From Lachnospiraceae bacterium (GTDB lineage Bacteria; Bacillota; Clostridia; Lachnospirales; Lachnospiraceae), in assembly GCA_029054245.1 (NCBI GenBank), contig JAIDFQ010000041.1, positions 62,001 through 126,000 on the forward strand: a stretch of DNA of 64,000 nt, in the 5' to 3' direction. The notes beneath the pieces are model-generated. The model was given only the letters and a program-made list of their open reading frames with translations, made no database searches and was not told the DNA's origin. Position numbers and translations under genes: made by a program. This document shows, in pieces, positions 1 through 64,000 of the stretch (position 1 is the stretch's first letter; every line of letters starts with the position of its first letter).

Positions 1-398
1 GTAATTCTGTAGTCCATGATATAACCGCCTTTCAATGATATTGTTAATTTCAGCGGTGCGAACGTTTTGAGCATAGCTCCTTTTTTCCGCACGGTTGAAG
101 GTGCAAATCCATGAAAGCGGGAAAAGGCTTTGGTAAAACTGTCAGGAGAATCGTATCCATACTTCATTGCAAGCTCTATCACCGTAATATCGCTTCCAAC
201 CAGTTCTTCTCCTGCAAGCGCCAGCCTGCGGTTTCTTATATATTCCGTTATTGAATATCCACACAGGATGCTGAACCCTTTATTGAAGTAAAAGGGGGAA
301 ATATTAACATGACTGGCCACATCATACATCGTAATATTCTCTGTTATGCGATTTTCAATGTAACTGACTGCTTCCTTGATTGCCTCTGTCCATTCCAT
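1..398 (-). CDS. AraC-family transcriptional regulator (3' part outside window)
   Basis: The visible 132 codons begin at an ATG (396-398) preceded by a GGGAGGT ribosome-binding site. They encode an N-terminal AraC DNA-binding domain: a first helix-turn-helix (MYDVASHVNISPFYFNKGF) and a second one (VIELAMKYGYDSPDSFTKAF) followed by the usual family tail FSRFHGFAPS. The HTH is N-terminal, as in AraC regulators that carry a C-terminal GyrI-like ligand-binding domain, and residues after about 110 look like the start of such a domain. That is inference, because the gene runs off the window. Target genes are unknown. It is transcribed away from the DHFR-like gene at 748. Confidence 0.85.
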   Translation of the reverse strand, partial: MEWTEAIKEAVSYIENRITENITMYDVASHVNISPFYFNKGFSILCGYSITEYIRNRRLALAGEELVGSDITVIELAMKYGYDSPDSFTKAFSRFHGFAPSTVRKKGAMLKTFAPLKLTISLKGGYIMDYRI

Positions 399-704
399 GA
401 TTGCTTACCTCCCTGCTGTGACTACAGTATAATGCTTGGAATCTATCACGTCCCGACATTACTGGCTTTCTTTTGTCCGAAAGAGGTCAACATGATTCTA
501 CCCACCATTTTGCAACATCACTTCTTCCAACTTGTTACACCATTATACAACACAAATGCATCATAATTGCATACTACATCGACAATGACACACGGATTCC
601 TTCTATTTGCAAAAGTTTATCTTCAGGCATACAATTTGCGTATATTTTGCTGGCTTGTTAATCGAAATCTAATAGTTCTAACAAAATTTCCATATGTTTT
701 GTGT

Positions 705-737
705 TATAATGTTTTATATAACTTTGGATTTGAGGAG
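705..737 (+). promoter_or_regulatory. -10 box and RBS for the DHFR-like gene
   Basis: A consensus TATAAT lies at 705-710 and an AGGAG ribosome-binding site at 733-737, 10 nt before the ATG at 748. I see no good -35 box at the right distance. The stretch 399-747 upstream holds no gene I can support. Confidence 0.5.
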
Positions 738-747
738 ATAAAGAAAG

Positions 748-1278
748 ATGAGAAAAATTAGTCTATTTATTGCGATAAGCCTTGACGGATATATCGCAGA
801 TAGTAAGGGCAGTGTTGATTGGCTGAAAGGACAAAGCAATGAGAATGAGAATGTTGACTCCTATTCTGAGTTTGTAAAGAACATTGATACGATTTTAATG
901 GGGTGGAATACTTATCATCAAATTGTTACTGAACTTTCTCCCAAAGAATGGATATATAACGATTTTACAACTTATGTTATTACACATAATGAGCATACTT
1001 CCTCTGAAAAAATTCTATTTGTAAATTTAAATCCTGTTAACTTGGTAAAAAGGCTAAAAGAAGAAAACGGAAAAGATATTTGGATATGTGGTGGCGCTAA
1101 TCTTGTCCAGCAGTTAGTAAATGAGGATTTAATCGACTGCTATTATATTACTGTAGTTCCAACACTTTTAGGCTCTGGTATTCGGCTTTTTGGAAGCGCA
1201 AAACATGAGATTAAGTTAAGATTACTTAATACACGGTCATATAATGGTATGACAGACTTAATCTATACGCGAAGATAA
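748..1278 (+). CDS. Dihydrofolate reductase family protein (RibD C-terminal-like)
   Basis: This 176-aa protein starts with the family N-terminus MRKISLFIAISLDGYIA, continues with a DTILMGWNTYHQI strand-loop, and ends with the WICGGANLVQQL nucleotide-binding segment and LLGSGIRLF near the C-terminus. This is the pattern of the small DHFR/RibD-C reductases (YyaP/YwjB-like), which bind NAD(P)H. The family members' substrates are mostly unknown, so neither folate nor riboflavin synthesis is implied. It is a single gene with its own -10 box and ribosome-binding site. Its codons are more A/T-rich than those of ptb-buk downstream, which hints at separate ancestry but is not proof. Confidence 0.85.
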   Translation: MRKISLFIAISLDGYIADSKGSVDWLKGQSNENENVDSYSEFVKNIDTILMGWNTYHQIVTELSPKEWIYNDFTTYVITHNEHTSSEKILFVNLNPVNLVKRLKEENGKDIWICGGANLVQQLVNEDLIDCYYITVVPTLLGSGIRLFGSAKHEIKLRLLNTRSYNGMTDLIYTRR

Positions 1279-1385
1279 CTTTCATTTTGTCTAATTCAAA
1301 ACTGAATGATAATCACTGCCAAGGGATATAAAAGAGCCGAGATAAAACTTCCTTTTTCATCTGTCAAAACACACTCTTCACATTA

Positions 1386-1414
1386 TTGCTTTTTCCAGTA
1401 ATCAGTGTTATTAT
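1386..1414 (+). promoter_or_regulatory. Candidate sigma-A promoter of ptb-buk
   Basis: TTGCTT (1386-1391) and TATTAT (1409-1414) are separated by 17 nt, 59 nt upstream of the ptb ATG, which has a GAGGTGAAAAG-type ribosome-binding site. The placement fits, but the boxes are only near consensus. Confidence 0.5.
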
Positions 1415-1473
1415 TTTAACGAAGTAATTATTCAAAAAATTAAAATAAAACAAATCATACGAGGTGAAAAGAA

Positions 1474-2391
1474 ATGAGTAAAACATTTGCTGATTTAATT
1501 GCCAAAGTCAATGAATGCGGCATGAAAAAAGTTGCCGTTGCCGTTGCACAGGACTCTGCCGTGCTTGAAGCTGTCAAAGCCGCCAAGGAAAGAAAGATTG
1601 CAGATGCGATTTTAGTTGGTAATGAAAAGGAAATCAGAGATATCGCTGCTTCCCTAAATATGGATTTAAGCGGTTTTGAGATCATCAATGTAGAAGATAC
1701 CACCGAAGCGGCACTCACCGCCGTGAAGCTGGTCCATGAAGGAAAAGCAGATATGTACATGAAAGGGCTGATCGATACCAAAGGCTTTTTAAAGAGCGTC
1801 CTGGACAAAGAAGTGGGACTTCGTACCGGCAAACCTTTATCTCACGTATGCGTGTTTGAAATTGAGGGCATCGACCATCTCCTCTTCTTAACAGACGTGG
1901 CATTTATTCCTTACCCCACGCTGGAAGACAAAATCAATATCATCAACAATACGCTTGAAATCACCAGTGCCTGCGGCATCGAAAATCCTAAGGTCGCTCC
2001 CCTTGCTGCAGTTGAGGTCATCAATCCCAAAATGCCAGCAACCGTAGAAGCAGGAGAACTGACACAGATGAATAAGGATGGAAAGATTACCGGCTGTATC
2101 ATAGACGGACCTTTATCTTTAGACCTTGCCATCGATGCCGAAGCTGCTAAGCACAAGGGCGCTACCGACAGGGCGATCCAGGGAGATGCAGACATCCTTC
2201 TTTTCCCCGACATCCACGCCGGAAATCTTGTATACAAATGTCTTGTACATACCGCTAAGGTTGTCAACGGAAACATCCTTACCGGAACAAAGGCTCCCGT
2301 CATCTTAACTTCCCGTTCCGATGACTTTGAGACCAAAGTAAATTCCATTGCTTTAGGCGCTGTTGTTGCCAACGCAATGCAAAATCAGTAA
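1474..2391 (+). CDS. ptb: Phosphate butyryltransferase
   Basis: This 305-aa enzyme of the phosphate acetyl/butyryltransferase family converts butyryl-CoA plus phosphate to butyryl phosphate. The full-length family pattern is visible: N-terminal AVAQDSAVLEAVKAA, the central KADMYMKGLIDTKGFLKSVL substrate segment, ITGCIIDGPLSLDLAID, and DILLFPDIHAGNLVYKCL with ILTSRSDDFETKVNSIALG near the C-terminus. It sits 26 nt upstream of butyrate kinase in the same direction, the classic pairing. Together they give butyrate plus ATP in the cytoplasm. The neighbour and motifs favour the butyryl over the acetyl enzyme; branched-chain acyl-CoA use is also possible. Confidence 0.93.
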   Translation: MSKTFADLIAKVNECGMKKVAVAVAQDSAVLEAVKAAKERKIADAILVGNEKEIRDIAASLNMDLSGFEIINVEDTTEAALTAVKLVHEGKADMYMKGLIDTKGFLKSVLDKEVGLRTGKPLSHVCVFEIEGIDHLLFLTDVAFIPYPTLEDKINIINNTLEITSACGIENPKVAPLAAVEVINPKMPATVEAGELTQMNKDGKITGCIIDGPLSLDLAIDAEAAKHKGATDRAIQGDADILLFPDIHAGNLVYKCLVHTAKVVNGNILTGTKAPVILTSRSDDFETKVNSIALGAVVANAMQNQ

Positions 2392-2417
2392 AATAATATA
2401 TTTATGGAGGAAAGCAA

Positions 2418-3485
2418 ATGGCTATCAAAAGTTTAATTATCAATCCCGGTTCCACCTCCACCAAAATTGGTGTGTTTGAAGACGAAACCCTCTTATTTGA
2501 AGAGACTCTACGTCACTCTACAGAGGAAATCGCACAATACGCTTCCATCGTAGACCAGAAGGATTTCCGCAAACAGATTATTCTCGATCTCCTTGCAGAA
2601 AAGAATTTTGACATCAAATCCCTGCAGGTGATCGTTGGGCGCGGCGGAATGTTAAAACCTATTCCCGGCGGCACCTACGCAGTAAGCGATGATCTGTTAG
2701 AAGACCTAAAGATTGGAAAGCAGGGACAGCATGCTTCCAACTTAGGCGGTATCCTCGCCCGTGAGATTGGCGATTCCATCGGTGTTCCTTCTTATATCGT
2801 AGATCCTGTAGTTGTTGATGAACTGATGCCCATCTCCAGATACTCCGGCGTTCCCGAACTGCCACGCACCAGCGTTTTCCATGCATTGAATCAAAAGGCA
2901 GTCGCTAAGCGTTACGCGAAGGAACAGGGCAAGCCCTACGACTCCTACAATCTAATCGTAGTCCATATGGGCGGCGGTGTTTCCGTAGGAGCCCACGAAA
3001 AGGGACGTGTTGTGGATGTATTCAACGCCTTGGACGGTGACGGTGCTTTCTCACCTGAAAGAGCTGGCGCAGTTCCCTCCGGCGCACTGATTAAAATGTG
3101 CTTTTCTGGTCAATACAGCGAAAAGGAAGTATACAAGAAAATCGTCGGAAACGGCGGCTTCAATGCCTATGTCGGCACCAACGACATGCGCGATGTGGAA
3201 AAGATGGTAAATGACGGTGATGAGAATGCCGCTGAAATCCGTGAAGCATTCATCATGCAGGTTGCCAAGGATATCGGTTCCATGGCATGTGTGCTGAAAG
3301 GAAAAGTAGATCAGATCATCATTACCGGCGGCATTGCTTATGACAAGGTGGTTGTAGGCGGGCTTAAGGAAAGAGCTGGTTTTATCGCTCCTATCACCGT
3401 ATATCCAGGTGAAGACGAACTCCTCGCTTTAGCACAAGGCGCTCTCCGTGTTATGAACGGTGAAGAAGAGGCTATGACCTATTAA
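2418..3485 (+). CDS. buk: Butyrate kinase
   Basis: This 355-aa acyl kinase of the acetate kinase/ASKHA superfamily makes butyrate and ATP from butyryl phosphate. Visible motifs are the N-terminal phosphate-binding strand ([16 protein letters not shown]), [35 protein letters not shown], and the adenosine motif [20 protein letters not shown]. The length is normal for Buk. A GGAGG ribosome-binding site precedes the ATG, and the gene is co-transcribed with ptb, ending at a hairpin terminator 30 nt downstream. No rest of the butyrate pathway (crotonase, bcd-etf) lies in the window. Confidence 0.94.
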
Positions 3486-3514
3486 TTGAACAACGTCTTC
3501 AAGTGATGACAAAC

Positions 3515-3562
3515 GAAAAATGACCATACTTGAGTTTCGGTACTCTTGCATGGTCGTTTTTT
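3515..3562 (+). terminator. Rho-independent terminator after ptb-buk
   Basis: An imperfect stem pairs ATGACCAT with ATGGTC and TGAGT with ACTC around a TTCG-type loop. It is followed by a run of six T (about 3557-3562). Confidence 0.8.
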
Positions 3563-3600
3563 GTTTTCTATAATCCTCAAATAAGTAAAGGAAACCTTTG

Positions 3601-4053
3601 TTATTCTTCTCGTTCTATTATTCTCTTATCTCCCGAGTCTGCATGCTTTTTCTCTTCCCGATTTTCCTTATTATTCCTCAAGTATCTCCGAACAACACAC
3701 AGCAATGCCACGCTGATCACGGATACAAAATCCTGGTAGGGCGTTGTATCTCCCACAATCATATGCCTTGCCACAAGGAAAATCAAAACATCAATCACAT
3801 TTTCTGAATTTGGTCTGCAGAGCATAACCAGAAACTCGATGCCGATTACAAGCATAAAAATCTGATCCATATATTCCCTAAATACAGATGTATCCTTCAA
3901 AAGATGTTGAAAAAGCTCCACATTCCTGATCAGACTGAAAAAAGAAAATACAAGCCCAATCAACATTAATACTGCCGTGACCATTTCCAGCGCATGGCAT
4001 AAAATCTGTACATATTTTTTGGCTTTTCCCAGTTTCCCCAATAAATCCCCCAT
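3601..4053 (-). CDS. PsiE-like small membrane protein
   Basis: This 150-aa protein has about four hydrophobic segments (near residues 18-42, 65-82, 86-98 and 106-122), a QIFMLVIGIEFLVMLCRP stretch, and a charged C-terminal tail (NNKENREEKKH). The arrangement, with IEFLVML before a short loop and a VLIFLVARHMIV helix, resembles the phosphate-starvation-inducible PsiE family, whose function is unknown. I chose the ATG at 4053, with GGAGGGC upstream, over an in-frame GTG three bases earlier. It is the last gene after trkA-trkH on this strand (about 60 nt downstream of trkH), so it may be co-transcribed. Confidence 0.6.
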   Translation of the reverse strand: MGDLLGKLGKAKKYVQILCHALEMVTAVLMLIGLVFSFFSLIRNVELFQHLLKDTSVFREYMDQIFMLVIGIEFLVMLCRPNSENVIDVLIFLVARHMIVGDTTPYQDFVSVISVALLCVVRRYLRNNKENREEKKHADSGDKRIIEREE

Positions 4054-4114
4054 CACAGCCCTCCATTATTTCTATTACAAAAAGCTGACTCGCGAAGCGT
4101 AGCAGCGTTTGTTT

Positions 4115-5554
4115 TTATCTGTCATGCGCCGACCTTGCAAACAATAGGAACATGGGGAAAATCTCCAATCTTCCTGTCAACATGGCAATGGACAGCACCA
4201 CCTGCGCCCAGTCTGAATATATGCTGAAATTGGACATGGGACCCACCAGATGAAGTCCCGGTCCGATATTGTTAAAACAGGATATAACTGCTGTAAAATT
4301 GGTGGTAAAGTCAAAACCGTCCAGCGAAACAGCCAATGTAAATACACACAGCAAAATCATATAGGAAGCCGCATAGATTCTTGTTGATCCGAGTGTTTTC
4401 TTATCTACCGGCTTTCCGTTGAGTCTTACTGTCACAATCTCCTTTGGATTGATGATCTGCCTGATTTCCGCAACAGAAGACTTTACCAGAATCAGAACCC
4501 TGGATACCTTCATCCCACCGCCGGTAGAACCTGCACAGGCGCCTATAACCATTAAAAGCACTAACAGATGCTTGGAAAACTCCGGCCAGAGTTCAAAATC
4601 CGCCGTGGCAAATCCCGTTGTTGTAATAATACTTGCCACCTGGAAAAATGCCTGCCGCAGACCATTTAAAAATCCGCCCGCATAATTTATGATATTACAT
4701 GCTATCGCAATCGTGGACACCGCTACGACCGCAAAATAAACTTTTACTTCCTCCATGGTAAAAGCTTCCTTCAATTTCCGAAGCATAATCAGATGATACA
4801 CACTAAAGTTCACGCCAAACAGGAGCATAAAAATCCCCAGCGTAATTTCTATCGCCAAACTGTTATAACCCGCTATGCCCGCCGCTGAAACAGCAAATCC
4901 GCCTGTGCCGGCAGTACCGAAAGCAATGCAGAAGCTGTCAAAAGTCTGCATGCCAAAAATATGAAGAAGCACAATCAATATCAAGGTCATAAATGTATAA
5001 ATTCCATATAGAATCATGGAAGTAGTCCGCATCCTCGGCACCAGTTTGCCGGCTGTAGGCCCCGGCACCTCTGCCCGAACCAGATGCATGGAATTATCAT
5101 TTTCCATAGGCATGACCATCATCACAAATACCAATACCCCCATTCCGCCGATCCAATGGGTAAAACTTCTCCAGAAAAGTACGCCGTGCCCCAATTTCTC
5201 CGGCGCCGAAAGAACAGATGCCCCGGTAGTGGTAAAGCCGGACACAATCTCAAACAGCGCATTCCAGTAGCTGTCAAAGCCACCGCTTAAATATAACGGC
5301 ACCGCTCCAATCAGGGAAATCACAATCCATGCTGCCGCTACGATAAAATATCCATCACGGCTGCTCATTCTTTTTTCAGACTGTCTGACGCGTGTGAAAA
5401 GCAGACCAACAATTGCCGCCGGTATCATGGTAAAGAGAAACCCAAATGCATCTCCGTCCTGATAAGCCAATGAGATCAGTAATGCCGGTATCATCAATAT
5501 GACTTCCGTCAAAATAATTTTTCCTATAATACTGATAATAATCCTTTTATTCAT
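4115..5554 (-). CDS. trkH: Trk/Ktr potassium uptake channel subunit TrkH
   Basis: This 479-aa polytopic membrane protein has the four repeated pore motifs of the SKT family. TTTGASVLS sits near residue 110, GTAGTGGFAVS near 217, a third TTTGFATADFELWP near 315, and NNIGPGLHLVGP near 435. GACAGSTGGGMKVSRVL is also typical. It forms the membrane channel through which K+ enters, controlled by the cytoplasmic TrkA ring encoded 54 nt upstream. The length and motif spacing are those of intact TrkH. Whether it is Na+-coupled cannot be told from sequence. Confidence 0.92.
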   Translation of the reverse strand: MNKRIIISIIGKIILTEVILMIPALLISLAYQDGDAFGFLFTMIPAAIVGLLFTRVRQSEKRMSSRDGYFIVAAAWIVISLIGAVPLYLSGGFDSYWNALFEIVSGFTTTGASVLSAPEKLGHGVLFWRSFTHWIGGMGVLVFVMMVMPMENDNSMHLVRAEVPGPTAGKLVPRMRTTSMILYGIYTFMTLILIVLLHIFGMQTFDSFCIAFGTAGTGGFAVSAAGIAGYNSLAIEITLGIFMLLFGVNFSVYHLIMLRKLKEAFTMEEVKVYFAVVAVSTIAIACNIINYAGGFLNGLRQAFFQVASIITTTGFATADFELWPEFSKHLLVLLMVIGACAGSTGGGMKVSRVLILVKSSVAEIRQIINPKEIVTVRLNGKPVDKKTLGSTRIYAASYMILLCVFTLAVSLDGFDFTTNFTAVISCFNNIGPGLHLVGPMSNFSIYSDWAQVVLSIAMLTGRLEIFPMFLLFARSAHDR

Positions 5555-5608
5555 GACATCCTTATGCCTTCCTTATTCCTCACTGCAGTTTGGCTTAAGA
5601 CCAAGCTG

Positions 5609-6997
5609 TTATGAGTGATCCGCAAAAATATCTTCGAGACGCACGATCTGCCAGTCTATCGTTGCCACCAGCGCCGTATCTCCCGGCATAAGCATATCAT
5701 CACCTCTGGGTATGATCGTTTTTCCATCCCTAATAATACATCCAAGCAGTATATTCCTTTTTAACCGAAGATTTTTTAATGGTATATTAAGATTTTTATC
5801 TTTTTCATCTATCTTAAACTCTATAAATTCAATCTTTCCGTCCATTAGACGATAAAGTGATTCTACCGCATCATTATCCTCTGCATTCAATAAAGACCGA
5901 CTATATCCCAGTATCCGGTCTGCTGCAACATCCTCCCTGGAAATCGTGCAGATCCTGCTTCCTGCTTTCATCACCTTAAGCCTGGACTTCGCATTGATAC
6001 GGGATACCACCTTGTTGATTCCCTGGGATTCGGCATACATAGCGGCAATCAGATTATACTCATCATTTTCCGTCATGGCGATAAACGCATCTGTATTAGA
6101 AATATCGGTCTTTGACATAGAATCAAAGTAAGTGAGCGCATCATCGCACATCACCGCTGCGCCCGAAATCGCCGCCGAAATCTCCTTGGCAAGCTCCCTG
6201 CGTTTCTCAATCAGCGTGACTTTTGCTCCCTGCCTGTGCAGCACTTCCGCCAGATAGTATGAGATACGCCCTCCTCCCGCAATCATGACCGATTGCAGAG
6301 GTTTCACCGGCAGCTTTAACTTCTTGAAGGATTTTCTAAATTCTTCCGCTGCACCCGTCAGATATAGTATGTCGCCTGACTGTATCACCGTGTCTCCTTT
6401 TGGCACAAAAACCTTTTCTTCCCTGACCACCGCACAGATCAAAAGATTGATTCCCATATTCTTATTGATTTCAATTAAAGTTCTGGCATTTAAGGGAGAG
6501 TCCTCCCCCACGGTCATTTCCACCAGCTCTGCCCTGCCTCTTGCAAAAACCTCAACTCTGGTAGCAAGGGGAAAGCGGAGCAGGCGATATATTTCCATTG
6601 CTGTCGCCATCTCAGGATTAATGATCATAGAAAGCCCCAGCTTGTCCTTGTAAAAGCGGTTCTGCCTCGCATAGTCCACATCCCTGATTCTGGCAATTGT
6701 GTGCTTTGCTCCCAGCATATGAGCAGTCAGACAGCTTAAGATATTAAGTTCATCTGAATCTGTCACTGCAATAAAAATGTCTGCTTCGTCTGCACCTACA
6801 TCCTTCAAGACAGCATAGGAGGCACCATTTCCCTGGAAGCTGATGACATCAGCCATATTACTCATGCTGTCCACCACACTTTCCTCTCTGTCAATAATGG
6901 TGATTCTATATCCATCGCGTGCCAAGTGCACAGCAAGGGACTTTCCGATTTCTCCGCCGCCTACAATAAAAATTTGCATTTGATTACGGTATTTCAT
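5609..6997 (-). CDS. trkA: Trk potassium uptake regulatory protein TrkA
   Basis: TrkA is a cytoplasmic nucleotide-binding regulator that gates TrkH. It shows two RCK units: a first Rossmann fold (IFIVGGGEIGKSLAVHLA) with TrkA-C (VEVFARGRAELVEM to LTGAAEEF), then a second fold (VMIAGGGRISYYLAEVL) with its own TrkA-C near the C-terminus (IPRGDDMLMPGDTALV). The start is uncertain. The frame is open to 7030, but the AGGAA before that ATG is too close. The ATG at 6997 has GGAAG five bases upstream, and the ATG at 6979 would begin directly at the first strand. It is the first gene of trkA-trkH-psiE-like. Confidence 0.9.
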   Translation of the reverse strand: MKYRNQMQIFIVGGGEIGKSLAVHLARDGYRITIIDREESVVDSMSNMADVISFQGNGASYAVLKDVGADEADIFIAVTDSDELNILSCLTAHMLGAKHTIARIRDVDYARQNRFYKDKLGLSMIINPEMATAMEIYRLLRFPLATRVEVFARGRAELVEMTVGEDSPLNARTLIEINKNMGINLLICAVVREEKVFVPKGDTVIQSGDILYLTGAAEEFRKSFKKLKLPVKPLQSVMIAGGGRISYYLAEVLHRQGAKVTLIEKRRELAKEISAAISGAAVMCDDALTYFDSMSKTDISNTDAFIAMTENDEYNLIAAMYAESQGINKVVSRINAKSRLKVMKAGSRICTISREDVAADRILGYSRSLLNAEDNDAVESLYRLMDGKIEFIEFKIDEKDKNLNIPLKNLRLKRNILLGCIIRDGKTIIPRGDDMLMPGDTALVATIDWQIVRLEDIFADHS

Positions 6998-7097
6998 TTC
7001 AACTTCCGTTCTCCATTCTGTTTCTACCATTTCCTAATGCTAAAACACTTTCATTGTACTCACTTTTATGTCAGAATACAACTAATATTTGAAATTT

Positions 7098-7142
7098 AAA
7101 AAAAATGGCTTTCATCAAACACTTCCTTTGAAAGCCATTTTC
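7098..7142 (-). terminator. Terminator of the five-gene sugar operon
   Basis: A 12-bp stem (AAAATGGCTTTC paired with GAAAGCCATTTT) is followed on the minus strand by a run of T. It lies 33 nt beyond the 2-hydroxyacid dehydrogenase stop codon. Confidence 0.8.
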
Positions 7143-7174
7143 CATATCTTTTTCCAGTGCTTCTTTTCATTTTG

Positions 7175-8203
7175 CTATTTTACATATAGCAATTTCTTTC
7201 CCTGCGCAAATCTGCGCACTTCTTCTGTCAGCAAGATTGTTCCATTGGCAATGGCATCTGGGCATGCACCGCTGATGTGCGGCGTTACCAACAGATTTTC
7301 CAATTCGCCTGTGACAAAAGGATGTCCCTTATATAATGGTTCATATGCAAAAACATCCAACGCTGCGCCGCCAATCTGATGTGTCCTAAGCGCTTCGATC
7401 AAATCCTTCTCCACAATAACCGCACCCCGGGAATTATTTACAAGGTATGCTCCCTTCTTCATACGCGAAAAGGCATGCTTATCAAATATCCCCTTCGTCT
7501 CCTCCGTCACTTTCATATGGCAGGAAATGAAATCTGATTTTTCCAGCAGGGTTTCAAAATCCACAAGTTCGATTCCCGGCGCTTCCACTTCCACTTTCGA
7601 CATATAGGGATCGTAGATCACTAAGTTTGCTCCAAAACCTTTTAAAATGGCAGCAACCCGGCGCCCAATGCTTCCATATCCCACGATTCCGGCAGTCTTT
7701 CCGTGAATCTGAGGTCCCTGGAACTGCATATAAGGATGGCACTCCTTTACCTTTCCCCATGTCACATCGGTCTTCATTTCGGACGGTGCTTCATCAAGCA
7801 CAGCTCTTCCGCTTAAAATGGCGTTATTTGCCTCCGACACATGGCGGACCAGATTCAACAGCAGCGCCACGGCAAATTCCGCTGTGGCATCTGAATTTCT
7901 GCCCGGTGTATAGCTTACAGTAATGCCCTTTTCCTTTGCCGCCTGCTGATCCACATTGACTGGATTGGCGCGGGCACATACAATCAGCTTCAAATCCGCA
8001 CAGCCCTCAATCACCTGCCGCGTCACCTTATCATAACTGGTAATCAGCACATCCTTTCCCTGCAGCCGCTCTGTCAGCTCGTCAACGCTCAATGTCTTTC
8101 CGTCCACCTTCCACCCGGCAAACTCCAGATCACAGAACTCATAAAGCTCCTTTAACAGTGCATCCTCCGCCTCCGCCGTGAATAATACTTTTAATTTGTC
8201 CAT
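7175..8203 (-). CDS. D-isomer specific 2-hydroxyacid dehydrogenase
   Basis: This 342-aa NAD(P)-dependent enzyme interconverts a 2-hydroxy acid and a 2-oxo acid. The Rossmann motif GIVGYGSIGRRVAAIL lies near residue 172. The catalytic Arg is in VNNSRGAVIVEKDLI and the His in TPHISGACPDA near the C-terminus, preceded by GGAALDVFAYEP. It is the last gene of the operon, and its start overlaps the kinase gene by 13 nt, with GGAGGGC upstream. The substrate cannot be named. In this operon a sugar-acid or 2-oxo-sugar-acid intermediate is plausible (inference). Confidence 0.85.
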   Translation of the reverse strand: MDKLKVLFTAEAEDALLKELYEFCDLEFAGWKVDGKTLSVDELTERLQGKDVLITSYDKVTRQVIEGCADLKLIVCARANPVNVDQQAAKEKGITVSYTPGRNSDATAEFAVALLLNLVRHVSEANNAILSGRAVLDEAPSEMKTDVTWGKVKECHPYMQFQGPQIHGKTAGIVGYGSIGRRVAAILKGFGANLVIYDPYMSKVEVEAPGIELVDFETLLEKSDFISCHMKVTEETKGIFDKHAFSRMKKGAYLVNNSRGAVIVEKDLIEALRTHQIGGAALDVFAYEPLYKGHPFVTGELENLLVTPHISGACPDAIANGTILLTEEVRRFAQGKKLLYVK

Positions 8204-9702
8204 CGCTTAGCCCTCCATGCCCAAAATGGCTCTACAGCCTTTTGTGTCAATTTATACATTTGGAACAATTCTGTATACTGCGCATGCTTTTTCATATCCG
8301 GCCAGTAAGTCTTTTTGACAGTCAGAAAATGGTTCCGTACCTCCCTTGTACTTTTGATGCACCCTGACATAATGGCAGCAGACAATGCCGCACCTTTCGC
8401 CGTTAATTCCGAAGATTCCGTAATCAGCACACTGACTCCCAGTACATCACTGATCATCTGTGCCCAGACTACATTTTTAGAACCACCTCCCGAAAGATAT
8501 ACCGTCTTTAAAGGTCCACTTTTGCTAAGGCAGTCCCGGATTGCCATCGCCACCCCTTCTAATACCGCATAAAGCATATCCATTTTACTTGTGTTCTGTC
8601 GGATTCCCAAAAACTGTGCCGTGGCATCCGGTCTGAAAAACGGTGCCCGCTCTCCCGCCAGAGAGATATGCGGATGATAAATAAGACCGCCCTCACCGGG
8701 CATTCTTCCTACAAGTTCTTTTTCCATCCTCTTAAAAACCGTCCCTGGCTCCTCTCCCTCAAACAGCATTTTCACTGCCCAATCCAGATTTGGAGTCGCT
8801 GCCATACAGCCGATTCCCCTGCCAAGGCAGATTCCATCTATGGTATACCCCCATCCACCCAACTGTTCATCCGGCTCATAAGAGTCCATAATGCTGGTGG
8901 TCATACCCGTTGTTCCCAGAATAATACAGGTATCACCCGGACGCACAGCGCCCAGCCCCGCACAGGCTGAAAGTACATCCAGCATTCCTCCTGAAACCGG
9001 AAGTCCAACTGGCAGCCCCGTAGCATCGCTGACCTGTGCCGTCAGTTCTCCTGCACGGTCACAGGACGCAATCAGCGGGGGAAGCTTTTTTTCCATTTCA
9101 GGAATTCTTAACGCTTCAAACACGTCATAAGCATACGCTTTCGTTTGAATATTCACACAGCTTGCCGATGCGTCACTGAGCTCCCAAAAAATTTCTCCAG
9201 TTATCCGATATCGTATATAATCCTTACAGGTGAGGAAATATGCCGTCTTCTGAAAAAGCTCCGGTTCATTTTCACTAAACCACTTAATCAGCATCAAGGT
9301 AGAACCGTTCTTGAAATAAGTTCCCAGAGTCTGTCTCATCTGGGGATAGTCTGCTCTTTCCTTCAGGGAAGCAGTCAGTTCATATGTCCTCGCATCATTC
9401 CACAAAATGGCATTTCTCACTGGCTTTCCATGTATATCCAACGCCCAAAGTCCTTCGCCCTGACCAGAAATCCCCAGCCCTGCAAGATGATCTTTTTTAT
9501 CTCCAAGCGCCCTTCCCACCTCTTTAAGGACGCTTCGCACATTCTGCCACAATTCCTCCATATCCTGTTCCATATGGCTTCCCTGCGAAATCACTGTGTT
9601 TTCTCTTGCAGCAGACAAGATTTCATTACCGCCTGTATCATACACGACTGCCTTCACATTAGTGGTTCCGCAGTCGATTCCTATCATATATTGACTTTCC
9701 AT
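8191..9702 (-). CDS. FGGY-family carbohydrate kinase
   Basis: This 503-aa kinase is related to xylulokinase, fuculokinase and gluconate kinase. Visible motifs are the N-terminal phosphate-binding strand YMIGIDCGTTNVKAVVYD, GISGQGEGLW with ILWNDART, the central CIILGTTGMTTS, and the C-terminal FGGY signature VYLSGGGSKNVVWAQMISDV. It phosphorylates a sugar or polyol with ATP in the cytoplasm. I start it at the ATG at 9702, with GGAGGTTAAA directly upstream; an in-frame ATG at 9714 overlaps that site. The family is too broad to name a substrate. Its place between aldolase/alcohol dehydrogenase and 2-hydroxyacid dehydrogenase supports a catabolic role. Confidence 0.88.
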   Translation of the reverse strand: MESQYMIGIDCGTTNVKAVVYDTGGNEILSAARENTVISQGSHMEQDMEELWQNVRSVLKEVGRALGDKKDHLAGLGISGQGEGLWALDIHGKPVRNAILWNDARTYELTASLKERADYPQMRQTLGTYFKNGSTLMLIKWFSENEPELFQKTAYFLTCKDYIRYRITGEIFWELSDASASCVNIQTKAYAYDVFEALRIPEMEKKLPPLIASCDRAGELTAQVSDATGLPVGLPVSGGMLDVLSACAGLGAVRPGDTCIILGTTGMTTSIMDSYEPDEQLGGWGYTIDGICLGRGIGCMAATPNLDWAVKMLFEGEEPGTVFKRMEKELVGRMPGEGGLIYHPHISLAGERAPFFRPDATAQFLGIRQNTSKMDMLYAVLEGVAMAIRDCLSKSGPLKTVYLSGGGSKNVVWAQMISDVLGVSVLITESSELTAKGAALSAAIMSGCIKSTREVRNHFLTVKKTYWPDMKKHAQYTELFQMYKLTQKAVEPFWAWRAKRWTN

Positions 9703-9721
9703 TTTAACCTCCATTCAGAGC

Positions 9722-10870
9722 TTACAAGATTTCCTTCAGCAATTCTATCATCTGCTCTTTCGACGGCATAATCGGATTTCTGCCAATGTTGCCGTCCCTC
9801 ATCGCTTTCCCCGCAATATCCTCAAGTTCTTCTTCCTTTGCGCCAAAGGCGGAAAGCCTTTTCGCCGTTCCAACTTCCTCTGAAAGCCGGATCACTTCCT
9901 CCAGAAAAATATCTGCACAAGCCTGCACTTCCATTTCTCTGCAACGCTTTCCAAACAACATGCGCCCCAAGTCGGCATAAAGCTCCTCTGACACCTTCCT
10001 GTTGATACGGATTACACCGGGAAGTACCATTGCCGTGCATAGTCCGTGAGGCATTCCATAGGTAGCTCCCAGCGCATGGGCGATAGCATGTGCCAGCCCC
10101 ACGCCACTGTTGCAAAATGCCATACCCGCCAGAGTCTGGGCATAAATCATCTGCCGGCGCAGTCCCAGATTTCCCGGATCCTTTATAACCTCCCGCAGGT
10201 TGGAAAACACCAGCCGGATTGCCGATGATGCCAATTCCCTGGTAAGCCCATAGCTGTTATTGCATACATAACTTTCCACTGCATGGGTCAAGGCATCCAT
10301 TCCCGTTGCCGCCGTCACATGAGAAGGCAGGCTCACCATCAGCTCGGGATCGTTTATAGACGCAACGGGCAGTGCATGGATATCTTTGCAGATGATCTTC
10401 TCATGCTTTTCCTCATCCGTAATCAAATAAGCACGGGAAATCTCACTTGCCGTACCTGCCGTTGTATTGACCGTAATCAGCGGCACCCCTGGCTTATCGG
10501 AACGATTCAGCCCTTCATAATCTTCCACTTTTCCTCCATTAACGGCAAGAATGCTGACCGCCTTGGAACAATCATTAGGGGAACCTCCGCCCAGCCCTAT
10601 GATGACATCACATTGGTGCTCCTTAAGCATATTAACCGCTTCATAAACATTCTTCTTCGTAGGATTCGGCTGCACGCCGTCATACCGTTTCCAAAAAATA
10701 TCCTGTCCATCCAAAACCCCTTCTATCCGGGATGAGATTCCGCACTTTACCAAGTTTCCGTCTGTGATTAAAAGCACTCTGCTTCCTTTACACTGTTCAA
10801 TCAAACTACTAAGTTGCTGTATGCTTTCCTCTCCAAACAAATTGATTGACGGCATCACAAATTCCTTCAT
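9722..10870 (-). CDS. Iron-containing (group III) alcohol dehydrogenase
   Basis: This 382-aa protein has the Fe-ADH nucleotide motif DVIIGLGGGSPNDCSKAVS, the VNTTAGTASEISRAYLI segment, and a metal-binding region with DALTHAVESYV and GLAHAIAHALGATYGMPHG, supplying Asp and three His. FucO-like members reduce lactaldehyde or glycolaldehyde released by a class II aldolase, and the aldolase gene lies 21 nt upstream, so that role is likely here (inference). The start has GGGAGGC eight bases upstream. Length and motifs are intact. Confidence 0.9.
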   Translation of the reverse strand: MKEFVMPSINLFGEESIQQLSSLIEQCKGSRVLLITDGNLVKCGISSRIEGVLDGQDIFWKRYDGVQPNPTKKNVYEAVNMLKEHQCDVIIGLGGGSPNDCSKAVSILAVNGGKVEDYEGLNRSDKPGVPLITVNTTAGTASEISRAYLITDEEKHEKIICKDIHALPVASINDPELMVSLPSHVTAATGMDALTHAVESYVCNNSYGLTRELASSAIRLVFSNLREVIKDPGNLGLRRQMIYAQTLAGMAFCNSGVGLAHAIAHALGATYGMPHGLCTAMVLPGVIRINRKVSEELYADLGRMLFGKRCREMEVQACADIFLEEVIRLSEEVGTAKRLSAFGAKEEELEDIAGKAMRDGNIGRNPIMPSKEQMIELLKEIL

Positions 10871-10891
10871 CTATTTTGCCTCCCTTGTGTT

Positions 10892-11533
10892 TTACAGCAT
10901 ATGGTATTTTTCTCTCAGTTTGTGCTCAATCTCTGCGCTGAGTACCTGGGGTGTTCCTACCTGCCGTGCCATATGATAAATTTTAGCAGCATCCTCAACA
11001 TATACTGCCCGAATATATGCCTGTGCCAAATTTGTCCCAAACGCTACCACACCATGATTTGCGAGCAGACAGGCATTTCTTCGCGGCTCTTTCATGACAG
11101 CCACTGCATTCTCTCCCACCTCGGGCGTTCCCGGCATCCCGAACTGTGCCAACGGAATATCACCACCCAGGAAAGGCAGCATCTCCACCAGCACAAGGGG
11201 AATTCTTTCATGATTTACCGCAAAGCTGGCGGCATAAGGTGAATGCGTGTGAATCACCGCCGCTGCCTCCTGTATCTCCCCATAAATGCCTGCATGCAGC
11301 CTCCATTCGGAGGAGGGTTTTAAATCCCCCTCCAAAATGGTCCCGTCCAGATGCATTAAAACCACATCCTCCGGCTTCATCACAAGGTACGAGGTGTTGG
11401 TGGGGGTAATGCCCATCACCTGCGTTTTGGTATCATACATGCTCACATTTCCGCTGGTTCCTGCAACCAGCCCTTCTTTATACGCCTGCAGCGCCATCTC
11501 CTGAATCTGTTTTTTCATATCAATGTAGTCCAT
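10892..11533 (-). CDS. Class II aldolase/adducin family protein
   Basis: This 213-aa protein is the size of fuculose-phosphate aldolase (FucA) and ribulose-phosphate 4-epimerase (AraD). SGNVSMYD lies near residue 27, the metal-binding HTHSPYAASFAV near 95, ACLLANHGVVAFG near 150, and EDAAKIYHMA near 176. The Zn-binding His residues of HTH and the distal YH are present. It is expected to cleave a phosphorylated sugar (or sugar acid) to an aldehyde and a three-carbon phosphate, but epimerase activity cannot be excluded. It is preceded by AAGGAGG and is the second gene of the operon. Confidence 0.88.
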   Translation of the reverse strand: MDYIDMKKQIQEMALQAYKEGLVAGTSGNVSMYDTKTQVMGITPTNTSYLVMKPEDVVLMHLDGTILEGDLKPSSEWRLHAGIYGEIQEAAAVIHTHSPYAASFAVNHERIPLVLVEMLPFLGGDIPLAQFGMPGTPEVGENAVAVMKEPRRNACLLANHGVVAFGTNLAQAYIRAVYVEDAAKIYHMARQVGTPQVLSAEIEHKLREKYHML

Positions 11534-11554
11534 GCTTTCCTCCTTATTATCCCC

Positions 11555-12973
11555 TTAATATCCAATTGCAAATGCGATTGCAATAAAGATCCAGCTTACG
11601 ATGTACAAGCTTGCCACCAGCTTAAGTCCAAATGACATCCATTTTCCAAGAGGCACCTTTGCCAGTCCCAATACCGCCATGAAAGCACCGATTGTTGGGA
11701 AAATAAAGTTCGGTACTGTAGCGCCAATCTGAAATGCCAATACCGTCGTCTGAGGGCTGATTCCAATCAATTCTCCTAAGGGTCCGATGATCGGCATGGT
11801 TGCATACGCCAGTCCACTTCCTGAAGGAATAAAGAAATGAATAATTCCCACGATGATGGAAATGAAGATTGCTCCCACCAATGGATTAAATGCCTGAAGC
11901 GGTGAAGATAAGGCATTAATGATAGTGTCAAGTATATGTCCTTCTTCCAGCACCACCTGGATACCCCTGGCAATTCCCACAATCAGCGCCACACTTGCTG
12001 CTGAAGCCGCCCCTTGAATAAACAGATCAATGATCTTATTGATTTTATAACCGTATACCAGACCTGCAACGATGCCTCCTACCAGAAATACAGCTGTCAT
12101 CTCTGTCAGATACCATCCAAATTTTGAAGCGCCGACGATAATCGTTGCCATGAGAAGAATCAGCACAGCAAGAACCAGCTTGTGCTTGCCGGTCACTTCA
12201 TATCCTTCCTCTTTTTCTTCAATCTGCAAGGAAGAAATATCAATGCCCTTCACCAAACTCTTCTCAGGATTTTTTGTAATCTTTCTTGCATATAAACAAG
12301 TTATAACACAGACTGTGATGGTTGCCGCCAGCCACAAGAGCCACCGAAGTCCCTGCCCTGAAAAGGTCTCCATCCCCATAATGGCATGAGCCGATCCAAG
12401 AACTGCCGCATTGATGGGACCAAAGGCAAACCCTGTAAATCCGCCTCCTGCCACCATGCCTAATCCAACGATTGTATCATACCCTAGGGAAAGGGCTATG
12501 GAAATTCCCAATACTGCAAATGGAAGCTGGATTTCCGGTCCCACGATAACCCCAAGCAATGAGAATAAAAATGTCACCGTGCAGATTACTACATTTCCCG
12601 GAATCTTTGAGGTCTTAACCTTTTTCATAATGACCCCGATTCCATTATCCAGCGCCCCCGTGCTTCGGATTACATGAAATGCAGCCGTAGAGATCATAAT
12701 CATGAAAATGATCGTACACGCCCCATCCATTCCTTTCGGAATTGCCTTTACAACACCAAAAACCCCAACACCGCTTTGTTCCATCTGTGTGTAGGTACCA
12801 GGAACAACGTACTCACGTGTAGCACCCTCTGGTATCGTCCTCTCAAATGAACCCGCCGGCAATACCCATGTAAGCACTGCGGAGATTACGATCAGCATAA
12901 ACAGGATCACATAGGAATGCGGCATCCTTTCATACCATTTCTTTTTCTGTACTACTGCCTCTTCTTTCTTCAT
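11555..12973 (-). CDS. YfcC-family membrane transporter (first gene of sugar operon)
   Basis: This 472-aa membrane protein belongs to the YfcC/C4-dicarboxylate anaerobic carrier-like group. After a charged N-terminus come the first helix SYVILFMLIVISAVLTWVLP and the family hallmark PAGSFER, then about 11-12 further helices, with FIPSGSGLAYATMPIIGPL near residue 395 and a repeat-related GPEIQLPFAVLG. I use the ATG at 12973 because AAAGGAGAAGGTGGT lies immediately upstream; the open frame extends to 13057 without a site. Substrates of this family are poorly known, and many members are thought to move anionic compounds. As first gene of the operon it probably imports the substrate. Confidence 0.82.
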   Translation of the reverse strand: MKKEEAVVQKKKWYERMPHSYVILFMLIVISAVLTWVLPAGSFERTIPEGATREYVVPGTYTQMEQSGVGVFGVVKAIPKGMDGACTIIFMIMISTAAFHVIRSTGALDNGIGVIMKKVKTSKIPGNVVICTVTFLFSLLGVIVGPEIQLPFAVLGISIALSLGYDTIVGLGMVAGGGFTGFAFGPINAAVLGSAHAIMGMETFSGQGLRWLLWLAATITVCVITCLYARKITKNPEKSLVKGIDISSLQIEEKEEGYEVTGKHKLVLAVLILLMATIIVGASKFGWYLTEMTAVFLVGGIVAGLVYGYKINKIIDLFIQGAASAASVALIVGIARGIQVVLEEGHILDTIINALSSPLQAFNPLVGAIFISIIVGIIHFFIPSGSGLAYATMPIIGPLGELIGISPQTTVLAFQIGATVPNFIFPTIGAFMAVLGLAKVPLGKWMSFGLKLVASLYIVSWIFIAIAFAIGY

Positions 12974-13051
12974 ACCACCTTCTCCTTTCTTCACTATCAC
13001 CCGATTTCCAAGAACAAATATCTGTCGGCGCAGGACAGATTTTGCTCTTTT

Positions 13052-13076
13052 AAACATTTCCGTTTCCGAAATGTTT
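13052..13076. promoter_or_regulatory. Palindromic operator, candidate site for the DeoR-family repressor
   Basis: A perfect 9-bp inverted repeat, AAACATTTC and GAAATGTTT, surrounds a 7-nt spacer. It lies just downstream of the minus-strand promoter at 13088-13116, where a bound repressor would block the sugar operon. A further half-site-like CAAATGTTT lies at 13185-13193 toward the regulator gene. Assignment to the neighbouring DeoR protein is inference from position. Confidence 0.6.
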
Positions 13077-13087
13077 GATTTACATTA

Positions 13088-13116
13088 AATGTAACATTCA
13101 TTTTCCGATATGTCAA
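13088..13116 (-). promoter_or_regulatory. Sigma-A promoter of the sugar operon
   Basis: On the minus strand a perfect TTGACA (complement of 13111-13116) and TACATT (complement of 13088-13093) are 17 nt apart. They lie about 115 nt before the transporter start. Confidence 0.75.
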
Positions 13117-13227
13117 TTCATTTTTTCGTTTTTCAACATTATTCTTTCTGTTTTCGGAAATAATAGGCTAAATGTGACCGTTTTCAAATGTTTTCATAGA
13201 TTTTATCTGTTCATTTTTGGGAAAACA

Positions 13228-13236
13228 TGCTACAAT
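13228..13236 (+). promoter_or_regulatory. Extended -10 promoter of the DeoR-family gene
   Basis: TGC-TACAAT forms an extended -10 element 59 nt upstream of the ATG at 13296. No convincing -35 box is present, which is acceptable for this promoter type. Confidence 0.5.
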
Positions 13237-13295
13237 TGCATTAACAGAAATCTGAATTCTCAATTATTTGACAAACACACAGGGGGCGTTTTCCT

Positions 13296-14066
13296 ATGAC
13301 ATCTGATACCAGAAAATCAAACATAAAGCAAATGTTGCTTCAAAAAAGCTTTGTCTCCGTTTCGGAAATGGCTGAGCTCTTCACCGTCACAGAAGAAACC
13401 ATCCGCCGCGATCTGCGGATGCTCGAAAAAGAGGGTATCATTTCGCGGACCCACGGCGGAGCAGTACTAAAGGATAAAGTTTCCTCCTCATTTGAAAGAC
13501 AGGAGATCCGTGGCATTCTACAAGCCAGCAAATCAGCCATGGCAGACACCGCCAAACATTTTGTCCAGAACGGCTTTTGTATCTTCATGGACTCTTCCAC
13601 CACCGTGCAGAATCTTTTTCCGCAGATTCAAGATCTGCAGCTTACCATCGTGACCGATTCCATCGATATCATCATTGCATGCAGCAATCTTCCAAATATA
13701 AAGCTTTATGCCTTGGGAGGAATTTATAATCCCCGCACCAGATGCTTTTCAAGCAGCCTGGGCAGGGATTTACTTGCTAATCTTTATTTTGACATTGCAT
13801 TCATCTCCTGCCGGACCATAAGCTCATCCGAAGGACTGTGTGATTCAAACATAGAGGAAGCATCCACCAAACGCCTTGCAGGACAACATGCCAGCAAGAC
13901 CATCGCTATGGTGGACCACACCAAATTCGACCGGGTATCCTTCGCCAAAATCTGCGGTCTAGAAGACATCGACGTCCTCATCAGCGACAAGCCCATCGAT
14001 CCTGCATGGGAACAAGTGCTGCGTGAAAAGCAAGTGGAAGTACTCATTTCCCGCCCGCAGGCATAG
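13296..14066 (+). CDS. DeoR/GlpR-family transcriptional regulator
   Basis: This 256-aa regulator has the DeoR helix-turn-helix at residues 5-55 (VSVSEMAELFTVTEETIRRD, then LEKEGIISRTHGGAVL) and the C-terminal phosphosugar-binding sensor domain. The sensor shows IFMDSSTTVQNL, LTIVTDSI, and the family end motif FISCRTISSSEGLCDSN to ALVDHTKFD-like AMVDHTKFDRVSF. Family members usually repress sugar operons until a phosphorylated intermediate binds. It is divergent from the five-gene operon, with promoters and an operator between them, so that operon is the obvious target. It may also act on the second carrier, which is transcribed convergently. Confidence 0.9.
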   Translation: MTSDTRKSNIKQMLLQKSFVSVSEMAELFTVTEETIRRDLRMLEKEGIISRTHGGAVLKDKVSSSFERQEIRGILQASKSAMADTAKHFVQNGFCIFMDSSTTVQNLFPQIQDLQLTIVTDSIDIIIACSNLPNIKLYALGGIYNPRTRCFSSSLGRDLLANLYFDIAFISCRTISSSEGLCDSNIEEASTKRLAGQHASKTIAMVDHTKFDRVSFAKICGLEDIDVLISDKPIDPAWEQVLREKQVEVLISRPQA

Positions 14067-14081
14067 GTATACAGCAGTTTG

Positions 14082-14183
14082 GCCACAGTGCAAGTTGACC
14101 AAGGGGCGTCGTCGGCAGTATCCCGCAGCATAGCAGGACGGGGATACTGCCGACGACGCCCCTTGGCCAACTCGCACTGTGGC
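14082..14183. repeat. Long hairpin with 43-nt arms between convergent genes
   Basis: Arms 14082-14124 and 14141-14183 pair at 41 of 43 positions around a 16-nt loop. The arms are GC-rich and no T-run follows on either strand, so this is not a standard intrinsic terminator. Both mismatches become G-U pairs if the minus strand is transcribed. It fills the gap between the DeoR gene and the second YfcC carrier and may end transcripts from both sides. Confidence 0.85.
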
Positions 14184-14208
14184 TGAATGGTTACTCTTGC
14201 TCTCCGCT

Positions 14209-15639
14209 CTAGAACGGTCCCCATTGAATTGCTACAGCGATAATCAGGAAGGTCCAGCCTACTAAGTAGATTGCGGCTACCAGTCGGAGGGCGAATTTGA
14301 ACCATTTCTCGAAGGGGATGTGTGCAAGTGCGCAGACTGCCATGAGGAAGCCTACAGTAGGGTACATAATGTTGGTGACGCCGTCTCCGATTTGGAAAGC
14401 CAGAATCGAGGTCTGTTTTGTCATTCCCAGAAGGTCTCCTATGGGAAACATGATAGGCATGGTGGCGGCTGCCTGACCGGAACCGGAGGGAATCAGGAAA
14501 TTAACCACACCGTGCACCAGCGTCATAAACAGAGCTGCCACTACTGTGGGCATTCCGGCAAGGGGCGCTGTCACTCCCTGTATGATCGTATCTGCGATAC
14601 ATCCGTTTTCAAGCACAATCTGAATGGCACGGGCAATACCAATGCACATAACGCCGAATACCATATCGGAAGCCCCTTTTAAAAAGCATTCTATGATCTT
14701 TTCTGAGTGAAAGCCTGCCACTAATCCTGCTGCGATTCCGCCGGCAATGAACACTGCCGTCATTTCATCTATATACCATCCGTACTGTGTACAGCCTATG
14801 ATCGTAATAGCAAAGATGGCAGCCAGGCATAAAAGCACTGCCACATGCCGTTTGGTCACTTTGCACTGGCTAAAGTCCTTTGTAAACTCCAGTTCTCCAA
14901 CGTCCATTCCATAGACCAGACTCTTTTCCGGAGACTTCTTGATTTTTTTCGCATAGGCACTTGTCACTATACATACTGCTGCTGTAGAGCAGAACCAGAA
15001 GACGGTGCGCAGCGCCATTCCCGAAAAAAGGGGCAGCCCCGAAATCGCATCACAAGTGCCAATCGTGGATGCATTAATCGGCGCTGTGGCAAACCCGATT
15101 GCTCCGCCAAACACCATCGCAACGCCTGTTATAGCATCAAACCCCATTCCCAGCGCTACTGCCACTGTAATCACGGTAAACGGCACGTGCACCTCTGGTC
15201 CAATGAAAATTCCCATGATGCTGAACAGGAATGTAACCGCCCAAATCACGATTGTGCCGCTGCCCCTCTTTCTCCCTATTTTATGAAGCACTGTTCCCAG
15301 TACATTTTCAATGGCACCGCTTTCTGTCATGACCCGAAAGGCACCCGCCGAAAAGAAAATCATCGTAATAATACTTGCGGATGCCGCAAATCCTTGGGGA
15401 ATCGCCTTGAACATTCCAAGAACACTGACCGGAGACTGCTCCACCCTGTGATAAGAGTCTGCCACCACAATTTTTTGCGCAGTTCCTTCCACCTGCGTCC
15501 GTTCAAATTCCCCCGCCGGAATTATGTACGTCAGTATCGTACACAATACAATCATGAACATGAGCAAAACAAAAACGTGAGGAACCTTTCGATACCATTT
15601 CTTCCCTTCACCTTTTCCTCTGCCAGAATCATCACCCAT
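14209..15639 (-). CDS. Second YfcC-family membrane transporter
   Basis: This 476-aa paralogue of the carrier at 11555-12973 shares the same layout: charged start, WYRKVPHVFVLLMFMIVL helix, hallmark PAGEFERTQ, GPEVHVPFTVI, and NFLIPSGSGQAAATMPIMFP near residue 390. The ATG at 15639 has GGAGG nine bases upstream. The in-frame ATG at 15690 has no site. It stands alone, convergent with the DeoR regulator. Two similar carriers flanking one regulator suggest related substrates, but no enzyme gene accompanies this one. Substrate unknown. Confidence 0.82.
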   Translation of the reverse strand: MGDDSGRGKGEGKKWYRKVPHVFVLLMFMIVLCTILTYIIPAGEFERTQVEGTAQKIVVADSYHRVEQSPVSVLGMFKAIPQGFAASASIITMIFFSAGAFRVMTESGAIENVLGTVLHKIGRKRGSGTIVIWAVTFLFSIMGIFIGPEVHVPFTVITVAVALGMGFDAITGVAMVFGGAIGFATAPINASTIGTCDAISGLPLFSGMALRTVFWFCSTAAVCIVTSAYAKKIKKSPEKSLVYGMDVGELEFTKDFSQCKVTKRHVAVLLCLAAIFAITIIGCTQYGWYIDEMTAVFIAGGIAAGLVAGFHSEKIIECFLKGASDMVFGVMCIGIARAIQIVLENGCIADTIIQGVTAPLAGMPTVVAALFMTLVHGVVNFLIPSGSGQAAATMPIMFPIGDLLGMTKQTSILAFQIGDGVTNIMYPTVGFLMAVCALAHIPFEKWFKFALRLVAAIYLVGWTFLIIAVAIQWGPF

Positions 15640-15865
15640 AATAAAACCTCCATTTAAGTGACCGCATCTTTCTGCGCCCAGACACGGCAAAACTACACTT
15701 TCCAGAAAATCGGGTGTGTTTGAAATGCAACATTCTTTTTACAAATCATATCATTTATTTGTATTTCGGTCAAATCATTTTTGTTTTTATGCGTGCATAT
15801 TTTTGTTTTCCCAAATTGTGTCATTAATAGTCTGTGCAGAACCTGAATTTTTGAATACATACAAT

Positions 15866-15907
15866 AAAAGGCTTCTACGGATAAATATACCCGCAAAAGC
15901 CCTTTTT
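15866..15907 (-). terminator. Terminator downstream of aspS
   Basis: An imperfect stem (AAAAGGGCTTTTGCGG with CCGTAGAAGCCTTTT) around a 10-nt loop lies about 30 nt past the aspS stop on the minus strand and ends in a TTTTATT tract. The rest of 15640-15936 is AT-rich with no supported gene. Confidence 0.65.
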
Positions 15908-15936
15908 CATAAAAATATACTTTTTCTAAATCCTAT

Positions 15937-17688
15937 TTATTGTCTCACCTTAATATGAACTTCCCGAAGCTGCTGTTCCGTTACTTCATTGGGCGCACCG
16001 CACATCAGATCCTGCGCGGTTCCGCTCATGGGGAAAGGAATGATTTCCCTAATATTTTCCTCGTTGCGCAGCAGCATGATCATACGGTCCACGCCAGGCG
16101 CCATACCTGCATGGGGGGGCGCGCCGAACTGGAATGCATTATAAAGGGCACCGAATTTCTGCTTTAGCACCTCTTCATCATATCCTGCAATTTCAAATGC
16201 CTTGACCATGATATCCAGATTGTGGTTGCGGACTGCACCAGAGGATAATTCCACACCATTGCAGACGATATCATACTGGTATGCCAGAATTTCAAGCGGA
16301 TCCTTGGTATTTAGTGCCTCAAGACCGCCCTGGGGCATGGAGAATGGATTATGGGTAAATCCAATCTTCTTAGTCTCCTCATCCTTCTCGAACATAGGGA
16401 AGTCATTGATAAAGCAGAAGCGGTAAGCATTCTTTTCACAAATATCAAGACGCTTTCCCAGTTCGCTGCGGATTTGTCCTGCAAAGCTTGCCGCACGTTC
16501 CTCTTTATCCGCAATAAAGAAAATAGTATCTTCTTTCTCAAGACCTGCCAGCTGTCTCATTTCCGCCTTTAATTCATCGGGAATGAACTTATCAATGGGT
16601 CCCTTGTAAGATAAATCTTCCTGCACTTCCAGATAACCCAGTCCGCCCATGCCGATTTCTGTGGCAAACTTCAGCATCTTTTCATGGAAGCCCTTGGACT
16701 GGTGTCCGTGAATCTTGATCGCTCTCACCGCCTTATTCTGGAACGGTTTAAAGGTACAGCGGTTAAAGAACTCGGATAAATCAATGATACGCAAAGGATT
16801 GCGCAGATCCGGCTTATCCGTGCCGAACTCCAGCATTGCCTGCTTATAGCTGATTACCGGATAAGGCGCTTTTGTCACCTCATAACCTTCCGGCGCAAAC
16901 TTTTCAAAAGTTGCAGTCAGCACTTCTTCCCCAACACGGAACACATCCTCCTGTGTGGCAAAGCTCATCTCAAAATCCAGCTGATAAAACTCACCGGGGG
17001 AGCGGTCTGCCCTTGCGTCCTCGTCCCTGAAGCAAGGCGCAATCTGGAAATACTTATCCACGCCAGATACCATGAGCAGCTGCTTATACTGCTGGGGCGC
17101 CTGAGGCAGGGCGTAAAATTTTCCTTTATAATGTCTGGACGGTACAATATAGTCCCTTGCGCCTTCTGGCGAAGATGCACACAGAATCGGCGTCTGCACC
17201 TCCATAAATCCCATCTCTGTCATTTTTTCACGGAGATATTGAATGACGTTGGAACGGAAAATCATATTATCCATCACTTTACGGTTCCGAAGATCAAGGA
17301 AACGATATTTAAGGCGCAGATCCTCTCTTATTTCCTTGGATGTGGAAACCTCGAAGGGCAGCTGCCTATATACCTTTCCAAGCACCTCCACGCTGTGGGC
17401 TTCCAGTTCAATGGTTCCAGTGGGAATCTTGGGGTTATAAGTCTCCTCATCACGTTTTTCGATTTCGCCTGTAATGCTGATACAGTCTTCCTTATTAATT
17501 CCTTTTAACAGCGAAGTATCTCTCATTACGATCTGAAGCACACCATACATATCCCTCAAATCAATAAAAGACACACCGCCGTGGTCACGGATGTTTTCCA
17601 CCCATCCTGCCACCTTCATTTCCTTTCCGATATCTCCCTCGGAAATCTGATCCAAAGTACGTTCCCGATACAATGTTGATAATTCCAT
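15937..17688 (-). CDS. aspS: Aspartyl-tRNA synthetase
   Basis: This 583-aa bacterial-type class IIb synthetase has an N-terminal OB-fold anticodon domain (VAGWVENIRDHGGVSFIDLRD), class II motif 2 around YFQIAPCFRDEDARADRSPG, the insertion (GAD) domain near 280-410, and motif 3 (GAPPHAGMAPGVDRMIMLL). It charges tRNA-Asp. The T-box upstream appears to read an Asn codon, which would suit a non-discriminating enzyme that also makes Asp-tRNA-Asn for amidation by GatCAB (inference; no asnS or gat gene lies in the window). I use the ATG at 17688 preceded by GGAGGAG. A TTG at 17700 is in frame but overlaps that site. Confidence 0.96.
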   Translation of the reverse strand: MELSTLYRERTLDQISEGDIGKEMKVAGWVENIRDHGGVSFIDLRDMYGVLQIVMRDTSLLKGINKEDCISITGEIEKRDEETYNPKIPTGTIELEAHSVEVLGKVYRQLPFEVSTSKEIREDLRLKYRFLDLRNRKVMDNMIFRSNVIQYLREKMTEMGFMEVQTPILCASSPEGARDYIVPSRHYKGKFYALPQAPQQYKQLLMVSGVDKYFQIAPCFRDEDARADRSPGEFYQLDFEMSFATQEDVFRVGEEVLTATFEKFAPEGYEVTKAPYPVISYKQAMLEFGTDKPDLRNPLRIIDLSEFFNRCTFKPFQNKAVRAIKIHGHQSKGFHEKMLKFATEIGMGGLGYLEVQEDLSYKGPIDKFIPDELKAEMRQLAGLEKEDTIFFIADKEERAASFAGQIRSELGKRLDICEKNAYRFCFINDFPMFEKDEETKKIGFTHNPFSMPQGGLEALNTKDPLEILAYQYDIVCNGVELSSGAVRNHNLDIMVKAFEIAGYDEEVLKQKFGALYNAFQFGAPPHAGMAPGVDRMIMLLRNEENIREIIPFPMSGTAQDLMCGAPNEVTEQQLREVHIKVRQ

Positions 17689-17822
17689 GTTCTCCTCCAA
17701 TTCTGCTTCAAATGCAACATATAACTACTGTAAACAACCGATGACGCAGTCAACAGGCGTATCTTTTGTTCCGCGCCCGAAGCTGCGCATCCATTTTATA
17801 TCATAAAACACACTTTCCTACG

Positions 17823-18040
17823 ATATAAAAAAGTCCCGAATTGATCTTAAAATCAATTCAGGACGAATCAAACAATCCGCGGTGCCACCTGATTTACTGC
17901 CATGCAGTCACTTAACCGATTTTTATTTGCAGCTGATAAAGTTGTTTTTCATATGAATTCATTCTGCCGGCTTTCCACCATCCCGGCTCTCTGGAAGCGA
18001 TAATCCATACTACTCGTCTTCGTCGTCGCTACGTACACTG
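17823..18040 (-). promoter_or_regulatory. T-box riboswitch leader of aspS
   Basis: The minus strand carries the canonical T-box AGGTGGCACCGCGG (complement of 17877-17890). After it comes a terminator hairpin (17827-17864: GTCCTGAATTGAT paired with ATCAATTCGGGAC, then a T-run). Upstream is a Stem I with an AGTA element (18011-18014), an AGAGAG bulge and a GGTGG-type distal loop. On the 3' side of Stem I the specifier region reads GAAA-AAC-A (specifier at 17944-17946), by analogy with the known glyQS leader. AAC is an Asn codon; no GAC appears in that position. Uncharged tRNA binding the T-box would favour antitermination and aspS expression. Confidence 0.93.
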
Positions 18041-18042
18041 AT

Positions 18043-18071
18043 ATCATAATGTAGAAAGTTATATTTGTCAA
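18043..18071 (-). promoter_or_regulatory. Sigma-A promoter of the aspS T-box transcript
   Basis: On the minus strand TTGACA (complement of 18066-18071) and TATGAT (complement of 18043-18048) are 17 nt apart, placing the start just before the T-box Stem I. Confidence 0.8.
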
Positions 18072-18195
18072 TTTAAATTTAGGCTTTATTATACTCAATT
18101 ATTTTTAAAATATTTTATTATGATTGTTTGTTCATTATTTTAAAAACCTTTGCTATTATTATATTCTCTTCAGTGAATCATAACAGGTTCCTATC

Positions 18196-18696
18196 TGGGG
18201 GCATCAAGGGGACGGCAGGGCTGCAAGCAGGATAAAGGGGCTGTCAGGCGCAGGCTATTGGCGGCGGGGCGGCAAGATTGCAGGGCTGGCTGGGAAGTAG
18301 GATGGGAGGAGGGGGGGAAGCAACACAGCATCTGGGGCGGCGCCTGCTTTATCTTTGCAAGGCTCTGGCAAAAAATCGCTAATTTCACTTGCAGAATGGT
18401 GAGTAACCAGGGGAATCCGGCATGGATGCCGGATTAAGAGCCATGCGGCACGGATGCCGCACGGGCTCTGCCCCGTACGGTTTGAAATATCTACCCCATT
18501 CTGCTAGTGAAATGCGATTTGACGACGAGCCTTGCAAAGATAAAGCAGACGCCGCCCCAGATGCTGTGTTGCTTCCCCCTCCTCCCATCCTACTTCCCAG
18601 CCAGCCCTGCAATCCTGCCGCCCCGCCGCCAATAACCTGCGCCTGACAGCCCCTTTATCCTGCCTGCAGCCCTGCCCGTCCCGTTGATGTCCCCCA
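18196..18696. repeat. Giant near-palindrome, arms of about 200 nt, unknown function
   Basis: The left arm (18196-18399) and right arm (18496-18696) are nearly exact reverse complements. There are only a few substitutions and short indels over most of their length, and a poorly matched patch near 18366-18390. The 96-nt centre holds two smaller perfect hairpins (18414-18435, with arms AATCCGGCAT/ATGCCGGATT, and 18438-18468, closed by GAGCC/GGCTC). The element is much more GC-rich than its flanks and includes G-runs at 18286-18317. No credible gene lies in it. It sits upstream of both the aspS and MFS promoters, outside both transcripts. I do not recognise it as a known ncRNA, IS or attenuator. 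Confidence 0.9.
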
Positions 18697-18720
18697 CAAC
18701 CGTTTTATATAGAAAACCAC

Positions 18721-18749
18721 TTGGAAAAATGCCCCTTCTAATGTATAAT
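18721..18749 (+). promoter_or_regulatory. Sigma-A promoter of the OFA-type transporter
   Basis: TTGGAA (18721-18726) and a perfect TATAAT (18744-18749) are 17 nt apart, 60 nt before the ATG at 18810. Confidence 0.75.
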
Positions 18750-18809
18750 AGGAATCGGAATTTAATGTTCTATATAAATATCAATACATAAAGGAAAGTG
18801 AGTTACGAC

Positions 18810-20114
18810 ATGGAAAACTTGAAACAAAACAAATGGGTACGAGCTGCCATACCCGCACTATTGCTTCACTGCAGCATTGGTACAGTTTACTGCTGGTCCA
18901 TTTTCAGCCAGGAAATCGCCGATTATATCGGATTTTCCAAGGGCGCTACCGAGTGGGCTTTTAGTTTTGCCATCTTCTTTCTCGGTATGTCAGCTGCCTT
19001 CCTAGGCAACATCGTAGAAAAGGATATTCACAAGTCCTCTCTGATTGCTGCCATATGCTTTGCTGCCGGAATGGCAGGCACCGGCTTCTTTATCTGGTAC
19101 GGTGGGGCACATCAGGGCAGCATCCTTGCACTGATTGGCATTTATGTATGCTATGGCTTTATTATGGGAATCGGTCTTGGTACCGGCTATCTTTCTCCTG
19201 TTAAAACTTTGATGCTCTGGTTTGAAGACCGCAAGGGTCTTGCTACCGGACTTGCTGTAGCAGGCTTCGGCGCTGCCAAAGCAATCGCCAGCCCTATCAT
19301 GCAGTCGCTTCTCAACTCTTTAGGAGAAGGCGGGATTTATAAGATGTTCCTCATCCTTGCTGTCGTGTACTTTGTGATGATGTTCGTGGGACATCTCCTT
19401 CTTGCAAAGCCTGCCGGATGGCATGAGGCTGGTTCTTCGGAAAAGGGTGCACGCGCAATCGACGTAATCAAAGAAAAGCCTGTCACCTTTATCGGTATCT
19501 GGCTTATGTTCTATCTCAACATTACCTGCGGACTTGCTCTTATATCTCAGGAAAAGATGATCATCAAGTGTATCGGACTGGTTGGCATGGTCGGCATTCT
19601 TTCTTCCGTTACCGCAGTTTTCAACGCCGCAGGGCGTCTTGGATTTTCTGCATGGGCGGATACTTTTAAGGACAGAAATACCATTTATAAGATTATATTC
19701 ATTCTTTCCATCGCTGCTACCGGTCTTGTGGTTCTTACACAGGGCATCACTAACATGGGACAGAACACCTTGTTTATGATACTGGTACTGATTCTTCTGT
19801 TTGTTGTAAATGCAGGCTACGGCGGTGGTTTCAGCAACGTGCCCACCCTGCTTTCCGATCACTACGGCATGAAAAATATCAGTGCCATCCACGGCATTAC
19901 CCTTTCTGCATGGGCATTTGCAGGTCTTACCGGAAACCAGATGGCATCCTTTATCGTAAAGCGTTTTGGAACTGAAATACCGCTTGAAGGTCATGCAGAT
20001 ACTATGGTAAACCCCACCGGCTATCAGATGGTTCTTTATGTGACTCTGGTTCTTTATATCGTTGCTGCCATCATCTGCTTCACAATGATCGGTAAGAAGA
20101 AAAAAGAAAAATAA
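18810..20114 (+). CDS. OFA-family MFS transporter (oxalate/formate antiporter-like)
   Basis: This 434-aa protein has 12 predicted membrane helices. The OFA-type start includes LHCSIGTVYCWSIFSQEI, then GIGLGTGYLSPVKTLMLWFEDRKGLATGLAVAGFGAAKA (the MFS loop 2-3 signature) and NAAGRLGFSAWAD in the second half. OFA members exchange small carboxylates, and some clostridial ones have unknown substrates. I start at the ATG at 18810 because the AAAGGAAAG site is too close to the upstream GTG at 18798. The gene is monocistronic, with its own promoter and a strong terminator. Confidence 0.85.
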   Translation: MENLKQNKWVRAAIPALLLHCSIGTVYCWSIFSQEIADYIGFSKGATEWAFSFAIFFLGMSAAFLGNIVEKDIHKSSLIAAICFAAGMAGTGFFIWYGGAHQGSILALIGIYVCYGFIMGIGLGTGYLSPVKTLMLWFEDRKGLATGLAVAGFGAAKAIASPIMQSLLNSLGEGGIYKMFLILAVVYFVMMFVGHLLLAKPAGWHEAGSSEKGARAIDVIKEKPVTFIGIWLMFYLNITCGLALISQEKMIIKCIGLVGMVGILSSVTAVFNAAGRLGFSAWADTFKDRNTIYKIIFILSIAATGLVVLTQGITNMGQNTLFMILVLILLFVVNAGYGGGFSNVPTLLSDHYGMKNISAIHGITLSAWAFAGLTGNQMASFIVKRFGTEIPLEGHADTMVNPTGYQMVLYVTLVLYIVAAIICFTMIGKKKKEK

Positions 20115-20133
20115 AAACGAAAGATTCCTTTTA

Positions 20134-20175
20134 AAAACCGCCGCACAAATCCACTTGGTGCGGCGGTTTTCTTTT
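20134..20175 (+). terminator. Terminator after the OFA transporter
   Basis: A 13-bp perfect stem (AAAACCGCCGCAC with GTGCGGCGGTTTT) is followed by TTTTCTTTT. The A-rich left flank means it can also end the convergent permease transcript. Confidence 0.9.
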
Positions 20176-20190
20176 AACATAAGGGTGTTG

Positions 20191-23100
20191 TTATTCTATG
20201 GACTTTAATGCTTCTGCCATATTGATCTTTTCCAATTTAAAATACATGATTCCATTCACCATCAGCGCAAATGCAAAGGTAAGCAAAAGACTCCACACAA
20301 AACTAATCGGCATGATAAGTGTTTTAAAAGAAATCATATCAATATTGATATTGTACATAACAAACCAATGCAGCCACTTCCCAAGCCCCAGTCCGACCAC
20401 AGCCCCCATACCTGTCAGAACCAGATTTTCCCTAAAAACATAATCTGCCGTTTCGTTTGCATAAAAGCCAAGAACCTTGATTGTTGCAATCTCTCTGATC
20501 CGCTCCGTGATATTGATATTGGTCAAATTGTAAAGCACGATAAAGGCAAGGCTTCCTGCACAAACAATGATCAAAAAGACAATATAGTTCATGCTCTGCA
20601 TCATCGTCTCGATTCTATCACGCATGTCCTTCGTGACAGAAGTGGACAGCACATTTTTCTTATCTGCAATGACCGCTGCCGCCTCATGCACATCTGCGTC
20701 TTCGCTAATTATTGCGTAAGCGCTTTTATACTCTGGCTCTCTGCCCAATTGTTCCTCATAGGTTTCTTTACTTATATAAACATAATTATAAACAAAATTC
20801 TCGCACAGCGCAGAGACCGTCACCGTAAAGCTGTTCCTATCATTATCCCACAAAGTCACTTTGTCTCCTGCTTTGATGCCCATATTCTCCGCTATTTTGG
20901 CGGTTAAGACCGCTTCACCTGCCTTAGGGTACGGAATCTGCGTTCCGTCTTGTGTATGCAGATTTAAAAAAGTACTGATTTCCTCCACATTTTCGGGTAT
21001 TTCCATATAAACCGATTTCGTCCTTCCTCCAAAATCAAGTTCCACGCTTTCCTCGTACCGACAGGAAACTTGCGCAAGCATCCCTTCTGTCTGTTCCTGC
21101 AATTCTTCCATATCTGATTTCTGAATACTGTCTGTAAATGTGATACCAATATCATAGATCTGAATCTCATCATACTGCATCCTTGCAATGTTCGTAACCG
21201 AATCCCTGACTCCAAATCCGGTGACGAGCAGTGCCGTACAGCCGCTGATGCCAAGTATCATCATGAAGAACCTCTTCTTATATCTTACGAGATTTCTCAC
21301 CGAAACCTTATGCAGGAATTTCATTCGACCCCAGATAAAGGTCACCTTTTCCAAGAAAATCCGTTTCCCGCCCCTGGGCGCTTTCGGGCGGATCAAATTT
21401 GCCGGAACGCTTTTCAGCTCATGCCGACAGGAAAAATAAGCTGCCCCCACAGAGCACAAAAGCGCTGCTGCCAGCGATAGAAATGCCAGCTTGAAATCAA
21501 AATAATATTCGATTTCTCCCATACTGTACATAATACTATACCCATACCAGATAACTTTCGGGAACAGCCATGTACCGCCCACACAGCCGATTACTGCCCC
21601 AATTGCCGCAGCAGAACCTGCATAGAACAGGAACTTCCCCATAATAGCAGCATTCCCATATCCTAGTGCCTTAAGCACACCAATTTGTGTCCTTTGCTCT
21701 TCCACCATTCTGTTCATGGTCGTCATACAAATCAGCGCCGCAACCAGAAAGAAAAATACCGGAAAGATATCAGCAATCGCTTCCACGATGCTGGCATCAC
21801 TTTCATAGCAGGCATAACCAATATTCGTATTTCTAGTCAATACATACTCATCCGGCTCTTCGATATCTGCAAGCTCTATCCGCGCATCATCAATTTTCTG
21901 CTGAGCGTCTGAGACTTCCTGCTCAAATTCCCCTTTTGCATCCTCATACTCCACTTTGGCATCGGCAAGTTCTGTTTTGCCATCCTCCAGTTCGGTCCTG
22001 CCTTCTTCAAGCTTCGTCTGCGCATCGGCAAGTTCTGCTTTGGCATCAGCAAGCTCTGCCTTGCCCTTTTCCAGCTCTGCCTTACCCTCCTCCAGCTCTG
22101 TCTTGGCATCGGCAAGCTTCACTTTGCCCTCCTCCAGCTCCTTCCTGGCATTTACCACCAATTCCTTTGCCGCGGAAAGTTCGCTTTCCGCATTTAAAAG
22201 CGCCGCCTCATTATTTGCAATTTCTACTTTAGCAGCCTCGATCTGCCCTTTTCCAAGATTAATTTCTCCTTTACCTGCCTCAATCTGTAAAAGTCCCGCC
22301 TGTATCTGCTCCATGCCAGACTGTATCTGTTCTTTTCCTGCCGCCAGCTGCTCTCTTCCTGCCTGCACCTGGGAAAGACCTGCCCCAATCTGCCCCATGC
22401 TTTCCTCATATGCTTCCTGCTCCACATATCCCATAGCATAGGCTGCTTCCAATTGCTTCTTCTGACTGCTTAATTCAGCCTCCATACCGTCAAGCTCTGC
22501 TTCCTGACTGGCTAACGCGCCCTCCTGCTCCTTTAACAATGCCATATTCTCCAGCAGCTCTGCTTCTGCCTTAAGCACTTCCTCTTCCTTTGAATCTAAC
22601 AGCATTTGCTTCGACTGTAAGGTCTCTTTTGCCTCTTCCAGCTCGTCCCTTGCCCGCCCCAGTTCCTGTTCATTGGCAAAAATTTCCCATTCATGCAGAC
22701 GCACTTCCTCTTCTGCCTCTAAAATCTCCTGTTCCTTTTCTTGTATCTCTTGTTCGCCGTCTATGATTTCCTGTTCACCGTCCATTAACTCCTGTTCGTG
22801 CTCCGCAATTTCCCGCCTGCCATCCGTAATCTCCTGTGCACCGTCTAAAAGTTCCTGTTCTCCATCTAAAAGTTCCTGCTCTCCATCTAAGATTTTCTGC
22901 CATGCATCGCTTAATTCTTCTTCTGCCTCCGCAGCTTTTTCGTCCAGCTCTGCCTGTGCGTCGTCAATCTTTTCCTGCGCCTTGCTTACAAGCTCCCCGT
23001 ATCTGTTTTGCACCAGCAAATCCGCCTTTTTTTCCATGCCATCTATAAGTGCCTCTATATAATCTTCATATTCGTCTGTATAAACATCATACTTTTGCAC

Positions 23101-23745
23101 CGTTGTCACATAAATCTCTGTCAGATAATCACAGTCAAAAGACGCCGCTGGCACATAAAGAAACGCCGAAACTCTGCCCTCACCAATGGAAGTGGTTCCC
23201 CGCTCAAAATTGATATAGTAAGGTGACCTTACGATTCCCACCGCCGTAAAGGTTTTGTTGCGGAACATTTCTAACGTATCTTCTGTATTGTTATCTGTCA
23301 CAGTAATCTGGGAACCAATTGCACTCTCATCAAATAAAGCGGCATCCAGCACACATTCATCCGCGCCCTCCGGCATTCTGCCAGCAGTAAGGACGATTCT
23401 GTTGACAGTTTCCGGCACCTCATGAATCTTGTAAACAGATTCGTTTCCGTCCTCAAAGGCGCACAACGCATCAACGGAAATGCTCCCTTCCACATCCGCT
23501 ATTTCATTCATCGCTTTCAGTTTCGCTAAATCCTCCTGCGTAAATCCTATTGTAGATAACAGTCTGAAATCAAAAAAGTTCTGCTGCGCAAGATAGGTGT
23601 TTTCGGTTGTGATCATCGCCGGTGTCGTTGCCTTTAGCCCAGTGAACAATCCTACTCCCAGCATTACGATTGCCATAATCGCCATGTACCGTCCGAAACT
23701 TTTCTTGATTTCCCTGATCGTTGTTTTCCACATTCCGCTGCTCAT
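20191..23745 (-). CDS. FtsX-like ABC transporter permease with giant coiled coil
   Basis: This 1184-aa membrane protein starts with one helix (YMAIMAIVMLGVGLFTGL, about 20-38) and an extracellular region. Residues about 255-640 are an extremely Glu/Gln-rich heptad repeat with recurring L-x-D-G-E/Q-Q-E and E-L-A-D-A-K units, which should form a long extracellular coiled-coil hairpin. A FtsX core of three helices follows (VFFFLVAALICMTTMNRMVE onward), a second soluble domain, and three final helices with LVLTGMGAVVGLGLG. It pairs with the ATPase 27 nt upstream. Similar MacB/FtsX-like permeases act on peptides or cell-wall hydrolases rather than nutrients; the substrate here is unknown. Confidence 0.87.
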   Translation of the reverse strand: MSSGMWKTTIREIKKSFGRYMAIMAIVMLGVGLFTGLKATTPAMITTENTYLAQQNFFDFRLLSTIGFTQEDLAKLKAMNEIADVEGSISVDALCAFEDGNESVYKIHEVPETVNRIVLTAGRMPEGADECVLDAALFDESAIGSQITVTDNNTEDTLEMFRNKTFTAVGIVRSPYYINFERGTTSIGEGRVSAFLYVPAASFDCDYLTEIYVTTVQKYDVYTDEYEDYIEALIDGMEKKADLLVQNRYGELVSKAQEKIDDAQAELDEKAAEAEEELSDAWQKILDGEQELLDGEQELLDGAQEITDGRREIAEHEQELMDGEQEIIDGEQEIQEKEQEILEAEEEVRLHEWEIFANEQELGRARDELEEAKETLQSKQMLLDSKEEEVLKAEAELLENMALLKEQEGALASQEAELDGMEAELSSQKKQLEAAYAMGYVEQEAYEESMGQIGAGLSQVQAGREQLAAGKEQIQSGMEQIQAGLLQIEAGKGEINLGKGQIEAAKVEIANNEAALLNAESELSAAKELVVNARKELEEGKVKLADAKTELEEGKAELEKGKAELADAKAELADAQTKLEEGRTELEDGKTELADAKVEYEDAKGEFEQEVSDAQQKIDDARIELADIEEPDEYVLTRNTNIGYACYESDASIVEAIADIFPVFFFLVAALICMTTMNRMVEEQRTQIGVLKALGYGNAAIMGKFLFYAGSAAAIGAVIGCVGGTWLFPKVIWYGYSIMYSMGEIEYYFDFKLAFLSLAAALLCSVGAAYFSCRHELKSVPANLIRPKAPRGGKRIFLEKVTFIWGRMKFLHKVSVRNLVRYKKRFFMMILGISGCTALLVTGFGVRDSVTNIARMQYDEIQIYDIGITFTDSIQKSDMEELQEQTEGMLAQVSCRYEESVELDFGGRTKSVYMEIPENVEEISTFLNLHTQDGTQIPYPKAGEAVLTAKIAENMGIKAGDKVTLWDNDRNSFTVTVSALCENFVYNYVYISKETYEEQLGREPEYKSAYAIISEDADVHEAAAVIADKKNVLSTSVTKDMRDRIETMMQSMNYIVFLIIVCAGSLAFIVLYNLTNINITERIREIATIKVLGFYANETADYVFRENLVLTGMGAVVGLGLGKWLHWFVMYNINIDMISFKTLIMPISFVWSLLLTFAFALMVNGIMYFKLEKINMAEALKSIE

Positions 23746-23772
23746 TCATCCGACTCCCCGTGAAACGATATA

Positions 23773-24477
23773 TTACCACTCAATCTCTTCCACCGGAACG
23801 ATATGCTCATTCATCTCCATCTTCCGCACTGTTCCGTTTTTTACTGTGATGATTCTGTCCGCCATTGCAGTCAGCGCCTGATTATGGGTAATGACCACCA
23901 CCGTCATTTTTTCTTTCCGGCATGTATCCTGCAGCAGTTTCAAAACAGCCTTACCAGTATTGTAATCCAACGCTCCTGTGGGCTCATCACAAAGCAAAAG
24001 CTTGGGATTTTTAGCAAGCGCCCTTGCAATTGCCACTCTCTGCTGTTCCCCTCCAGATAACTGTGCCGGGAAATTTCCCGCCCGCTCCTTTAATCCTACC
24101 ATCTCCAAAACAGCGCCTGCATCCAGTGGGTCTTTGCAGATCTGGGCTGCAAGTTCTACATTTTCAAGCGCAGTCAGATTCTGCACCAAATTATAAAACT
24201 GGAATACAAAACCTATATCAAATCGTCTGTATGCGGTCAGTTTCTTTTTGTTGTAAGCCGAAATTTCCTCTCCATCCAGCATAACTTGTCCTGTGGACAA
24301 AGTGTCCATTCCGCCTAAAATATTCAGAATCGTTGTCTTGCCCGCCCCGGATGCACCGACCACAACACAGAATTCACCTTTTTCAATCACAAAATTTACC
24401 CCTTTAAGCGCCTCAATATCTACTTCTCCCATATGATAAGTCTTACCCACATTCCTGAACTCAACAAACGAACCCAT
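23773..24477 (-). CDS. ABC transporter ATP-binding protein (MacB/LolD type)
   Basis: This 234-aa ATPase has Walker [10 protein letters not shown] near residue 40, the Q-loop in GFVFQFYNL, signature [15 protein letters not shown], Walker [13 protein letters not shown], and the switch His in VVVITHN. The DEPTGALD form is typical of the MacB/LolD/FtsE group that works with FtsX-like permeases, matching the gene downstream. The ATG at 24477 follows GGAGGAAATACG. An in-frame upstream start at 24495 has no site. Confidence 0.92.
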
Positions 24478-24616
24478 CGTATTTCCTCCGTCCACGATTT
24501 GCTTTATGCCTATTTTATCATACGTGTTTTGAAGGCTGAATAGTTTGATTCTAAAAAAAATATAAATTAAAATTAAAACAGCGGATGCCGCGCTTCGCGA
24601 GACATCCTTATCTTAA

Positions 24617-24662
24617 ACAAAAAAGAATACCGCTCCTTCCTGATCTGGAAGAGCACGGTATC
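24617..24662 (-). terminator. Terminator downstream of the aldo/keto reductase remnant
   Basis: On the minus strand, ATACCGTGCTCTTCC pairs imperfectly with GGAAGGAGCGGTAT around a 6-nt loop and is followed by TTCTTTTTT. It closes the grcA-like/reductase-remnant unit. The stretch 24478-24616 has no gene; it includes a short GGATG...CATCC hairpin near 24583-24605. Confidence 0.75.
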
Positions 24663-24695
24663 CTCTATCACGTCTGCTGTTCTACGAAGCACTTA

Positions 24696-25071
24696 TCAAT
24701 GAAACATTCCCTGCGCCAAAGGACTGAAAGCAATAATGCCTTTATTTAATCTTACTGCTGTTTCTTTCAATCCATTCTTTTCAATGGTCCGGTCAAAAAT
24801 GGAATAACGATTCTGGTTGATGATAAAAGGACAGCGCAGTTCCTTTAAAATTGCTGACGCCTTTTCCAATGTGGCGCCATCATAGTTGGAAAGCCCCACA
24901 TACAATGCCTTGCCGCTTACCACAGCCTGTACCAGCGCACCCATAGTCTCCTCCAGAGGCGTTTCGGGATCCATCCGGTGGTGATAAAAAATATCCACAT
25001 AGTCCAACCCCATCCGCATAAGGCTCTGGATATCTCATTGACTGATAACGCGCCTGTGATGCCTGATACAT
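24696..25071 (-). pseudogene. Aldo/keto reductase, internally deleted and truncated
   Basis: A start codon at 25071 gives MYQASQARYQSMRY, which resembles the N-terminus of YghZ-like aldo/keto reductases. The frame then breaks. From about 25028 another frame continues with RMGLDYVDIFYHHRMDPETP, ALYVGLSNYDG, FIINQNRYSIFDR and IIAFSPLAQGMFH, ending at 24696. Roughly 100 codons between the N-terminus and the catalytic-His segment are missing. The protein also stops where normal members continue for about 100 residues. It lies 34 nt downstream of the glycyl-radical gene. A functional product is unlikely. Confidence 0.85.
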
Positions 25072-25105
25072 AATAATCCTCCGGTTTCAGTTGTGTTATC
25101 ACAAA

Positions 25106-25351
25106 TTACATAGCCTCATGGAATGTTCTGGAAATAACATCGGCCTGCTGTTCTGGTGTCAGCTTGATGAAGTTTACCGCATATCCGGATACACGGATGG
25201 TAAGCTGAGGATAATTTTCAGGATGCTTCTGTGCATCTAAGAGCATATCTCTGTTCAAAACATTAACATTCAAATGATGTCCGCCCTTTCCCGCATATCC
25301 ATCCAAAAGATTCACTAAGTTTTCTACCTGAGCTGAATTTGTGTTTGCCAT
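25106..25351 (-). CDS. grcA: Autonomous glycyl-radical protein, GrcA-like
   Basis: This 81-aa protein matches only the C-terminal glycyl-radical domain of pyruvate formate-lyase. It shows [19 protein letters not shown], then the radical loop [12 protein letters not shown] with the Gly that would carry the radical, ending in ISRTFHEAM. In E. coli, GrcA (YfiD) replaces the cleaved C-terminus of oxygen-damaged PFL. This one is shorter, with almost nothing before the domain. It has its own start with AAAGGAG, so it is not simply a broken pflB; still, a relic of a PFL gene is the alternative. A Crp/Fnr gene lies directly upstream on the same strand, and a perfect palindrome precedes it. Confidence 0.8.
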
Positions 25352-25443
25352 AATAATTACTCCTTTCCTTAACCCTGTTTATTGTCACTTGCCATTATTT
25401 GTTTTTTGTGATTCTATCATACGTTTATCAACGCAAAAAATCC

Positions 25444-25457
25444 GTAACTATAGTTAC
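25444..25457. promoter_or_regulatory. 14-bp perfect palindrome upstream of grcA-like gene
   Basis: GTAACTATAGTTAC is a perfect inverted repeat about 90 nt before the glycyl-radical gene start. It lies between that gene and the Crp/Fnr-family gene and has the size and symmetry of a Crp/Fnr-type operator. The assignment is inference from form and position. Confidence 0.5.
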
Positions 25458-25551
25458 AAATTTGAAATTTCTGTGTATTTTTATAAAAACATTCATAGCT
25501 GCCCTGTCTCTACTGCTGCGCGTTCCCCGCGTGACGGACTGTTACAGACAT

Positions 25552-26226
25552 TCAAGATCCATAGAGCATTTCCACTGCATCCTTATTGCACACCTTGATC
25601 GTCTTTTTGTTGACTTCTATCAGTCCGTCTTTTTGCATGCGCATCAGCTCCCTTGATAGAGACGGTCTTGCAACCCCCAGAAAATCGGCAAGCTGCTCTC
25701 TGTTCATAGGAAGTTTTACAACCGCATTTTCATCCATGGCATCGATCAGCCAGATGGCGATCCGCTCCCGCAAAGAAGATGTGCTTACAATATGGAGTTT
25801 CCTTGTAATCTTAAAGTTATTTTCTGACAGGATTTCCAGCATATTCTGGGTGAGCTGTTTATGATGATCACAGGCATTGGAACAGAAATGATAGAAAAAG
25901 TCCCACGGCATTTCTAAAATTTTCACATCCGTAATCGCCACTGCGTCATACCAGTAGTGCTTCCGATCCCCAAACAAGAAGATTTCTCCAAACACATTCC
26001 CTGCTTCCACGAGGTAGAGCACATCTCTCTTTCCGGAAGTAAAATCCTTGCAGATTTGTACCTGTCCCTCCAGAAGGAGAAACAATCTGGAAGGCTCTCC
26101 TCCCTGCTCAAAAATATACTTTCCCGCAGAATAACTTTTTAAAACGGATTTGGAACACTTTAAAATCCGCTCCATCTCTGCTTCTGTTATAGAATGAAAT
26201 AATTTTGAAGCTTTGATATCTGACAT
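25552..26226 (-). CDS. Crp/Fnr-family transcriptional regulator
   Basis: This 224-aa regulator has an N-terminal cyclic-nucleotide-like beta-roll (SAGKYIFEQGGEPSRLFLLLEGQVQI, then VEAGNVFGEIFLFG), a long dimer helix, and a C-terminal winged HTH with LPMNREQLADFLGVARPSLSREL as recognition helix. There is no N-terminal Cys cluster, so it is not an Fe-S Fnr. Known clostridial relatives sense heme, NO or redox signals, but no ligand can be read here. GGAGGCAGCT precedes the ATG. The grcA-like gene and the palindrome downstream are the nearest candidate targets. Confidence 0.88.
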   Translation of the reverse strand: MSDIKASKLFHSITEAEMERILKCSKSVLKSYSAGKYIFEQGGEPSRLFLLLEGQVQICKDFTSGKRDVLYLVEAGNVFGEIFLFGDRKHYWYDAVAITDVKILEMPWDFFYHFCSNACDHHKQLTQNMLEILSENNFKITRKLHIVSTSSLRERIAIWLIDAMDENAVVKLPMNREQLADFLGVARPSLSRELMRMQKDGLIEVNKKTIKVCNKDAVEMLYGS

Positions 26227-26250
26227 AGCTGCCTCCGTTTCCAGAATATA

Positions 26251-26922
26251 TTAGCGATAGGATTTGGCAACCTCCTTTGCCTCTTCCAGCCTTTCACCAA
26301 ATTGATGATAAAAATCTACCATGACATCGTACGGCTTTACATAAAACTGATTCAGCAGATACATATTCAGGTTTTTGACGATAGCATCGTTCTGTGTTTT
26401 CTTTATAATTTCCTGAACCTCTTTCAGGAAAAAATGCCATTCCTTAATATAAGTTTCATATTTTCCCAATTCCGGTATCTCCAGCCACTTTTTCACCTTT
26501 ACCTTCGTCTTGTTGGGATAGGCGCACTCATGCACCTGCAAAAAATACCGGAAGCTGTTTTGCTCATAAATTCTGCCAAGGGGAAACATCCTGCAAAATC
26601 CTGGACGGAAAGCATGAATGGTACACCTTCCTGCTTCACTTAAAAACGCACAGCAGTCTTTCCCTTGCTGCATTTTTATATTGGGCTGGATAATGCCATC
26701 CACCACATTTAATGCAACCTGATCCTGCATCATACTTTCAAACGTAATACCCAAACCTCGTTCTAAACTGTACATATCGTAAGGATCCAGAATAATAGAA
26801 TCTCCCATTCCCCGGCAGCACGAAGAACAGCCAGCACACTCGTTGCAGCCTGTTCTTACCATGTCATTTGCCAGATATAATCTGCCGTCTGATATCTGAT
26901 TTAAATCAATTTCCCGTTCCAT
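26251..26922 (-). CDS. YkgJ-family cysteine cluster protein
   Basis: This 223-aa protein has the N-terminal Cys cluster C-N-E-C-A-G-C-S-S-C-C near residues 21-31, followed by DPYDMYSLERGLG. A second group follows, with CCAFLSEAGRCTIHAFRPGFCRMFP near 90-112. That is the arrangement of the YkgJ (zinc- or iron-chelating) family, whose function is unknown. It begins 24 nt after... the order on the minus strand is Ogt, this gene, then the Crp/Fnr regulator, all tightly spaced, so co-transcription is likely. Confidence 0.82.
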   Translation of the reverse strand: MEREIDLNQISDGRLYLANDMVRTGCNECAGCSSCCRGMGDSIILDPYDMYSLERGLGITFESMMQDQVALNVVDGIIQPNIKMQQGKDCCAFLSEAGRCTIHAFRPGFCRMFPLGRIYEQNSFRYFLQVHECAYPNKTKVKVKKWLEIPELGKYETYIKEWHFFLKEVQEIIKKTQNDAIVKNLNMYLLNQFYVKPYDVMVDFYHQFGERLEEAKEVAKSYR

Positions 26923-26938
26923 ATTTCCTGCCCGCTTC

Positions 26939-27460
26939 CTAACAGTTCAGCCCTCCGGCTTCACTGTCACCCTTTTCCAAATCAAGCATATATCGCTTAG
27001 CACGAAGACCGCCTCCAAACCCCACCAATGAACCGTCTGCACCAATCACTCGATGGCAGGGGATAAAAATCATGATTGGATTTTTATTGTTTGCTCCCCC
27101 AACAGCTCTGCATGCCTTTGGATTTCCAATCTGCGCGGCGATCTCACCGTAGCTTTTCGTCTGTCCGTAAGGAATGGATCGCAATGCCTCCCATACCCTC
27201 TTTTGAAACTCCGTTCCCTTAGGTGAAAGCGGCAAGGAAAAATCTTTTCTTTTTCCCTGAAAATATTCCATAAGCTGGGTTCCCGCCATTTTAAGGATTG
27301 CCGACTCCGGCTCTTCTAAAAACCTCATTTCCCCATCAGACCTGCATAAATGATACCTTTCCTTGTACGCATTGTCAACAAATAAAGCTGTGACAGCCTC
27401 TTCATCCTCTTCTATACAAATAATTCCAATAGGCGTCTGTAAATGACATTTATGTTTCAT
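26939..27460 (-). CDS. ogt: Methylated-DNA--protein-cysteine methyltransferase
   Basis: This 173-aa single-use DNA repair protein transfers the methyl group from O6-methylguanine to its own Cys. The active-site motif IPCHRVIGADGSLVGFGGGL lies near residue 130, after the helix-turn-helix segment FQKRVWEALRSIPYGQTKSYGEIA. There is no Ada-like regulatory domain. Its start overlaps the stop codon of the upstream membrane-protein gene by 4 nt (27457-27460), indicating translational coupling. Confidence 0.95.
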   Translation of the reverse strand: MKHKCHLQTPIGIICIEEDEEAVTALFVDNAYKERYHLCRSDGEMRFLEEPESAILKMAGTQLMEYFQGKRKDFSLPLSPKGTEFQKRVWEALRSIPYGQTKSYGEIAAQIGNPKACRAVGGANNKNPIMIFIPCHRVIGADGSLVGFGGGLRAKRYMLDLEKGDSEAGGLNC

Positions 27461-28575
27461 TTTACCTCCTTAGGAAGATATTGGCTGCATATACGGTCTT
27501 CCGGCTTTTCATCAAATAAATAAAGTGCCAAAAGGAATATCCATTCCAAAGGTTTCATCATAAGATAGACCGCATCTGCCGTCCATGCGTGATAAATATG
27601 TCTGGAAATTGGATATCCATAGGTATCGTAAAAGTTTCTGACCAATCTGTGAAAGCGCGGCGTTTTTTCCATAATCAGCTGCTCAAAGGCATTTGCTACA
27701 CAGAGCTGTCTGTTCACCACTATTTTTTCACCTTTCCTGATGCCGTACCGGATTGGCTTTACCAACTTTTTATGCCCACGAAGAGACACTGTACACAGAT
27801 AATGGGTATCATACGCCACTGGTGGCGGCGCAATTTCCTTTGACAGAACCCAGTCACTGGTTTTGGTGAACGCCAGAATAATGCCATCCGGCTGCTGACC
27901 AAACAGGCAAAGCAACATCACCAGAATCCCCAGCAATGGGAGTAGTGCAATCAATGCTGCCCAGAATAAATTTGCCCCCTTCAGAAACCATACGTTTATT
28001 CTTTGCATGATTGAATTTTCATACTGAATGCTTTTTTGTTTTTCCGCTTTTTCCTTTACCAGTTTCACCATCATGGAAACGGCATGAATCAAATAAAGGA
28101 GCGGGACAATGCATAAACACAGACAAACAAAAACATCAGACTCCCCATATCGCATACCCAAAGGACGGGCGCCACAAAGTAACTGGAACATCCACACAAG
28201 GCACAGTCCGCAACCGATATACACACCCCCCAGCAAGATTACTTCAAAGAGAGGCGGCAGTTTTTTTCTGGCAAATTTCAAAATGAAATAACTGAAAAAT
28301 CCCCAAAAGGCAAAAATAATAATGGACAACATATGCTCACTGCAAAAAGGCTCGTGCGCCTTTGGCGATGCATAGGGATTCAGAGGCTGCTGATAATCTG
28401 GAAACTCCCATATTAAAAAGGCAAGCGCCATATAAATACTGCCTACAAAAAAAGCAATCAATTCAAAAATAGGTCTTTCCTGCCTTTTAACGGCAAAGCC
28501 AACATCCAACGCGACTAAAATAAAGGGTGCTAAAAACATCCCGTCGAACAATAACATAAAAATGATTTTTTCCAT
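27457..28575 (-). CDS. Multi-pass membrane protein of unknown function
   Basis: This 372-aa protein has about six hydrophobic segments in its first 230 residues (FLAPFILVALDVGFAV, IAFFVGSIYMALAFLIW, SIIIFAFWGFFSYFILKFA and others). A soluble part follows, containing YLCTVSLRGHKKLVKPIRYG and a conserved-looking RLVRNFYDTYGYPISRHI, then a C-terminal hydrophobic stretch (WIFLLALYLFD). It resembles a Firmicutes membrane family of unknown function (possibly DUF6688), but I am not certain. The ATG at 28575 follows GAGGAGA; an earlier start at 28608 has no site. It is the first gene of the ogt/cys-cluster group. Confidence 0.7.
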   Translation of the reverse strand: MEKIIFMLLFDGMFLAPFILVALDVGFAVKRQERPIFELIAFFVGSIYMALAFLIWEFPDYQQPLNPYASPKAHEPFCSEHMLSIIIFAFWGFFSYFILKFARKKLPPLFEVILLGGVYIGCGLCLVWMFQLLCGARPLGMRYGESDVFVCLCLCIVPLLYLIHAVSMMVKLVKEKAEKQKSIQYENSIMQRINVWFLKGANLFWAALIALLPLLGILVMLLCLFGQQPDGIILAFTKTSDWVLSKEIAPPPVAYDTHYLCTVSLRGHKKLVKPIRYGIRKGEKIVVNRQLCVANAFEQLIMEKTPRFHRLVRNFYDTYGYPISRHIYHAWTADAVYLMMKPLEWIFLLALYLFDEKPEDRICSQYLPKEVK

Positions 28576-28695
28576 CCATCTCTCCTCAAAATTATGTTTT
28601 CTCACCATCTGTTTTTGATTTCATTATACTACTGTTCGTCTTCTATGTAAAAGAACTTTGCATCGTTACATGCGAGCAGGTAAGCATTTATCATG

Positions 28696-28765
28696 AGGAA
28701 TAGGACTCTCCATAAGCAGCCAGGCAATATTCGCAGTCTGGCAGCTTACAGCGGGTCCTATTCCT
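28696..28765. repeat. Intergenic hairpin between superoxide reductase and membrane-protein genes
   Basis: AGGAATAGGAC (28696-28706) pairs with GTCCTATTCCT (28755-28765). Inside it, TAAGCAGCCAG (28713-28723) pairs with CTGGCAGCTTA (28738-28748) with one mismatch. No T-run follows. It lies in the 218-nt gap downstream of the superoxide reductase gene and may end that transcript or be a small structured RNA. Confidence 0.7.
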
Positions 28766-28793
28766 TACGGCGGGGCCAAATTGTCATCGTCCT

Positions 28794-29174
28794 CTATGCG
28801 ATATCTGTTTTCCAGAATCCATGAAGATTGCAGTATGCATAAGCCGCAATTGCCTCATCGCCATCCGCCAGCACGAATTCTCCCACTGGCTGACTGTCTG
28901 GAGTAAGTCTAATGAAGGCTCCTCCTTGCTTTGTCTCAAGAAATATCCAGCCTATACTGTGTTCCTGTGTCATGGGATGGAACACGCTGCCTACTTTGAC
29001 CGTAATCTTTTTTCCATTTCTTTCTACCACTGGAAGATGCTTTTCACCTGCTCCCTCCGCGGTACTGCTGTCAAGCAGCGTAAATCCTTCACATTTACAT
29101 CCGTTTAGATTGTCCTTTTTTCCTGAAACCAGATATAAAATCTCCTCATTCTTTTTTAAAAATACTGCTTCCAT
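28794..29174 (-). CDS. Superoxide reductase (desulfoferrodoxin-like), one-centre form
   Basis: This 126-aa enzyme reduces superoxide to peroxide without making O2, a common defence of anaerobes. All ligands of the catalytic Fe centre are visible: His in EKHLPVV, in VGSVFHPM and in TQEHSIGWI, then Cys and His in AYAYCNLHGFW. The N-terminal rubredoxin-like Cys4 site of two-centre desulfoferrodoxins is gone; only C-K-C near residue 27 remains. AAAGGAG precedes the ATG. It lies 60 nt downstream of the oxidoreductase genes and is probably co-transcribed, which would place an oxygen-defence enzyme with an oxygen-sensitive Fe-S enzyme. Confidence 0.85.
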   Translation of the reverse strand: MEAVFLKKNEEILYLVSGKKDNLNGCKCEGFTLLDSSTAEGAGEKHLPVVERNGKKITVKVGSVFHPMTQEHSIGWIFLETKQGGAFIRLTPDSQPVGEFVLADGDEAIAAYAYCNLHGFWKTDIA

Positions 29175-29234
29175 TTTCTTTTCTCCTTTTCTGCTAAATC
29201 TTATGCACCGCTGTTATGCAAGCGCTTTTATGCT

Positions 29235-31502
29235 TTATAAAATTGGATTCTCTGCTTTTGCCTTAAGACACGCAAATCTCCTATCTATCTCCTCTTGCAT
29301 ATCCTTTACGATTTCTGCATAGGTTTCCTTTTGTAAATGCTTTGTCCTTCCCATCATGGACAGCCAATCTGTCACCGGTATTTTTTTACCTGCTGCTTCC
29401 GGATCATAACTCAAAACGGTCTTCCCCTGCTCCACCTCATAGAGCGGAAAATAGCAACAGTTCACCGCCGCCTCAATGACACGGCGTTCTGTGGCAGGCT
29501 TGTCATTCCAGTTTAAGGGACACGCGGACAACGCTTTCAAATACGCCGTTCCCGTCGTCTTTGCATAATAGGCTGCCTTTGCCGCCTTTTTGATAAAGTC
29601 AATGGGATTGGACTCTACTGCCGTTGCCACATAAGGAATCCCCGTGGCAGCCATAATCTGAGGCATATCCTTATGGAAAAAGGTTTTCCCATACTGTTCC
29701 TTTCCCACATGGGAGGTAGCGCTTCTGGCTCCCTTGGGTGTGGAATAAGAAAGCTGATATCCGGTATTCATATATCCGCCGTTGTCATATTCAAATAAGA
29801 TTAGGCGATGCCCCCTCAGTGCCGTCCCCAATGCCGATCCCATACCAATATCCATACCTCCATCCCCACTCACCATGATAAAAATAATATCCCCCGGTGG
29901 GATTTCGCCTTTTTTCTGCTTGCGGTAACAAATTTCCGCTATGCCGCTTAATGTTGCAGCCCCATTCTGGAATAGGTTATGCAGAAAGGGAACCTTAAAG
30001 CTGGTGCGCGGGTATGCAGTGGTCACGATCATCCCACAGCCTGTCTGGAATAGCAAAACCACAGGCTCCTCGATTGCCCGAAGAAGGAGATTCACATTGA
30101 CCGGAATACCACAGCCCGGGCAGGCTCCATGTCCCGGCGCAAGACGCTTGGGCATTGCTGCGGTAGCATTAAGGCTGCCTCCGCTTACTTCTACCTTTCC
30201 ATTTTCCGCCTTCCTTGTAGAAGTAGCTTTAATCTGTGTCTTTTCACGCGTCAGCGGTGCAAAGAAAGGATCGTTTTCTATTGCAGGCATGGCACCGGTA
30301 AGCCCTTCGGTTAATTTTTCCTTGCAGTCTTCTCCCATCGTCACGCCGTAATACTCAAACTCTGGCATATCCGGATTTTCAGCCCATTCAATCATTCTGA
30401 CGGCATCTTTCACAAAGAAATCCTTTCCGCCAAGTCCATACACCAGACTTTTTATATTGACTTTGCAGCCTGATTTCTGCATCGCCGCCCGGACCTCCAG
30501 AGAGAGATTTCCTCCACCGGCCCCATAGCTGTCCTGTCTGTCTGCCACAAGCAGATTGACAGCGTTTTTACAAAACGAGAACACCTCTTTATCTGGAAAC
30601 GGGCGCAGCGTGTGAATCGTCACTGCTCCTACCTTTTTTCCTTTTTCACGTAGTTGGTCAATTGCCTCAAGCGCCGTGTCATAAGAGGAACCAAGCAGGA
30701 TAAGGATCGTCTCTGCGTCCTCATGGCGGTATCCTTCCACCTTCTGATATCTCCGCCCCGATAACTCTTCATACTCCTTGAAAAGCTCCGGCAGCATTCT
30801 GTCCGCTCTCTTCATTGCCAGATGTAGCTGATATCGGTTATTGATCAGATCCGGCTCATTCATGTAAGAGCCTACTGTAATCGGGCGCTCTAAATCAAGA
30901 AAAGGATAATCTTCCTTCTTAGGACCTAAGAAATCCCGTACTGTCTGATCCTGTTCAAAACGCATACACCGTCTCTTCTGATGACTGGTAAAAAATCCAT
31001 CGAAAGCTACCACCACCGGAAGCCTTACCGCTTCCGCCAGTTTTAGTGCTATCAGATTAAAATCATACACCTCCTGCACGGAGTGGGCGAAGAGAATCGG
31101 CCAGCCCGCATTGAGCATAAACATGATATCACTGTGATCGCCTTTGATCGACAATGGTCCTGATACGGTCCGGCACACCACATTCATGACCATCGGATAT
31201 CTGGTTCCTGACTGCACAGGGAACTGCTCTATTGCATACAGAAGACCGTTTGCACTGGTGGCATTAATGACCCTGCCGCCGCCCACTGCAGCCCCATAGC
31301 AGATTCCCGCGGCGCTGTGTTCTCCCTCTGCCGCAATCATCATCAGGTCTGTCTGCCCATTTGCCCGCATAATATCCAAATTTTCGGCAATCTGGGTCGA
31401 TGGGGTAATGGGGTAATATCCCATCAGATCATAGCCAATCTGCCTGATGGCAATTGCTGCTATTTCGTTTCCACTGGCATACTCTGTTACCTGCTTTTCC
31501 AT
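29235..31502 (-). CDS. 2-oxoacid:ferredoxin oxidoreductase, fused alpha-beta subunit
   Basis: This 755-aa protein fuses two subunits that are often separate. Residues 1-380 form the alpha part: pyrimidine-binding domain with MGYYPITPSTQIAE and ATSANGLLYAIEQFPVQSG, then domain II with ILLGSSYDTALEAID. Residues about 455-750 form the beta part, with LAPGHGACPGCGIP for the Fe-S cluster and the TPP motif VSGDGGMDIGMGS to YDNGGYMNTG. It oxidises a 2-oxo acid to acyl-CoA, CO2 and reduced ferredoxin. The substrate (pyruvate, 2-oxoglutarate, branched-chain) cannot be read. Its ATG overlaps the stop of the gamma-delta gene by one base. Confidence 0.88.
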   Translation of the reverse strand: MEKQVTEYASGNEIAAIAIRQIGYDLMGYYPITPSTQIAENLDIMRANGQTDLMMIAAEGEHSAAGICYGAAVGGGRVINATSANGLLYAIEQFPVQSGTRYPMVMNVVCRTVSGPLSIKGDHSDIMFMLNAGWPILFAHSVQEVYDFNLIALKLAEAVRLPVVVAFDGFFTSHQKRRCMRFEQDQTVRDFLGPKKEDYPFLDLERPITVGSYMNEPDLINNRYQLHLAMKRADRMLPELFKEYEELSGRRYQKVEGYRHEDAETILILLGSSYDTALEAIDQLREKGKKVGAVTIHTLRPFPDKEVFSFCKNAVNLLVADRQDSYGAGGGNLSLEVRAAMQKSGCKVNIKSLVYGLGGKDFFVKDAVRMIEWAENPDMPEFEYYGVTMGEDCKEKLTEGLTGAMPAIENDPFFAPLTREKTQIKATSTRKAENGKVEVSGGSLNATAAMPKRLAPGHGACPGCGIPVNVNLLLRAIEEPVVLLFQTGCGMIVTTAYPRTSFKVPFLHNLFQNGAATLSGIAEICYRKQKKGEIPPGDIIFIMVSGDGGMDIGMGSALGTALRGHRLILFEYDNGGYMNTGYQLSYSTPKGARSATSHVGKEQYGKTFFHKDMPQIMAATGIPYVATAVESNPIDFIKKAAKAAYYAKTTGTAYLKALSACPLNWNDKPATERRVIEAAVNCCYFPLYEVEQGKTVLSYDPEAAGKKIPVTDWLSMMGRTKHLQKETYAEIVKDMQEEIDRRFACLKAKAENPIL

Positions 31503-32605
31503 TACACTTCCCCTCCTTCCATTCTTTTTTCCGTCAGGTAGGACTCCGAAGTGACATAACCGTCAGGTCCTGTCTTGATATAATCATCAGGCATACGCAC
31601 CAGATCCTGATTTGGAAGAAAAAATTCTTTATCGGGATGTTCTGCCTCCAGCCCCTGTACCAGCGCATTCACCGGGCACACATCCACACACCGCAGGCAT
31701 CCTTTGCAGTGATAATAATCTAACCCTCTATTCACCATCATCTCTCTACCCTTATACTCTCCCTTTGCAAACTGAAAAACCATATCCGGGCAGGTAGAAT
31801 CACACAACCCACAGTTAATACATCTCTCCTTTATAAAGAGAGGAATATATCCCTGCCTGGAAGGTGAAAGATCTGCCGTCACAGTGCTGCCATATCTGGG
31901 ATTAATTCCTCCTATAGGCGCATTAGCATATCCCCACTCTCTTTTCATCGACCTTTTGTCCGCATTTGTACCCTCTCCGTCCATCTTCACGCCTGCTGTA
32001 TCTTGCCCCGATAGCCGCAGTTCCTCATAGCCTCGCCTGATTCCTTCCAGATTTCCTTTCAGCGCATCCGGATACTTCTTTCCGAGCGTATCTGCACAGA
32101 TGCTGTTCACATCTTCAAGGTCGGTAAATCCCATGACTTTTGCAATCGCTCCCAGCATTACCATATTGATTCTTGAATGGGTTTCCATTGCAATTTTCTG
32201 CGCATTGATAACATAGCAATTTTTAACTTTAACAGGAATTTTCCCCTCAAAATTCCCCTGCCCGCCTTCCAGACTGATAATGACTTCTGTGCTTTCATGA
32301 CAGCCCTCCCATGCACTGCCGTCTCTAAGCAGCGCCTGATGGAAGATCACCAACAAATCTGGTTCTATTATAGGGGAATGAATTCTAATTTCTTTGTCCT
32401 TTTTACAATACCGTATAAAACCTTTGACCGGCGTACCCGTCTTCTCCGAACCATAGCTGGAAAAACTAGTGCTGTTTAAATCAAGATACTTCATTCCTAG
32501 TTCGCCCAGCATCTTACCGCACAAATTGGCGCCAAGGCCGCCAATGCTCTCTAATCTGATTTCATAATAACCGCTCGCCGTTTCCGGCAGACTGACCTTT
32601 CCCAT
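31502..32605 (-). CDS. 2-oxoacid:ferredoxin oxidoreductase, fused gamma-delta subunit
   Basis: This 367-aa protein joins the gamma domain (IRLESIGGLGANLCGKMLGE at the N-terminus, INMVMLGAIAKVMGF near 170) to a delta ferredoxin domain. The latter has two complete 4Fe-4S motifs, CINCGLCDSTCPD near 270 and CKGCLRCVDVCP near 308. It carries electrons from the TPP site of its partner to external ferredoxin. The ATG at 32605 has GGAGGAA before it; the ATG at 32623 is upstream of that site. It is the first gene of gamma-delta, alpha-beta, superoxide reductase. Confidence 0.88.
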   Translation of the reverse strand: MGKVSLPETASGYYEIRLESIGGLGANLCGKMLGELGMKYLDLNSTSFSSYGSEKTGTPVKGFIRYCKKDKEIRIHSPIIEPDLLVIFHQALLRDGSAWEGCHESTEVIISLEGGQGNFEGKIPVKVKNCYVINAQKIAMETHSRINMVMLGAIAKVMGFTDLEDVNSICADTLGKKYPDALKGNLEGIRRGYEELRLSGQDTAGVKMDGEGTNADKRSMKREWGYANAPIGGINPRYGSTVTADLSPSRQGYIPLFIKERCINCGLCDSTCPDMVFQFAKGEYKGREMMVNRGLDYYHCKGCLRCVDVCPVNALVQGLEAEHPDKEFFLPNQDLVRMPDDYIKTGPDGYVTSESYLTEKRMEGGEV

Positions 32606-32842
32606 ACCGTTCCTCCATAGCATTATTTTGGAATTATAAAAACAGTATGCTTTATTTAAAAAAATATATTCATGATATATCCTGAAACAAAAAGGGAGAA
32701 TGTAAAGTTTGAAACATAAACTGTATAGTGAAATAGAGAAGATTTGTTTCTTAAATAAGCTGCCGCAACTGGCAGAGATGACCTAGCCGCTCCTCCATCC
32801 TTTATTCATTCAGGAGCATATGCAAAGGACACACAGGTCCTA

Positions 32843-33748
32843 TTAATCTCGATTTCGAAAATCAGGCATGTGATACTTCTTGTCTCCTTGCATGTCCGAT
32901 TTGGCTAGCCGTTCTTTTTCCCATAAATCAATCTGCTGCTTCGCCTTTTCGTACTCTTCTGTAGATGTTTCAAGCCCTTCACATGCCTGCTGCAAACTGA
33001 TATTAAAATTCTTCATTGCCGCCTCGACATTTCTAACCAAACTCTTCCGGCGACCTTGCTCAATTCCTTGTTCGATTCCCTGCTCGATTCCCTGCTCGAT
33101 TCCCTGCTCGATTCCTCGCGCAATTCCATACTCCATTCCGCGCTCTATTCCTTGTTTCAATCCGATTTCAAGAATATTCATCTTTATTGCCTCCCATTCT
33201 TCTGATTGCTTAACTTCTGCCACGATTCTGTCCAAGTCCAGAATCCGTGCATCCTTTATGATTATGTCTTCATTCGCTAGCGTTGTATTCTTCATGTACT
33301 GCATCAGACTGACTAATTCAGGTCTGCCGTTTTTACTCGCCATATTGAGAAAAATCTTACTCGTGCCATCCCCCAGCGGCAAATCTGCAATCTCTTCGCA
33401 CTTCTCTCTGAAAGTATACATCGCCATATCTTTGCCAAAAATATCTTCCTGCGTAATAAAAATTATCGCCGTTGACGGAAGATTCTTATATCGGGTTTCC
33501 TTACCTGATTTTAGAATTGGCGTGTCTATCATCCCCTGATAAAATCTGGAACGTTTACGGACATCATCACTGCTTGTATCATTCTGCATCTCCATATCAA
33601 ATTGTCTATCGCGCACATCCAATGCCCATGCATCCAGGCGTATTGCCCTCTTACCGGACTCATTTAAAACCACTTGTTCCGCCTTGATTTCTTTAAGCTT
33701 TAAATAAGCAAGGAGTTTGGCAGAGATTGCTCTGCATAGACATGAATC
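32843..33748 (-). pseudogene. Rpn/PD-(D/E)XK nuclease family protein, 5'-truncated
   Basis: The frame is open from 33748 (after a TGA) to 32843. The first usable start, a GTG at 33673, has no ribosome-binding site. The visible product resembles Rpn/PDDEXK transposase-like proteins from the middle of the nuclease domain on: GKRAIRLDAWALDVRDRQFDMEMQ with the D and E-x-Q residues, RSRFYQGMIDT, TAIIFITQEDIFG, then a tail with five copies of the GIEQ repeat. The usual first 40-60 residues are missing. Full members promote RecA-independent recombination. It probably no longer makes a full protein. Confidence 0.75.
33058..33115. repeat. 12-bp tandem repeats coding for Gly-Ile-Glu-Gln
   Basis: About five copies of a 12-bp unit (GATTCCCTGCTC and variants) run inside the Rpn-like gene, adding (G-I-E-Q)n to its C-terminal tail. 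Exact central copies suggest recent slippage. Confidence 0.85.
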
Positions 33749-33840
33749 TCATGAGAATTCTAGATTTGTTCTTTGCTTAATCTGATAGTAGCACATTCTG
33801 TTTTTCATTACAAGATAAACTTAATAAAAATAATTCAGCA

Positions 33841-33948
33841 AATGTTTAGACCGCAGGTAAACGTTACAGAAATGGCGAAGCCGCCGCTGACTGCGGGCGT
33901 CTTCGCCATTTCTGCCGCGCTGTTCTTGCGGTCTTTCATGTAAACATT
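33841..33948. repeat. Long interrupted hairpin
   Basis: Three stem blocks pair in order: AATGTTTA with TAAACATT, GACCGCA with TGCGGTC, and CAGAAATGGCGAAG with CTTCGCCATTTCTG. They surround a 20-nt GC-rich loop. There is no T-run on either side. It fills the gap between the gene at 33988 (ending here) and the Rpn-like remnant. Confidence 0.75.
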
Positions 33949-33987
33949 GTCAGGTTACCATATATAAAAGCACATACCTTACAGCCC

Positions 33988-34734
33988 TCATCCTTTGGCG
34001 TTGTATTTTCCCCCACCTAATAGCGCATCAAAAATATCGCTTCCATACTGGTTATAGCTGTAATTTCCTGCATACTGGCTTCTATTAAGTACTGCAAGAT
34101 TCGTCTCTGCATTGGCAAGGATATTTTCTGCCCTTTTTCCGATATCATCTATAAAGGTTCCGGCTTTTCCTAAAACCTCCTTCATCTTAGATGCATCCGC
34201 CGATTTGAAGAGCTCCTTGTTAAGGGACAGTGTACCGTCGCTATTTTGTGTGATTCCAAGCTCGCCAAGCTTTGATTTTGCACTCTGGAAATATCCCTTC
34301 ATCTGCTTTGCATAAATCTCATTGACGCTGCCGCCTTCTTCGGTCATGGCTTTCATTATCTTATTGTAATCTTCAATAAGACCAGATACCTGGGTCAGCA
34401 TGTCGCCTTTATATTCTGCGACTTCCTCCTCTGTGAGTTTTTCCCATTCTTTCTCTGGCATATTAAGAAGTGTTTTTGTCCGTGTCTTAAGGCTTTCTGC
34501 CGCCGTTTTCATAGATGTATAATTTTCTTTTGACTTTGTGCTTGCCGTGCCCAACAGCCCGTTTTTCTGGCTTCTTGCCTGCTTTTTAATTGCATTTGCA
34601 AGAGAATTGCTGTTGCTATCAGAACTTCCCCGCAAAATACTTCCCATTTTAGTGCTCTGGGTTCTTGCCCTCGATCTTGCCTGACTTACCAGCCTATTTT
34701 GTAAAATAAGTGAATTAATCCCATTCCTTGCCAT
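33988..34734 (-). CDS. Unknown helical protein encoded with a GHKL/LytTR system
   Basis: This 248-aa product is not recognised. It has no signal peptide or membrane helix. It starts MARNGINSLILQNRL and has a basic, Ser/Asn-rich first 70 residues. It continues with mostly helical segments (WEKLTEEEVAEYKGDMLTQV, IYAKQMKGYFQSAKSKLGEL) and ends in a Tyr/Asn/Gly-rich tail (YAGNYSYNQYGSDIFDALLG). The start follows AAAGGAGA and lies inside the last 20 nt of the kinase gene, so the two are translationally coupled. The form could suit a small secreted or surface-structure protein, but there is no direct evidence. Confidence 0.75.
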   Translation of the reverse strand: MARNGINSLILQNRLVSQARSRARTQSTKMGSILRGSSDSNSNSLANAIKKQARSQKNGLLGTASTKSKENYTSMKTAAESLKTRTKTLLNMPEKEWEKLTEEEVAEYKGDMLTQVSGLIEDYNKIMKAMTEEGGSVNEIYAKQMKGYFQSAKSKLGELGITQNSDGTLSLNKELFKSADASKMKEVLGKAGTFIDDIGKRAENILANAETNLAVLNRSQYAGNYSYNQYGSDIFDALLGGGKYNAKG

Positions 34735-36223
34735 TTGTTTTTGTCTCCTTTCCCTGAAGCATGATTTCCAGCAGAAATTCCTTGCCGTTACTTTCCCACC
34801 TCAGTGTCCCAAAATATTTCTCCGCACAGCTTTGCATATTTTTCATGCCCAAGCCATGTATCTTACTATCCTCTTTGCTCGTTGGGAGCATCCCGCCTGC
34901 CTCAGCGGGGTATAAGCTTCCGGTAAACGAGTTTCGGATTTCTATAAAAAACATATTGCTTTTCGCATATGAATCTAAATAAATAAAAGGATCTCTTTCC
35001 TTTTCTGCCGCCTCTATAGCATTATCCAGCCCATTATTTAAAAGTATGCTTACGTCAAAAGCACTGATTCCTAACTTCTCTGGAAAAATGAAACTGCTTT
35101 CAAATGTAATCATTTTTTTCGCAGCACTGCGCATCTTTCGGCTAATCACCACATCTGTGACCGGATTTCCACTGCTGCACTTCATGTCGAGTTCTTCCAT
35201 TGCTTCGCACAGACCATCCAGATAACGGCGGACTTCTTTTTCATATTCTCCAGAAGCACGCTTCTCCTGCCCAAGCAGGATTTCCAAATCAGCCAGATGA
35301 TTTTTCATATCATGTCGCATCCCTCGGATACCATCATAGAGATGCTCAACATCCTTCATATGTTCTTCCATATCGCCGATACGATTCTGGTAAACTTCTA
35401 CCAGCATTTCCTTTTCACTGCTTTCCACCAGTTTCCTTAAGATTACAGAACTTAAAATGATGGAAACCAGACAAAGTCCTGATACGATGGGAATCAACAA
35501 TTTTGTCTCAGGATATTCATCCATCACAAATTTAATCTGGCTGCCATTGTAGGCATATAAAATACTGCGAATCAACGTACAAAAGCAAAAGCCCATGACG
35601 CTTGGCACCAATAAAAACAATTCCTGGATGCTATTCCGTTTCCGTCCTATACATGACAGATTTTTATACAACGTCTGAATCACCTTGCAGCAAAGCAGAA
35701 GAAATACAATCTGATACGAAAGATTCCAGAATATCTCTATCACTCCCAAAAGCTGCATAAAATGATTCAGTATAAACGCATTCCCATTTAATGCAATCGA
35801 TGTCAAAATCGTCGAAATAATCTCCATCAGAACAACGAACAGGGCATGCAGCGTAAACAAAATAAGTTCATTTACGGTATAAGCCGTAAATGCAAGATAA
35901 AATATACTGCTCTTTTTGCCGGCATAAAAAGAAAAACAATAAACCAACATCAGAAGAAGGCTTAAAAACAGGGGTATGATGCTTGCCCTGCTGGCGAGCA
36001 TCCCTTCTTCCTGACCGTAAAAAAATCTCTTAAGCGGCGGGAGATAATTGACAGCCAAATAATAGGCAGTGGATAAAATGACAAATCCGAGTTTCACCCA
36101 CTTTTCCCGTCCTGAATATCTGAACTTTACCGTCAGCAGTCCATGGATCAAACCGATCATGACCCATCTACGCAAGAGCTGTTCTGCCAAATTTAGTAAA
36201 AAATAAATGATTTCCTTCAGCAT
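34715..36223 (-). CDS. GHKL sensor histidine kinase
   Basis: This 502-aa protein has about seven N-terminal membrane helices (to residue about 255), a coiled-coil linker (EMLVEVYQNRIGDMEEHMKD), the phospho-acceptor motif GIRGMRHDMKNHLADLEILL, and a GHKL ATPase domain. The ATPase has the N-box LLNNGLDNAIEAAEK and the G-box KIHGLGMKNMQSCAEKY. AgrC-type kinases of this form pair with LytTR regulators, and one is encoded 8 nt upstream. The many-helix sensor suggests a membrane or peptide signal. No signal peptide-precursor gene or AgrB-like protease was found beside it. Confidence 0.88.
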   Translation of the reverse strand: MLKEIIYFLLNLAEQLLRRWVMIGLIHGLLTVKFRYSGREKWVKLGFVILSTAYYLAVNYLPPLKRFFYGQEEGMLASRASIIPLFLSLLLMLVYCFSFYAGKKSSIFYLAFTAYTVNELILFTLHALFVVLMEIISTILTSIALNGNAFILNHFMQLLGVIEIFWNLSYQIVFLLLCCKVIQTLYKNLSCIGRKRNSIQELFLLVPSVMGFCFCTLIRSILYAYNGSQIKFVMDEYPETKLLIPIVSGLCLVSIILSSVILRKLVESSEKEMLVEVYQNRIGDMEEHMKDVEHLYDGIRGMRHDMKNHLADLEILLGQEKRASGEYEKEVRRYLDGLCEAMEELDMKCSSGNPVTDVVISRKMRSAAKKMITFESSFIFPEKLGISAFDVSILLNNGLDNAIEAAEKERDPFIYLDSYAKSNMFFIEIRNSFTGSLYPAEAGGMLPTSKEDSKIHGLGMKNMQSCAEKYFGTLRWESNGKEFLLEIMLQGKETKTNGKEWD

Positions 36224-36231
36224 CCTGTGTA

Positions 36232-36930
36232 CTACTTTCTACGTAAGAATTCCATATAAGCAGTAACAAAAGCACTGTACTTCTGTTTTGCCATAAGAAT
36301 CATCTCGCCGTTCTTAAGCTGTATATTTCCAGTATCATACCCTGCCACAGCACTTAAATTCACAAGATACCCTCTATGGCAGCGAAAAAAGGAATCGCCC
36401 AGCATCGCTTCTAGCTCACTCATCTTCGCATAATAGGAAATCTGTTCCTCCTTTAAATGGAGTACGACCTTTCTTGCATCATTTTCTGCATACAAGATGC
36501 TTTCCCTTGGAATATTCCTATAAATTCCTTTTACACGTATAACAAGAGGCTCTGACTGCTTTTGCGGACGGCACTCCGCAATCGCCATATCAAGTACTTT
36601 AAAAAACTTGTCTTCATCTATTGGCTTTAACAGATACTGAAAAGCATGAACGTCAAAAGCATCGAAAACATACTCTTTCAAGGCTGTCACAAACACAATT
36701 ACTGCCTCAGACTCTTTTCTTAAACGTCTTGCCATTTCCAGCCCGCTCATATCCTTTAAATCAATATCCAAGAAAAAAATATCAAAATTCTTTCCTGCCT
36801 TCAGTAATTCCTGTCCTTTTGAAAACACCTCTACCTGATACTCCTTATCATTGCCAATCCTTCGTTGAATCAGCTGTTTCAGGTATTCTCCCATGGTCTT
36901 TTCATCATCGCAAACTGCAATCTGAAGCAT
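36232..36930 (-). CDS. LytTR-family response regulator
   Basis: This 232-aa protein has an N-terminal receiver domain (AVCDDEKTMGEYLKQ, phospho-acceptor Asp in FDIFFLDIDLKDMSGLEMA, Lys in FQYLLKPIDEDKF) and a C-terminal LytTR DNA-binding domain (ILYAENDARKVVLHL, FFRCHRGYLVNLSAVAGY). It is the partner of the GHKL kinase just downstream. Targets probably include the two unrecognised genes on either side (inference). Confidence 0.9.
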   Translation of the reverse strand: MLQIAVCDDEKTMGEYLKQLIQRRIGNDKEYQVEVFSKGQELLKAGKNFDIFFLDIDLKDMSGLEMARRLRKESEAVIVFVTALKEYVFDAFDVHAFQYLLKPIDEDKFFKVLDMAIAECRPQKQSEPLVIRVKGIYRNIPRESILYAENDARKVVLHLKEEQISYYAKMSELEAMLGDSFFRCHRGYLVNLSAVAGYDTGNIQLKNGEMILMAKQKYSAFVTAYMEFLRRK

Positions 36931-36983
36931 CTTAAAATCTTGTCCTTTCCCTCATCTGTAAAATAAGACCGCAGACGCACTTT

Positions 36984-37009
36984 AAGGTTTCCTTCTTGCC
37001 AAGAACCTT
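36984..37009. other. Short hairpin between unknown gene and response regulator
   Basis: AAGG and CCTT close an inner TTCTTgccAAGAA stem. No strong T-run. It may weaken read-through from the gene at 37095-37793 into the regulator. Confidence 0.4.
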
Positions 37010-37094
37010 ATATACTTATATCGGTCGTTTTTGCAAAAGGAATATTTGTCTTGTAACGAAAAGCCGCTTTTTTGTCATTAACGCCCTGTCCGTC

Positions 37095-37793
37095 TTATGT
37101 CTCGCCGACTTTCGGACCAAGCCGCAAGAGCAGACTTGCAAAATCAATGTTCTGTGCCAGCCCTTTCGCATCCAGCAAACCGTCAAAATCCATTCTCCGT
37201 ATGGCGGCTTCCTTAAAGACACGCTCCATGATCTTTTCCTTCTCATCGGCTTCCTGATAGAGCTTCATATATTTTTTGTGCCTTTTTATGCGTTTATCCC
37301 AAAAGCTCTCTTCGTCCTCTTTCTCAAACAATGCATTCCCTTTTCCATTGCGAAAGCCCGTGTACCAGCCTTCTCCATGGTAGTCTTCCTTAGTTGCACC
37401 GAAATGATGCACTGCAAAGCTGCCGCCGCAGACTTCAGCCCATGGATCGTAATAGGCAAAATCCTGCCTGAGCACATCCAGCACCCATTTCTCGTATTCA
37501 GGATCCTTCTGCATGGCTCTGAAGCCTTCATCCGATATATGGATAGAAACAGATCGAAGCGCCTGCGACGGATGCATGGGCAGCTGGGATATCCTGTTGT
37601 AAATGTACTGCTTATACTCTGATAAGGTCATATCCTTGGTTGAGACAGCATTTACACCGATTTTTCCGTCCAGCGCATTGACTACATCCTTAAATCCCAT
37701 GACGCCTTTTGTCTGAGTCCCCGCAATCTGGCTTTGCAGATATCTATTATAGGTTTTAGTCATGCCATTCATGAAAAACTGATTGTCTCCCAT
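37095..37793 (-). CDS. Unknown protein upstream of GHKL/LytTR system
   Basis: This 232-aa product is not recognised. It has no membrane helix or signal peptide. It begins MGDNQFFMNGMTKTYNRYL, has a middle part LRSVSIHISDEGFRAMQKDP of a kind seen in uncharacterised Firmicutes proteins, and then YYDPWAEVCGGSFAVHHFGA, a basic Lys-rich stretch (WDKRIKRHKKYMKLYQEAD), and a C-terminal LLLRLGPKVGET. The ATG at 37793 follows AAAGGAGGAAAG. The frame is open to 37865, but no site supports an earlier start. It leads the cluster of unknown protein, regulator, kinase and second unknown protein. Confidence 0.72.
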   Translation of the reverse strand: MGDNQFFMNGMTKTYNRYLQSQIAGTQTKGVMGFKDVVNALDGKIGVNAVSTKDMTLSEYKQYIYNRISQLPMHPSQALRSVSIHISDEGFRAMQKDPEYEKWVLDVLRQDFAYYDPWAEVCGGSFAVHHFGATKEDYHGEGWYTGFRNGKGNALFEKEDEESFWDKRIKRHKKYMKLYQEADEKEKIMERVFKEAAIRRMDFDGLLDAKGLAQNIDFASLLLRLGPKVGET

Positions 37794-37866
37794 CCCACTT
37801 TCCTCCTTTCCTAGTTTAGAAAGCAATAGGTGTGCCGCGGAGCGCAGCATCCTATCGATAAGCAAA

Positions 37867-37903
37867 GCGCACCTTCAAAGATTTCAATCCTTTGAAAATG
37901 CGC
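37867..37903. terminator. Hairpin downstream of MATE gene, possible terminator
   Basis: GCGCA...TGCGC encloses TTCAAAG...CTTTGAA. The T-run on the minus strand is poor (CGCTTTGCTT), so its role as terminator of the MATE transcript is uncertain. Confidence 0.4.
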
Positions 37904-38048
37904 TCTCCTTAGCTTTCTTCTGGTAAGTATATCGTTCTGTGGATGAGAATGTTTTAGAGGGGAGATATAAAATCAATGAATTGTGTAATAAAATTGTGAT
38001 GAGAGGTGTTTGGAGCGGGACGGTTGAGCTATGTGCAAAAATGATTGT

Positions 38049-39389
38049 TTATGTTGTCCGATTAAGCGATTTCCTTTTTACTTGGCGGTTATAGAAGAAT
38101 AGGGATACGGCGGTTCCAATGAGCCAGCCGATGGGCCATGCGCTCCAGATGCCGGTGGCGCCCAGGAGGCGGGAAAGGAGGTCAGCTAGGAGAACACGCA
38201 GAATCAGGTCGGTGAAGGTGGCTGTCATGAATTGTTTCATCAAGCTCGCACCGCGAAGGACGCCGTCTGCCACTAGCTTGGCGGAAACCACAAGGTAGAA
38301 GGGCGCTAGTATTCGGAGAATCAATATGCCGGTGTTGATTGCCGGACCTTCTGCGTTGTCCATGAATAGAAAGACCAGTCCTTTTCCGAATGTTATGTAA
38401 ATCAAAATAATTGGTATGCACAGGATCCAGACAAGTTTAAGCCCTGCTTTGAAACCGCTGTGGATCCTGTCATATTTTCCTGCTCCTAAGTTCTGGGCAG
38501 TGTAGTTGGAGATGCCGTTTCCAAGGGTGGTAAAGGAGGTAATCACCAGATTGTTCAATTTGATCGCCGCCGCATATCCAGCGATGACTGCCGGTCCAAA
38601 TCCATTAATCAGGCTCTGAATTACGATATTACCTATGGAAATGAAGCTCTGCTGCAGGATGCTGGGAACTGCCACCACACATATTTGTTTAAAAATATGG
38701 GTTGAAAAAACCTCCGCCTTCTTTTCCGCCTTAAGGGCTTTCAAGTGCCGGAAGACTACTATCATGGCAAGTACACAGCTGATTCCCTGACAGATAAAAG
38801 TCGCCCACGCTACGCCCGAAACGCCCATCTGAAGATACTTTACGAATACATAATCCATGACGATATTGGCTGTGGAAGAACAGGATAGAAAGAAGAACGG
38901 TGTTCTGGAATCTCCCAGGGCTGAAAAAATGCCTGTTGCAATATTATAAAAGAATAAAAAGGGCAGACCTGCTATATAAATCATCAGATAAAGCCGGGAG
39001 TCCGCCATAATCTCCTCCGGCGTGTGAATCAGCTCTAATAATCCGCTGCATCCTGCAAAACCGACAAGCATCAGAAATGCACACAGAATCCCTCCACTAA
39101 TCAGCGTGGTGTGCACGGCAGTTCTGGCATGATGATATTCCTTTGCTCCAAAGTATCCACTCACAATGACGGAACACCCGATATTGCATCCAAAGGCAAA
39201 TGCAATGAATATCAGGGTGATCTCATAGCTGTTTCCCACCGCTGCAAGCGCATTCTCCCCCACAAATTTTCCAGCAATCAAGCTGTCCGCAATATTGTAA
39301 AGCTGCTGGAAAATGATGCTGCCAAACAAAGGCAGGCAAAAATTCCAAAGCACCTTCTCCGGCTTTCCCTGTGTCAAATCCTTATTCAT
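38049..39389 (-). CDS. MATE-family efflux transporter
   Basis: This 446-aa protein has 12 predicted helices in two related halves. The MATE start is GKPEKVLWNFCLPLFGSIIFQQLYN with ADSLIAGKFVGENALAAVGNS, and the second half opens with VAVPSILQQSFISIGNIVIQSLINGFG. Members export cationic drugs or metabolites in exchange for Na+ or H+. A LysR gene is transcribed divergently from a shared 162-nt gap, suggesting it controls this pump in response to the exported compound. Confidence 0.9.
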   Translation of the reverse strand: MNKDLTQGKPEKVLWNFCLPLFGSIIFQQLYNIADSLIAGKFVGENALAAVGNSYEITLIFIAFAFGCNIGCSVIVSGYFGAKEYHHARTAVHTTLISGGILCAFLMLVGFAGCSGLLELIHTPEEIMADSRLYLMIYIAGLPFLFFYNIATGIFSALGDSRTPFFFLSCSSTANIVMDYVFVKYLQMGVSGVAWATFICQGISCVLAMIVVFRHLKALKAEKKAEVFSTHIFKQICVVAVPSILQQSFISIGNIVIQSLINGFGPAVIAGYAAAIKLNNLVITSFTTLGNGISNYTAQNLGAGKYDRIHSGFKAGLKLVWILCIPIILIYITFGKGLVFLFMDNAEGPAINTGILILRILAPFYLVVSAKLVADGVLRGASLMKQFMTATFTDLILRVLLADLLSRLLGATGIWSAWPIGWLIGTAVSLFFYNRQVKRKSLNRTT

Positions 39390-39551
39390 ATCATTGCTCC
39401 TTTCTCTCCTTTTCCTGCTCCTCTTGCAGTCTGAATGGTAGCTTTTATTTTCTTGTTATTTTCTGCTTAACAAATTATAATGGATGTAGTGTTATGTGTA
39501 AAATGTATTTTTTATATAGAATACATGTATTTAGTACATATTGGAGGCGTT

Positions 39552-40454
39552 ATGAGATCCAGTTATGATCGGTATTTTCTTTTTTATCATGTAGCCAAAT
39601 ATAAAAGTTTTACGAAGGCGGCGCAGGTACTTGCCAGCAATCAGCCCAACATCACCCATGCCATGAATAAATTGGAAAGCGAGCTGGGCTGCCGTCTTTT
39701 GATTCGTTCCAATAAGGGAATCACCCTGACACCCGAGGGCGAGAGGCTTTACCAGCGCACGGCTATTGCTTTTGAACAACTTACGCTGGCTGAAAATGAG
39801 CTGCGGCTTGCCACCAGCCTATCTGAAGGAAGCGTTACCATTGGCGCAAGTGAAACTGCACTCCACGGCTTTCTTCTGCTACATTTAAATGAATTTCGGG
39901 AAAAGCATCCCGGCATCCGCATTCGTATTTTGAACAGTTCTAATGCAAGCGCTGTGGATGCCGTTCATTCCGGTAAAGTGGACTTCAGCCTCGTTGCCAC
40001 CCCTACCGGAGCCAAAAAGCCTCTGACTGAAGCCTGTTTATGCGGCTTTTGTGATATCATGATTTCCGGGAAAAAGTATGCGTACCTTGCGGCTTCTCCC
40101 AAAAATCTGTCAGATTTATCTGACATTCCGCTGATCTGTATGGTAGAAAGCACCAATACATTTGCATTCTATAATCAGTTTTACTATGAAAACGGGCTGA
40201 CGCTTAAGCCGGATATGGAAGTCGCTACCACAGACTTGGTGCTCCCTTTTGTGAAAAGCAACCTTGGGATTGGCTTTATTCCTGCCTTTTATGCAGATGA
40301 AGCCATAAAAAACGGGGAATGCTGGTGCATTCCCCTGATTGAAAAGCTTCCTGAACGTTCCATCTGCCTTGTTCAGGATTCTGGCCGATCCCTAAATGTG
40401 GCGGCGATGGAACTTAAAAAATTTTTGATGGATAAGCGTACCTTTATGCCTTGA
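39552..40454 (+). CDS. LysR-family transcriptional regulator
   Basis: This 300-aa regulator has the N-terminal winged HTH (FYHVAKYKSFTKAAQVLA, NQPNITHAMNKLESELG, LLIRSNKGITLTPEG) and a LysR substrate-binding domain in two lobes (SVTIGASETALHGFLL onward, VKSNLGIGFIPAFYADEAI near 240). The ATG at 39552 follows TTGGAGGCGTT; in-frame codons up to 39480 lack a site. It is divergent from the MATE pump. Its 3' end overlaps the convergent hemerythrin gene by 11 nt. Confidence 0.92.
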   Translation: MRSSYDRYFLFYHVAKYKSFTKAAQVLASNQPNITHAMNKLESELGCRLLIRSNKGITLTPEGERLYQRTAIAFEQLTLAENELRLATSLSEGSVTIGASETALHGFLLLHLNEFREKHPGIRIRILNSSNASAVDAVHSGKVDFSLVATPTGAKKPLTEACLCGFCDIMISGKKYAYLAASPKNLSDLSDIPLICMVESTNTFAFYNQFYYENGLTLKPDMEVATTDLVLPFVKSNLGIGFIPAFYADEAIKNGECWCIPLIEKLPERSICLVQDSGRSLNVAAMELKKFLMDKRTFMP

Positions 40455-41811
40455 TCTTAGCAAAAAAGTCATCAATGTTTTTCTTGATGTCCGCATCCGG
40501 CATCGACTTTAGAAGATATCCTTCCGGTTTTAATGACATGACATTTTTAACGCTCTCCCGATCTCCTTTACCCGTTAAGAAAATAACTGGGATATCTGCA
40601 ATATCCTTATCTGACCGAATCATTTCCAGTGCCTGCCGTCCGTCGCAGACAGGCATCTCATAATCCATCAAAACTAAGTCTGGACGATCCATTGCTATTT
40701 TCTTAATGGCAGATACACTGGATGTGGCTTCTATCAAATCATAGTTTTCAGACAGCATCTTAACCATTCTGGCAAGCATGAACTCAGAATCGTCCACCAC
40801 CAGGATTTTCTTTCTCAGATTTATCGGCTCTGACTTTTCAGACTGCTCTTTATTTTCTTTCATTAAATATTTCTTAATTGCGTCCATGGCATTATCTGGG
40901 TTTACTACAGACGCAAACTTGCCGCGGACGGAATCCCCTGCTGCCACACAGAATGCAAAATATCCCTCACCAGTATCAAATAATAGACTACAGGATGGCT
41001 GGGCACGCTCAAACGAACTGACAAGCTGCTCATGCGTCAACAGCGATTCCTTCTCTAAATTCATAAGATTTATTGATGGAAAACTTTCCCTAAGTCTCTC
41101 CAAAAACTGGCGCGAAAGATAGCGTGTCACATTGAGCACCATATCATCGACTCTTGGGTACTCTGCATTCAAAATTCCCCTTATAACATTAAGCAGGAGA
41201 CGGTCTTCAAATACAAACGTGACCTCCCATTTTTCTTTCTTTGCCCCACGGTAAAGAAAGCGGCAGCAGATTACCTTTCCAAAATCTTCACCTGCATACT
41301 GCTCACTGATCATCTGTGCCTTAAGATGAAATATCTCCCTCACAAGCTGGATAATCGCTGTCTCTAAGGCATTCTTCTCTTCCTCATGCGGAATATCCAC
41401 CCATTTGCTGATCGTCTTTCCGACTATTGCCTGATCCTCTGTCTGTGTATGACCAACCACCCATCCAATGCAGACGCCCAAGAAATGTCTGACAGCCTCC
41501 TCCGAATATTGGCTTAGCTCCATTTCCGCTTCTAACGCTGGAAGCGTATTTTTCCTGAAATTATCGTGCAGCCGTTTATGTATTTCATATTCACTGTAAT
41601 TGATGGACTTCATGTACTCTTCTTCATGTTCAAAGTGCTCCGTGGTATGATTCCGCAGATACTTCACGCCCTCGCGGCATGCCCATTCGCTTTTCTCTTC
41701 ACTTTCACTGATCCTTAACAGCTTATTCATCGTTGAAAAGAGCTGCTTGTGCTCCTTATCGATAAAGTCTACGCCTATTTTATAACTATCCTTCCATACG
41801 ATCTGATTCAT
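40444..41811 (-). CDS. Bacteriohemerythrin-receiver fusion protein
   Basis: This 455-aa protein has three parts. Residues 1-135 are a hemerythrin domain with the full di-iron ligand set: DKEHKQLF, HTTEHFEHEEEYM, HKRLHDNF and HTQTED. Residues about 150-310 form an alpha/beta domain that looks like a CheX-type or uncharacterised chemotaxis-related fold (LLLNVIRGILNAEYP, SLLFDTGEGYFAFCV); this call is tentative. Residues about 330-455 are a receiver with KILVVDDSEF, acceptor Asp in PDLVLMDYEMP, TGKGD and Lys in GYLLKSMPD. It could bind O2 and pass the state to a phosphorelay. GGAGGAGAT precedes the ATG, and the gene stands alone. Confidence 0.87.
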   Translation of the reverse strand: MNQIVWKDSYKIGVDFIDKEHKQLFSTMNKLLRISESEEKSEWACREGVKYLRNHTTEHFEHEEEYMKSINYSEYEIHKRLHDNFRKNTLPALEAEMELSQYSEEAVRHFLGVCIGWVVGHTQTEDQAIVGKTISKWVDIPHEEEKNALETAIIQLVREIFHLKAQMISEQYAGEDFGKVICCRFLYRGAKKEKWEVTFVFEDRLLLNVIRGILNAEYPRVDDMVLNVTRYLSRQFLERLRESFPSINLMNLEKESLLTHEQLVSSFERAQPSCSLLFDTGEGYFAFCVAAGDSVRGKFASVVNPDNAMDAIKKYLMKENKEQSEKSEPINLRKKILVVDDSEFMLARMVKMLSENYDLIEATSSVSAIKKIAMDRPDLVLMDYEMPVCDGRQALEMIRSDKDIADIPVIFLTGKGDRESVKNVMSLKPEGYLLKSMPDADIKKNIDDFFAKIKA

Positions 41812-41952
41812 GTCATATCTCCTCCACCGTAATGTAATATAAAGCGGCGCAAAATCCTGCTTTCGTAGATATTATAACATAAGGGACGAGCTTTTGGCTA
41901 TCCATTATCAAAATAGGAAAACCCAAAAAATTATTTTAGACATTTGTAAAAA

Positions 41953-42924
41953 CTAAAGGCGCTCCATTGCCCTCAGAAACAAATTCCTAATCGAATCTTT
42001 CGGGTAATTTCCAAGCTTTTCTACCTTATCCTGACGGATGAATCCCCCTGCCATGGCAGCATGTCCGCCTCCATTCCCCAAGCCTGCCAGTGTCTCGTGA
42101 AGGAGATTCCCCGCATGGATTTTCGGATCCTCCGAGCGAACCGACAGCTTGATTCCATCCTCCCTGTAAGAAAATACCACCGCCACCTCTACTTCCACCA
42201 GCGCCAGAATAAAATCTGCAAGAATCGCAATCAGCGCATCAGGACAGGAAAAGGGGATGCAGGAAAAGCCTGTCTTATCATACAGTTCAATGCTCTCGAT
42301 TGCCGCGCCGTATGCTCTCAAATCTGCAAATTCCATATTATTGCGCTCCAGTTTCGCCAGCTTCTCATGGTCACAAAAAGGAAACAAAAACCGGAACATC
42401 TCGATATCCAGTTCTGTCACTCCCCGGGAAAACTGCAGCGTGTCCATCTTAATACCATAAAGCAGAGCCGTCGCCGTATCCTTATCCGGGTCGTGCCCCA
42501 ACTTGGCATAATACTCTGCAATCAGCGACGCACAGGCGCCTGTAATGCGGATATCCTGATACTTGTATTCCATAGGGACAAAGGTGGGATGATGGTCGAT
42601 GCATGCCACTTCATCTCCCACGAAATCCGTCACATTCCCGCCGTGTTTCTGGGTATCCACACAGATGATATAATCATCCTCTTTCATCTCCTTTAGCAGG
42701 TCTGCATATGGGTAGATCTGCATCTGAAATGTATCCAGCAGCTTTGAAGCGCTCAGCTTGTCAATCCTTCCGTCATAACAAAGCTTAGACTCTATGTTAT
42801 AAAGCGCCAGAAGCTTCATAAGCCCGTAGGCAGTAGCAATCCCATCCGGATCCGGAAAGTTGTGGGTCTGCACATAAACCCTGTGCCCCTGACATAGTTT
42901 AACAAGTTCCTTGAAATCACTCAT
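41953..42924 (-). CDS. DHH-family phosphoesterase (NrnA-like)
   Basis: This 323-aa protein has the DHH motifs: HNFPDPDGIATAYGL near residue 17, DDYIICVDTQKHGG near 82, VACIDHHPTF near 103, and the C-terminal DHHA1 glycine motif GLGNGGGHAAMAGGFI near 285. Family members hydrolyse nano-RNA, pAp or cyclic-dinucleotide products. The first motif reads FPDPDG rather than HxxPDxD-typical spacing elsewhere, but Asp and His ligands are present. Single gene with no obvious operon partner. Confidence 0.85.
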   Translation of the reverse strand: MSDFKELVKLCQGHRVYVQTHNFPDPDGIATAYGLMKLLALYNIESKLCYDGRIDKLSASKLLDTFQMQIYPYADLLKEMKEDDYIICVDTQKHGGNVTDFVGDEVACIDHHPTFVPMEYKYQDIRITGACASLIAEYYAKLGHDPDKDTATALLYGIKMDTLQFSRGVTELDIEMFRFLFPFCDHEKLAKLERNNMEFADLRAYGAAIESIELYDKTGFSCIPFSCPDALIAILADFILALVEVEVAVVFSYREDGIKLSVRSEDPKIHAGNLLHETLAGLGNGGGHAAMAGGFIRQDKVEKLGNYPKDSIRNLFLRAMERL

Positions 42925-43033
42925 CTGCTTTTTCCTCGTCTTTCCCTCATAAGTATTTTACCACTGTCGTTCCTGTCAGCATTCTACCATAATCTGCTGC
43001 CTTCTACAATCTTCGTTGTGCCTTTGCAATATT

Positions 43034-43912
43034 TTACTTTATATCATCAAACAACCAATCCGCATACACCACGGATGAACCTTCCCCATAATGAATCACC
43101 AATTCCTGCTCCTTATCCTTCCATGTAATCCCGCTGCACGGGTCAACAATCTCCGCCTGCCACACCTGCGTCAGATAAGTATCCTCATCAAATACATAAA
43201 GCTTTCCGTCATAATAAATCCCCTTATTATATACTGCCATTTCCTTCTTAAACTCCTCCGCATAACGAAGCATATATTTTTTCCCTGTAGAGTCGTCTAT
43301 CACTTCCTTCTCCCATATAAAATCCTTGTAATAGATTCCCCAGATCTCTTCCATCCGCTTATCATACTCTTCCATGGAATACGTATAATCACAGATCACT
43401 TCTTCCCTTTCCTCATCATACCTAACAATCTTTACTTGTACGCCATTCCCCACATCGTCATGGTCAAACTGCCTAATCTTTTTATAATCCATCTCACCTT
43501 CCCACTGATAAGCTGCCTCCGTCCCGCTAATCGCCGAATCGTGATATTGCATATAAAGTATTCTCGCATCAGGATCCACAAAATACCATCCATAATAATC
43601 CAGTTCATCATCAAGCTTTACGAATTTTCTTTGTGACGGGCTATAAATATAATGACTGGCTGTACCTCCATTTGCCCCATAATAATAGTGTACCGTAATA
43701 TCCAGATAACCGTCAGCATTAAAGTCTTCAATCACAAATGGACACTCTTGCACACAACTGGACTTTACCCGCAATTCTCCTCTGATGATTTCTGCTTCCG
43801 CCTCCGTCTCCCCCACATTTATCCCCACAATTCCTATGAGCCACCAAATGAATCCTCCCAATATAATTACTTCCAGAACCACCCAAACCGCTAATCCCTT
43901 AAATCTTTTCAT
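43034..43912 (-). CDS. Membrane-anchored hypothetical protein with FG-GAP-like segment
   Basis: This 292-aa protein begins with a short basic stretch and one helix (LAVWVVLEVIILGGFIWWLI), so it is probably anchored with its bulk outside. The exposed part has a Ca-binding-like DFNADGYLDITVHYYYGANG segment near residue 65, common to FG-GAP/XAC2610-type proteins, and several Tyr/Asp-rich beta-strand repeats. No enzyme motif is visible. It lies between the DHH gene and the Bce-like ABC genes but has its own spacing. Function unknown. Confidence 0.7.
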   Translation of the reverse strand: MKRFKGLAVWVVLEVIILGGFIWWLIGIVGINVGETEAEAEIIRGELRVKSSCVQECPFVIEDFNADGYLDITVHYYYGANGGTASHYIYSPSQRKFVKLDDELDYYGWYFVDPDARILYMQYHDSAISGTEAAYQWEGEMDYKKIRQFDHDDVGNGVQVKIVRYDEEREEVICDYTYSMEEYDKRMEEIWGIYYKDFIWEKEVIDDSTGKKYMLRYAEEFKKEMAVYNKGIYYDGKLYVFDEDTYLTQVWQAEIVDPCSGITWKDKEQELVIHYGEGSSVVYADWLFDDIK

Positions 43913-43977
43913 TCCACCCTCCGCCTTAGAGACTTTCTGCTTCCTTCACGCCTTTCCCATACAAAAAGGCATAAAAT

Positions 43978-44012
43978 AAGAACGCAGAGCTCAACGCATT
44001 CCACGTTCTCAT
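43978..44012 (-). terminator. Terminator downstream of the Bce-like permease
   Basis: GAACG and CGTTC enclose a paired loop (AGC/GCGTT region). On the minus strand the stem is followed by TTATTTTA. It lies 37 nt past the permease stop. Confidence 0.5.
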
Positions 44013-44048
44013 TTTACACCACTTATGCATCATAATTGCATCATATCC

Positions 44049-46154
44049 TTATGCCACGCCCAACTGGGTGCACATACTCCTTAGTGTCTGCCGATAAACC
44101 TGATAATACACGAAAGCCAGCCCCCCAAGGATTAAGAAGCATACGCCCAGTCCTCCAACCTCGCCGCCTGTCAGTTTTCCGTCGTTTCCAATCATAAGCA
44201 GAGCATACAATAAGTACATAGCACACATTCCCACTATGGAAGGAATCCTGAACACCGGACCTGCCTGCCCTTTGATTTCCTTCATCAAAAAGTCGGGCGA
44301 CGCGCCAAGCCTCTTTAAATCATCAAAAACATACCGATTATTCAGGGCAATCGTCATACAGCGTGTATAACTGATGATCATTGCTGCCAGCGAACAGATA
44401 ATGGCAATAAATAAGAACATCATAAGATACACCGAAAATGTATTGATGAAATCCGCCTTATCCAGTATCCTGATTTTAGGCATATAGGTCCAGTACAACC
44501 TGAAATCACTGTCATCCGGTCTGGAAAAACTGATTTTGGTCATTCGGTCCGTATCGCCCCAATAAACCTCGCCTAATTGCTCCACATAGTATTTCCTCAC
44601 GCGGTCATAGTATATAGGCGTTTCGCATTCAGGTCCAAAAGAATCAACCAGTGTATAAAAGAAATCCTGTGCAAATGCGTAGTCATCCTCCCCATCCATG
44701 TTGAAAACGGCGCATGTTCCCATCCATTCAGGTGTAAGCCCCTGCTCGATCCTTTCATAATCCTCATTGCTCATTACATAATACCCCATGGAATCCACCA
44801 GCATGTCATAATGGGCATATCCGGCAAAGCTTACAGGAATGCTTTGGAAAGTTGACATATTAGTGAGCTTGGAGCACCCTGCATTCAGATAGTACAAAGC
44901 AGTCTCATCCGACTTGGCAATTGCAAAATATTGCCCCGGTTCCACCGTAATTTCTTCCCCGGTAAGCATTTCATAAGAAGCTTCTGAAAAGAATTTTGCT
45001 TCTTCCAAAATATCAATATGCTCATAGTGAAATTTTCCCCCGCCGTCTTCCACTTCTGTGGTGCCATCCATTGCCAGCGTCAGATAGGGTGCACTTTTAA
45101 AATCTGCAATTGCAAGATCATACTTTTTGGCAAGATCAGAAATCTCCTCCTTACCCGGAACTGTCTGGTCAGCACGGTAATGATAAAGATAATCATAAGC
45201 TCGTTCCCTTACTTCCATCACGTTTCCCACTGCTATCATAGGGATATAAAAGATGGCAAAGGCGCTGCCCATGATGAGTACTGTGCTCACAAGCAGATTA
45301 TTTACCGTCTGCTTTCCCTGAAACTTCATCATGCTTCTGGCAATCAGATTTTTGTACGGCTGTTTCTTACGCGCCCCCCAGCCATGTACCACCGTGTGGA
45401 GCATGATCATGTAAAGTCCGGGGAAAACCGGCAAATAAAAAATATGAATCCATACCGGAGAATACGCGCTGAAAACCTCCTCGTAGATATAGGGGGCAAT
45501 ATAGCCCAGAACAGCTCCCGCGAACACCAGCAGAATCCCCACCGGTCCGCACCAGGTTCCCCACGCTTTTACAGGCTCATTTCTGTGCTCCTCATGCATC
45601 ACTTCCATGATATTGGTCCGTTTCAGATATCGGTAAGCCATCATACAGGAGAATGCAACCACAATGACAAAGAGAAGCGCCGACAAATACAGACATTTCA
45701 AATCAATCTTCAACTCCATCTGGGCGCTGTCCGTAATCGCAAGCCGAAACCCGTTCCATAACAGCCACACAAAGGGGAAACCCGCCAGAATCCCTGCAAA
45801 GGAGGATACGGAACTTAATAGAACCACCTCCCGGAGAAGTCCTGGAAGAAGACGCTTTCCCGAAGCTCCCAGCGCCATAAGGGTTCCCAGCTGCTTCGCT
45901 TTTTTTCGGAAAAAAAGGCTGGAAGCATAGATGGTAAATACCACACACCCAAACAATGCCAGAACAAAGATTGCCGTCATCTGCTTGCGGCTGTCTCCCC
46001 CTTCCGGAAGCACCATGAGCACGGTGGGAGAAAACATCATGGCAGAATATGCCGTAATCAATAATAAAGAGACAAAATTGCAGAACAGGTAAAGCGCTGC
46101 CTGTTTCCTGTCAGCCTTCTGTAATTTTTTCTCCAGATTTTTCATGGTCATCAT
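44049..46154 (-). CDS. Bce-like ABC transporter permease
   Basis: This 701-aa FtsX-type permease has ten predicted helices in the BceB order. A helix near 28-50 is followed by three more to about residue 165 (FILPIVL-like VLMVLPEG start, VFTIYASSLFFRKKAKQLGTLMALGAS). A large extracellular domain spans about 310-560, and the last three helices come after FINTFSVYLMMFLFIAIICS. The ATG at 46154 is one base after the ATPase stop, with GGGAGGGATATAA upstream. BceAB-type transporters remove cell-wall-active peptides and also signal to a kinase. A LytTR/GHKL pair is encoded divergently upstream, not the usual BceRS. Confidence 0.88.
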   Translation of the reverse strand: MMTMKNLEKKLQKADRKQAALYLFCNFVSLLLITAYSAMMFSPTVLMVLPEGGDSRKQMTAIFVLALFGCVVFTIYASSLFFRKKAKQLGTLMALGASGKRLLPGLLREVVLLSSVSSFAGILAGFPFVWLLWNGFRLAITDSAQMELKIDLKCLYLSALLFVIVVAFSCMMAYRYLKRTNIMEVMHEEHRNEPVKAWGTWCGPVGILLVFAGAVLGYIAPYIYEEVFSAYSPVWIHIFYLPVFPGLYMIMLHTVVHGWGARKKQPYKNLIARSMMKFQGKQTVNNLLVSTVLIMGSAFAIFYIPMIAVGNVMEVRERAYDYLYHYRADQTVPGKEEISDLAKKYDLAIADFKSAPYLTLAMDGTTEVEDGGGKFHYEHIDILEEAKFFSEASYEMLTGEEITVEPGQYFAIAKSDETALYYLNAGCSKLTNMSTFQSIPVSFAGYAHYDMLVDSMGYYVMSNEDYERIEQGLTPEWMGTCAVFNMDGEDDYAFAQDFFYTLVDSFGPECETPIYYDRVRKYYVEQLGEVYWGDTDRMTKISFSRPDDSDFRLYWTYMPKIRILDKADFINTFSVYLMMFLFIAIICSLAAMIISYTRCMTIALNNRYVFDDLKRLGASPDFLMKEIKGQAGPVFRIPSIVGMCAMYLLYALLMIGNDGKLTGGEVGGLGVCFLILGGLAFVYYQVYRQTLRSMCTQLGVA

Positions 46155-46155
46155 T

Positions 46156-46953
46156 TTATATCCCTCCCGCTGTATCTTGCTCCGATTCCACATCCATGCT
46201 GCTCATTTTCCGAATGGCGTCAAGCAGCCGGTCTTGGAATGCGCTCCTTTTCTCTTCCCTATGACCCGGTCCTGCTTCTAACGTGTCATAGACTACACCA
46301 TCCTTAAGAAGAATGACCCGGTCACAGAAGGAAGCGGCAAAACTGTCATGAGTCACCATGAATATGGAAGCTCCCAGCTTATCCCTGGCGCTTTCAAAAG
46401 ATTCAATGACTGCCCGGCTGGACTTGCTGTCTAGGTTTCCGGTAGGTTCATCCGCAAGAATCAAAAGAGGCTGATTGATCAGGCTTCTTGCCACCGCCGT
46501 TCGCTGCCGCTCGCCGCCGGAAATATCTGCGGGATACTTCCCTGCAATATGATCAATGCCAAACAGCGCCACAAGCTGATCTGCAAGTTTTTCAGCTTCC
46601 CTGTCTACCTTTCCCTGAATGATTCTGGGAACCAGAATATTTTCCCTTACCGTCAGTCCGTCAAGAAGCATGAAATCCTGAAACACAAAACCCAGCTTTT
46701 CATTGCGGACTTTTGCCAGCGCGTTTTTATCAAGTCCCTTTAGTTCCTTTCCTCCCAAGGTAATCGTCCCCTGCTCAAACGGGATATAGCAGGAAATACA
46801 GTTGAGCAACGTACTCTTTCCAGATCCAGACGGACCCATAACTGCCACAAATTCCTGATTTGCAACGGATAAGTTGATTCCTTTCAGCACAGGATAAGAC
46901 TTGTTTCCACTTTGATATGATTTTTTTAGATTTTTTAAATATAACATTATCAT
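46156..46953 (-). CDS. Bce-like ABC transporter ATP-binding protein
   Basis: This 265-aa ATPase has Walker A GPSGSGKSTLLN near residue 38, Q-loop GFVFQDFMLLDGL, signature ISGGERQRTAVARSL, Walker B LLILADEPTGNLDS, and switch His in IFMVTHDSFAAS. The DEPTGNLD form marks the MacB/BceA group. The ATG at 46953 follows AAAGGCAGGTGC; the frame is open to 47079 without a site. The C-terminal 40 residues (EEKRSAFQDRLLDAIRKM) extend past the ATPase fold, as in BceA. Confidence 0.92.
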   Translation of the reverse strand: MIMLYLKNLKKSYQSGNKSYPVLKGINLSVANQEFVAVMGPSGSGKSTLLNCISCYIPFEQGTITLGGKELKGLDKNALAKVRNEKLGFVFQDFMLLDGLTVRENILVPRIIQGKVDREAEKLADQLVALFGIDHIAGKYPADISGGERQRTAVARSLINQPLLILADEPTGNLDSKSSRAVIESFESARDKLGASIFMVTHDSFAASFCDRVILLKDGVVYDTLEAGPGHREEKRSAFQDRLLDAIRKMSSMDVESEQDTAGGI

Positions 46954-47209
46954 GCACCTGCCTTTCATTGAAATCAGTATAGCAGAAACTATGGCATACA
47001 AAACGAGGGGTGTCATTTTTGACAGCTCAGATGTAATCTTTGGAGCGGAATTGCAGATCATGTAATCTTTGGCAGACATTTTGTAATCTTTGGTGTGAAA
47101 AATATCTCTTCAATGCAGGCAGGATTGTTTGCCAGAAAAAATAATGGTAAGATATTGATAGCTTCTTTAAGCTGAAAGATAAAAGAATTGACATATAGGA
47201 GGTAGCGAT

Positions 47210-47938
47210 ATGCTTCGTATTGGCATATGTGATGATCAGACCAATGCGCGGGATGCCCTGCGCTTTGAGCTTGAAAAAGTCCTTCGGGACGAATCTGAAC
47301 AAATTGTTTACGAATTTTCCACAGGAGCGAGCGCAGTGCGCTGGCTGGAAAAGCACCCAGGAGAAATCGACCTTCTCTTTCTTGATGTGGAAATGGATGG
47401 GATAAGCGGAATGGATGCTGCCACACAGATCAGAAGCTTTGACAAGGAAATCTGTCTTGTATTCGTGACCGGATATGCGGATTATGTGTTTGATGGCTAT
47501 AAGGTAAACGCCCTTGATTATGTCATCAAGCCTGCGTCAGCCCAAAGACTGCTTGACATCCTTAAACGGGTGCGGGAACAGCTTTCCGACAAATATGACA
47601 AAACCTTTTCCTTTAAGAATCCAGATGGCACCTACCGCCTGCCGCTTTCAGATATTTCCTATTTTTATAGCGACAAAAGAAAGGTAAACATCGTCTGCAC
47701 CAGCCGCGAAGGCAGCTTGTCTTACTCCTTCTACGGAAAGCTGGATGAAGTGGAAGAACAACTGTCTCATGCCTTCGTACGGATTCATCAGCGGTATCTG
47801 GTAAATCCGGCACATGTGGCACGTATCGGATCAGAAAACATCACCATAGACGACGCATGTCTTCCCATAAGCCGGGCTCTGAAAGAGAACGCCACCGTCA
47901 AACTTGCCAAATCCATGCTGGAGGTAGAACTTTCATGA
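47210..47938 (+). CDS. LytTR-family response regulator next to Bce-like transporter
   Basis: This 242-aa protein has a receiver (IGICDDQTNARDALRFELEK, acceptor Asp in IDLLFLDVEMDGISGMDAA, Lys in ALDYVIKPASAQRL) and a LytTR domain (DISYFYSDKRKVNIVCT, FVRIHQRYLVNPAHVARI). The ribosome-binding site AGGAGGTAGCGAT precedes the ATG. It is divergent from the Bce-like ABC genes, with 256 nt between starts, and coupled to the kinase gene by an ATGA overlap. It probably controls the transporter (inference). Confidence 0.9.
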   Translation: MLRIGICDDQTNARDALRFELEKVLRDESEQIVYEFSTGASAVRWLEKHPGEIDLLFLDVEMDGISGMDAATQIRSFDKEICLVFVTGYADYVFDGYKVNALDYVIKPASAQRLLDILKRVREQLSDKYDKTFSFKNPDGTYRLPLSDISYFYSDKRKVNIVCTSREGSLSYSFYGKLDEVEEQLSHAFVRIHQRYLVNPAHVARIGSENITIDDACLPISRALKENATVKLAKSMLEVELS

Positions 47939-49284
47939 GTACTCTGGAATATATCAAAATGCTGCCCGCTGGCATATTGAGTATAATCGCTGCATTTTTC
48001 ATTTATTTTTCCTTATCCTGTCTGATTCAATTCAAGGATAAATGGCGGTATAAGATTCTCCTGCAGTTTGGATGCTGGCTCATCAGCACCATCATCATCT
48101 TTATCGGCGACTGGGTCAACATGACCTATACCCTGCTGTTTTTTCTTGCCGTTGTGTGGGTAAGCTGCATTGGCTCAAATCTCAAAAAATTTACGCTTGG
48201 AATGATGTTCTCCTGTACAACTTTTGCTTTTAATGCTTTATATGACAACTGCATTGCCTTTCTCGCACATATCTATGACATGGATAGCTTTTACGGTAAC
48301 ATGTATTTGGTTGGACGATTGTTCTTTGCAGTGTTTCTTTATCTGTCCCTCCGCTTCCGAAAAGCAGATCGCAGCTTCGAGCTTTCCGCTCCCTTGTGGC
48401 GTCTGATGCTTTCCCTGTCCCTCGCCCCATTGGGAATCATGCTTTCCCTGATTTTGCTTCGGAATTCGGACTATTCTCTCCGCCTGCTCAATCAGACACT
48501 CATTGCGGATACCGCTTTGTTTCTGGTGGTCATGCTGTCCTTTGCAGGGCTTTTGCGGGCGCTCACTGTTCTTGAAAAACAGCAGCAGCTGGAACTGGAA
48601 AACGCGCTAATCCGCCAGAATAAGAGCTACTATGAAGCTATGGAAACCCAGCAGTTTGAAATCCGCAGGCTGCGGCACGACATGACCAACCATCTTCAAA
48701 CCCTTCTCATACTGCCGCCCCAGCAGCGTGATGATTATATTCAGGAAATGCTGGACACTCCTGCCCTCGTGCAGATCTTTTCTTGGTGCGCCGATCCCAC
48801 CGTCAACGCCGTGCTCACCGCAAAGGAAAGCCTGATGCGCCAAAACAAAATTCCATTTTCTGCCAAAGCGGCTATTGCCAAGCCTCTGCCCTTTGAAAAA
48901 TCAGATATCTGTGCAATCTTCGCCAATGCGCTGGATAATGCGGCAGAATCCTGCCTGAAACTGGAAGAGTCCCTGCGCAGGGTCCAGCTGGAAGCCAAAG
49001 CCGGGAAGGGTATTTTAGCGATCAATATCAGCAATTCCTGCCAGTGCGCTTCCGCTCCGTCACAATCTTCGGGGGACAACTCTGCCGTAAGGCACTTGTC
49101 ATTACACGCCAAAAAACCGACAGAAACCAGTCAGCTGCCGAGGACCACCAAAAAAGATGCCAAAAATCACGGTCTGGGTCTGCGGAGTATTCAGTCGATT
49201 GTGAAAAAATACGGCGGAAGCATGGAAATCCGACAGGAGGAAGAAATGTTTCATTTATTTTTGTATCTTCCTATGGACACATGA
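47935..49284 (+). CDS. GHKL sensor histidine kinase with insert in ATPase domain
   Basis: This 449-aa kinase has six to seven N-terminal helices (to residue about 205), a coiled-coil linker (VLEKQQQLELENALIRQNKS), the phospho-acceptor motif FEIRRLRHDMTNHLQTLLIL, the N-box IFANALDNAAESC, and the G-box NHGLGLRSIQSIVKKYGG. Between these boxes lies an unusual Ser/Gln/Thr-rich insert of about 35 residues (SNSCQCASAPSQSSGDNS onward) where the D-box would be. The start at 47935 follows GGAGGT and overlaps the regulator stop. Its last 30 nt overlap the convergent esterase gene. Confidence 0.87.
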   Translation: MSTLEYIKMLPAGILSIIAAFFIYFSLSCLIQFKDKWRYKILLQFGCWLISTIIIFIGDWVNMTYTLLFFLAVVWVSCIGSNLKKFTLGMMFSCTTFAFNALYDNCIAFLAHIYDMDSFYGNMYLVGRLFFAVFLYLSLRFRKADRSFELSAPLWRLMLSLSLAPLGIMLSLILLRNSDYSLRLLNQTLIADTALFLVVMLSFAGLLRALTVLEKQQQLELENALIRQNKSYYEAMETQQFEIRRLRHDMTNHLQTLLILPPQQRDDYIQEMLDTPALVQIFSWCADPTVNAVLTAKESLMRQNKIPFSAKAAIAKPLPFEKSDICAIFANALDNAAESCLKLEESLRRVQLEAKAGKGILAINISNSCQCASAPSQSSGDNSAVRHLSLHAKKPTETSQLPRTTKKDAKNHGLGLRSIQSIVKKYGGSMEIRQEEEMFHLFLYLPMDT

Positions 49285-50247
49285 TGCTGCATCCTCGTTC
49301 TTTCTATTAATCCACGACACAGATGCATCCATCGCCATGCGGCACGCCTTTGTCTGATCCAATGCGTTCAGCATGACGAAATCGTGTATCATCCCCTGGA
49401 GTCTGACTGCGGTCACATCTACTCCCGCCTGCCGCAGTTTTCTGGCATATGCTTCCCCTTCGTCCCGAAGCACATCTGCCTCGCCGTTTATAATCAGGGC
49501 ATCTGGAAGTCCTTGAAGCTCCTCTAAATCTGCCCTGAGCGGAGAAGCTGTGATCTTATTCCGGTCACACTCCGACATCGTATACTGATCCCAGAACCAC
49601 ATCATCCCTTCCTTGTATAGATAATAGCCTTCTGCAAACTGCCTGTAAGACTCTGTACCAAAACAAGCATTCGTGACTGGATAATATAGTAGCTGTTTCT
49701 GAATATAAGGTCCCTTCTGGTACTTTGCCATAATCGTCATTGCAATTGCCATATTTCCACCAACGCTGTCCCCAGCTACCGTCAGGGTCTGCGGATTCAT
49801 ACAAATATTCAGCTCTTTTAAAATCAAAGGCAGTTTACATAACACATCATAGCACTGCTCTATGGCGACAGGATAACGTGCTTCCGGTGAACGGCTATAT
49901 TCAGGGAAAACCAGAACGGAGTCCGTTCTTGCAGCCAACTCCCTTACCAGCTTTTCATGGGTATGAAAACTCCCAAAAACCCATCCAGCGCCGTGAATAT
50001 AGAAAATCACATTTGCAGGCGATGCAATCTGCCCCGGACAGACCACATAGACCGGAATCTCGCCCCACCTCCCTGCACGCACTGTTATACATGTAATATC
50101 AGCCGGATACATGCAGATTGGCGTACTCTGGGCCTTTTCCAACATTTCCCGCCCCTGCGCTGGAGGTAATTGAAAAATCAGCGGCGGAATAGAATTAGCA
50201 TTGCTAACCTCCACCGCTTCCGGTTCAAGAGATATCCTCTTTATCAT
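49255..50247 (-). CDS. Alpha/beta hydrolase, hormone-sensitive-lipase family
   Basis: This 330-aa esterase-type enzyme has the oxyanion motif YIHGAGWVFGSFHTHEK, nucleophile Ser in TVAGDSVGGNMAIAM, Asp in ALIINGEADVLRDEG, and His in LQGMIHDFVMLNAL, a complete triad. No signal peptide is visible, so it should be cytoplasmic, hydrolysing acyl esters of unknown identity. The C-terminal residues are encoded within the convergent kinase gene's end. No operon partner. The nearby 50248-50570 is AT-rich with no supported gene beyond a promoter for the broken XRE gene. Confidence 0.88.
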   Translation of the reverse strand: MIKRISLEPEAVEVSNANSIPPLIFQLPPAQGREMLEKAQSTPICMYPADITCITVRAGRWGEIPVYVVCPGQIASPANVIFYIHGAGWVFGSFHTHEKLVRELAARTDSVLVFPEYSRSPEARYPVAIEQCYDVLCKLPLILKELNICMNPQTLTVAGDSVGGNMAIAMTIMAKYQKGPYIQKQLLYYPVTNACFGTESYRQFAEGYYLYKEGMMWFWDQYTMSECDRNKITASPLRADLEELQGLPDALIINGEADVLRDEGEAYARKLRQAGVDVTAVRLQGMIHDFVMLNALDQTKACRMAMDASVSWINRKNEDAASCVHRKIQK

Positions 50248-50537
50248 AAAAACTTCCTTAGCGGCTATTTTACAATTATCATATTCTGGGACAAAAAAAT
50301 GATTGAAGGTTTTTCAACGTTTCTTAGATGTTTTCATTCAAAATATAATTTATATTTATCAAAACAATCCTAAATACCCTTTTATTTAATCTGGTTACCT
50401 TTCTCACAATACCATTTATTTCAGTTGACAATACCTTTTTTGCAGATACCGCCAGCATAGATTTTGAAGTTGCCACTTTTTTTCACCTTCCTTTCATTGT
50501 GTCTCTATATAAGTGATTACTTGTTTTTTTGTTGCTA

Positions 50538-50546
50538 TGGTATACT
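50538..50546 (+). promoter_or_regulatory. Extended -10 promoter of the broken XRE gene
   Basis: TGG-TATACT is an extended -10 element 25 nt before the ATG at 50571, followed by AAAGGATGG as a ribosome-binding site. Confidence 0.5.
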
Positions 50547-50570
50547 GATAAAAGAAAGGATGGTGGAAAG

Positions 50571-50730
50571 ATGACAATAGGGGAAAATATTAGGCGCATT
50601 AGAAAAGAAAAAGGGAAAACGAAAAAAAATTGCATCTGCTTTAGGTGTGAAGCCATCTGAACTAATGAAAGGTGATTCTATTTGGGAAGCTCTTGATAAA
50701 AAACACTCCGATGAAATAGAAAATACTTAA
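50571..50730 (+). pseudogene. XRE-family regulator, internally deleted
   Basis: The ATG begins MTIGENIRRIRKEKGKTKK, the first helix of an XRE repressor. The frame then shifts at a run of eight A. The rest, KIASALGVKPSELMKGDS to DEIENT and a stop, reads in another frame. The recognition helix between them, about 30 codons, is missing. This suggests a deletion next to the A-run. It lies at the edge of the decayed mobile region. Confidence 0.85.
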
Positions 50731-50789
50731 CCGGGCAGCCGGGGGACGTGTTCTCACCTGATCCGAGTTCTGCGGAAGGGGTGATTATT

Positions 50790-50873
50790 ATGAGTACATA
50801 TGAGGAAATGCAGATTATACTTACTATTGCTTTACTGGTAGTTGCAATTCTGAATTTGAAAAATAAGAAATAG
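50790..50873 (+). CDS. Holin-like type I toxin, 27 aa
   Basis: The product is MSTYEEMQIILTIALLVVAI plus a short basic end LNLKNKK. One membrane helix between an acidic start and a Lys tail is the pattern of the small putative holin-like/TxpA-type toxins found in Firmicutes mobile elements. AGGGG lies nine bases upstream, and a strong hairpin covers the stop codon. Such genes are usually silenced by an antisense RNA from the opposite strand; I could not identify its promoter with confidence. Confidence 0.75.
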   Translation: MSTYEEMQIILTIALLVVAILNLKNKK

Positions 50874-50908
50874 CCGTCCTGTTCTTTGGCGAGAGCTGAC
50901 GGCTATTT
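50868..50908 (+). terminator. Hairpin terminator of the holin-like toxin gene
   Basis: AAATAGCCGTC pairs with GACGGCTATTT (11 bp) and includes the toxin stop codon. It is followed by CTTAC rather than a long T-run, so it may act partly as a stability element or an antisense target. Confidence 0.65.
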
Positions 50909-51095
50909 CTTACATCATTTTTGAGTGCAGACATATAATACCCTTACCACGTCATTTTAACGTCCGAAAAGCCGCATCAATCAAAGACAAAATACCCTTA
51001 TTGCGTAACACTCCCCATAATATATTGAGGGCGAAAGCAGTCTGCTGATTTCGTCCTCTTGACTACCCATAAGCAAAGGCGTGAAAATCTTCTTT

Positions 51096-52430
51096 TTATG
51101 TATAGTGATACTTTTCCCTGTTCTGATGAAGAAAAACCAGTGCTACAATTACAGTGATTAACTCTGCTATCGGTACTGCAAGCCATACCCCTGTTACACC
51201 CAAAAGGTTAGGCAATGTAAGCAACATCACTGCAATTAGTCCGAAAGTCCGCAGGAATGACAAAATTGCTGACAATTTCCCATTTGATAATGCTGTGAAT
51301 GTGGCAGAAGTAAAAATGTTCAGCCCACAAAACAGAAAGCTAAAGGGAAAAATCAAAAATCCGTTTCGTGCAATTTCATAAACAGGCGTTCCCTTTTCTG
51401 CAAAAATACCAACCAATAGCGAACCCCAAATAAAAGCTACCGCAAAAATAGAGATAGAAACCAAAACAATGAACCGCATACAAATAGAAAACACATTCTT
51501 TAGCTGTTTTTCGTCCTGCTTCCCATAGTTATAGCTGATAACAGGGGCTACTCCCATAGAAAAACCTATGTAAAGGGCACTCAATAAAAACTGTGTATAG
51601 ATAATGATTGTGATTGCCGCAACTCCGTTTTCTCCAAGCAGTTTCATCATAATCCAGTTAAAAAGGAATGTTGTAACCGCTGTTGCCGCCTGACTTACCA
51701 TTTCCGAAAAACCATTGGTACAGCTTTCAGCCAATACGGAAAAATCTATGACTAGCTTCCTAAAATGCAGACTGCCTTTCTTTGCGGAAAAGAACCACAA
51801 TCCAATCACCGCCGGTATCATGTAGCCAATGCCCGTACCAAACGCCGCACCTTTGATGCCCATGTGAAGCGGCACCATAAAAATATAGTCCAGTAAAATA
51901 TTAGCGATTCCCGCGCTTACGCCAAGCACCATACCCATTCCGGGGCGTCCCGCTGTTACGATTAGATTTTGAAAAAGCACTTGCAGTATACTTGCGGGCG
52001 TGAATAACAGCAGGATAAAAAGGTATTCTTTGCAGTATGGAAATAGAATACTGCTCGCTCCAAGTCCCCAGACAATCCTGTCAATAAAAACCGTCCCCAA
52101 GACTGCAATCAATACGCCTAACAAAATGCCCGCTGAGATAATCAGCGTAAAATCCTGTGCCGCTCTCTTTTGCGCTCCTGCTCCCATTTTGCGCGCTACA
52201 ATCGCGCTTCCTCCTGTTGCAAGCATAGTTCCAAGACCGACAATCAGATTGATAACAGGGCAGACAATATTCAATGCCGAAAGTGCATTTGTATCTACCA
52301 ATCGTGCTACAAAAATTGTGTCAACGACTGCATACAGCCCCATGAATATCATCATCAAAATTGTCGGAAATGCAAATTTCAGCAACGATTTTATTGTAAA
52401 GTTCTGTGATAGTGGATTTAGGTCACTCAT
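51096..52430 (-). CDS. MATE-family efflux transporter in mobile region
   Basis: This 444-aa, 12-helix protein has the MATE start LLKFAFPTILMMIFMGLYAVVDTIFVARLV and second-half opening DFSVLAESCTNGFSEMVSQAA, with VISYNYGKQDEKQLKNVF. It is distinct from the MATE pump at 38049 and has the DinF/MepA-like order. The ATG at 52430 follows GAGGAGA and overlaps the AraC-GNAT stop by 8 nt, so the two are coupled. It probably exports a drug or toxic metabolite sensed by that regulator. Confidence 0.9.
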   Translation of the reverse strand: MSDLNPLSQNFTIKSLLKFAFPTILMMIFMGLYAVVDTIFVARLVDTNALSALNIVCPVINLIVGLGTMLATGGSAIVARKMGAGAQKRAAQDFTLIISAGILLGVLIAVLGTVFIDRIVWGLGASSILFPYCKEYLFILLLFTPASILQVLFQNLIVTAGRPGMGMVLGVSAGIANILLDYIFMVPLHMGIKGAAFGTGIGYMIPAVIGLWFFSAKKGSLHFRKLVIDFSVLAESCTNGFSEMVSQAATAVTTFLFNWIMMKLLGENGVAAITIIIYTQFLLSALYIGFSMGVAPVISYNYGKQDEKQLKNVFSICMRFIVLVSISIFAVAFIWGSLLVGIFAEKGTPVYEIARNGFLIFPFSFLFCGLNIFTSATFTALSNGKLSAILSFLRTFGLIAVMLLTLPNLLGVTGVWLAVPIAELITVIVALVFLHQNREKYHYT

Positions 52431-53280
52431 TCTCCTCGCCCTCCGATTTTTCTCTGTAAAGTATAAACCGCTGTGTCGGATAGCCAAATTCAATTAACAG
52501 TTCCGCTTCAGCAAAACCAAGGCTTCCCCATATCTCCCGATAGCCTGTATCTGCCTTGTCACCCTCCCGAAAAGTTGTTACGCTAATCTGCGCGGAACGT
52601 GCAAGTTCATACAATGCTTTTTCACAAAATGCTTTCGCTATCCCTCTTTTCCGATACTGTGGGTGTACCCCAAAGAAATCAATGCTCCCCATCACCTCGT
52701 TAAACGCCATAATCCCGATTGCCGTATCAGCGTCTTTCAAAATCAATGCCCGCTTATTTTTGATATACTCCTGTAACTGTGCAAGATATTGTTTTTCGTC
52801 CAAGTGCGGGAAGCCGTCAATGACAAGATGAACCAGTTCTATCCATTTGGGTATATCTCCCTGTGTTGCAAAGACGATTTTATCCTGCCATTCTTTTTCC
52901 TCTAAATTTGTAGGATTTTCATTCAAGACATATCTTAGCTGCAATGGATAAAATTCTTCTTCCTCCCTGTACCTGTTAGGGGATTTTTTATACATGGCTT
53001 TGAAAATATCCGTAAAGGATTGCTGGCTCTCATATCCGGCAGAAAGTGCAATTTCAAGGATTGGTCTGTCGGAAAGTACAAGCAGTTTTGCGGCTTCGGT
53101 CAACTGGCGGCGTTGTACATAATCGTGGATTGTCAACCCTACCGTACCTGTGAACATTCGGTGCAAATGATATTTTGAATAATGTACAGCCCCCGCAACT
53201 GTTTCCAAGTCCAGTTTTTCGTGCAGGTGGCTTTCGATATAGTCGATTGCCTCCATTACATTTTTGATATTCCCCGGCAT
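52423..53280 (-). CDS. AraC-family regulator fused to GNAT acetyltransferase
   Basis: This 285-aa two-domain protein has at residues 1-105 an AraC DNA-binding domain (LDLETVAGAVHYSKYHLHRMF; ILEIALSAGYESQQSFTDIFKA; KKSPNRYR). Residues about 130-275 are a GNAT domain with the acetyl-CoA loop FFGVHPQYRKRGIAKAFCEKAL. The fusion suggests a regulator that can also acetylate a small compound. It is co-transcribed with the MATE pump downstream, so one protein may sense, modify and trigger export of the same compound (inference). Confidence 0.88.
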   Translation of the reverse strand: MPGNIKNVMEAIDYIESHLHEKLDLETVAGAVHYSKYHLHRMFTGTVGLTIHDYVQRRQLTEAAKLLVLSDRPILEIALSAGYESQQSFTDIFKAMYKKSPNRYREEEEFYPLQLRYVLNENPTNLEEKEWQDKIVFATQGDIPKWIELVHLVIDGFPHLDEKQYLAQLQEYIKNKRALILKDADTAIGIMAFNEVMGSIDFFGVHPQYRKRGIAKAFCEKALYELARSAQISVTTFREGDKADTGYREIWGSLGFAEAELLIEFGYPTQRFILYREKSEGEENE

Positions 53281-53649
53281 TGCAGCTACCCCCTTTCTCT
53301 CTGCATTATAGCAGGATATTTCATTCCGCTTTTCATATATCTTGCGGTTTTAAGGCAAGTATTTACCAGTATACAACAGTCTACCCCGATAAGAAAGATT
53401 TTTAGCCATTTTCTTCTGACACATTGGCATTTCCCAAACTTCCCCATATTAAGAAGCAAGGAAAACTTCTTGAAGAATTTCTCTCAAACCTTCGTCAAAA
53501 CCGCCCTGTGCGGTGTTGTAGGTAATGAGAGGACTTATCAGAGGGTTTGGGATTCTTCCCAACAAGCAAAATTTGTCCGGCAAACCATAGCGCGGGCGGA
53601 CAGATTTACGGAAATGGGTACCCTTTTCCTATGCTTGTTCCGAAACTTA

Positions 53650-54029
53650 TCACTTGGCAAATACGGAAAGGAAGAGACAGGCTGTTTTCCGCAATACCCA
53701 TGAGGCGATTTCGCAAGGAAGTATTGAAGCAGATAGTATGGGGCAGGATATTTGATGTGACCGCCATCTTCTTTGATGACATCATAGCATTTAAGGAAAT
53801 GATGTATCAGCAACGCTCTGCTGAACCGGAAAAGGAATTGAAACGCAGAAAACGCGAAGTTATGCAGGCACAAAAACGCATAGTAGAACTTGACCGTATC
53901 TTCAAGCTCATAGTCCATGCGCCGGAAAAGGTGGACGGGAAACGGGTACAGAAAGTAGATATTGTTTTCAACTTTGTAGGTGAAATCAATTTCCTTTCTG
54001 CCACGCAGCCGAAACGGCAAGGCGCATAA
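53650..54029 (+). pseudogene. Large serine recombinase remnants
   Basis: Short pieces of a TndX/Tn4451-type recombinase survive in different frames. RNTHEAISQ (about 53690-53715) matches the N-T-H-E-x-I-I-S motif of the recombinase domain. EKELKRRKREVMQAQKRIVE and LDRIFK are the coiled-coil segment. LIVHAPEKVDGKRVQKVDIV with FNFVGEI is the C-terminal domain, and the piece between LDRIFK and LIVHA is deleted. The catalytic N-terminal domain is missing. The region 53281-53650 before it holds other broken coding pieces that I cannot identify, including LPHIKKQGKLLEEFLSNLRQ near 53440-53500. Confidence 0.75.
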
Positions 54030-54058
54030 GGAAAATGCTTGTTGAGCGCAAGAAAAGA

Positions 54059-54091
54059 CGGTACAGCCCTTGTAATCGGGGCTATACCGCC
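54059..54091. other. Hairpin after the recombinase remnant
   Basis: GGTAcAGCCC pairs with GGGCTaTACC around a short loop. There is no T-run. Confidence 0.5.
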
Positions 54092-54136
54092 TAATCTAAA
54101 ATTACTTCCCTATCACCGCAAACCTTGGATTTTCAA

Positions 54137-54261
54137 GGGTTCTATAAAATCTCTTATTCTGTTCCAAACTATCTCTTGGAGAACTTAAAATCCCTGTTTC
54201 TCAACATTATTTGCGCATTTGTAAGTTACCTATCAGTTACCAATAAAATTTCATAGAACCC
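54137..54261. repeat. Inverted repeat framing the attachment-site copy
   Basis: GGGTTCTATAAAAT (54137-54150) and ATTTCATAGAACCC (54248-54261) are inverted at 13 of 14 positions. They enclose the 16-bp rpsI-end copy at 54170-54185. The form resembles recombinase or integrase arm sites at an element end. Confidence 0.5.
54170..54185. mobile_element. Candidate attachment site, distal copy of rpsI 3' end
   Basis: TATCTCTTGGAGAACT is identical over 16 bp to the end of rpsI at 55160-55175 and in the same orientation. A copy of a conserved gene's 3' end about 1 kb away, with recombinase debris beside it, is the usual mark of integration into that gene. Confidence 0.65.
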
Positions 54262-54283
54262 CACTATGCTTTATCATAAGATT

Positions 54284-54856
54284 TTATCTCTGCCTCATGT
54301 CTGCCACAAACCTTTCATACCACATCGGTACATTATACGAAATTCTGATTGGCTTTCCATTCTTATAAATGGCAAACCTGTGAAATTCTATTGTATTATC
54401 ATAGAATGCTGCCAAATCACATTTCGGCAAAACAGTTTTCAAATTGTTAAACGTGTCAATATATCTTCTTTCAATATCTTTTTCGTTGATACCATGACCA
54501 CCCTGTTTTACACGCGCAACTACCCTTTTCTTAGCAATATCCATACCCTCTACGCCAATATAATGCAGTTCAATAAAATATCCTCTTTCCTTGGCCTTAG
54601 CCATATTATTCAAAATTGATTTTCCACACAATGTAGTTTCCTGATTAAAAGTAATACCTTCATCAAAATATCCGGCAATTTTCTTTACTGCAATTTTCCC
54701 GGCAATCATAACGTCAGTCATATTTCTCCAATCGCCAAACTCTCTCAATATTTCATCTGTATTTACTCTTGGTATACCTTGCAGACTTTGCAATGATTGA
54801 TACAGCGTCGATTTGCCCGCCCCATTAACACCCGCAATCAAAATATATTTTTTCAC
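54284..54856 (-). CDS. Zeta-toxin-like P-loop kinase
   Basis: This 190-aa protein has Walker A IAGVNGAGKSTLYQSL near residue 7, a conserved-like VNTDEILREFGDW, GITFNQETTLCGKSI, and basic C-terminal residues (RRYIDTFNNL). This is the pattern of zeta-toxin family proteins, which phosphorylate UDP-N-acetylglucosamine or similar targets. It starts at a GTG that shares one base with the stop of the small gene upstream, so the pair is coupled like an antitoxin-toxin module. It lies between the two rpsI-end repeats. Confidence 0.78.
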   Translation of the reverse strand: MKKYILIAGVNGAGKSTLYQSLQSLQGIPRVNTDEILREFGDWRNMTDVMIAGKIAVKKIAGYFDEGITFNQETTLCGKSILNNMAKAKERGYFIELHYIGVEGMDIAKKRVVARVKQGGHGINEKDIERRYIDTFNNLKTVLPKCDLAAFYDNTIEFHRFAIYKNGKPIRISYNVPMWYERFVADMRQR

Positions 54857-55035
54857 TAAAAAAGATTCCTTTCCACTACCTGCCGTTGCTTCTTTTGCAG
54901 GAGAAAATCACCCACCATTTCATAAAAACTTCTTTGTTCTTCCGTTTCGGCTTCCAGTACAAGCTGTAGCGTATCTTCCGGCTGCAAAATTTTTATATCT
55001 TCATAAATTTTTTCATATTTTTTTACATCACACAT
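54856..55035 (-). CDS. Small partner of the zeta-like toxin (candidate antitoxin)
   Basis: This 59-aa, charged, helical protein (MCDVKKYEKIYEDIKILQPE, then TLQLVLEAETEEQRSFYEMV) has no DNA-binding motif I can see. The ATG at 55035 follows AGAGGTGA; an open frame to 55083 has no site. Its stop overlaps the toxin's GTG. Size and position suggest an antitoxin that binds the toxin; sequence identity to epsilon is not apparent. Confidence 0.6.
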   Translation of the reverse strand: MCDVKKYEKIYEDIKILQPEDTLQLVLEAETEEQRSFYEMVGDFLLQKKQRQVVERNLF

Positions 55036-55101
55036 GCGCTCACCTCTATCATTCATACTATTTTGAAATATATTATAACCCAAATCACCTCAAATGTTAA
55101 T

Positions 55102-55138
55102 CAAAAAAACTCCGCAAGGAAAACCTGCGAAGTTTTTT
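55102..55138. terminator. Bidirectional terminator after rpsI
   Basis: AAAAAACTCCGCA pairs with TGCGAAGTTTTTT around an 8-nt loop. T-runs occur on both strands. It ends the rplM-rpsI transcript 20 nt past its stop codon. Confidence 0.88.
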
Positions 55139-55158
55139 GAATTTGTATAATATTCTGA

Positions 55159-55554
55159 TTATCTCTTGGAGAACTGTGGTGCGCGACGTGCGGCTTTGAG
55201 ACCGTATTTCTTTCTTTCTTTCATACGAGGATCTCTTGTAAGGAATCCTGCTTTTTTAAGAATTGGTCTGTAATCTGCATCTACCTGAAGCAGCGCTCTT
55301 GCAATACCATGTCTGATTGCACCAGCCTGACCTGTGTAACCGCCGCCATGAACGTTTACCAGTACGTCATACTTATCAACGGTTTCTGTTGCAACCATGG
55401 GCTGACGAACGATAACCTTCAAGGTCTCTAATCCAAAATAATCATCTATAGGTCTTTTATTGATTACGATATCACCTTTACCGGGCATTAAATATACTCT
55501 GGCAATTGATTTTTTCCTTCTACCTGTTCCGTAGAATCTTGCTGATTTAGCCAT
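55159..55554 (-). CDS. rpsI: Small ribosomal subunit protein uS9
   Basis: This 131-aa protein has the full uS9 pattern: [19 protein letters not shown] at the start, [38 protein letters not shown], and the C-terminal APQFSKR tail, which reaches into the 30S P-site. It is 25 nt downstream of rplM. The last codons and stop form the 16-bp candidate attachment site and are intact, so the insertion has not damaged the protein. Confidence 0.98.
55160..55175. mobile_element. Candidate attachment site in rpsI 3' end
   Basis: This is the gene-side copy of the 16-bp repeat (TATCTCTTGGAGAACT), covering the last codons and part of the stop of rpsI. rpsI 3' ends are known integration sites for integrative elements in Firmicutes. 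Confidence 0.6.
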
Positions 55555-55579
55555 TTTAATCTTCTCCTTTCAGTCCCTC

Positions 55580-56008
55580 TTAAAATGTTAATACTTCGGG
55601 CTTCTGAGCCGCATGCTTGTGATCAGGTCCTGCGTACACATGAAGCTTCGTATACATCTGTCTTCCTAAAGGTCCTTTGGGAAGCATTCCTTTAACAGCA
55701 AGCTCAACTACCTTCTCAGGCTTCTTAGCCATCATCTCACGCAACGTAGCTTCCTTCATGCCACCAACGTAATCTGAGTGATGATAGTAAATCTTCTGGT
55801 CTAACTTTCTGCCTGTCACTTTTACCTTATCAGCATTTACAACAATTACAAAATCACCTGTATCCATATGCGGTGTAAAAATCGGTTTGTTCTTACCTCT
55901 TAAAACTTTAGCCACTTCTGAAGCTAAACGACCCAATGTCATATTTGCAGCGTCTACTACATACCATTTTCTTTCGATGGTAGCAGGACTAGCCATAAAT
56001 GTTTTCAT
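55580..56008 (-). CDS. rplM: Large ribosomal subunit protein uL13
   Basis: This 142-aa protein has [57 protein letters not shown] and the basic [20 protein letters not shown]. The ATG at 56008 follows GGAGGATTATC. The frame is open to 56080 but without a site. It heads rplM-rpsI. Confidence 0.98.
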
Positions 56009-56027
56009 GATAATCCTCCATTCTTGC

Positions 56028-56051
56028 TTTAGCCCGCAAACCGGTACTAAA
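56028..56051 (-). promoter_or_regulatory. Leader hairpin before rplM
   Basis: On the minus strand TTTAG-TA-CCG pairs with CGG-G-CTAAA around GTTTG, ending about 20 nt before the rplM start and next to its ribosome-binding site. An L13-type autoregulatory leader is possible. The form is compatible but not diagnostic. The stretch 56052-56274 has no gene. Confidence 0.35.
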
Positions 56052-56274
56052 AATATAAGTTGCTCCTGATGATTCTCCATGCATCGGGCGGATGTCCGGA
56101 CCGCCGGGATGATTTCGATCCATTTCAGGTATTCTATTTATAATGCTTTACCTAGGGATATGACAAATTTCCAGCTGCGAAAGATGTCAGCCAGACGCTT
56201 GTCAGGTCAAGCATTAACAAACATTGCCACATTGAATAATTATATTATACGCTTCCGTGTGTGTCAATAAAAAT

Positions 56275-57012
56275 TTATAAAAACTCGTATTTAACCAGCG
56301 TAAGCCCACACGCCGGAGCAGTAGGACCTGCTGCCGAACGCTCCCCCATCTCTAAGATCTCTTTTATATGATCCGGTTCCATGCTTCCGCGTCCCACTTC
56401 CATCAGCGTTCCCGCTATGATTCTTACCATATTGTAGAGAAAACCGTTGCCACACACCCGTATGATAATCTCGTCCTGCTCCTTTTCCACCGTCAACTGA
56501 TGAACCGTCCTGACCGTGGACTCCACAACCGCCGCTGCGGAACTGAAACTTTTAAAATCATGCTCGCCAGTCAGATAACAAGCTGCCTGCTTCATCCTTT
56601 CTATATTAAGGGGCACATAAGTAAAGTGTGCGTACAGTCTTTTGGTGGGGAGTGGAAATCGGGTGTTCAGTATTCTGTATTCATAAGTCTTACGGCTTTT
56701 ACAGCGCCTCGGATGAAAGTCCGGCGTGACTTCTTCAGATGCCTGAATCCTAATATCCTCCGGCAGCCTCTGATTTAGGGCATATGCAATTTTTTCCGCC
56801 GGAATACAGGTGTTGGTATCAAACACCGCTACATTGCAAAGGGCATGGACACCGGCATCCGTCCTGCTGGCTCCAATGACCCTGATTTCCTCATTAAGAA
56901 GCGTCCCCAGCGCACGATTCAGTTCTCCTTCTATAGTAGGCGCTCCAGGCTGAATCTGCCATCCGTGATAGGCTGTTCCGTCATAGGCAACCACCAGCTT
57001 TACTCTTTTCAT
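56275..57012 (-). CDS. truA: tRNA pseudouridine(38-40) synthase TruA
   Basis: This 245-aa enzyme makes pseudouridine at positions 38-40 of the tRNA anticodon arm. The catalytic Asp is in GASRTDAGVHALCNVAVF near residue 50. VAYDGTAYHGWQIQPGAPTIE is at the start, and CGNGFLYNMVRIIAGTLMEVG lies near the end. The ATG at 57012 overlaps the ecfT stop (ATGA, 57009-57012); the longer frame to 57054 lies inside ecfT without a site. Confidence 0.96.
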   Translation of the reverse strand: MKRVKLVVAYDGTAYHGWQIQPGAPTIEGELNRALGTLLNEEIRVIGASRTDAGVHALCNVAVFDTNTCIPAEKIAYALNQRLPEDIRIQASEEVTPDFHPRRCKSRKTYEYRILNTRFPLPTKRLYAHFTYVPLNIERMKQAACYLTGEHDFKSFSSAAAVVESTVRTVHQLTVEKEQDEIIIRVCGNGFLYNMVRIIAGTLMEVGRGSMEPDHIKEILEMGERSAAGPTAPACGLTLVKYEFL

Positions 57013-57812
57013 AATAATATCTTTCCGAATACCACGCAAAGCGCCAGATAGCACACCACCGCGCCATATGCAAGTACATCTCTCTTTTTATAAATAAGGG
57101 GCTTCATCTTGGTTCGGTGCTCCCCGCCTCTATAGCATCTTGCCTCCATCGCCATCGCCAGATCATTGGCACGCCTAAATGCCGATATGAATAAGGGAAC
57201 CAATAAAGGAACAAGGCTCTTTGCCTTCTTGATTAAGTTCCCGCTTTCAAAGTCGGCGCCCCTAGCAATCTGCGCCTTCATGATCTTGTCCGTTTCTTCC
57301 AATAAAATAGGAATAAAACGCAATGCAATAGACATCATCATAGAAATTTCATGCACCGGGACCTTAATCTTTTTCAAAGGTCCAAGCAGGCTTTCCATAC
57401 CGTCCGTCAAATTGTTGGGCGTAGTCGTCAGCGTCATCACCGATGACCCCATAATCAGGAATACCAAGCGTATTGCCATAAACGCTGCCAAACGAATCCC
57501 CTCCCAGGTAATCCTGAGCTTCCAGAACGCCACAGCAGTTTCCCCAGGTGTTAAAAACAAATTAAATCCCACCGCTATGATCAGCAGAAATATAATGGAT
57601 TTCATCCCTCGGATCATAAATTTGACCGGCACCTTTGATAATTTAATAATCAGTACCAGAAAAAGCCCGGCTATGCTATAACCTATAAAATTATCTACAA
57701 TAAAAAGGGAAATAATATAGCAGATGGTAGTTACCAGCTTAACCCTTGGATCCAGCCTGTGTATAACCGAATCTGTTTGATAGTATTGTCCCAGTGTAAT
57801 ATCCCTTAACAT
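57009..57812 (-). CDS. ecfT: Energy-coupling factor transporter transmembrane protein EcfT
   Basis: This 267-aa membrane protein has five to six helices and the EcfT coupling motifs: ARG in MKAQIARGADFESG near residue 190 and AMEARCYRGGEH near 230. Together with the two ATPases upstream it forms the shared ECF module that powers vitamin and metal uptake with different S subunits. No S-component gene is in the window, so it should serve several (group II ECF). It is coupled to truA. Confidence 0.95.
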   Translation of the reverse strand: MLRDITLGQYYQTDSVIHRLDPRVKLVTTICYIISLFIVDNFIGYSIAGLFLVLIIKLSKVPVKFMIRGMKSIIFLLIIAVGFNLFLTPGETAVAFWKLRITWEGIRLAAFMAIRLVFLIMGSSVMTLTTTPNNLTDGMESLLGPLKKIKVPVHEISMMMSIALRFIPILLEETDKIMKAQIARGADFESGNLIKKAKSLVPLLVPLFISAFRRANDLAMAMEARCYRGGEHRTKMKPLIYKKRDVLAYGAVVCYLALCVVFGKILL

Positions 57813-57847
57813 GTTCCCTCACTTCTTTGCCATTTCATTGCTGTCAT

Positions 57848-58699
57848 TTACACTCTGTTCAGTGCATGCAAAATCGCTGCCTTTGCTTCCTCAATCGTGG
57901 TAATATCCGTATCTACATCCAGTCCGCTTTTCTTAAGTGCCTGCATGATATATGTTACCTGGGGTGCTGCCAGACCAACCTCTTCCAACTCTTTATAGTG
58001 GCGGAACACTTCCCTCGGTGCATCATCAAACATGACCTGCCCCTTGTTCATCACAATAATCCGATCTACGTACTTCGCCACATCTTCCATGCTGTGGGAA
58101 ACCAGAATAACCGTCATCCCCGTCTCTTCCCGCAACTGTGCGATTTGGTCTAAGATCTCGTCTCGTCCTTTAGGATCAAGACCTGCCGTAGGCTCATCTA
58201 AAATCAATACCTCCGGTTTCATGGCAAGCACACCTGCTATCGCCACCCTGCGCTTTTGTCCACCGGAAAGGTCAAAGGGCGACTGATAAAAAAATTCGTC
58301 CTCAAGCCCCACCTGCTTCAATGCCGCATAGGCTCTAAGCTCTGTTTCCTTCTTATCCAACCCTAAGTTTTTGGGACCATAACATACATCCGAAAATACA
58401 TCAATTTCAAACAGTTGATGCTCTGGATATTGAAAGACAAGTCCCACTTTGCTTCTCAGTTCCTTCCTATTATAATCACTGTCGTGAATGTCCGCACCAT
58501 TATAATACACATTGCCACTTGAAGGCGCCAGCAATCCATTCAGATGCTGCACCAAGGTAGACTTTCCGGAGCCTGTATGTCCGATCAGCCCGATAAACTG
58601 TCCATCAGGTATGGTGAGGCTGACATCCTTAAGCGCCGCATACTCCATAGCTGTTCCCGCTTCATATATATAATTTACATGATCTAAAATAATAGACAT
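57848..58699 (-). CDS. ecfA2: Energy-coupling factor ATPase EcfA2
   Basis: This 283-aa ATPase has Walker A GHTGSGKSTLVQHL near residue 40, Q-loop GLVFQYPEHQLFE, signature LSGGQKRRVAIAGVLA, Walker B VLILDEPTAGLD and switch His in ILVSHSMEDVA. The YPEHQLF form and the C-terminal helical extension fit EcfA2. The ATG at 58699 follows GGAGGATGAG; the open frame to 58771 overlaps ecfA1. Works with EcfA1 and EcfT. Confidence 0.95.
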   Translation of the reverse strand: MSIILDHVNYIYEAGTAMEYAALKDVSLTIPDGQFIGLIGHTGSGKSTLVQHLNGLLAPSSGNVYYNGADIHDSDYNRKELRSKVGLVFQYPEHQLFEIDVFSDVCYGPKNLGLDKKETELRAYAALKQVGLEDEFFYQSPFDLSGGQKRRVAIAGVLAMKPEVLILDEPTAGLDPKGRDEILDQIAQLREETGMTVILVSHSMEDVAKYVDRIIVMNKGQVMFDDAPREVFRHYKELEEVGLAAPQVTYIMQALKKSGLDVDTDITTIEEAKAAILHALNRV

Positions 58700-58757
58700 C
58701 TCATCCTCCATGCCGTGAAGACATTTGACTCCATAACATCCTCTTGCCACATCTTTG

Positions 58758-59612
58758 TTATGCTCTGCCAATCCCCAGCGCTGTCACAAGTTCCTCGCAA
58801 GTCAGAATTCCTTCTGGAATAGCAACGCCGCTTCTTTTTAGTTCATGCGCAAGCAACGTGACCTGAGGCACATCCAGCCGCAGTGATTTTAATTTTTCAA
58901 CCTGACTAAAAATTTCCCTTGGAGTCCCCTCCATAGCAACTTTTCCTTTATCCATGACAAATACCTTATTTGCATGAATGATTTCTTCCATGTAATGTGT
59001 AATCAGAATCACCGTAATTTCTTCCACATCATTAAGCGCCCTTGCTGCTCGGATGACTTCTTTTCTCCCGTTGGGATCCAGCATTGCCGTAGGTTCATCC
59101 AACACAATGCATTTAGGATGCATGGCAATCACGCCCGCGATGGAAACCCTCTGCTTTTGCCCTCCTGAAAGCTTATTGGGTGAATGCTTGCGAAACTCAT
59201 ACATCCCAACTGCCTTGAGGCTTTCCTTCACTCTCTCCCAGATTTCTTCCGTGGGTACACCAAGGTTCTCCGGTCCGAACCCCACATCCTCCTCCACCAC
59301 TTGCCCAATGATCTGATTATCTGGATTCTGGAAGACCATACCAGCCTTCTGTCTTACATCCCACAAATTGGCGTCGTCAGACGTATCCTTTCCATCTACC
59401 CAAACCGTTCCTTCCGTGGGATAGAGAATCGCATTCATATGCTTGGCAAGAGTCGATTTCCCAGAGCCATTATGTCCCAGGATTGCAATAAAGTCCCCCT
59501 GCTTCACATCAAGGTTCACCCCGTCCACTGCGCGGGTGATTCCCTCCACATTTCCTTCTTCATCTCTTCTTATATATTCAAATACCAAATCCTTGGTTTC
59601 TATGATTCCCAT
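58758..59612 (-). CDS. ecfA1: Energy-coupling factor ATPase EcfA1
   Basis: This 284-aa ATPase has Walker [15 protein letters not shown] near residue 46, Q-loop [13 protein letters not shown], signature [16 protein letters not shown], Walker [14 protein letters not shown] and switch His in [19 protein letters not shown] marks EcfA1. The ATG at 59612 follows AAAGGATAAT; earlier in-frame codons to 59681 have no site. It is the first gene of ecfA1-ecfA2-ecfT-truA-rplM-rpsI. Confidence 0.95.
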
Positions 59613-59819
59613 GTTATTATCCTTTTTATTGCTGCATTTTTGCCTTAAGGACCAATCCTCAAGACACACAGATATATACACTCTCTATTTTCCAACCCCA
59701 ATTATATAAGAAACTATAATTTTCAATTCGCCCTATATTTTACAGGATATTGTTTTCATTTGCAATAGCTTGTCTTTTATCGTATGATAAATAATAGTGA
59801 GTATAGGAGGATTTCCAAT

Positions 59820-60746
59820 ATGAATAAATGGATGAAGCCAATTATGTTTCTGGTTTTTATAGTTTTGATCTGCTCTGTTTTAGGCAGAGTCCTTACAAAT
59901 GGGGAGACCCTTTCTGATTATGCCAAAAGCAACCCAGAAATTGCATATGCGGAGCAGAAACCGATTCCTTCTGCTTCTCCCAAAAGCATTCCAACAGCCT
60001 CTCCTAAGGCTGCACCCTCGCCAACGCCTTCTGTCAAACCTGCCCCCGCCTTTTCACCTCTGGCGGAGGAGTCAAAAGATAGTGTTCATTATCAGGATGG
60101 ATTTTTTTACCAGCCTTTGACAGATGCTGTCACGGCACGAATTACAGGTATTTCTTATCCCGTCTCCGAAGCGATTGCGCCTGCCCTGTCGCTGCAGGCA
60201 GTCAACATCGTTTCTGATGATGCATCTCTTGCAGTCTCTTACGATGATCTTCGCTACTTAAACGTCCTTTATTATGATTTTGACGGGAAGGTACAAATCG
60301 GTGAGATGATCTGTAATAAGGGAATCGCACAGGATTTGATAGAAATCTTTTATGAACTATATCTGAACGAATATCAGATTGAAAAGATAAGATTGATCGA
60401 CGAATATGGCGGTGATGACACGGCTTCCATGCTGGATAACAACACTTCCTGCTTTAATTACCGGGTTGTGGACGGCACGAACAGTCTTTCAAAGCATGCA
60501 CTGGGCTGCGCCATCGACATCAATCCCTTTTATAACCCTTATGTGGTCTTTAACAAAGACGGGAGCGGTGAAACCTATATCTCACCAAAAGGCAGCGAGA
60601 TCTACGCCGACCGGTCTAAAGATTTTCCCTATAAAATTGACGAATCCGACCTTTGCTATCAATTATTTAAAGCCCACGGCTTTACCTGGGGCGGGAACTG
60701 GAATTCCAGCAAGGATTATCAGCATTTCCAGAAGGTGGTAAATTAA
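59820..60746 (+). CDS. M15-family D-Ala-D-Ala carboxypeptidase-like protein
   Basis: This 308-aa protein has one N-terminal helix (PIMFLVFIVLICSVLGRVL), a Pro/Ser/Ala-rich linker (about 45-85), and a C-terminal M15/VanY-like peptidase domain. Zinc ligands are visible in SKHALGCAIDIN (His, Asp) and DYQHFQKVV (His). The domain order fits a membrane-anchored enzyme acting on peptidoglycan stem peptides outside the cell. The ATG at 59820 follows AGGAGGATTT. It is the only gene in this block on the plus strand, inserted between ecfA1 and rplQ. Confidence 0.82.
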   Translation: MNKWMKPIMFLVFIVLICSVLGRVLTNGETLSDYAKSNPEIAYAEQKPIPSASPKSIPTASPKAAPSPTPSVKPAPAFSPLAEESKDSVHYQDGFFYQPLTDAVTARITGISYPVSEAIAPALSLQAVNIVSDDASLAVSYDDLRYLNVLYYDFDGKVQIGEMICNKGIAQDLIEIFYELYLNEYQIEKIRLIDEYGGDDTASMLDNNTSCFNYRVVDGTNSLSKHALGCAIDINPFYNPYVVFNKDGSGETYISPKGSEIYADRSKDFPYKIDESDLCYQLFKAHGFTWGGNWNSSKDYQHFQKVVN

Positions 60747-60785
60747 AATATATCTTGCCACGTAAAATGCAAAGCAGGCTTTCAT

Positions 60786-60815
60786 TAAAAATCCCCGCAT
60801 TTCCATGCGGGGATC
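60786..60815 (-). terminator. Terminator after rplQ
   Basis: A perfect 10-bp stem (ATCCCCGCAT with ATGCGGGGAT, loop TTCC) is followed on the minus strand by TTTTTAAT. It ends the rpsM-to-rplQ transcript and can also stop the convergent M15 gene. Confidence 0.88.
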
Positions 60816-60828
60816 TAATCGATATCTA

Positions 60829-61365
60829 TTATACTAACTCAAGCACTACTTCCATAGCGCCATCGCCCTTACGCTGACCAATCTTGATGATTCTTGTGTA
60901 ACCACCATTGCGGCTTGCATATTTAGGACCATATTCATCGAACAGTTTTGCAACTAAGTCTACTTCCTTTGTGCCTCTCTTCTTACCTGCATTGGTTGCA
61001 GGAACTTCAGTCACAGGATATAAAACCTTGAGCATCTGGTGTCTTGCATGCAGTCTGGAAGGAAGATCCTTTTTGATTTCCTTGTCCACTGTCTCGAACT
61101 TGGTAACTTTCTTTCCATCAACTACTTCTTTTACTCTCTTTCCATCTTTGTCCTTTACCGGGACTTTTGCGGAAACGGTAACTGTCTCGTAATTGTCTTT
61201 TTCTTTAACAGCAAGTGCGATAAGACCGTCAACAATCTTCTGTACTTCCTTTGCTCTTGCCTGTGTGGTAACAATTTTGCCCTTATAAATAAGCGCTGTT
61301 ATCTGATTTCTAAGTAAAGCTTTTCTCTGGTCAGATCTTTTGCCCAGTTTTCTGTATTTTGCCAT
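60829..61365 (-). CDS. rplQ: Large ribosomal subunit protein bL17
   Basis: This 178-aa protein has the bL17 start [41 protein letters not shown]-like [12 protein letters not shown], and the C-terminal [19 protein letters not shown]. It is longer than the common 115-130-aa form because of a charged middle insert (residues about 68-105, [17 protein letters not shown]), seen in other Lachnospiraceae. It is 167 nt downstream of rpoA. Confidence 0.97.
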
Positions 61366-61532
61366 CTTTTTGGCTCCTTTCTCAATGGGTCATGCCCTTC
61401 ATGGTACATCCGGCCACGCTCTTTGGACTTACTTACCGAATGCAGTTTTACTCCATTTATGAGAACGCTAAGCGCACTCTTTGGATTTACCGCCTTGCGC
61501 ATCACAAAACATATTCTTATCTGCAAAGCCAA

Positions 61533-62492
61533 TTAAACTTCATCGCTTGGATTAAGCTGTAATCCCAATTCCTTCAGCTTTGCCAAAACCTCTTCCAATG
61601 ACTTACGTCCTAAGTTGCGGACCTTCATCATATCTTCCGAGGTCTTATTGGTCAATTCTTCCACCGTATTGATACCGGCTCTCTTTAAACAATTATAAGA
61701 ACGAACAGACAATTCTAACTCGTCGATGCTCATTTCCAATACTTTTTCTTTTTCATCTTCTTCCTTCTCCACCATAACCTCTGCAGTTTTGGCATTCTCA
61801 GATAAATCGATGAAAAGTCCTAAATGTTCGCTGAGTACTTTTGCAGCCAGGCTGACTGCCTCATCAGGTACCAGTGTGCCGTTTGTATAAACATCAAGTG
61901 TCAGCTTATCAAAATCTGTAATCTGCCCAACACGTGTATTTTCAACGGTTACATTCACTCTCTCAACGGGTGTATAGATGGAATCGATTGCTATCACACC
62001 GATCGGAAGATCATCGCTCTTATTCTTATCCGCACTTACATAGCCTCTTCCTCTGGTAATTGTAAGTTCCATGTACAGCTTGGTATTCTTGCCGCTTAAG
62101 GTTGCAATTGTAAGCTCAGGATTCAGTATTTCAATATCCTGATCGCACTGAATGTCTGAAGCCTTAACGACTCCCTCGCCTTCATATTCGATGTATGCGG
62201 TTTTCGGTTCGTTTGTATCGCTGTTATTTCTAATTGCAAGGCTCTTGATGTTCATGATAATTTCAGTCACATCCTCCTTGACGCCTTCAATGGAACTGAA
62301 TTCATGAAGTACACCTTCAATCTTGACCTGGCTTACAGCAGCGCCAGGAAGTGAAGAGAGCATAATTCTTCTAAGTGAATTACCAAGTGTGATACCGTAA
62401 CCTCTTTCCAGAGGTTCTACGACAAATCTGCCATACTTTTCATCCTCAGAGATTTCTGCTACCTCAATATTTGGTCTTTCGAAATCAAACAT
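61533..62492 (-). CDS. rpoA: RNA polymerase alpha subunit
   Basis: This 319-aa protein has the N-terminal assembly domain ([40 protein letters not shown]) and the C-terminal DNA- and activator-binding domain ([34 protein letters not shown]). Normal length and order between rpsD and rplQ. Confidence 0.98.
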
Positions 62493-62571
62493 TGCAAATA
62501 CCCTCCTTTACGAACAATATAGATACGCTTAGACAGCGCATAACGCTGCCTAAAGCATCTTTTATATGGTT

Positions 62572-63165
62572 TTATTTAGAATATAATTCGACGATAAGCA
62601 TCTCATTTACAGGAACGTCAATCATTTCTCTTGTAGGAAGGTTCTTAACAGTCCCCTTTAACGCTTCCTGGTCCACATCAATCCATTCAGGAACCAGTCT
62701 TCCTGCTGTTACTTCAAGGATATCTTTGTATCTCTGTAAGGATTTTGATTTCTCTCTGATTTCAATCACATCCCCTGCCTTAATTAAATAAGAAGGAATG
62801 TTAACCTGCTTGCCATTTACCAGCACATGCTTATGACCAACTACCTGTCTGGCTTCTCTTCTGGTTCTGGCAAATCCCATTCTGAATACTACGCTGTCAA
62901 GTCTTCTTTCAAGCATGACCATAAGATTTTCACCAGTCATACCTTTCATTCTGTCAGCCTTATCATAGTAGTTTCTGAAAGGTTTTTCAAGCACACCATA
63001 AATGAATTTTGCTTTCTGCTTCTCGCGTAGCTGAAGTCCATATTCACTTACTTTTTTACCTGCTCTTGCATTTGTTCTGTTTGACTTCTTGTCATATCCC
63101 AAAAATACGGGATCAAGACCAAGTGATCTACATCTCTTTAATACCGGAACTCTGTTTACTGCCAT
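62572..63165 (-). CDS. rpsD: Small ribosomal subunit protein uS4
   Basis: This 197-aa protein has the N-terminal segment [19 protein letters not shown] without the zinc-Cys motif, [20 protein letters not shown], and the S4 RNA-binding domain ([40 protein letters not shown]). It starts the 30S assembly and may autoregulate this operon. Confidence 0.98.
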
Positions 63166-63239
63166 TTTTTTTTCCTCCTGTTATTGTTTACAGCGCATAA
63201 GGCGCCTTCTTCCAACTATTTTAAATGATACTTTTACGA

Positions 63240-63638
63240 CTATACACGGCGACGCTTAGGCGGACGGCATCCGTTATGAGGAACGGGAGTCACATCTCTG
63301 ATACTTGTTACCTCCAGACCACATGCAGAAAGCGCACGAATTGCTGCTTCACGTCCTGAACCGGGTCCCTTTACCATAACGTCTACTGTCTTAAGACCAT
63401 GTACCAGAGCAGCCTTAGTAGCTGTCTCAGCTGCCATCTGTGCTGCGTATGGAGTAGATTTCCTTGAACCTCTAAATCCAAGACCACCAGCACTTGCCCA
63501 GCTAAGAGCATTTCCTTCATTGTCTGTCAATGTAACAATCGTGTTGTTAAAGGAAGACTGAATATGTGCCTGTCCATGTTCAACGTTTTTCTTGACACGT
63601 TTTTTTGTCACTTTTTTCGTAACTTTTTTTGCTGCCAT
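63240..63638 (-). CDS. rpsK: Small ribosomal subunit protein uS11
   Basis: This 132-aa protein has a Lys-rich start ([16 protein letters not shown]), then [36 protein letters not shown] and the C-terminal [20 protein letters not shown]. Normal order between rpsM and rpsD. Confidence 0.98.
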
Positions 63639-63708
63639 TTAAACTAACCTACTTTCTTTAAAATCATTGTGAATTGTTTCAAAACCGCCTGACCTTTTGT
63701 GCCAAAAT

Positions 63709-64000
63709 TATTTCTTCTTATTAGCAACTGTTCTCTTAGGTCCTTTTCTTGTTCTTGCATTTGTCTTTGTCTTCTGTCCACGTACAGGAAGACCTTTCCT
63801 GTGGCGGATACCTCTGTAGCATCCGATTTCCTGAAGTCTCTTAATGTTCATGGCAACTTCTCTTCTCAAGTCACCCTCAACCATGTAACCAGCGTCAATT
63901 ACTTCGCTGATCCTCTTAACTTCATCATCCGTCAGCTCTCTGACACGAGTATCAGGATTAACCTTTGCCTGCTCTAAAATCTTATTAGAGCTTGCTCTTC
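63709..64000 (-). CDS. rpsM: Small ribosomal subunit protein uS13 (N-terminus outside window)
   Basis: The C-terminal 96 codons are present. They read through the helical core ([20 protein letters not shown]-like order, with [19 protein letters not shown]) to the basic tail [14 protein letters not shown]. The stop is at 63709-63711. The gene precedes rpsK, as in other Clostridia. Confidence 0.96.

Follow-up and report, generated by a model that had tools for sequence, protein, structure and literature searches.

The 501-nt palindrome at 18196-18696 of the window (the whole 64,000-nt stretch of Lachnospiraceae DNA analysed here), situated between aspS and the gene for an OFA transporter, is best read as a mobile, palindromic, MITE-like carrier of putative CsrA-binding hairpins, an interpretation that we consider probable from comparison of sequences. 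The palindrome would be one copy of a dispersed, non-autonomous element with a TwoAYGGAY RNA at its centre. Already known are the family itself, listed in 2010 as a probable RNA (Weinberg 2010, PMC2864571) and named in Rfam 15 among the families improved with R-scape (PMC11701678), and the 2014 proposal that TwoAYGGAY binds CsrA as an sRNA, the validation of which was called work in progress (PMC4333381). New here are the linking of this RNA to a carrier of MITE-like kind and a test of its co-occurrence with csrA; among the matches listed from the open-licence literature, neither a description of TwoAYGGAY as a mobile palindromic repeat nor an earlier test of that co-occurrence was found.

The palindrome, first noted from the sequence alone, is real: its arms and an RF01731 core are confirmed over 501 nt (Table 1), and it runs on inward through the core's own stem. 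The arms pair over 162 matched columns, with four A-C mismatches as read on the plus strand. These are the four transitions of the sequence-only reading, which lie exactly at 18226, 18255, 18275 and 18343 and are all A-C on plus, so G-U on minus; a G/G mismatch (18208/18683) and five gap positions are additional to it. The inner 51-68 nt of the left arm are homologous to the arms of three other copies (L039, L040 and L050), and the outer left arm is without a match to other arms in pairwise comparison of the copies. With RNA parameters the predicted fold reaches -443 kcal/mol and is beyond chance, since 100 shuffles gave -206 +/- 7 kcal/mol (z -34); extending the core by about 20 nt either way (18346-18546) yields z -12 on the plus and -14 on the minus strand. 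An assembly artefact, which the sequence-only reading had kept in view, is very unlikely, because there are many copies with differing arms and because separately assembled relatives carry TwoAYGGAY elements at the same site (L094, L100 and L124). The flanking promoters are directed away from the palindrome, as had been described; both are divergent and both look intact. The T-box leader of aspS scores below the RF00230 gathering score (73.5 vs 93 bits).

Table 1. Coordinates of the palindrome, its core and its surroundings (positions in the window unless a contig is given), with related deletion derivatives
Feature	Position	Strand	Evidence or remark
aspS T-box leader	17856..18035	-	RF00230, 73.5 bits, E 1.3e-15; adjoins insertion, outside element
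Probable aspS promoter, TTGACA-17-TATGAT	18043..18071	-	Intact beside insertion; read from sequence
Segment absent from empty-site relatives (approximate)	18081..18712	.	Alignments to L096, L098, L101, L104, L109, L111
Left arm	18196..18365	+	170 nt; arm extension outward from core
TwoAYGGAY core (RF01731), type B	18366..18527	+	cmscan 81 bits, gathering 43, E 8.3e-14
GGA-loop hairpin 1 (AATCCGGCATGGATGCCGGATT)	18414..18435	+	GGA 18424-18426; sequence and fold
GGA-loop hairpin 2 (inner stem GCGGCACGGATGCCGC)	18437..18469	+	GGA 18452-18454; sequence and fold
Right arm	18528..18696	+	Near-exact reverse complement of left arm
Probable OFA transporter promoter, TTGGAA-17-TATAAT	18721..18749	+	Intact beside insertion; read from sequence
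Core-deleted or partial derivatives	L211 C69:73491-73626; L212 C38:109577-109630; L214 C38:7372-7633	.	TIR and exact 8-bp duplication

The centre of the window palindrome is a TwoAYGGAY RNA, matched over the full length of the model (1-168) and corresponding to own-genome copy C36:80366-80527. The pair of perfect central hairpins noted earlier corresponds to the GGA-loop hairpins, with the loops AUGGAU (18422-18427) and ACGGAU (18450-18455). The earlier suggestion of a large structured RNA therefore stands as far as the centre, a known Rfam family, is concerned, and fails on the strand, as the GGA loops mark plus, not minus, as sense. Among the type B copies counted, the GGA of hairpin 1 is kept in 31 of 31 and that of hairpin 2 in 30 of 31. 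Across 42 of the 45 copies in the genome (L052, L058 and L059 being left out as truncated or deleted), the loop GGA is intact in 82 of 84 hairpins, the exceptions being one GAA (L031) and one inverted loop (L020). Unpaired columns overall, GGA included, show a mean conservation of 0.79 in type A and 0.82 in type B. Moreover, a CsrA-type motif occurs 88 times on the plus strand vs twice on the minus strand over the 45 own-genome cores, and 71 times vs once in 44 cores of other genomes, strand counts that are not independent of the search, as the Rfam model itself selects the plus strand; shuffled cores carry the motif in 3.4 of 45 on average. Either CANGGANG or CAGGANG is present on the plus strand of 42 of the 44 measured other-genome cores (minus strand, 1/44), in stems and arms that differ, and the loop GACAAGGATGTC occurs three times among them. 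These 44 loci are what remained of 48 submitted after four were skipped at contig ends; L174-L176, L192, L193 and L198-L200 are outside the measured set.

The palindrome, at first taken for a lone feature, is a repeated element by both BLAST and RF01731. The question of other copies in the same genome is answered by 45 RF01731 matches, 44 of them above the curated cut-off; a 511-base query likewise returned 44 BLAST matches in the host genome, a number in which the query's own locus is counted on each strand and reverse matches to some copies are counted too. Two subfamilies can be distinguished: type A, with mostly higher RF01731 scores, and type B, which includes the window copy. Arms extend 33-170 nt outside the core in 43 of the 45 copies, the window copy having the longest, and the exceptions are L052 (12 nt) and L058 (at a contig end). 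Arm sequences differ from copy to copy, with a complementarity of 96% (3902/4050 ungapped columns) within the genome; in the 44 loci measured from other genomes, arm length is 0-195 nt and pairing is weaker (1771/2088 ungapped columns). Adjacent pairs also occur. The genome holds four (C36:55886(-)/56245(+), C69:30527(-)/30994(+), C69:111489(-)/111949(+) and C34:121661(-)/122335(+)), in three of which a type A copy stands beside a type B copy, and others are found in G008 (two), G037, G208, G472 and L100. Among the matches listed, at least 10 adjacent pairs are divergent, with starts about 270-680 nt apart, and at least two are tandem (G166 C36 and G515 C1).

Occupied and empty sites in relatives are found at two loci. 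At the aspS/OFA site, for which relatives (mostly Lachnospiraceae) were located via the OFA transporter and alignments obtained for 40 of 80 loci, nine have compact spacers (L096, L098, L101, L104, L108, L109, L111, L112 and L117), the spacer sequence being examined in seven. An Rfam scan found no RF01731 in seven of the nine (L096, L098, L101, L104, L108, L112 and L117), L109 and L111 lying outside that scan. The absent segment takes in, besides the element, some 115 nt of AT-rich DNA to the left and some 16 nt to the right, with ends that vary by relative; in L098 the bases matching window positions 18080 and 18713 are only 3 apart. In L094, whose OFA protein is 98% identical, the same site carries a different type B element; L100 has a divergent pair of type A copies there and L124 a single one. 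The spacers of L100 and L124, two close relatives, differ in the way expected had a deletion joined one type A copy's outer left arm to the inner arm of the copy next to it. In L097, L099, L107, L114 and L115 the spacer contains 2-3 kb of other DNA, and in L113 a shorter unrelated stretch. At the second locus, C69:46710, a 473-bp element segment stands against 54 bp in G684, 96 in G682, 116 in G690 and 122 in G679, with other sequence of 230 bp in G687 and 1017 bp in G688. A G-rich stretch ending in TGTCGTTTC or ATCGTTTC at the otherwise empty orthologous sites of G682 and G687 (L202 and L203) looks like a type B left arm at its inner end, and is possibly a solo arm left after loss of the core and right arm.

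Furthermore, some copies end in GTAACAGTTCAGCC-like terminal repeats. If as many as two mismatches are allowed, this motif is found 38 times in the genome vs 4 times for a reversed-pattern control, and TIR-like ends on both sides (at most 5 of 14 mismatches) are present in 15 of 43 copies and absent from 28. Target duplications were compared in 20 elements, namely the 15 copies with both ends and five stretches picked by the TIR motif, of which four have exact 8-bp duplications, two match at 7 of 8 and 14 have none. The exact cases are L042 (ATAAGGAT) and the core-deleted or partial L211, L212 and L214, which also have matching terminal repeats; the near cases are L009 and L020, the other 12 of the 15 end-bearing copies differing at three or more of 8 positions. 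Motif-picked L213 and L216 lack an 8-bp duplication, and no end pair was found for L215. When flanks were swapped among the 15 copies, 0 of 210 comparisons were exact and 2 of 210 had one mismatch. An apparent duplication at L050 was discounted as a palindrome inside the arm, and no TIR or duplication was seen in type A copies. The window copy is absent from the 15 copies with TIR-like ends, and the scan gave no target duplication for it; because its own TIR ends and duplication are lacking, it is termed only MITE-like, and its place in the repeat family is given by its core and inner arms. Mobility of the palindrome family as a whole is well supported by these comparisons. A DNA hairpin landing site, one of the roles envisaged earlier, gives way to a hairpin that itself reads as the mobile element, in view of the empty sites, TIRs and duplications.

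Movement would depend on a transposase acting in trans, perhaps of the IS66 type, a candidate that we offer as a guess. Both ends could be seen for a single IS66 element of the genome (C23:6945-9667). It is bounded by GTAAGCGTCAAACC and flanked by an exact 8-bp duplication (AAGACGAC); it resembles the palindrome family in its GTAA start and the 8 bp and departs from it in TIR sequence, and its match to the transposase is distributed over two frames. For the remaining IS66 matches, which are situated at contig ends or close to them, no end pair was found, and no helper with palindrome-type ends was found among the genome's IS66 matches. REP/BIME-like mobilization by a RAYT was rejected, the Y1 transposase family PF01797 having 0 matches in this 98% complete genome.

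Selection on an RNA helix should tolerate G-U above A-C and should not readily yield mirrored indels. In 35 copy pairs, 375 mirrored double substitutions (219 transitions and 156 transversions) stand beside 2 imperfect doubles and 91 single substitutions. Of 99 left-arm indels, 81 are mirrored in the right arm at the same size and within 6 nt; mirrored indels reach 11 nt. As these pairs overlap, seven disjoint pairs served as a second count, with 61 double vs 30 single substitutions and 11 of 14 indels mirrored. Mismatches in the arms of the 45 copies number 42 G-U vs 55 A-C as read on plus (binomial p 0.22). In core stems taken together with the adjoining 14 nt of each arm, type A gives 13 v 15 and type B 14 v 13 (G-U v A-C, again on plus); in other genomes the figure is 69 v 57. 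Because indels and double transversions are mirrored without a preference for G-U, upkeep of arm complementarity is assigned mainly to a DNA process, template switching, which is well supported by these comparisons. Template switching homogenises the arms of inverted repeats and can invert the spacer (PMC8794818, PMC8604942), to which the present arm homogenisation and loop inversion correspond, whereas the arms here are much longer and sit within a repeated mobile element. The inverted loop is that of hairpin 2 in L020 (G000 C45:151016-151178), where the reverse complement of the usual sequence is found (GGCATCCATGCC), as expected of template switching in a palindrome. One arm would thus be copied from the other, the arm sequence changing fast while pairing is kept. 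The helix covariation of TwoAYGGAY is at least partly explicable by such DNA-level correction, and is therefore weaker evidence for an RNA than it appears; the conservation of the loops is unaffected by this objection.

CsrA, the presence of which a sponge presupposes, is encoded in the genome by one csrA, directly after fliW. The family set comprises 299 genomes from 298 genera, 45 with TwoAYGGAY and 154 with csrA; csrA is present in 44 of the 45 TwoAYGGAY genomes vs 110 of the 254 others (odds ratio 58, p 1.7e-13; here and in the class set, genomes are counted irrespective of kinship). In a class-wide set of 391 genomes, which shares some family genomes with the first, csrA accompanies TwoAYGGAY in 31 of 36 genomes vs 94 of 355 (p 2e-12); with the window's family left out, the counts are 25 of 30 vs 86 of 345 (p 2.7e-10). 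Both large RF01731 searches used stricter filters and at most 9 and 7 candidates per genome, copy numbers being lower bounds, and 9 of the 36 class TwoAYGGAY genomes have no match above the RF01731 cut-off. Six TwoAYGGAY genomes lack a csrA match, one in the family set (G168) and five in the class set (G472, G513, G552, G570 and G612); completeness is under 90% for three of them. G264, which belongs to the same genus as the window's genome, has csrA but gave no match to TwoAYGGAY. Because csrA nearly coincides with fliW (154 v 149 of 299 genomes, all fliW genomes having csrA), the co-occurrence could mirror a motile lineage, with motility as the confounder. Five of the 299 genomes have csrA without FliW, two of these five csrA matches being borderline (E 5.0e-4 and 3.3e-4); TwoAYGGAY is present in two of the five (G023 and G143) vs 1 of 145 with neither gene (p 0.003). 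G143 (98% complete, csrA, no FliW match) has the top RF01731 score of the family set and at least 9 copies, one of its loops being GACAAGGATGTC, and it is a good place for separating CsrA from motility. From the loop sequence and the co-occurrence with csrA together, binding of CsrA by the core hairpins appears a reasonably good prospect.

Other explanations differ in what they ask of the palindrome. Were the whole 500-nt hairpin transcribed as a long dsRNA with arm pairing under RNA selection, as the sequence-only reading leaned towards, the very strong predicted fold, the complementary arms of 43 of 45 copies and the four window transitions, all G-U on minus, would fall into place. Over the 45 copies, however, the preference for G-U is absent on either strand, and the arm and core-stem counts given above rule out a minus-strand RNA argued from such a bias; mirrored indels of up to 11 nt and the 156 transversions among 375 doubles are hard to reach via G-U intermediates, and simple scores bring out no promoter or terminator signal, so that we regard a selected dsRNA as highly improbable. 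Scarcely better placed is a cis-regulator or bidirectional terminator of the flanking genes, which is very unlikely even though RF01731 is typed Cis-reg in Rfam; the table of the discovery paper marks cis-regulation 'n', probably not (PMC2864571). Relative to mechanically called neighbouring ORFs the copies show no preferred orientation (13/9/9/9, 5 undetermined), and in 41 copies a simple sigma-70 score is equal on both sides and the T-count after the arms shows no significant difference between sides; because of this, no fixed cis role and no promoter belonging to the element can be made out, and a terminator or cis-element was rejected as a candidate. The site, moreover, lies between divergent promoters, no flanking promoter reads into the palindrome in the window, no sign was seen that the window copy controls aspS or the OFA transporter, and relatives lack the element at the same site.

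A purely selfish palindromic MITE, its core mere structural or transposition baggage with no host role and its link to CsrA coincidental, would account for the palindromic form, the TIRs with their 8-bp duplications, the empty sites and the derivatives without a core, as well as for the want of a promoter signal in the edge scores and the unbiased orientation. We consider it rather unlikely, as it leaves aside the GGA loops kept in nearly all hairpins, the plus-strand CANGGANG/CAGGANG motif that persists in other genomes despite different stems and arms, and the strong co-occurrence with csrA. That the element has a TwoAYGGAY core, is multi-copy and mobile, and has its arms maintained at the DNA level is, taken jointly, very probable. 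On the preferred reading of a MITE-like carrier of CsrA-binding hairpins, the plus strand would be transcribed by leakage from outside or from an unrecognised promoter, and the transcribed core would fold into two hairpins with ANGGAN loops as CsrA sites. Many copies together might then sequester CsrA as a sponge, or, alternatively, copies might tie CsrA to whichever host transcript contains them. A physiological CsrA sponge has, in our estimate, somewhat less than an even chance. A 2020 review describes the arrangement of a sponge RNA beside FliW as one that remains to be determined in any species (PMC7652899). With similar reserve, we tentatively picture a transposable element turned into a distributed CsrA sponge beside FliW, its copy number setting the strength of the sponge and its arms renewed through template switching.

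Correia elements and RUP are examples of bacterial MITEs or palindromic intergenic repeats. The present family is like bacterial MITEs in being short, non-autonomous, intergenic and present in many copies, with deletion derivatives and, in some copies, TIRs and duplication, and unlike them in its near-perfect, copy-specific arms of up to 170 nt and its conserved central RNA with protein-binding-type loops. The sponge sRNAs CsrB, CsrC and RsmX/Y/Z concentrate many sites in few genes, whereas here two sites per unit are spread over many dispersed units, no own promoter was found by the scoring of copy edges, and the genomes hosting TwoAYGGAY mostly also have FliW. The likeness to these sponges lies in the hairpin-loop GGA, which fits the SELEX consensus of CsrA, RUACARGGAUGU, with GGA mostly in a hairpin loop (PMC7652899). 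With published TwoAYGGAY (RF01731) the window copy shares the full-length covariance model, the two GGA-loop hairpins and an origin in Clostridia, and differs in belonging to a dispersed set of about 45 copies within far longer palindromes, some with TIRs and duplications.

For palindromic repeats generally, these results advise caution, as covariation can stem from template switching of DNA, beyond selection on RNA. The co-occurrence with csrA, repeated in other families, gives the CsrA proposal concrete form and links it with a carrier that is mobile and multi-copy. If true, selfish DNA would set the dose of a global regulator in these bacteria, and a sponge RNA and FliW would act on the same CsrA.
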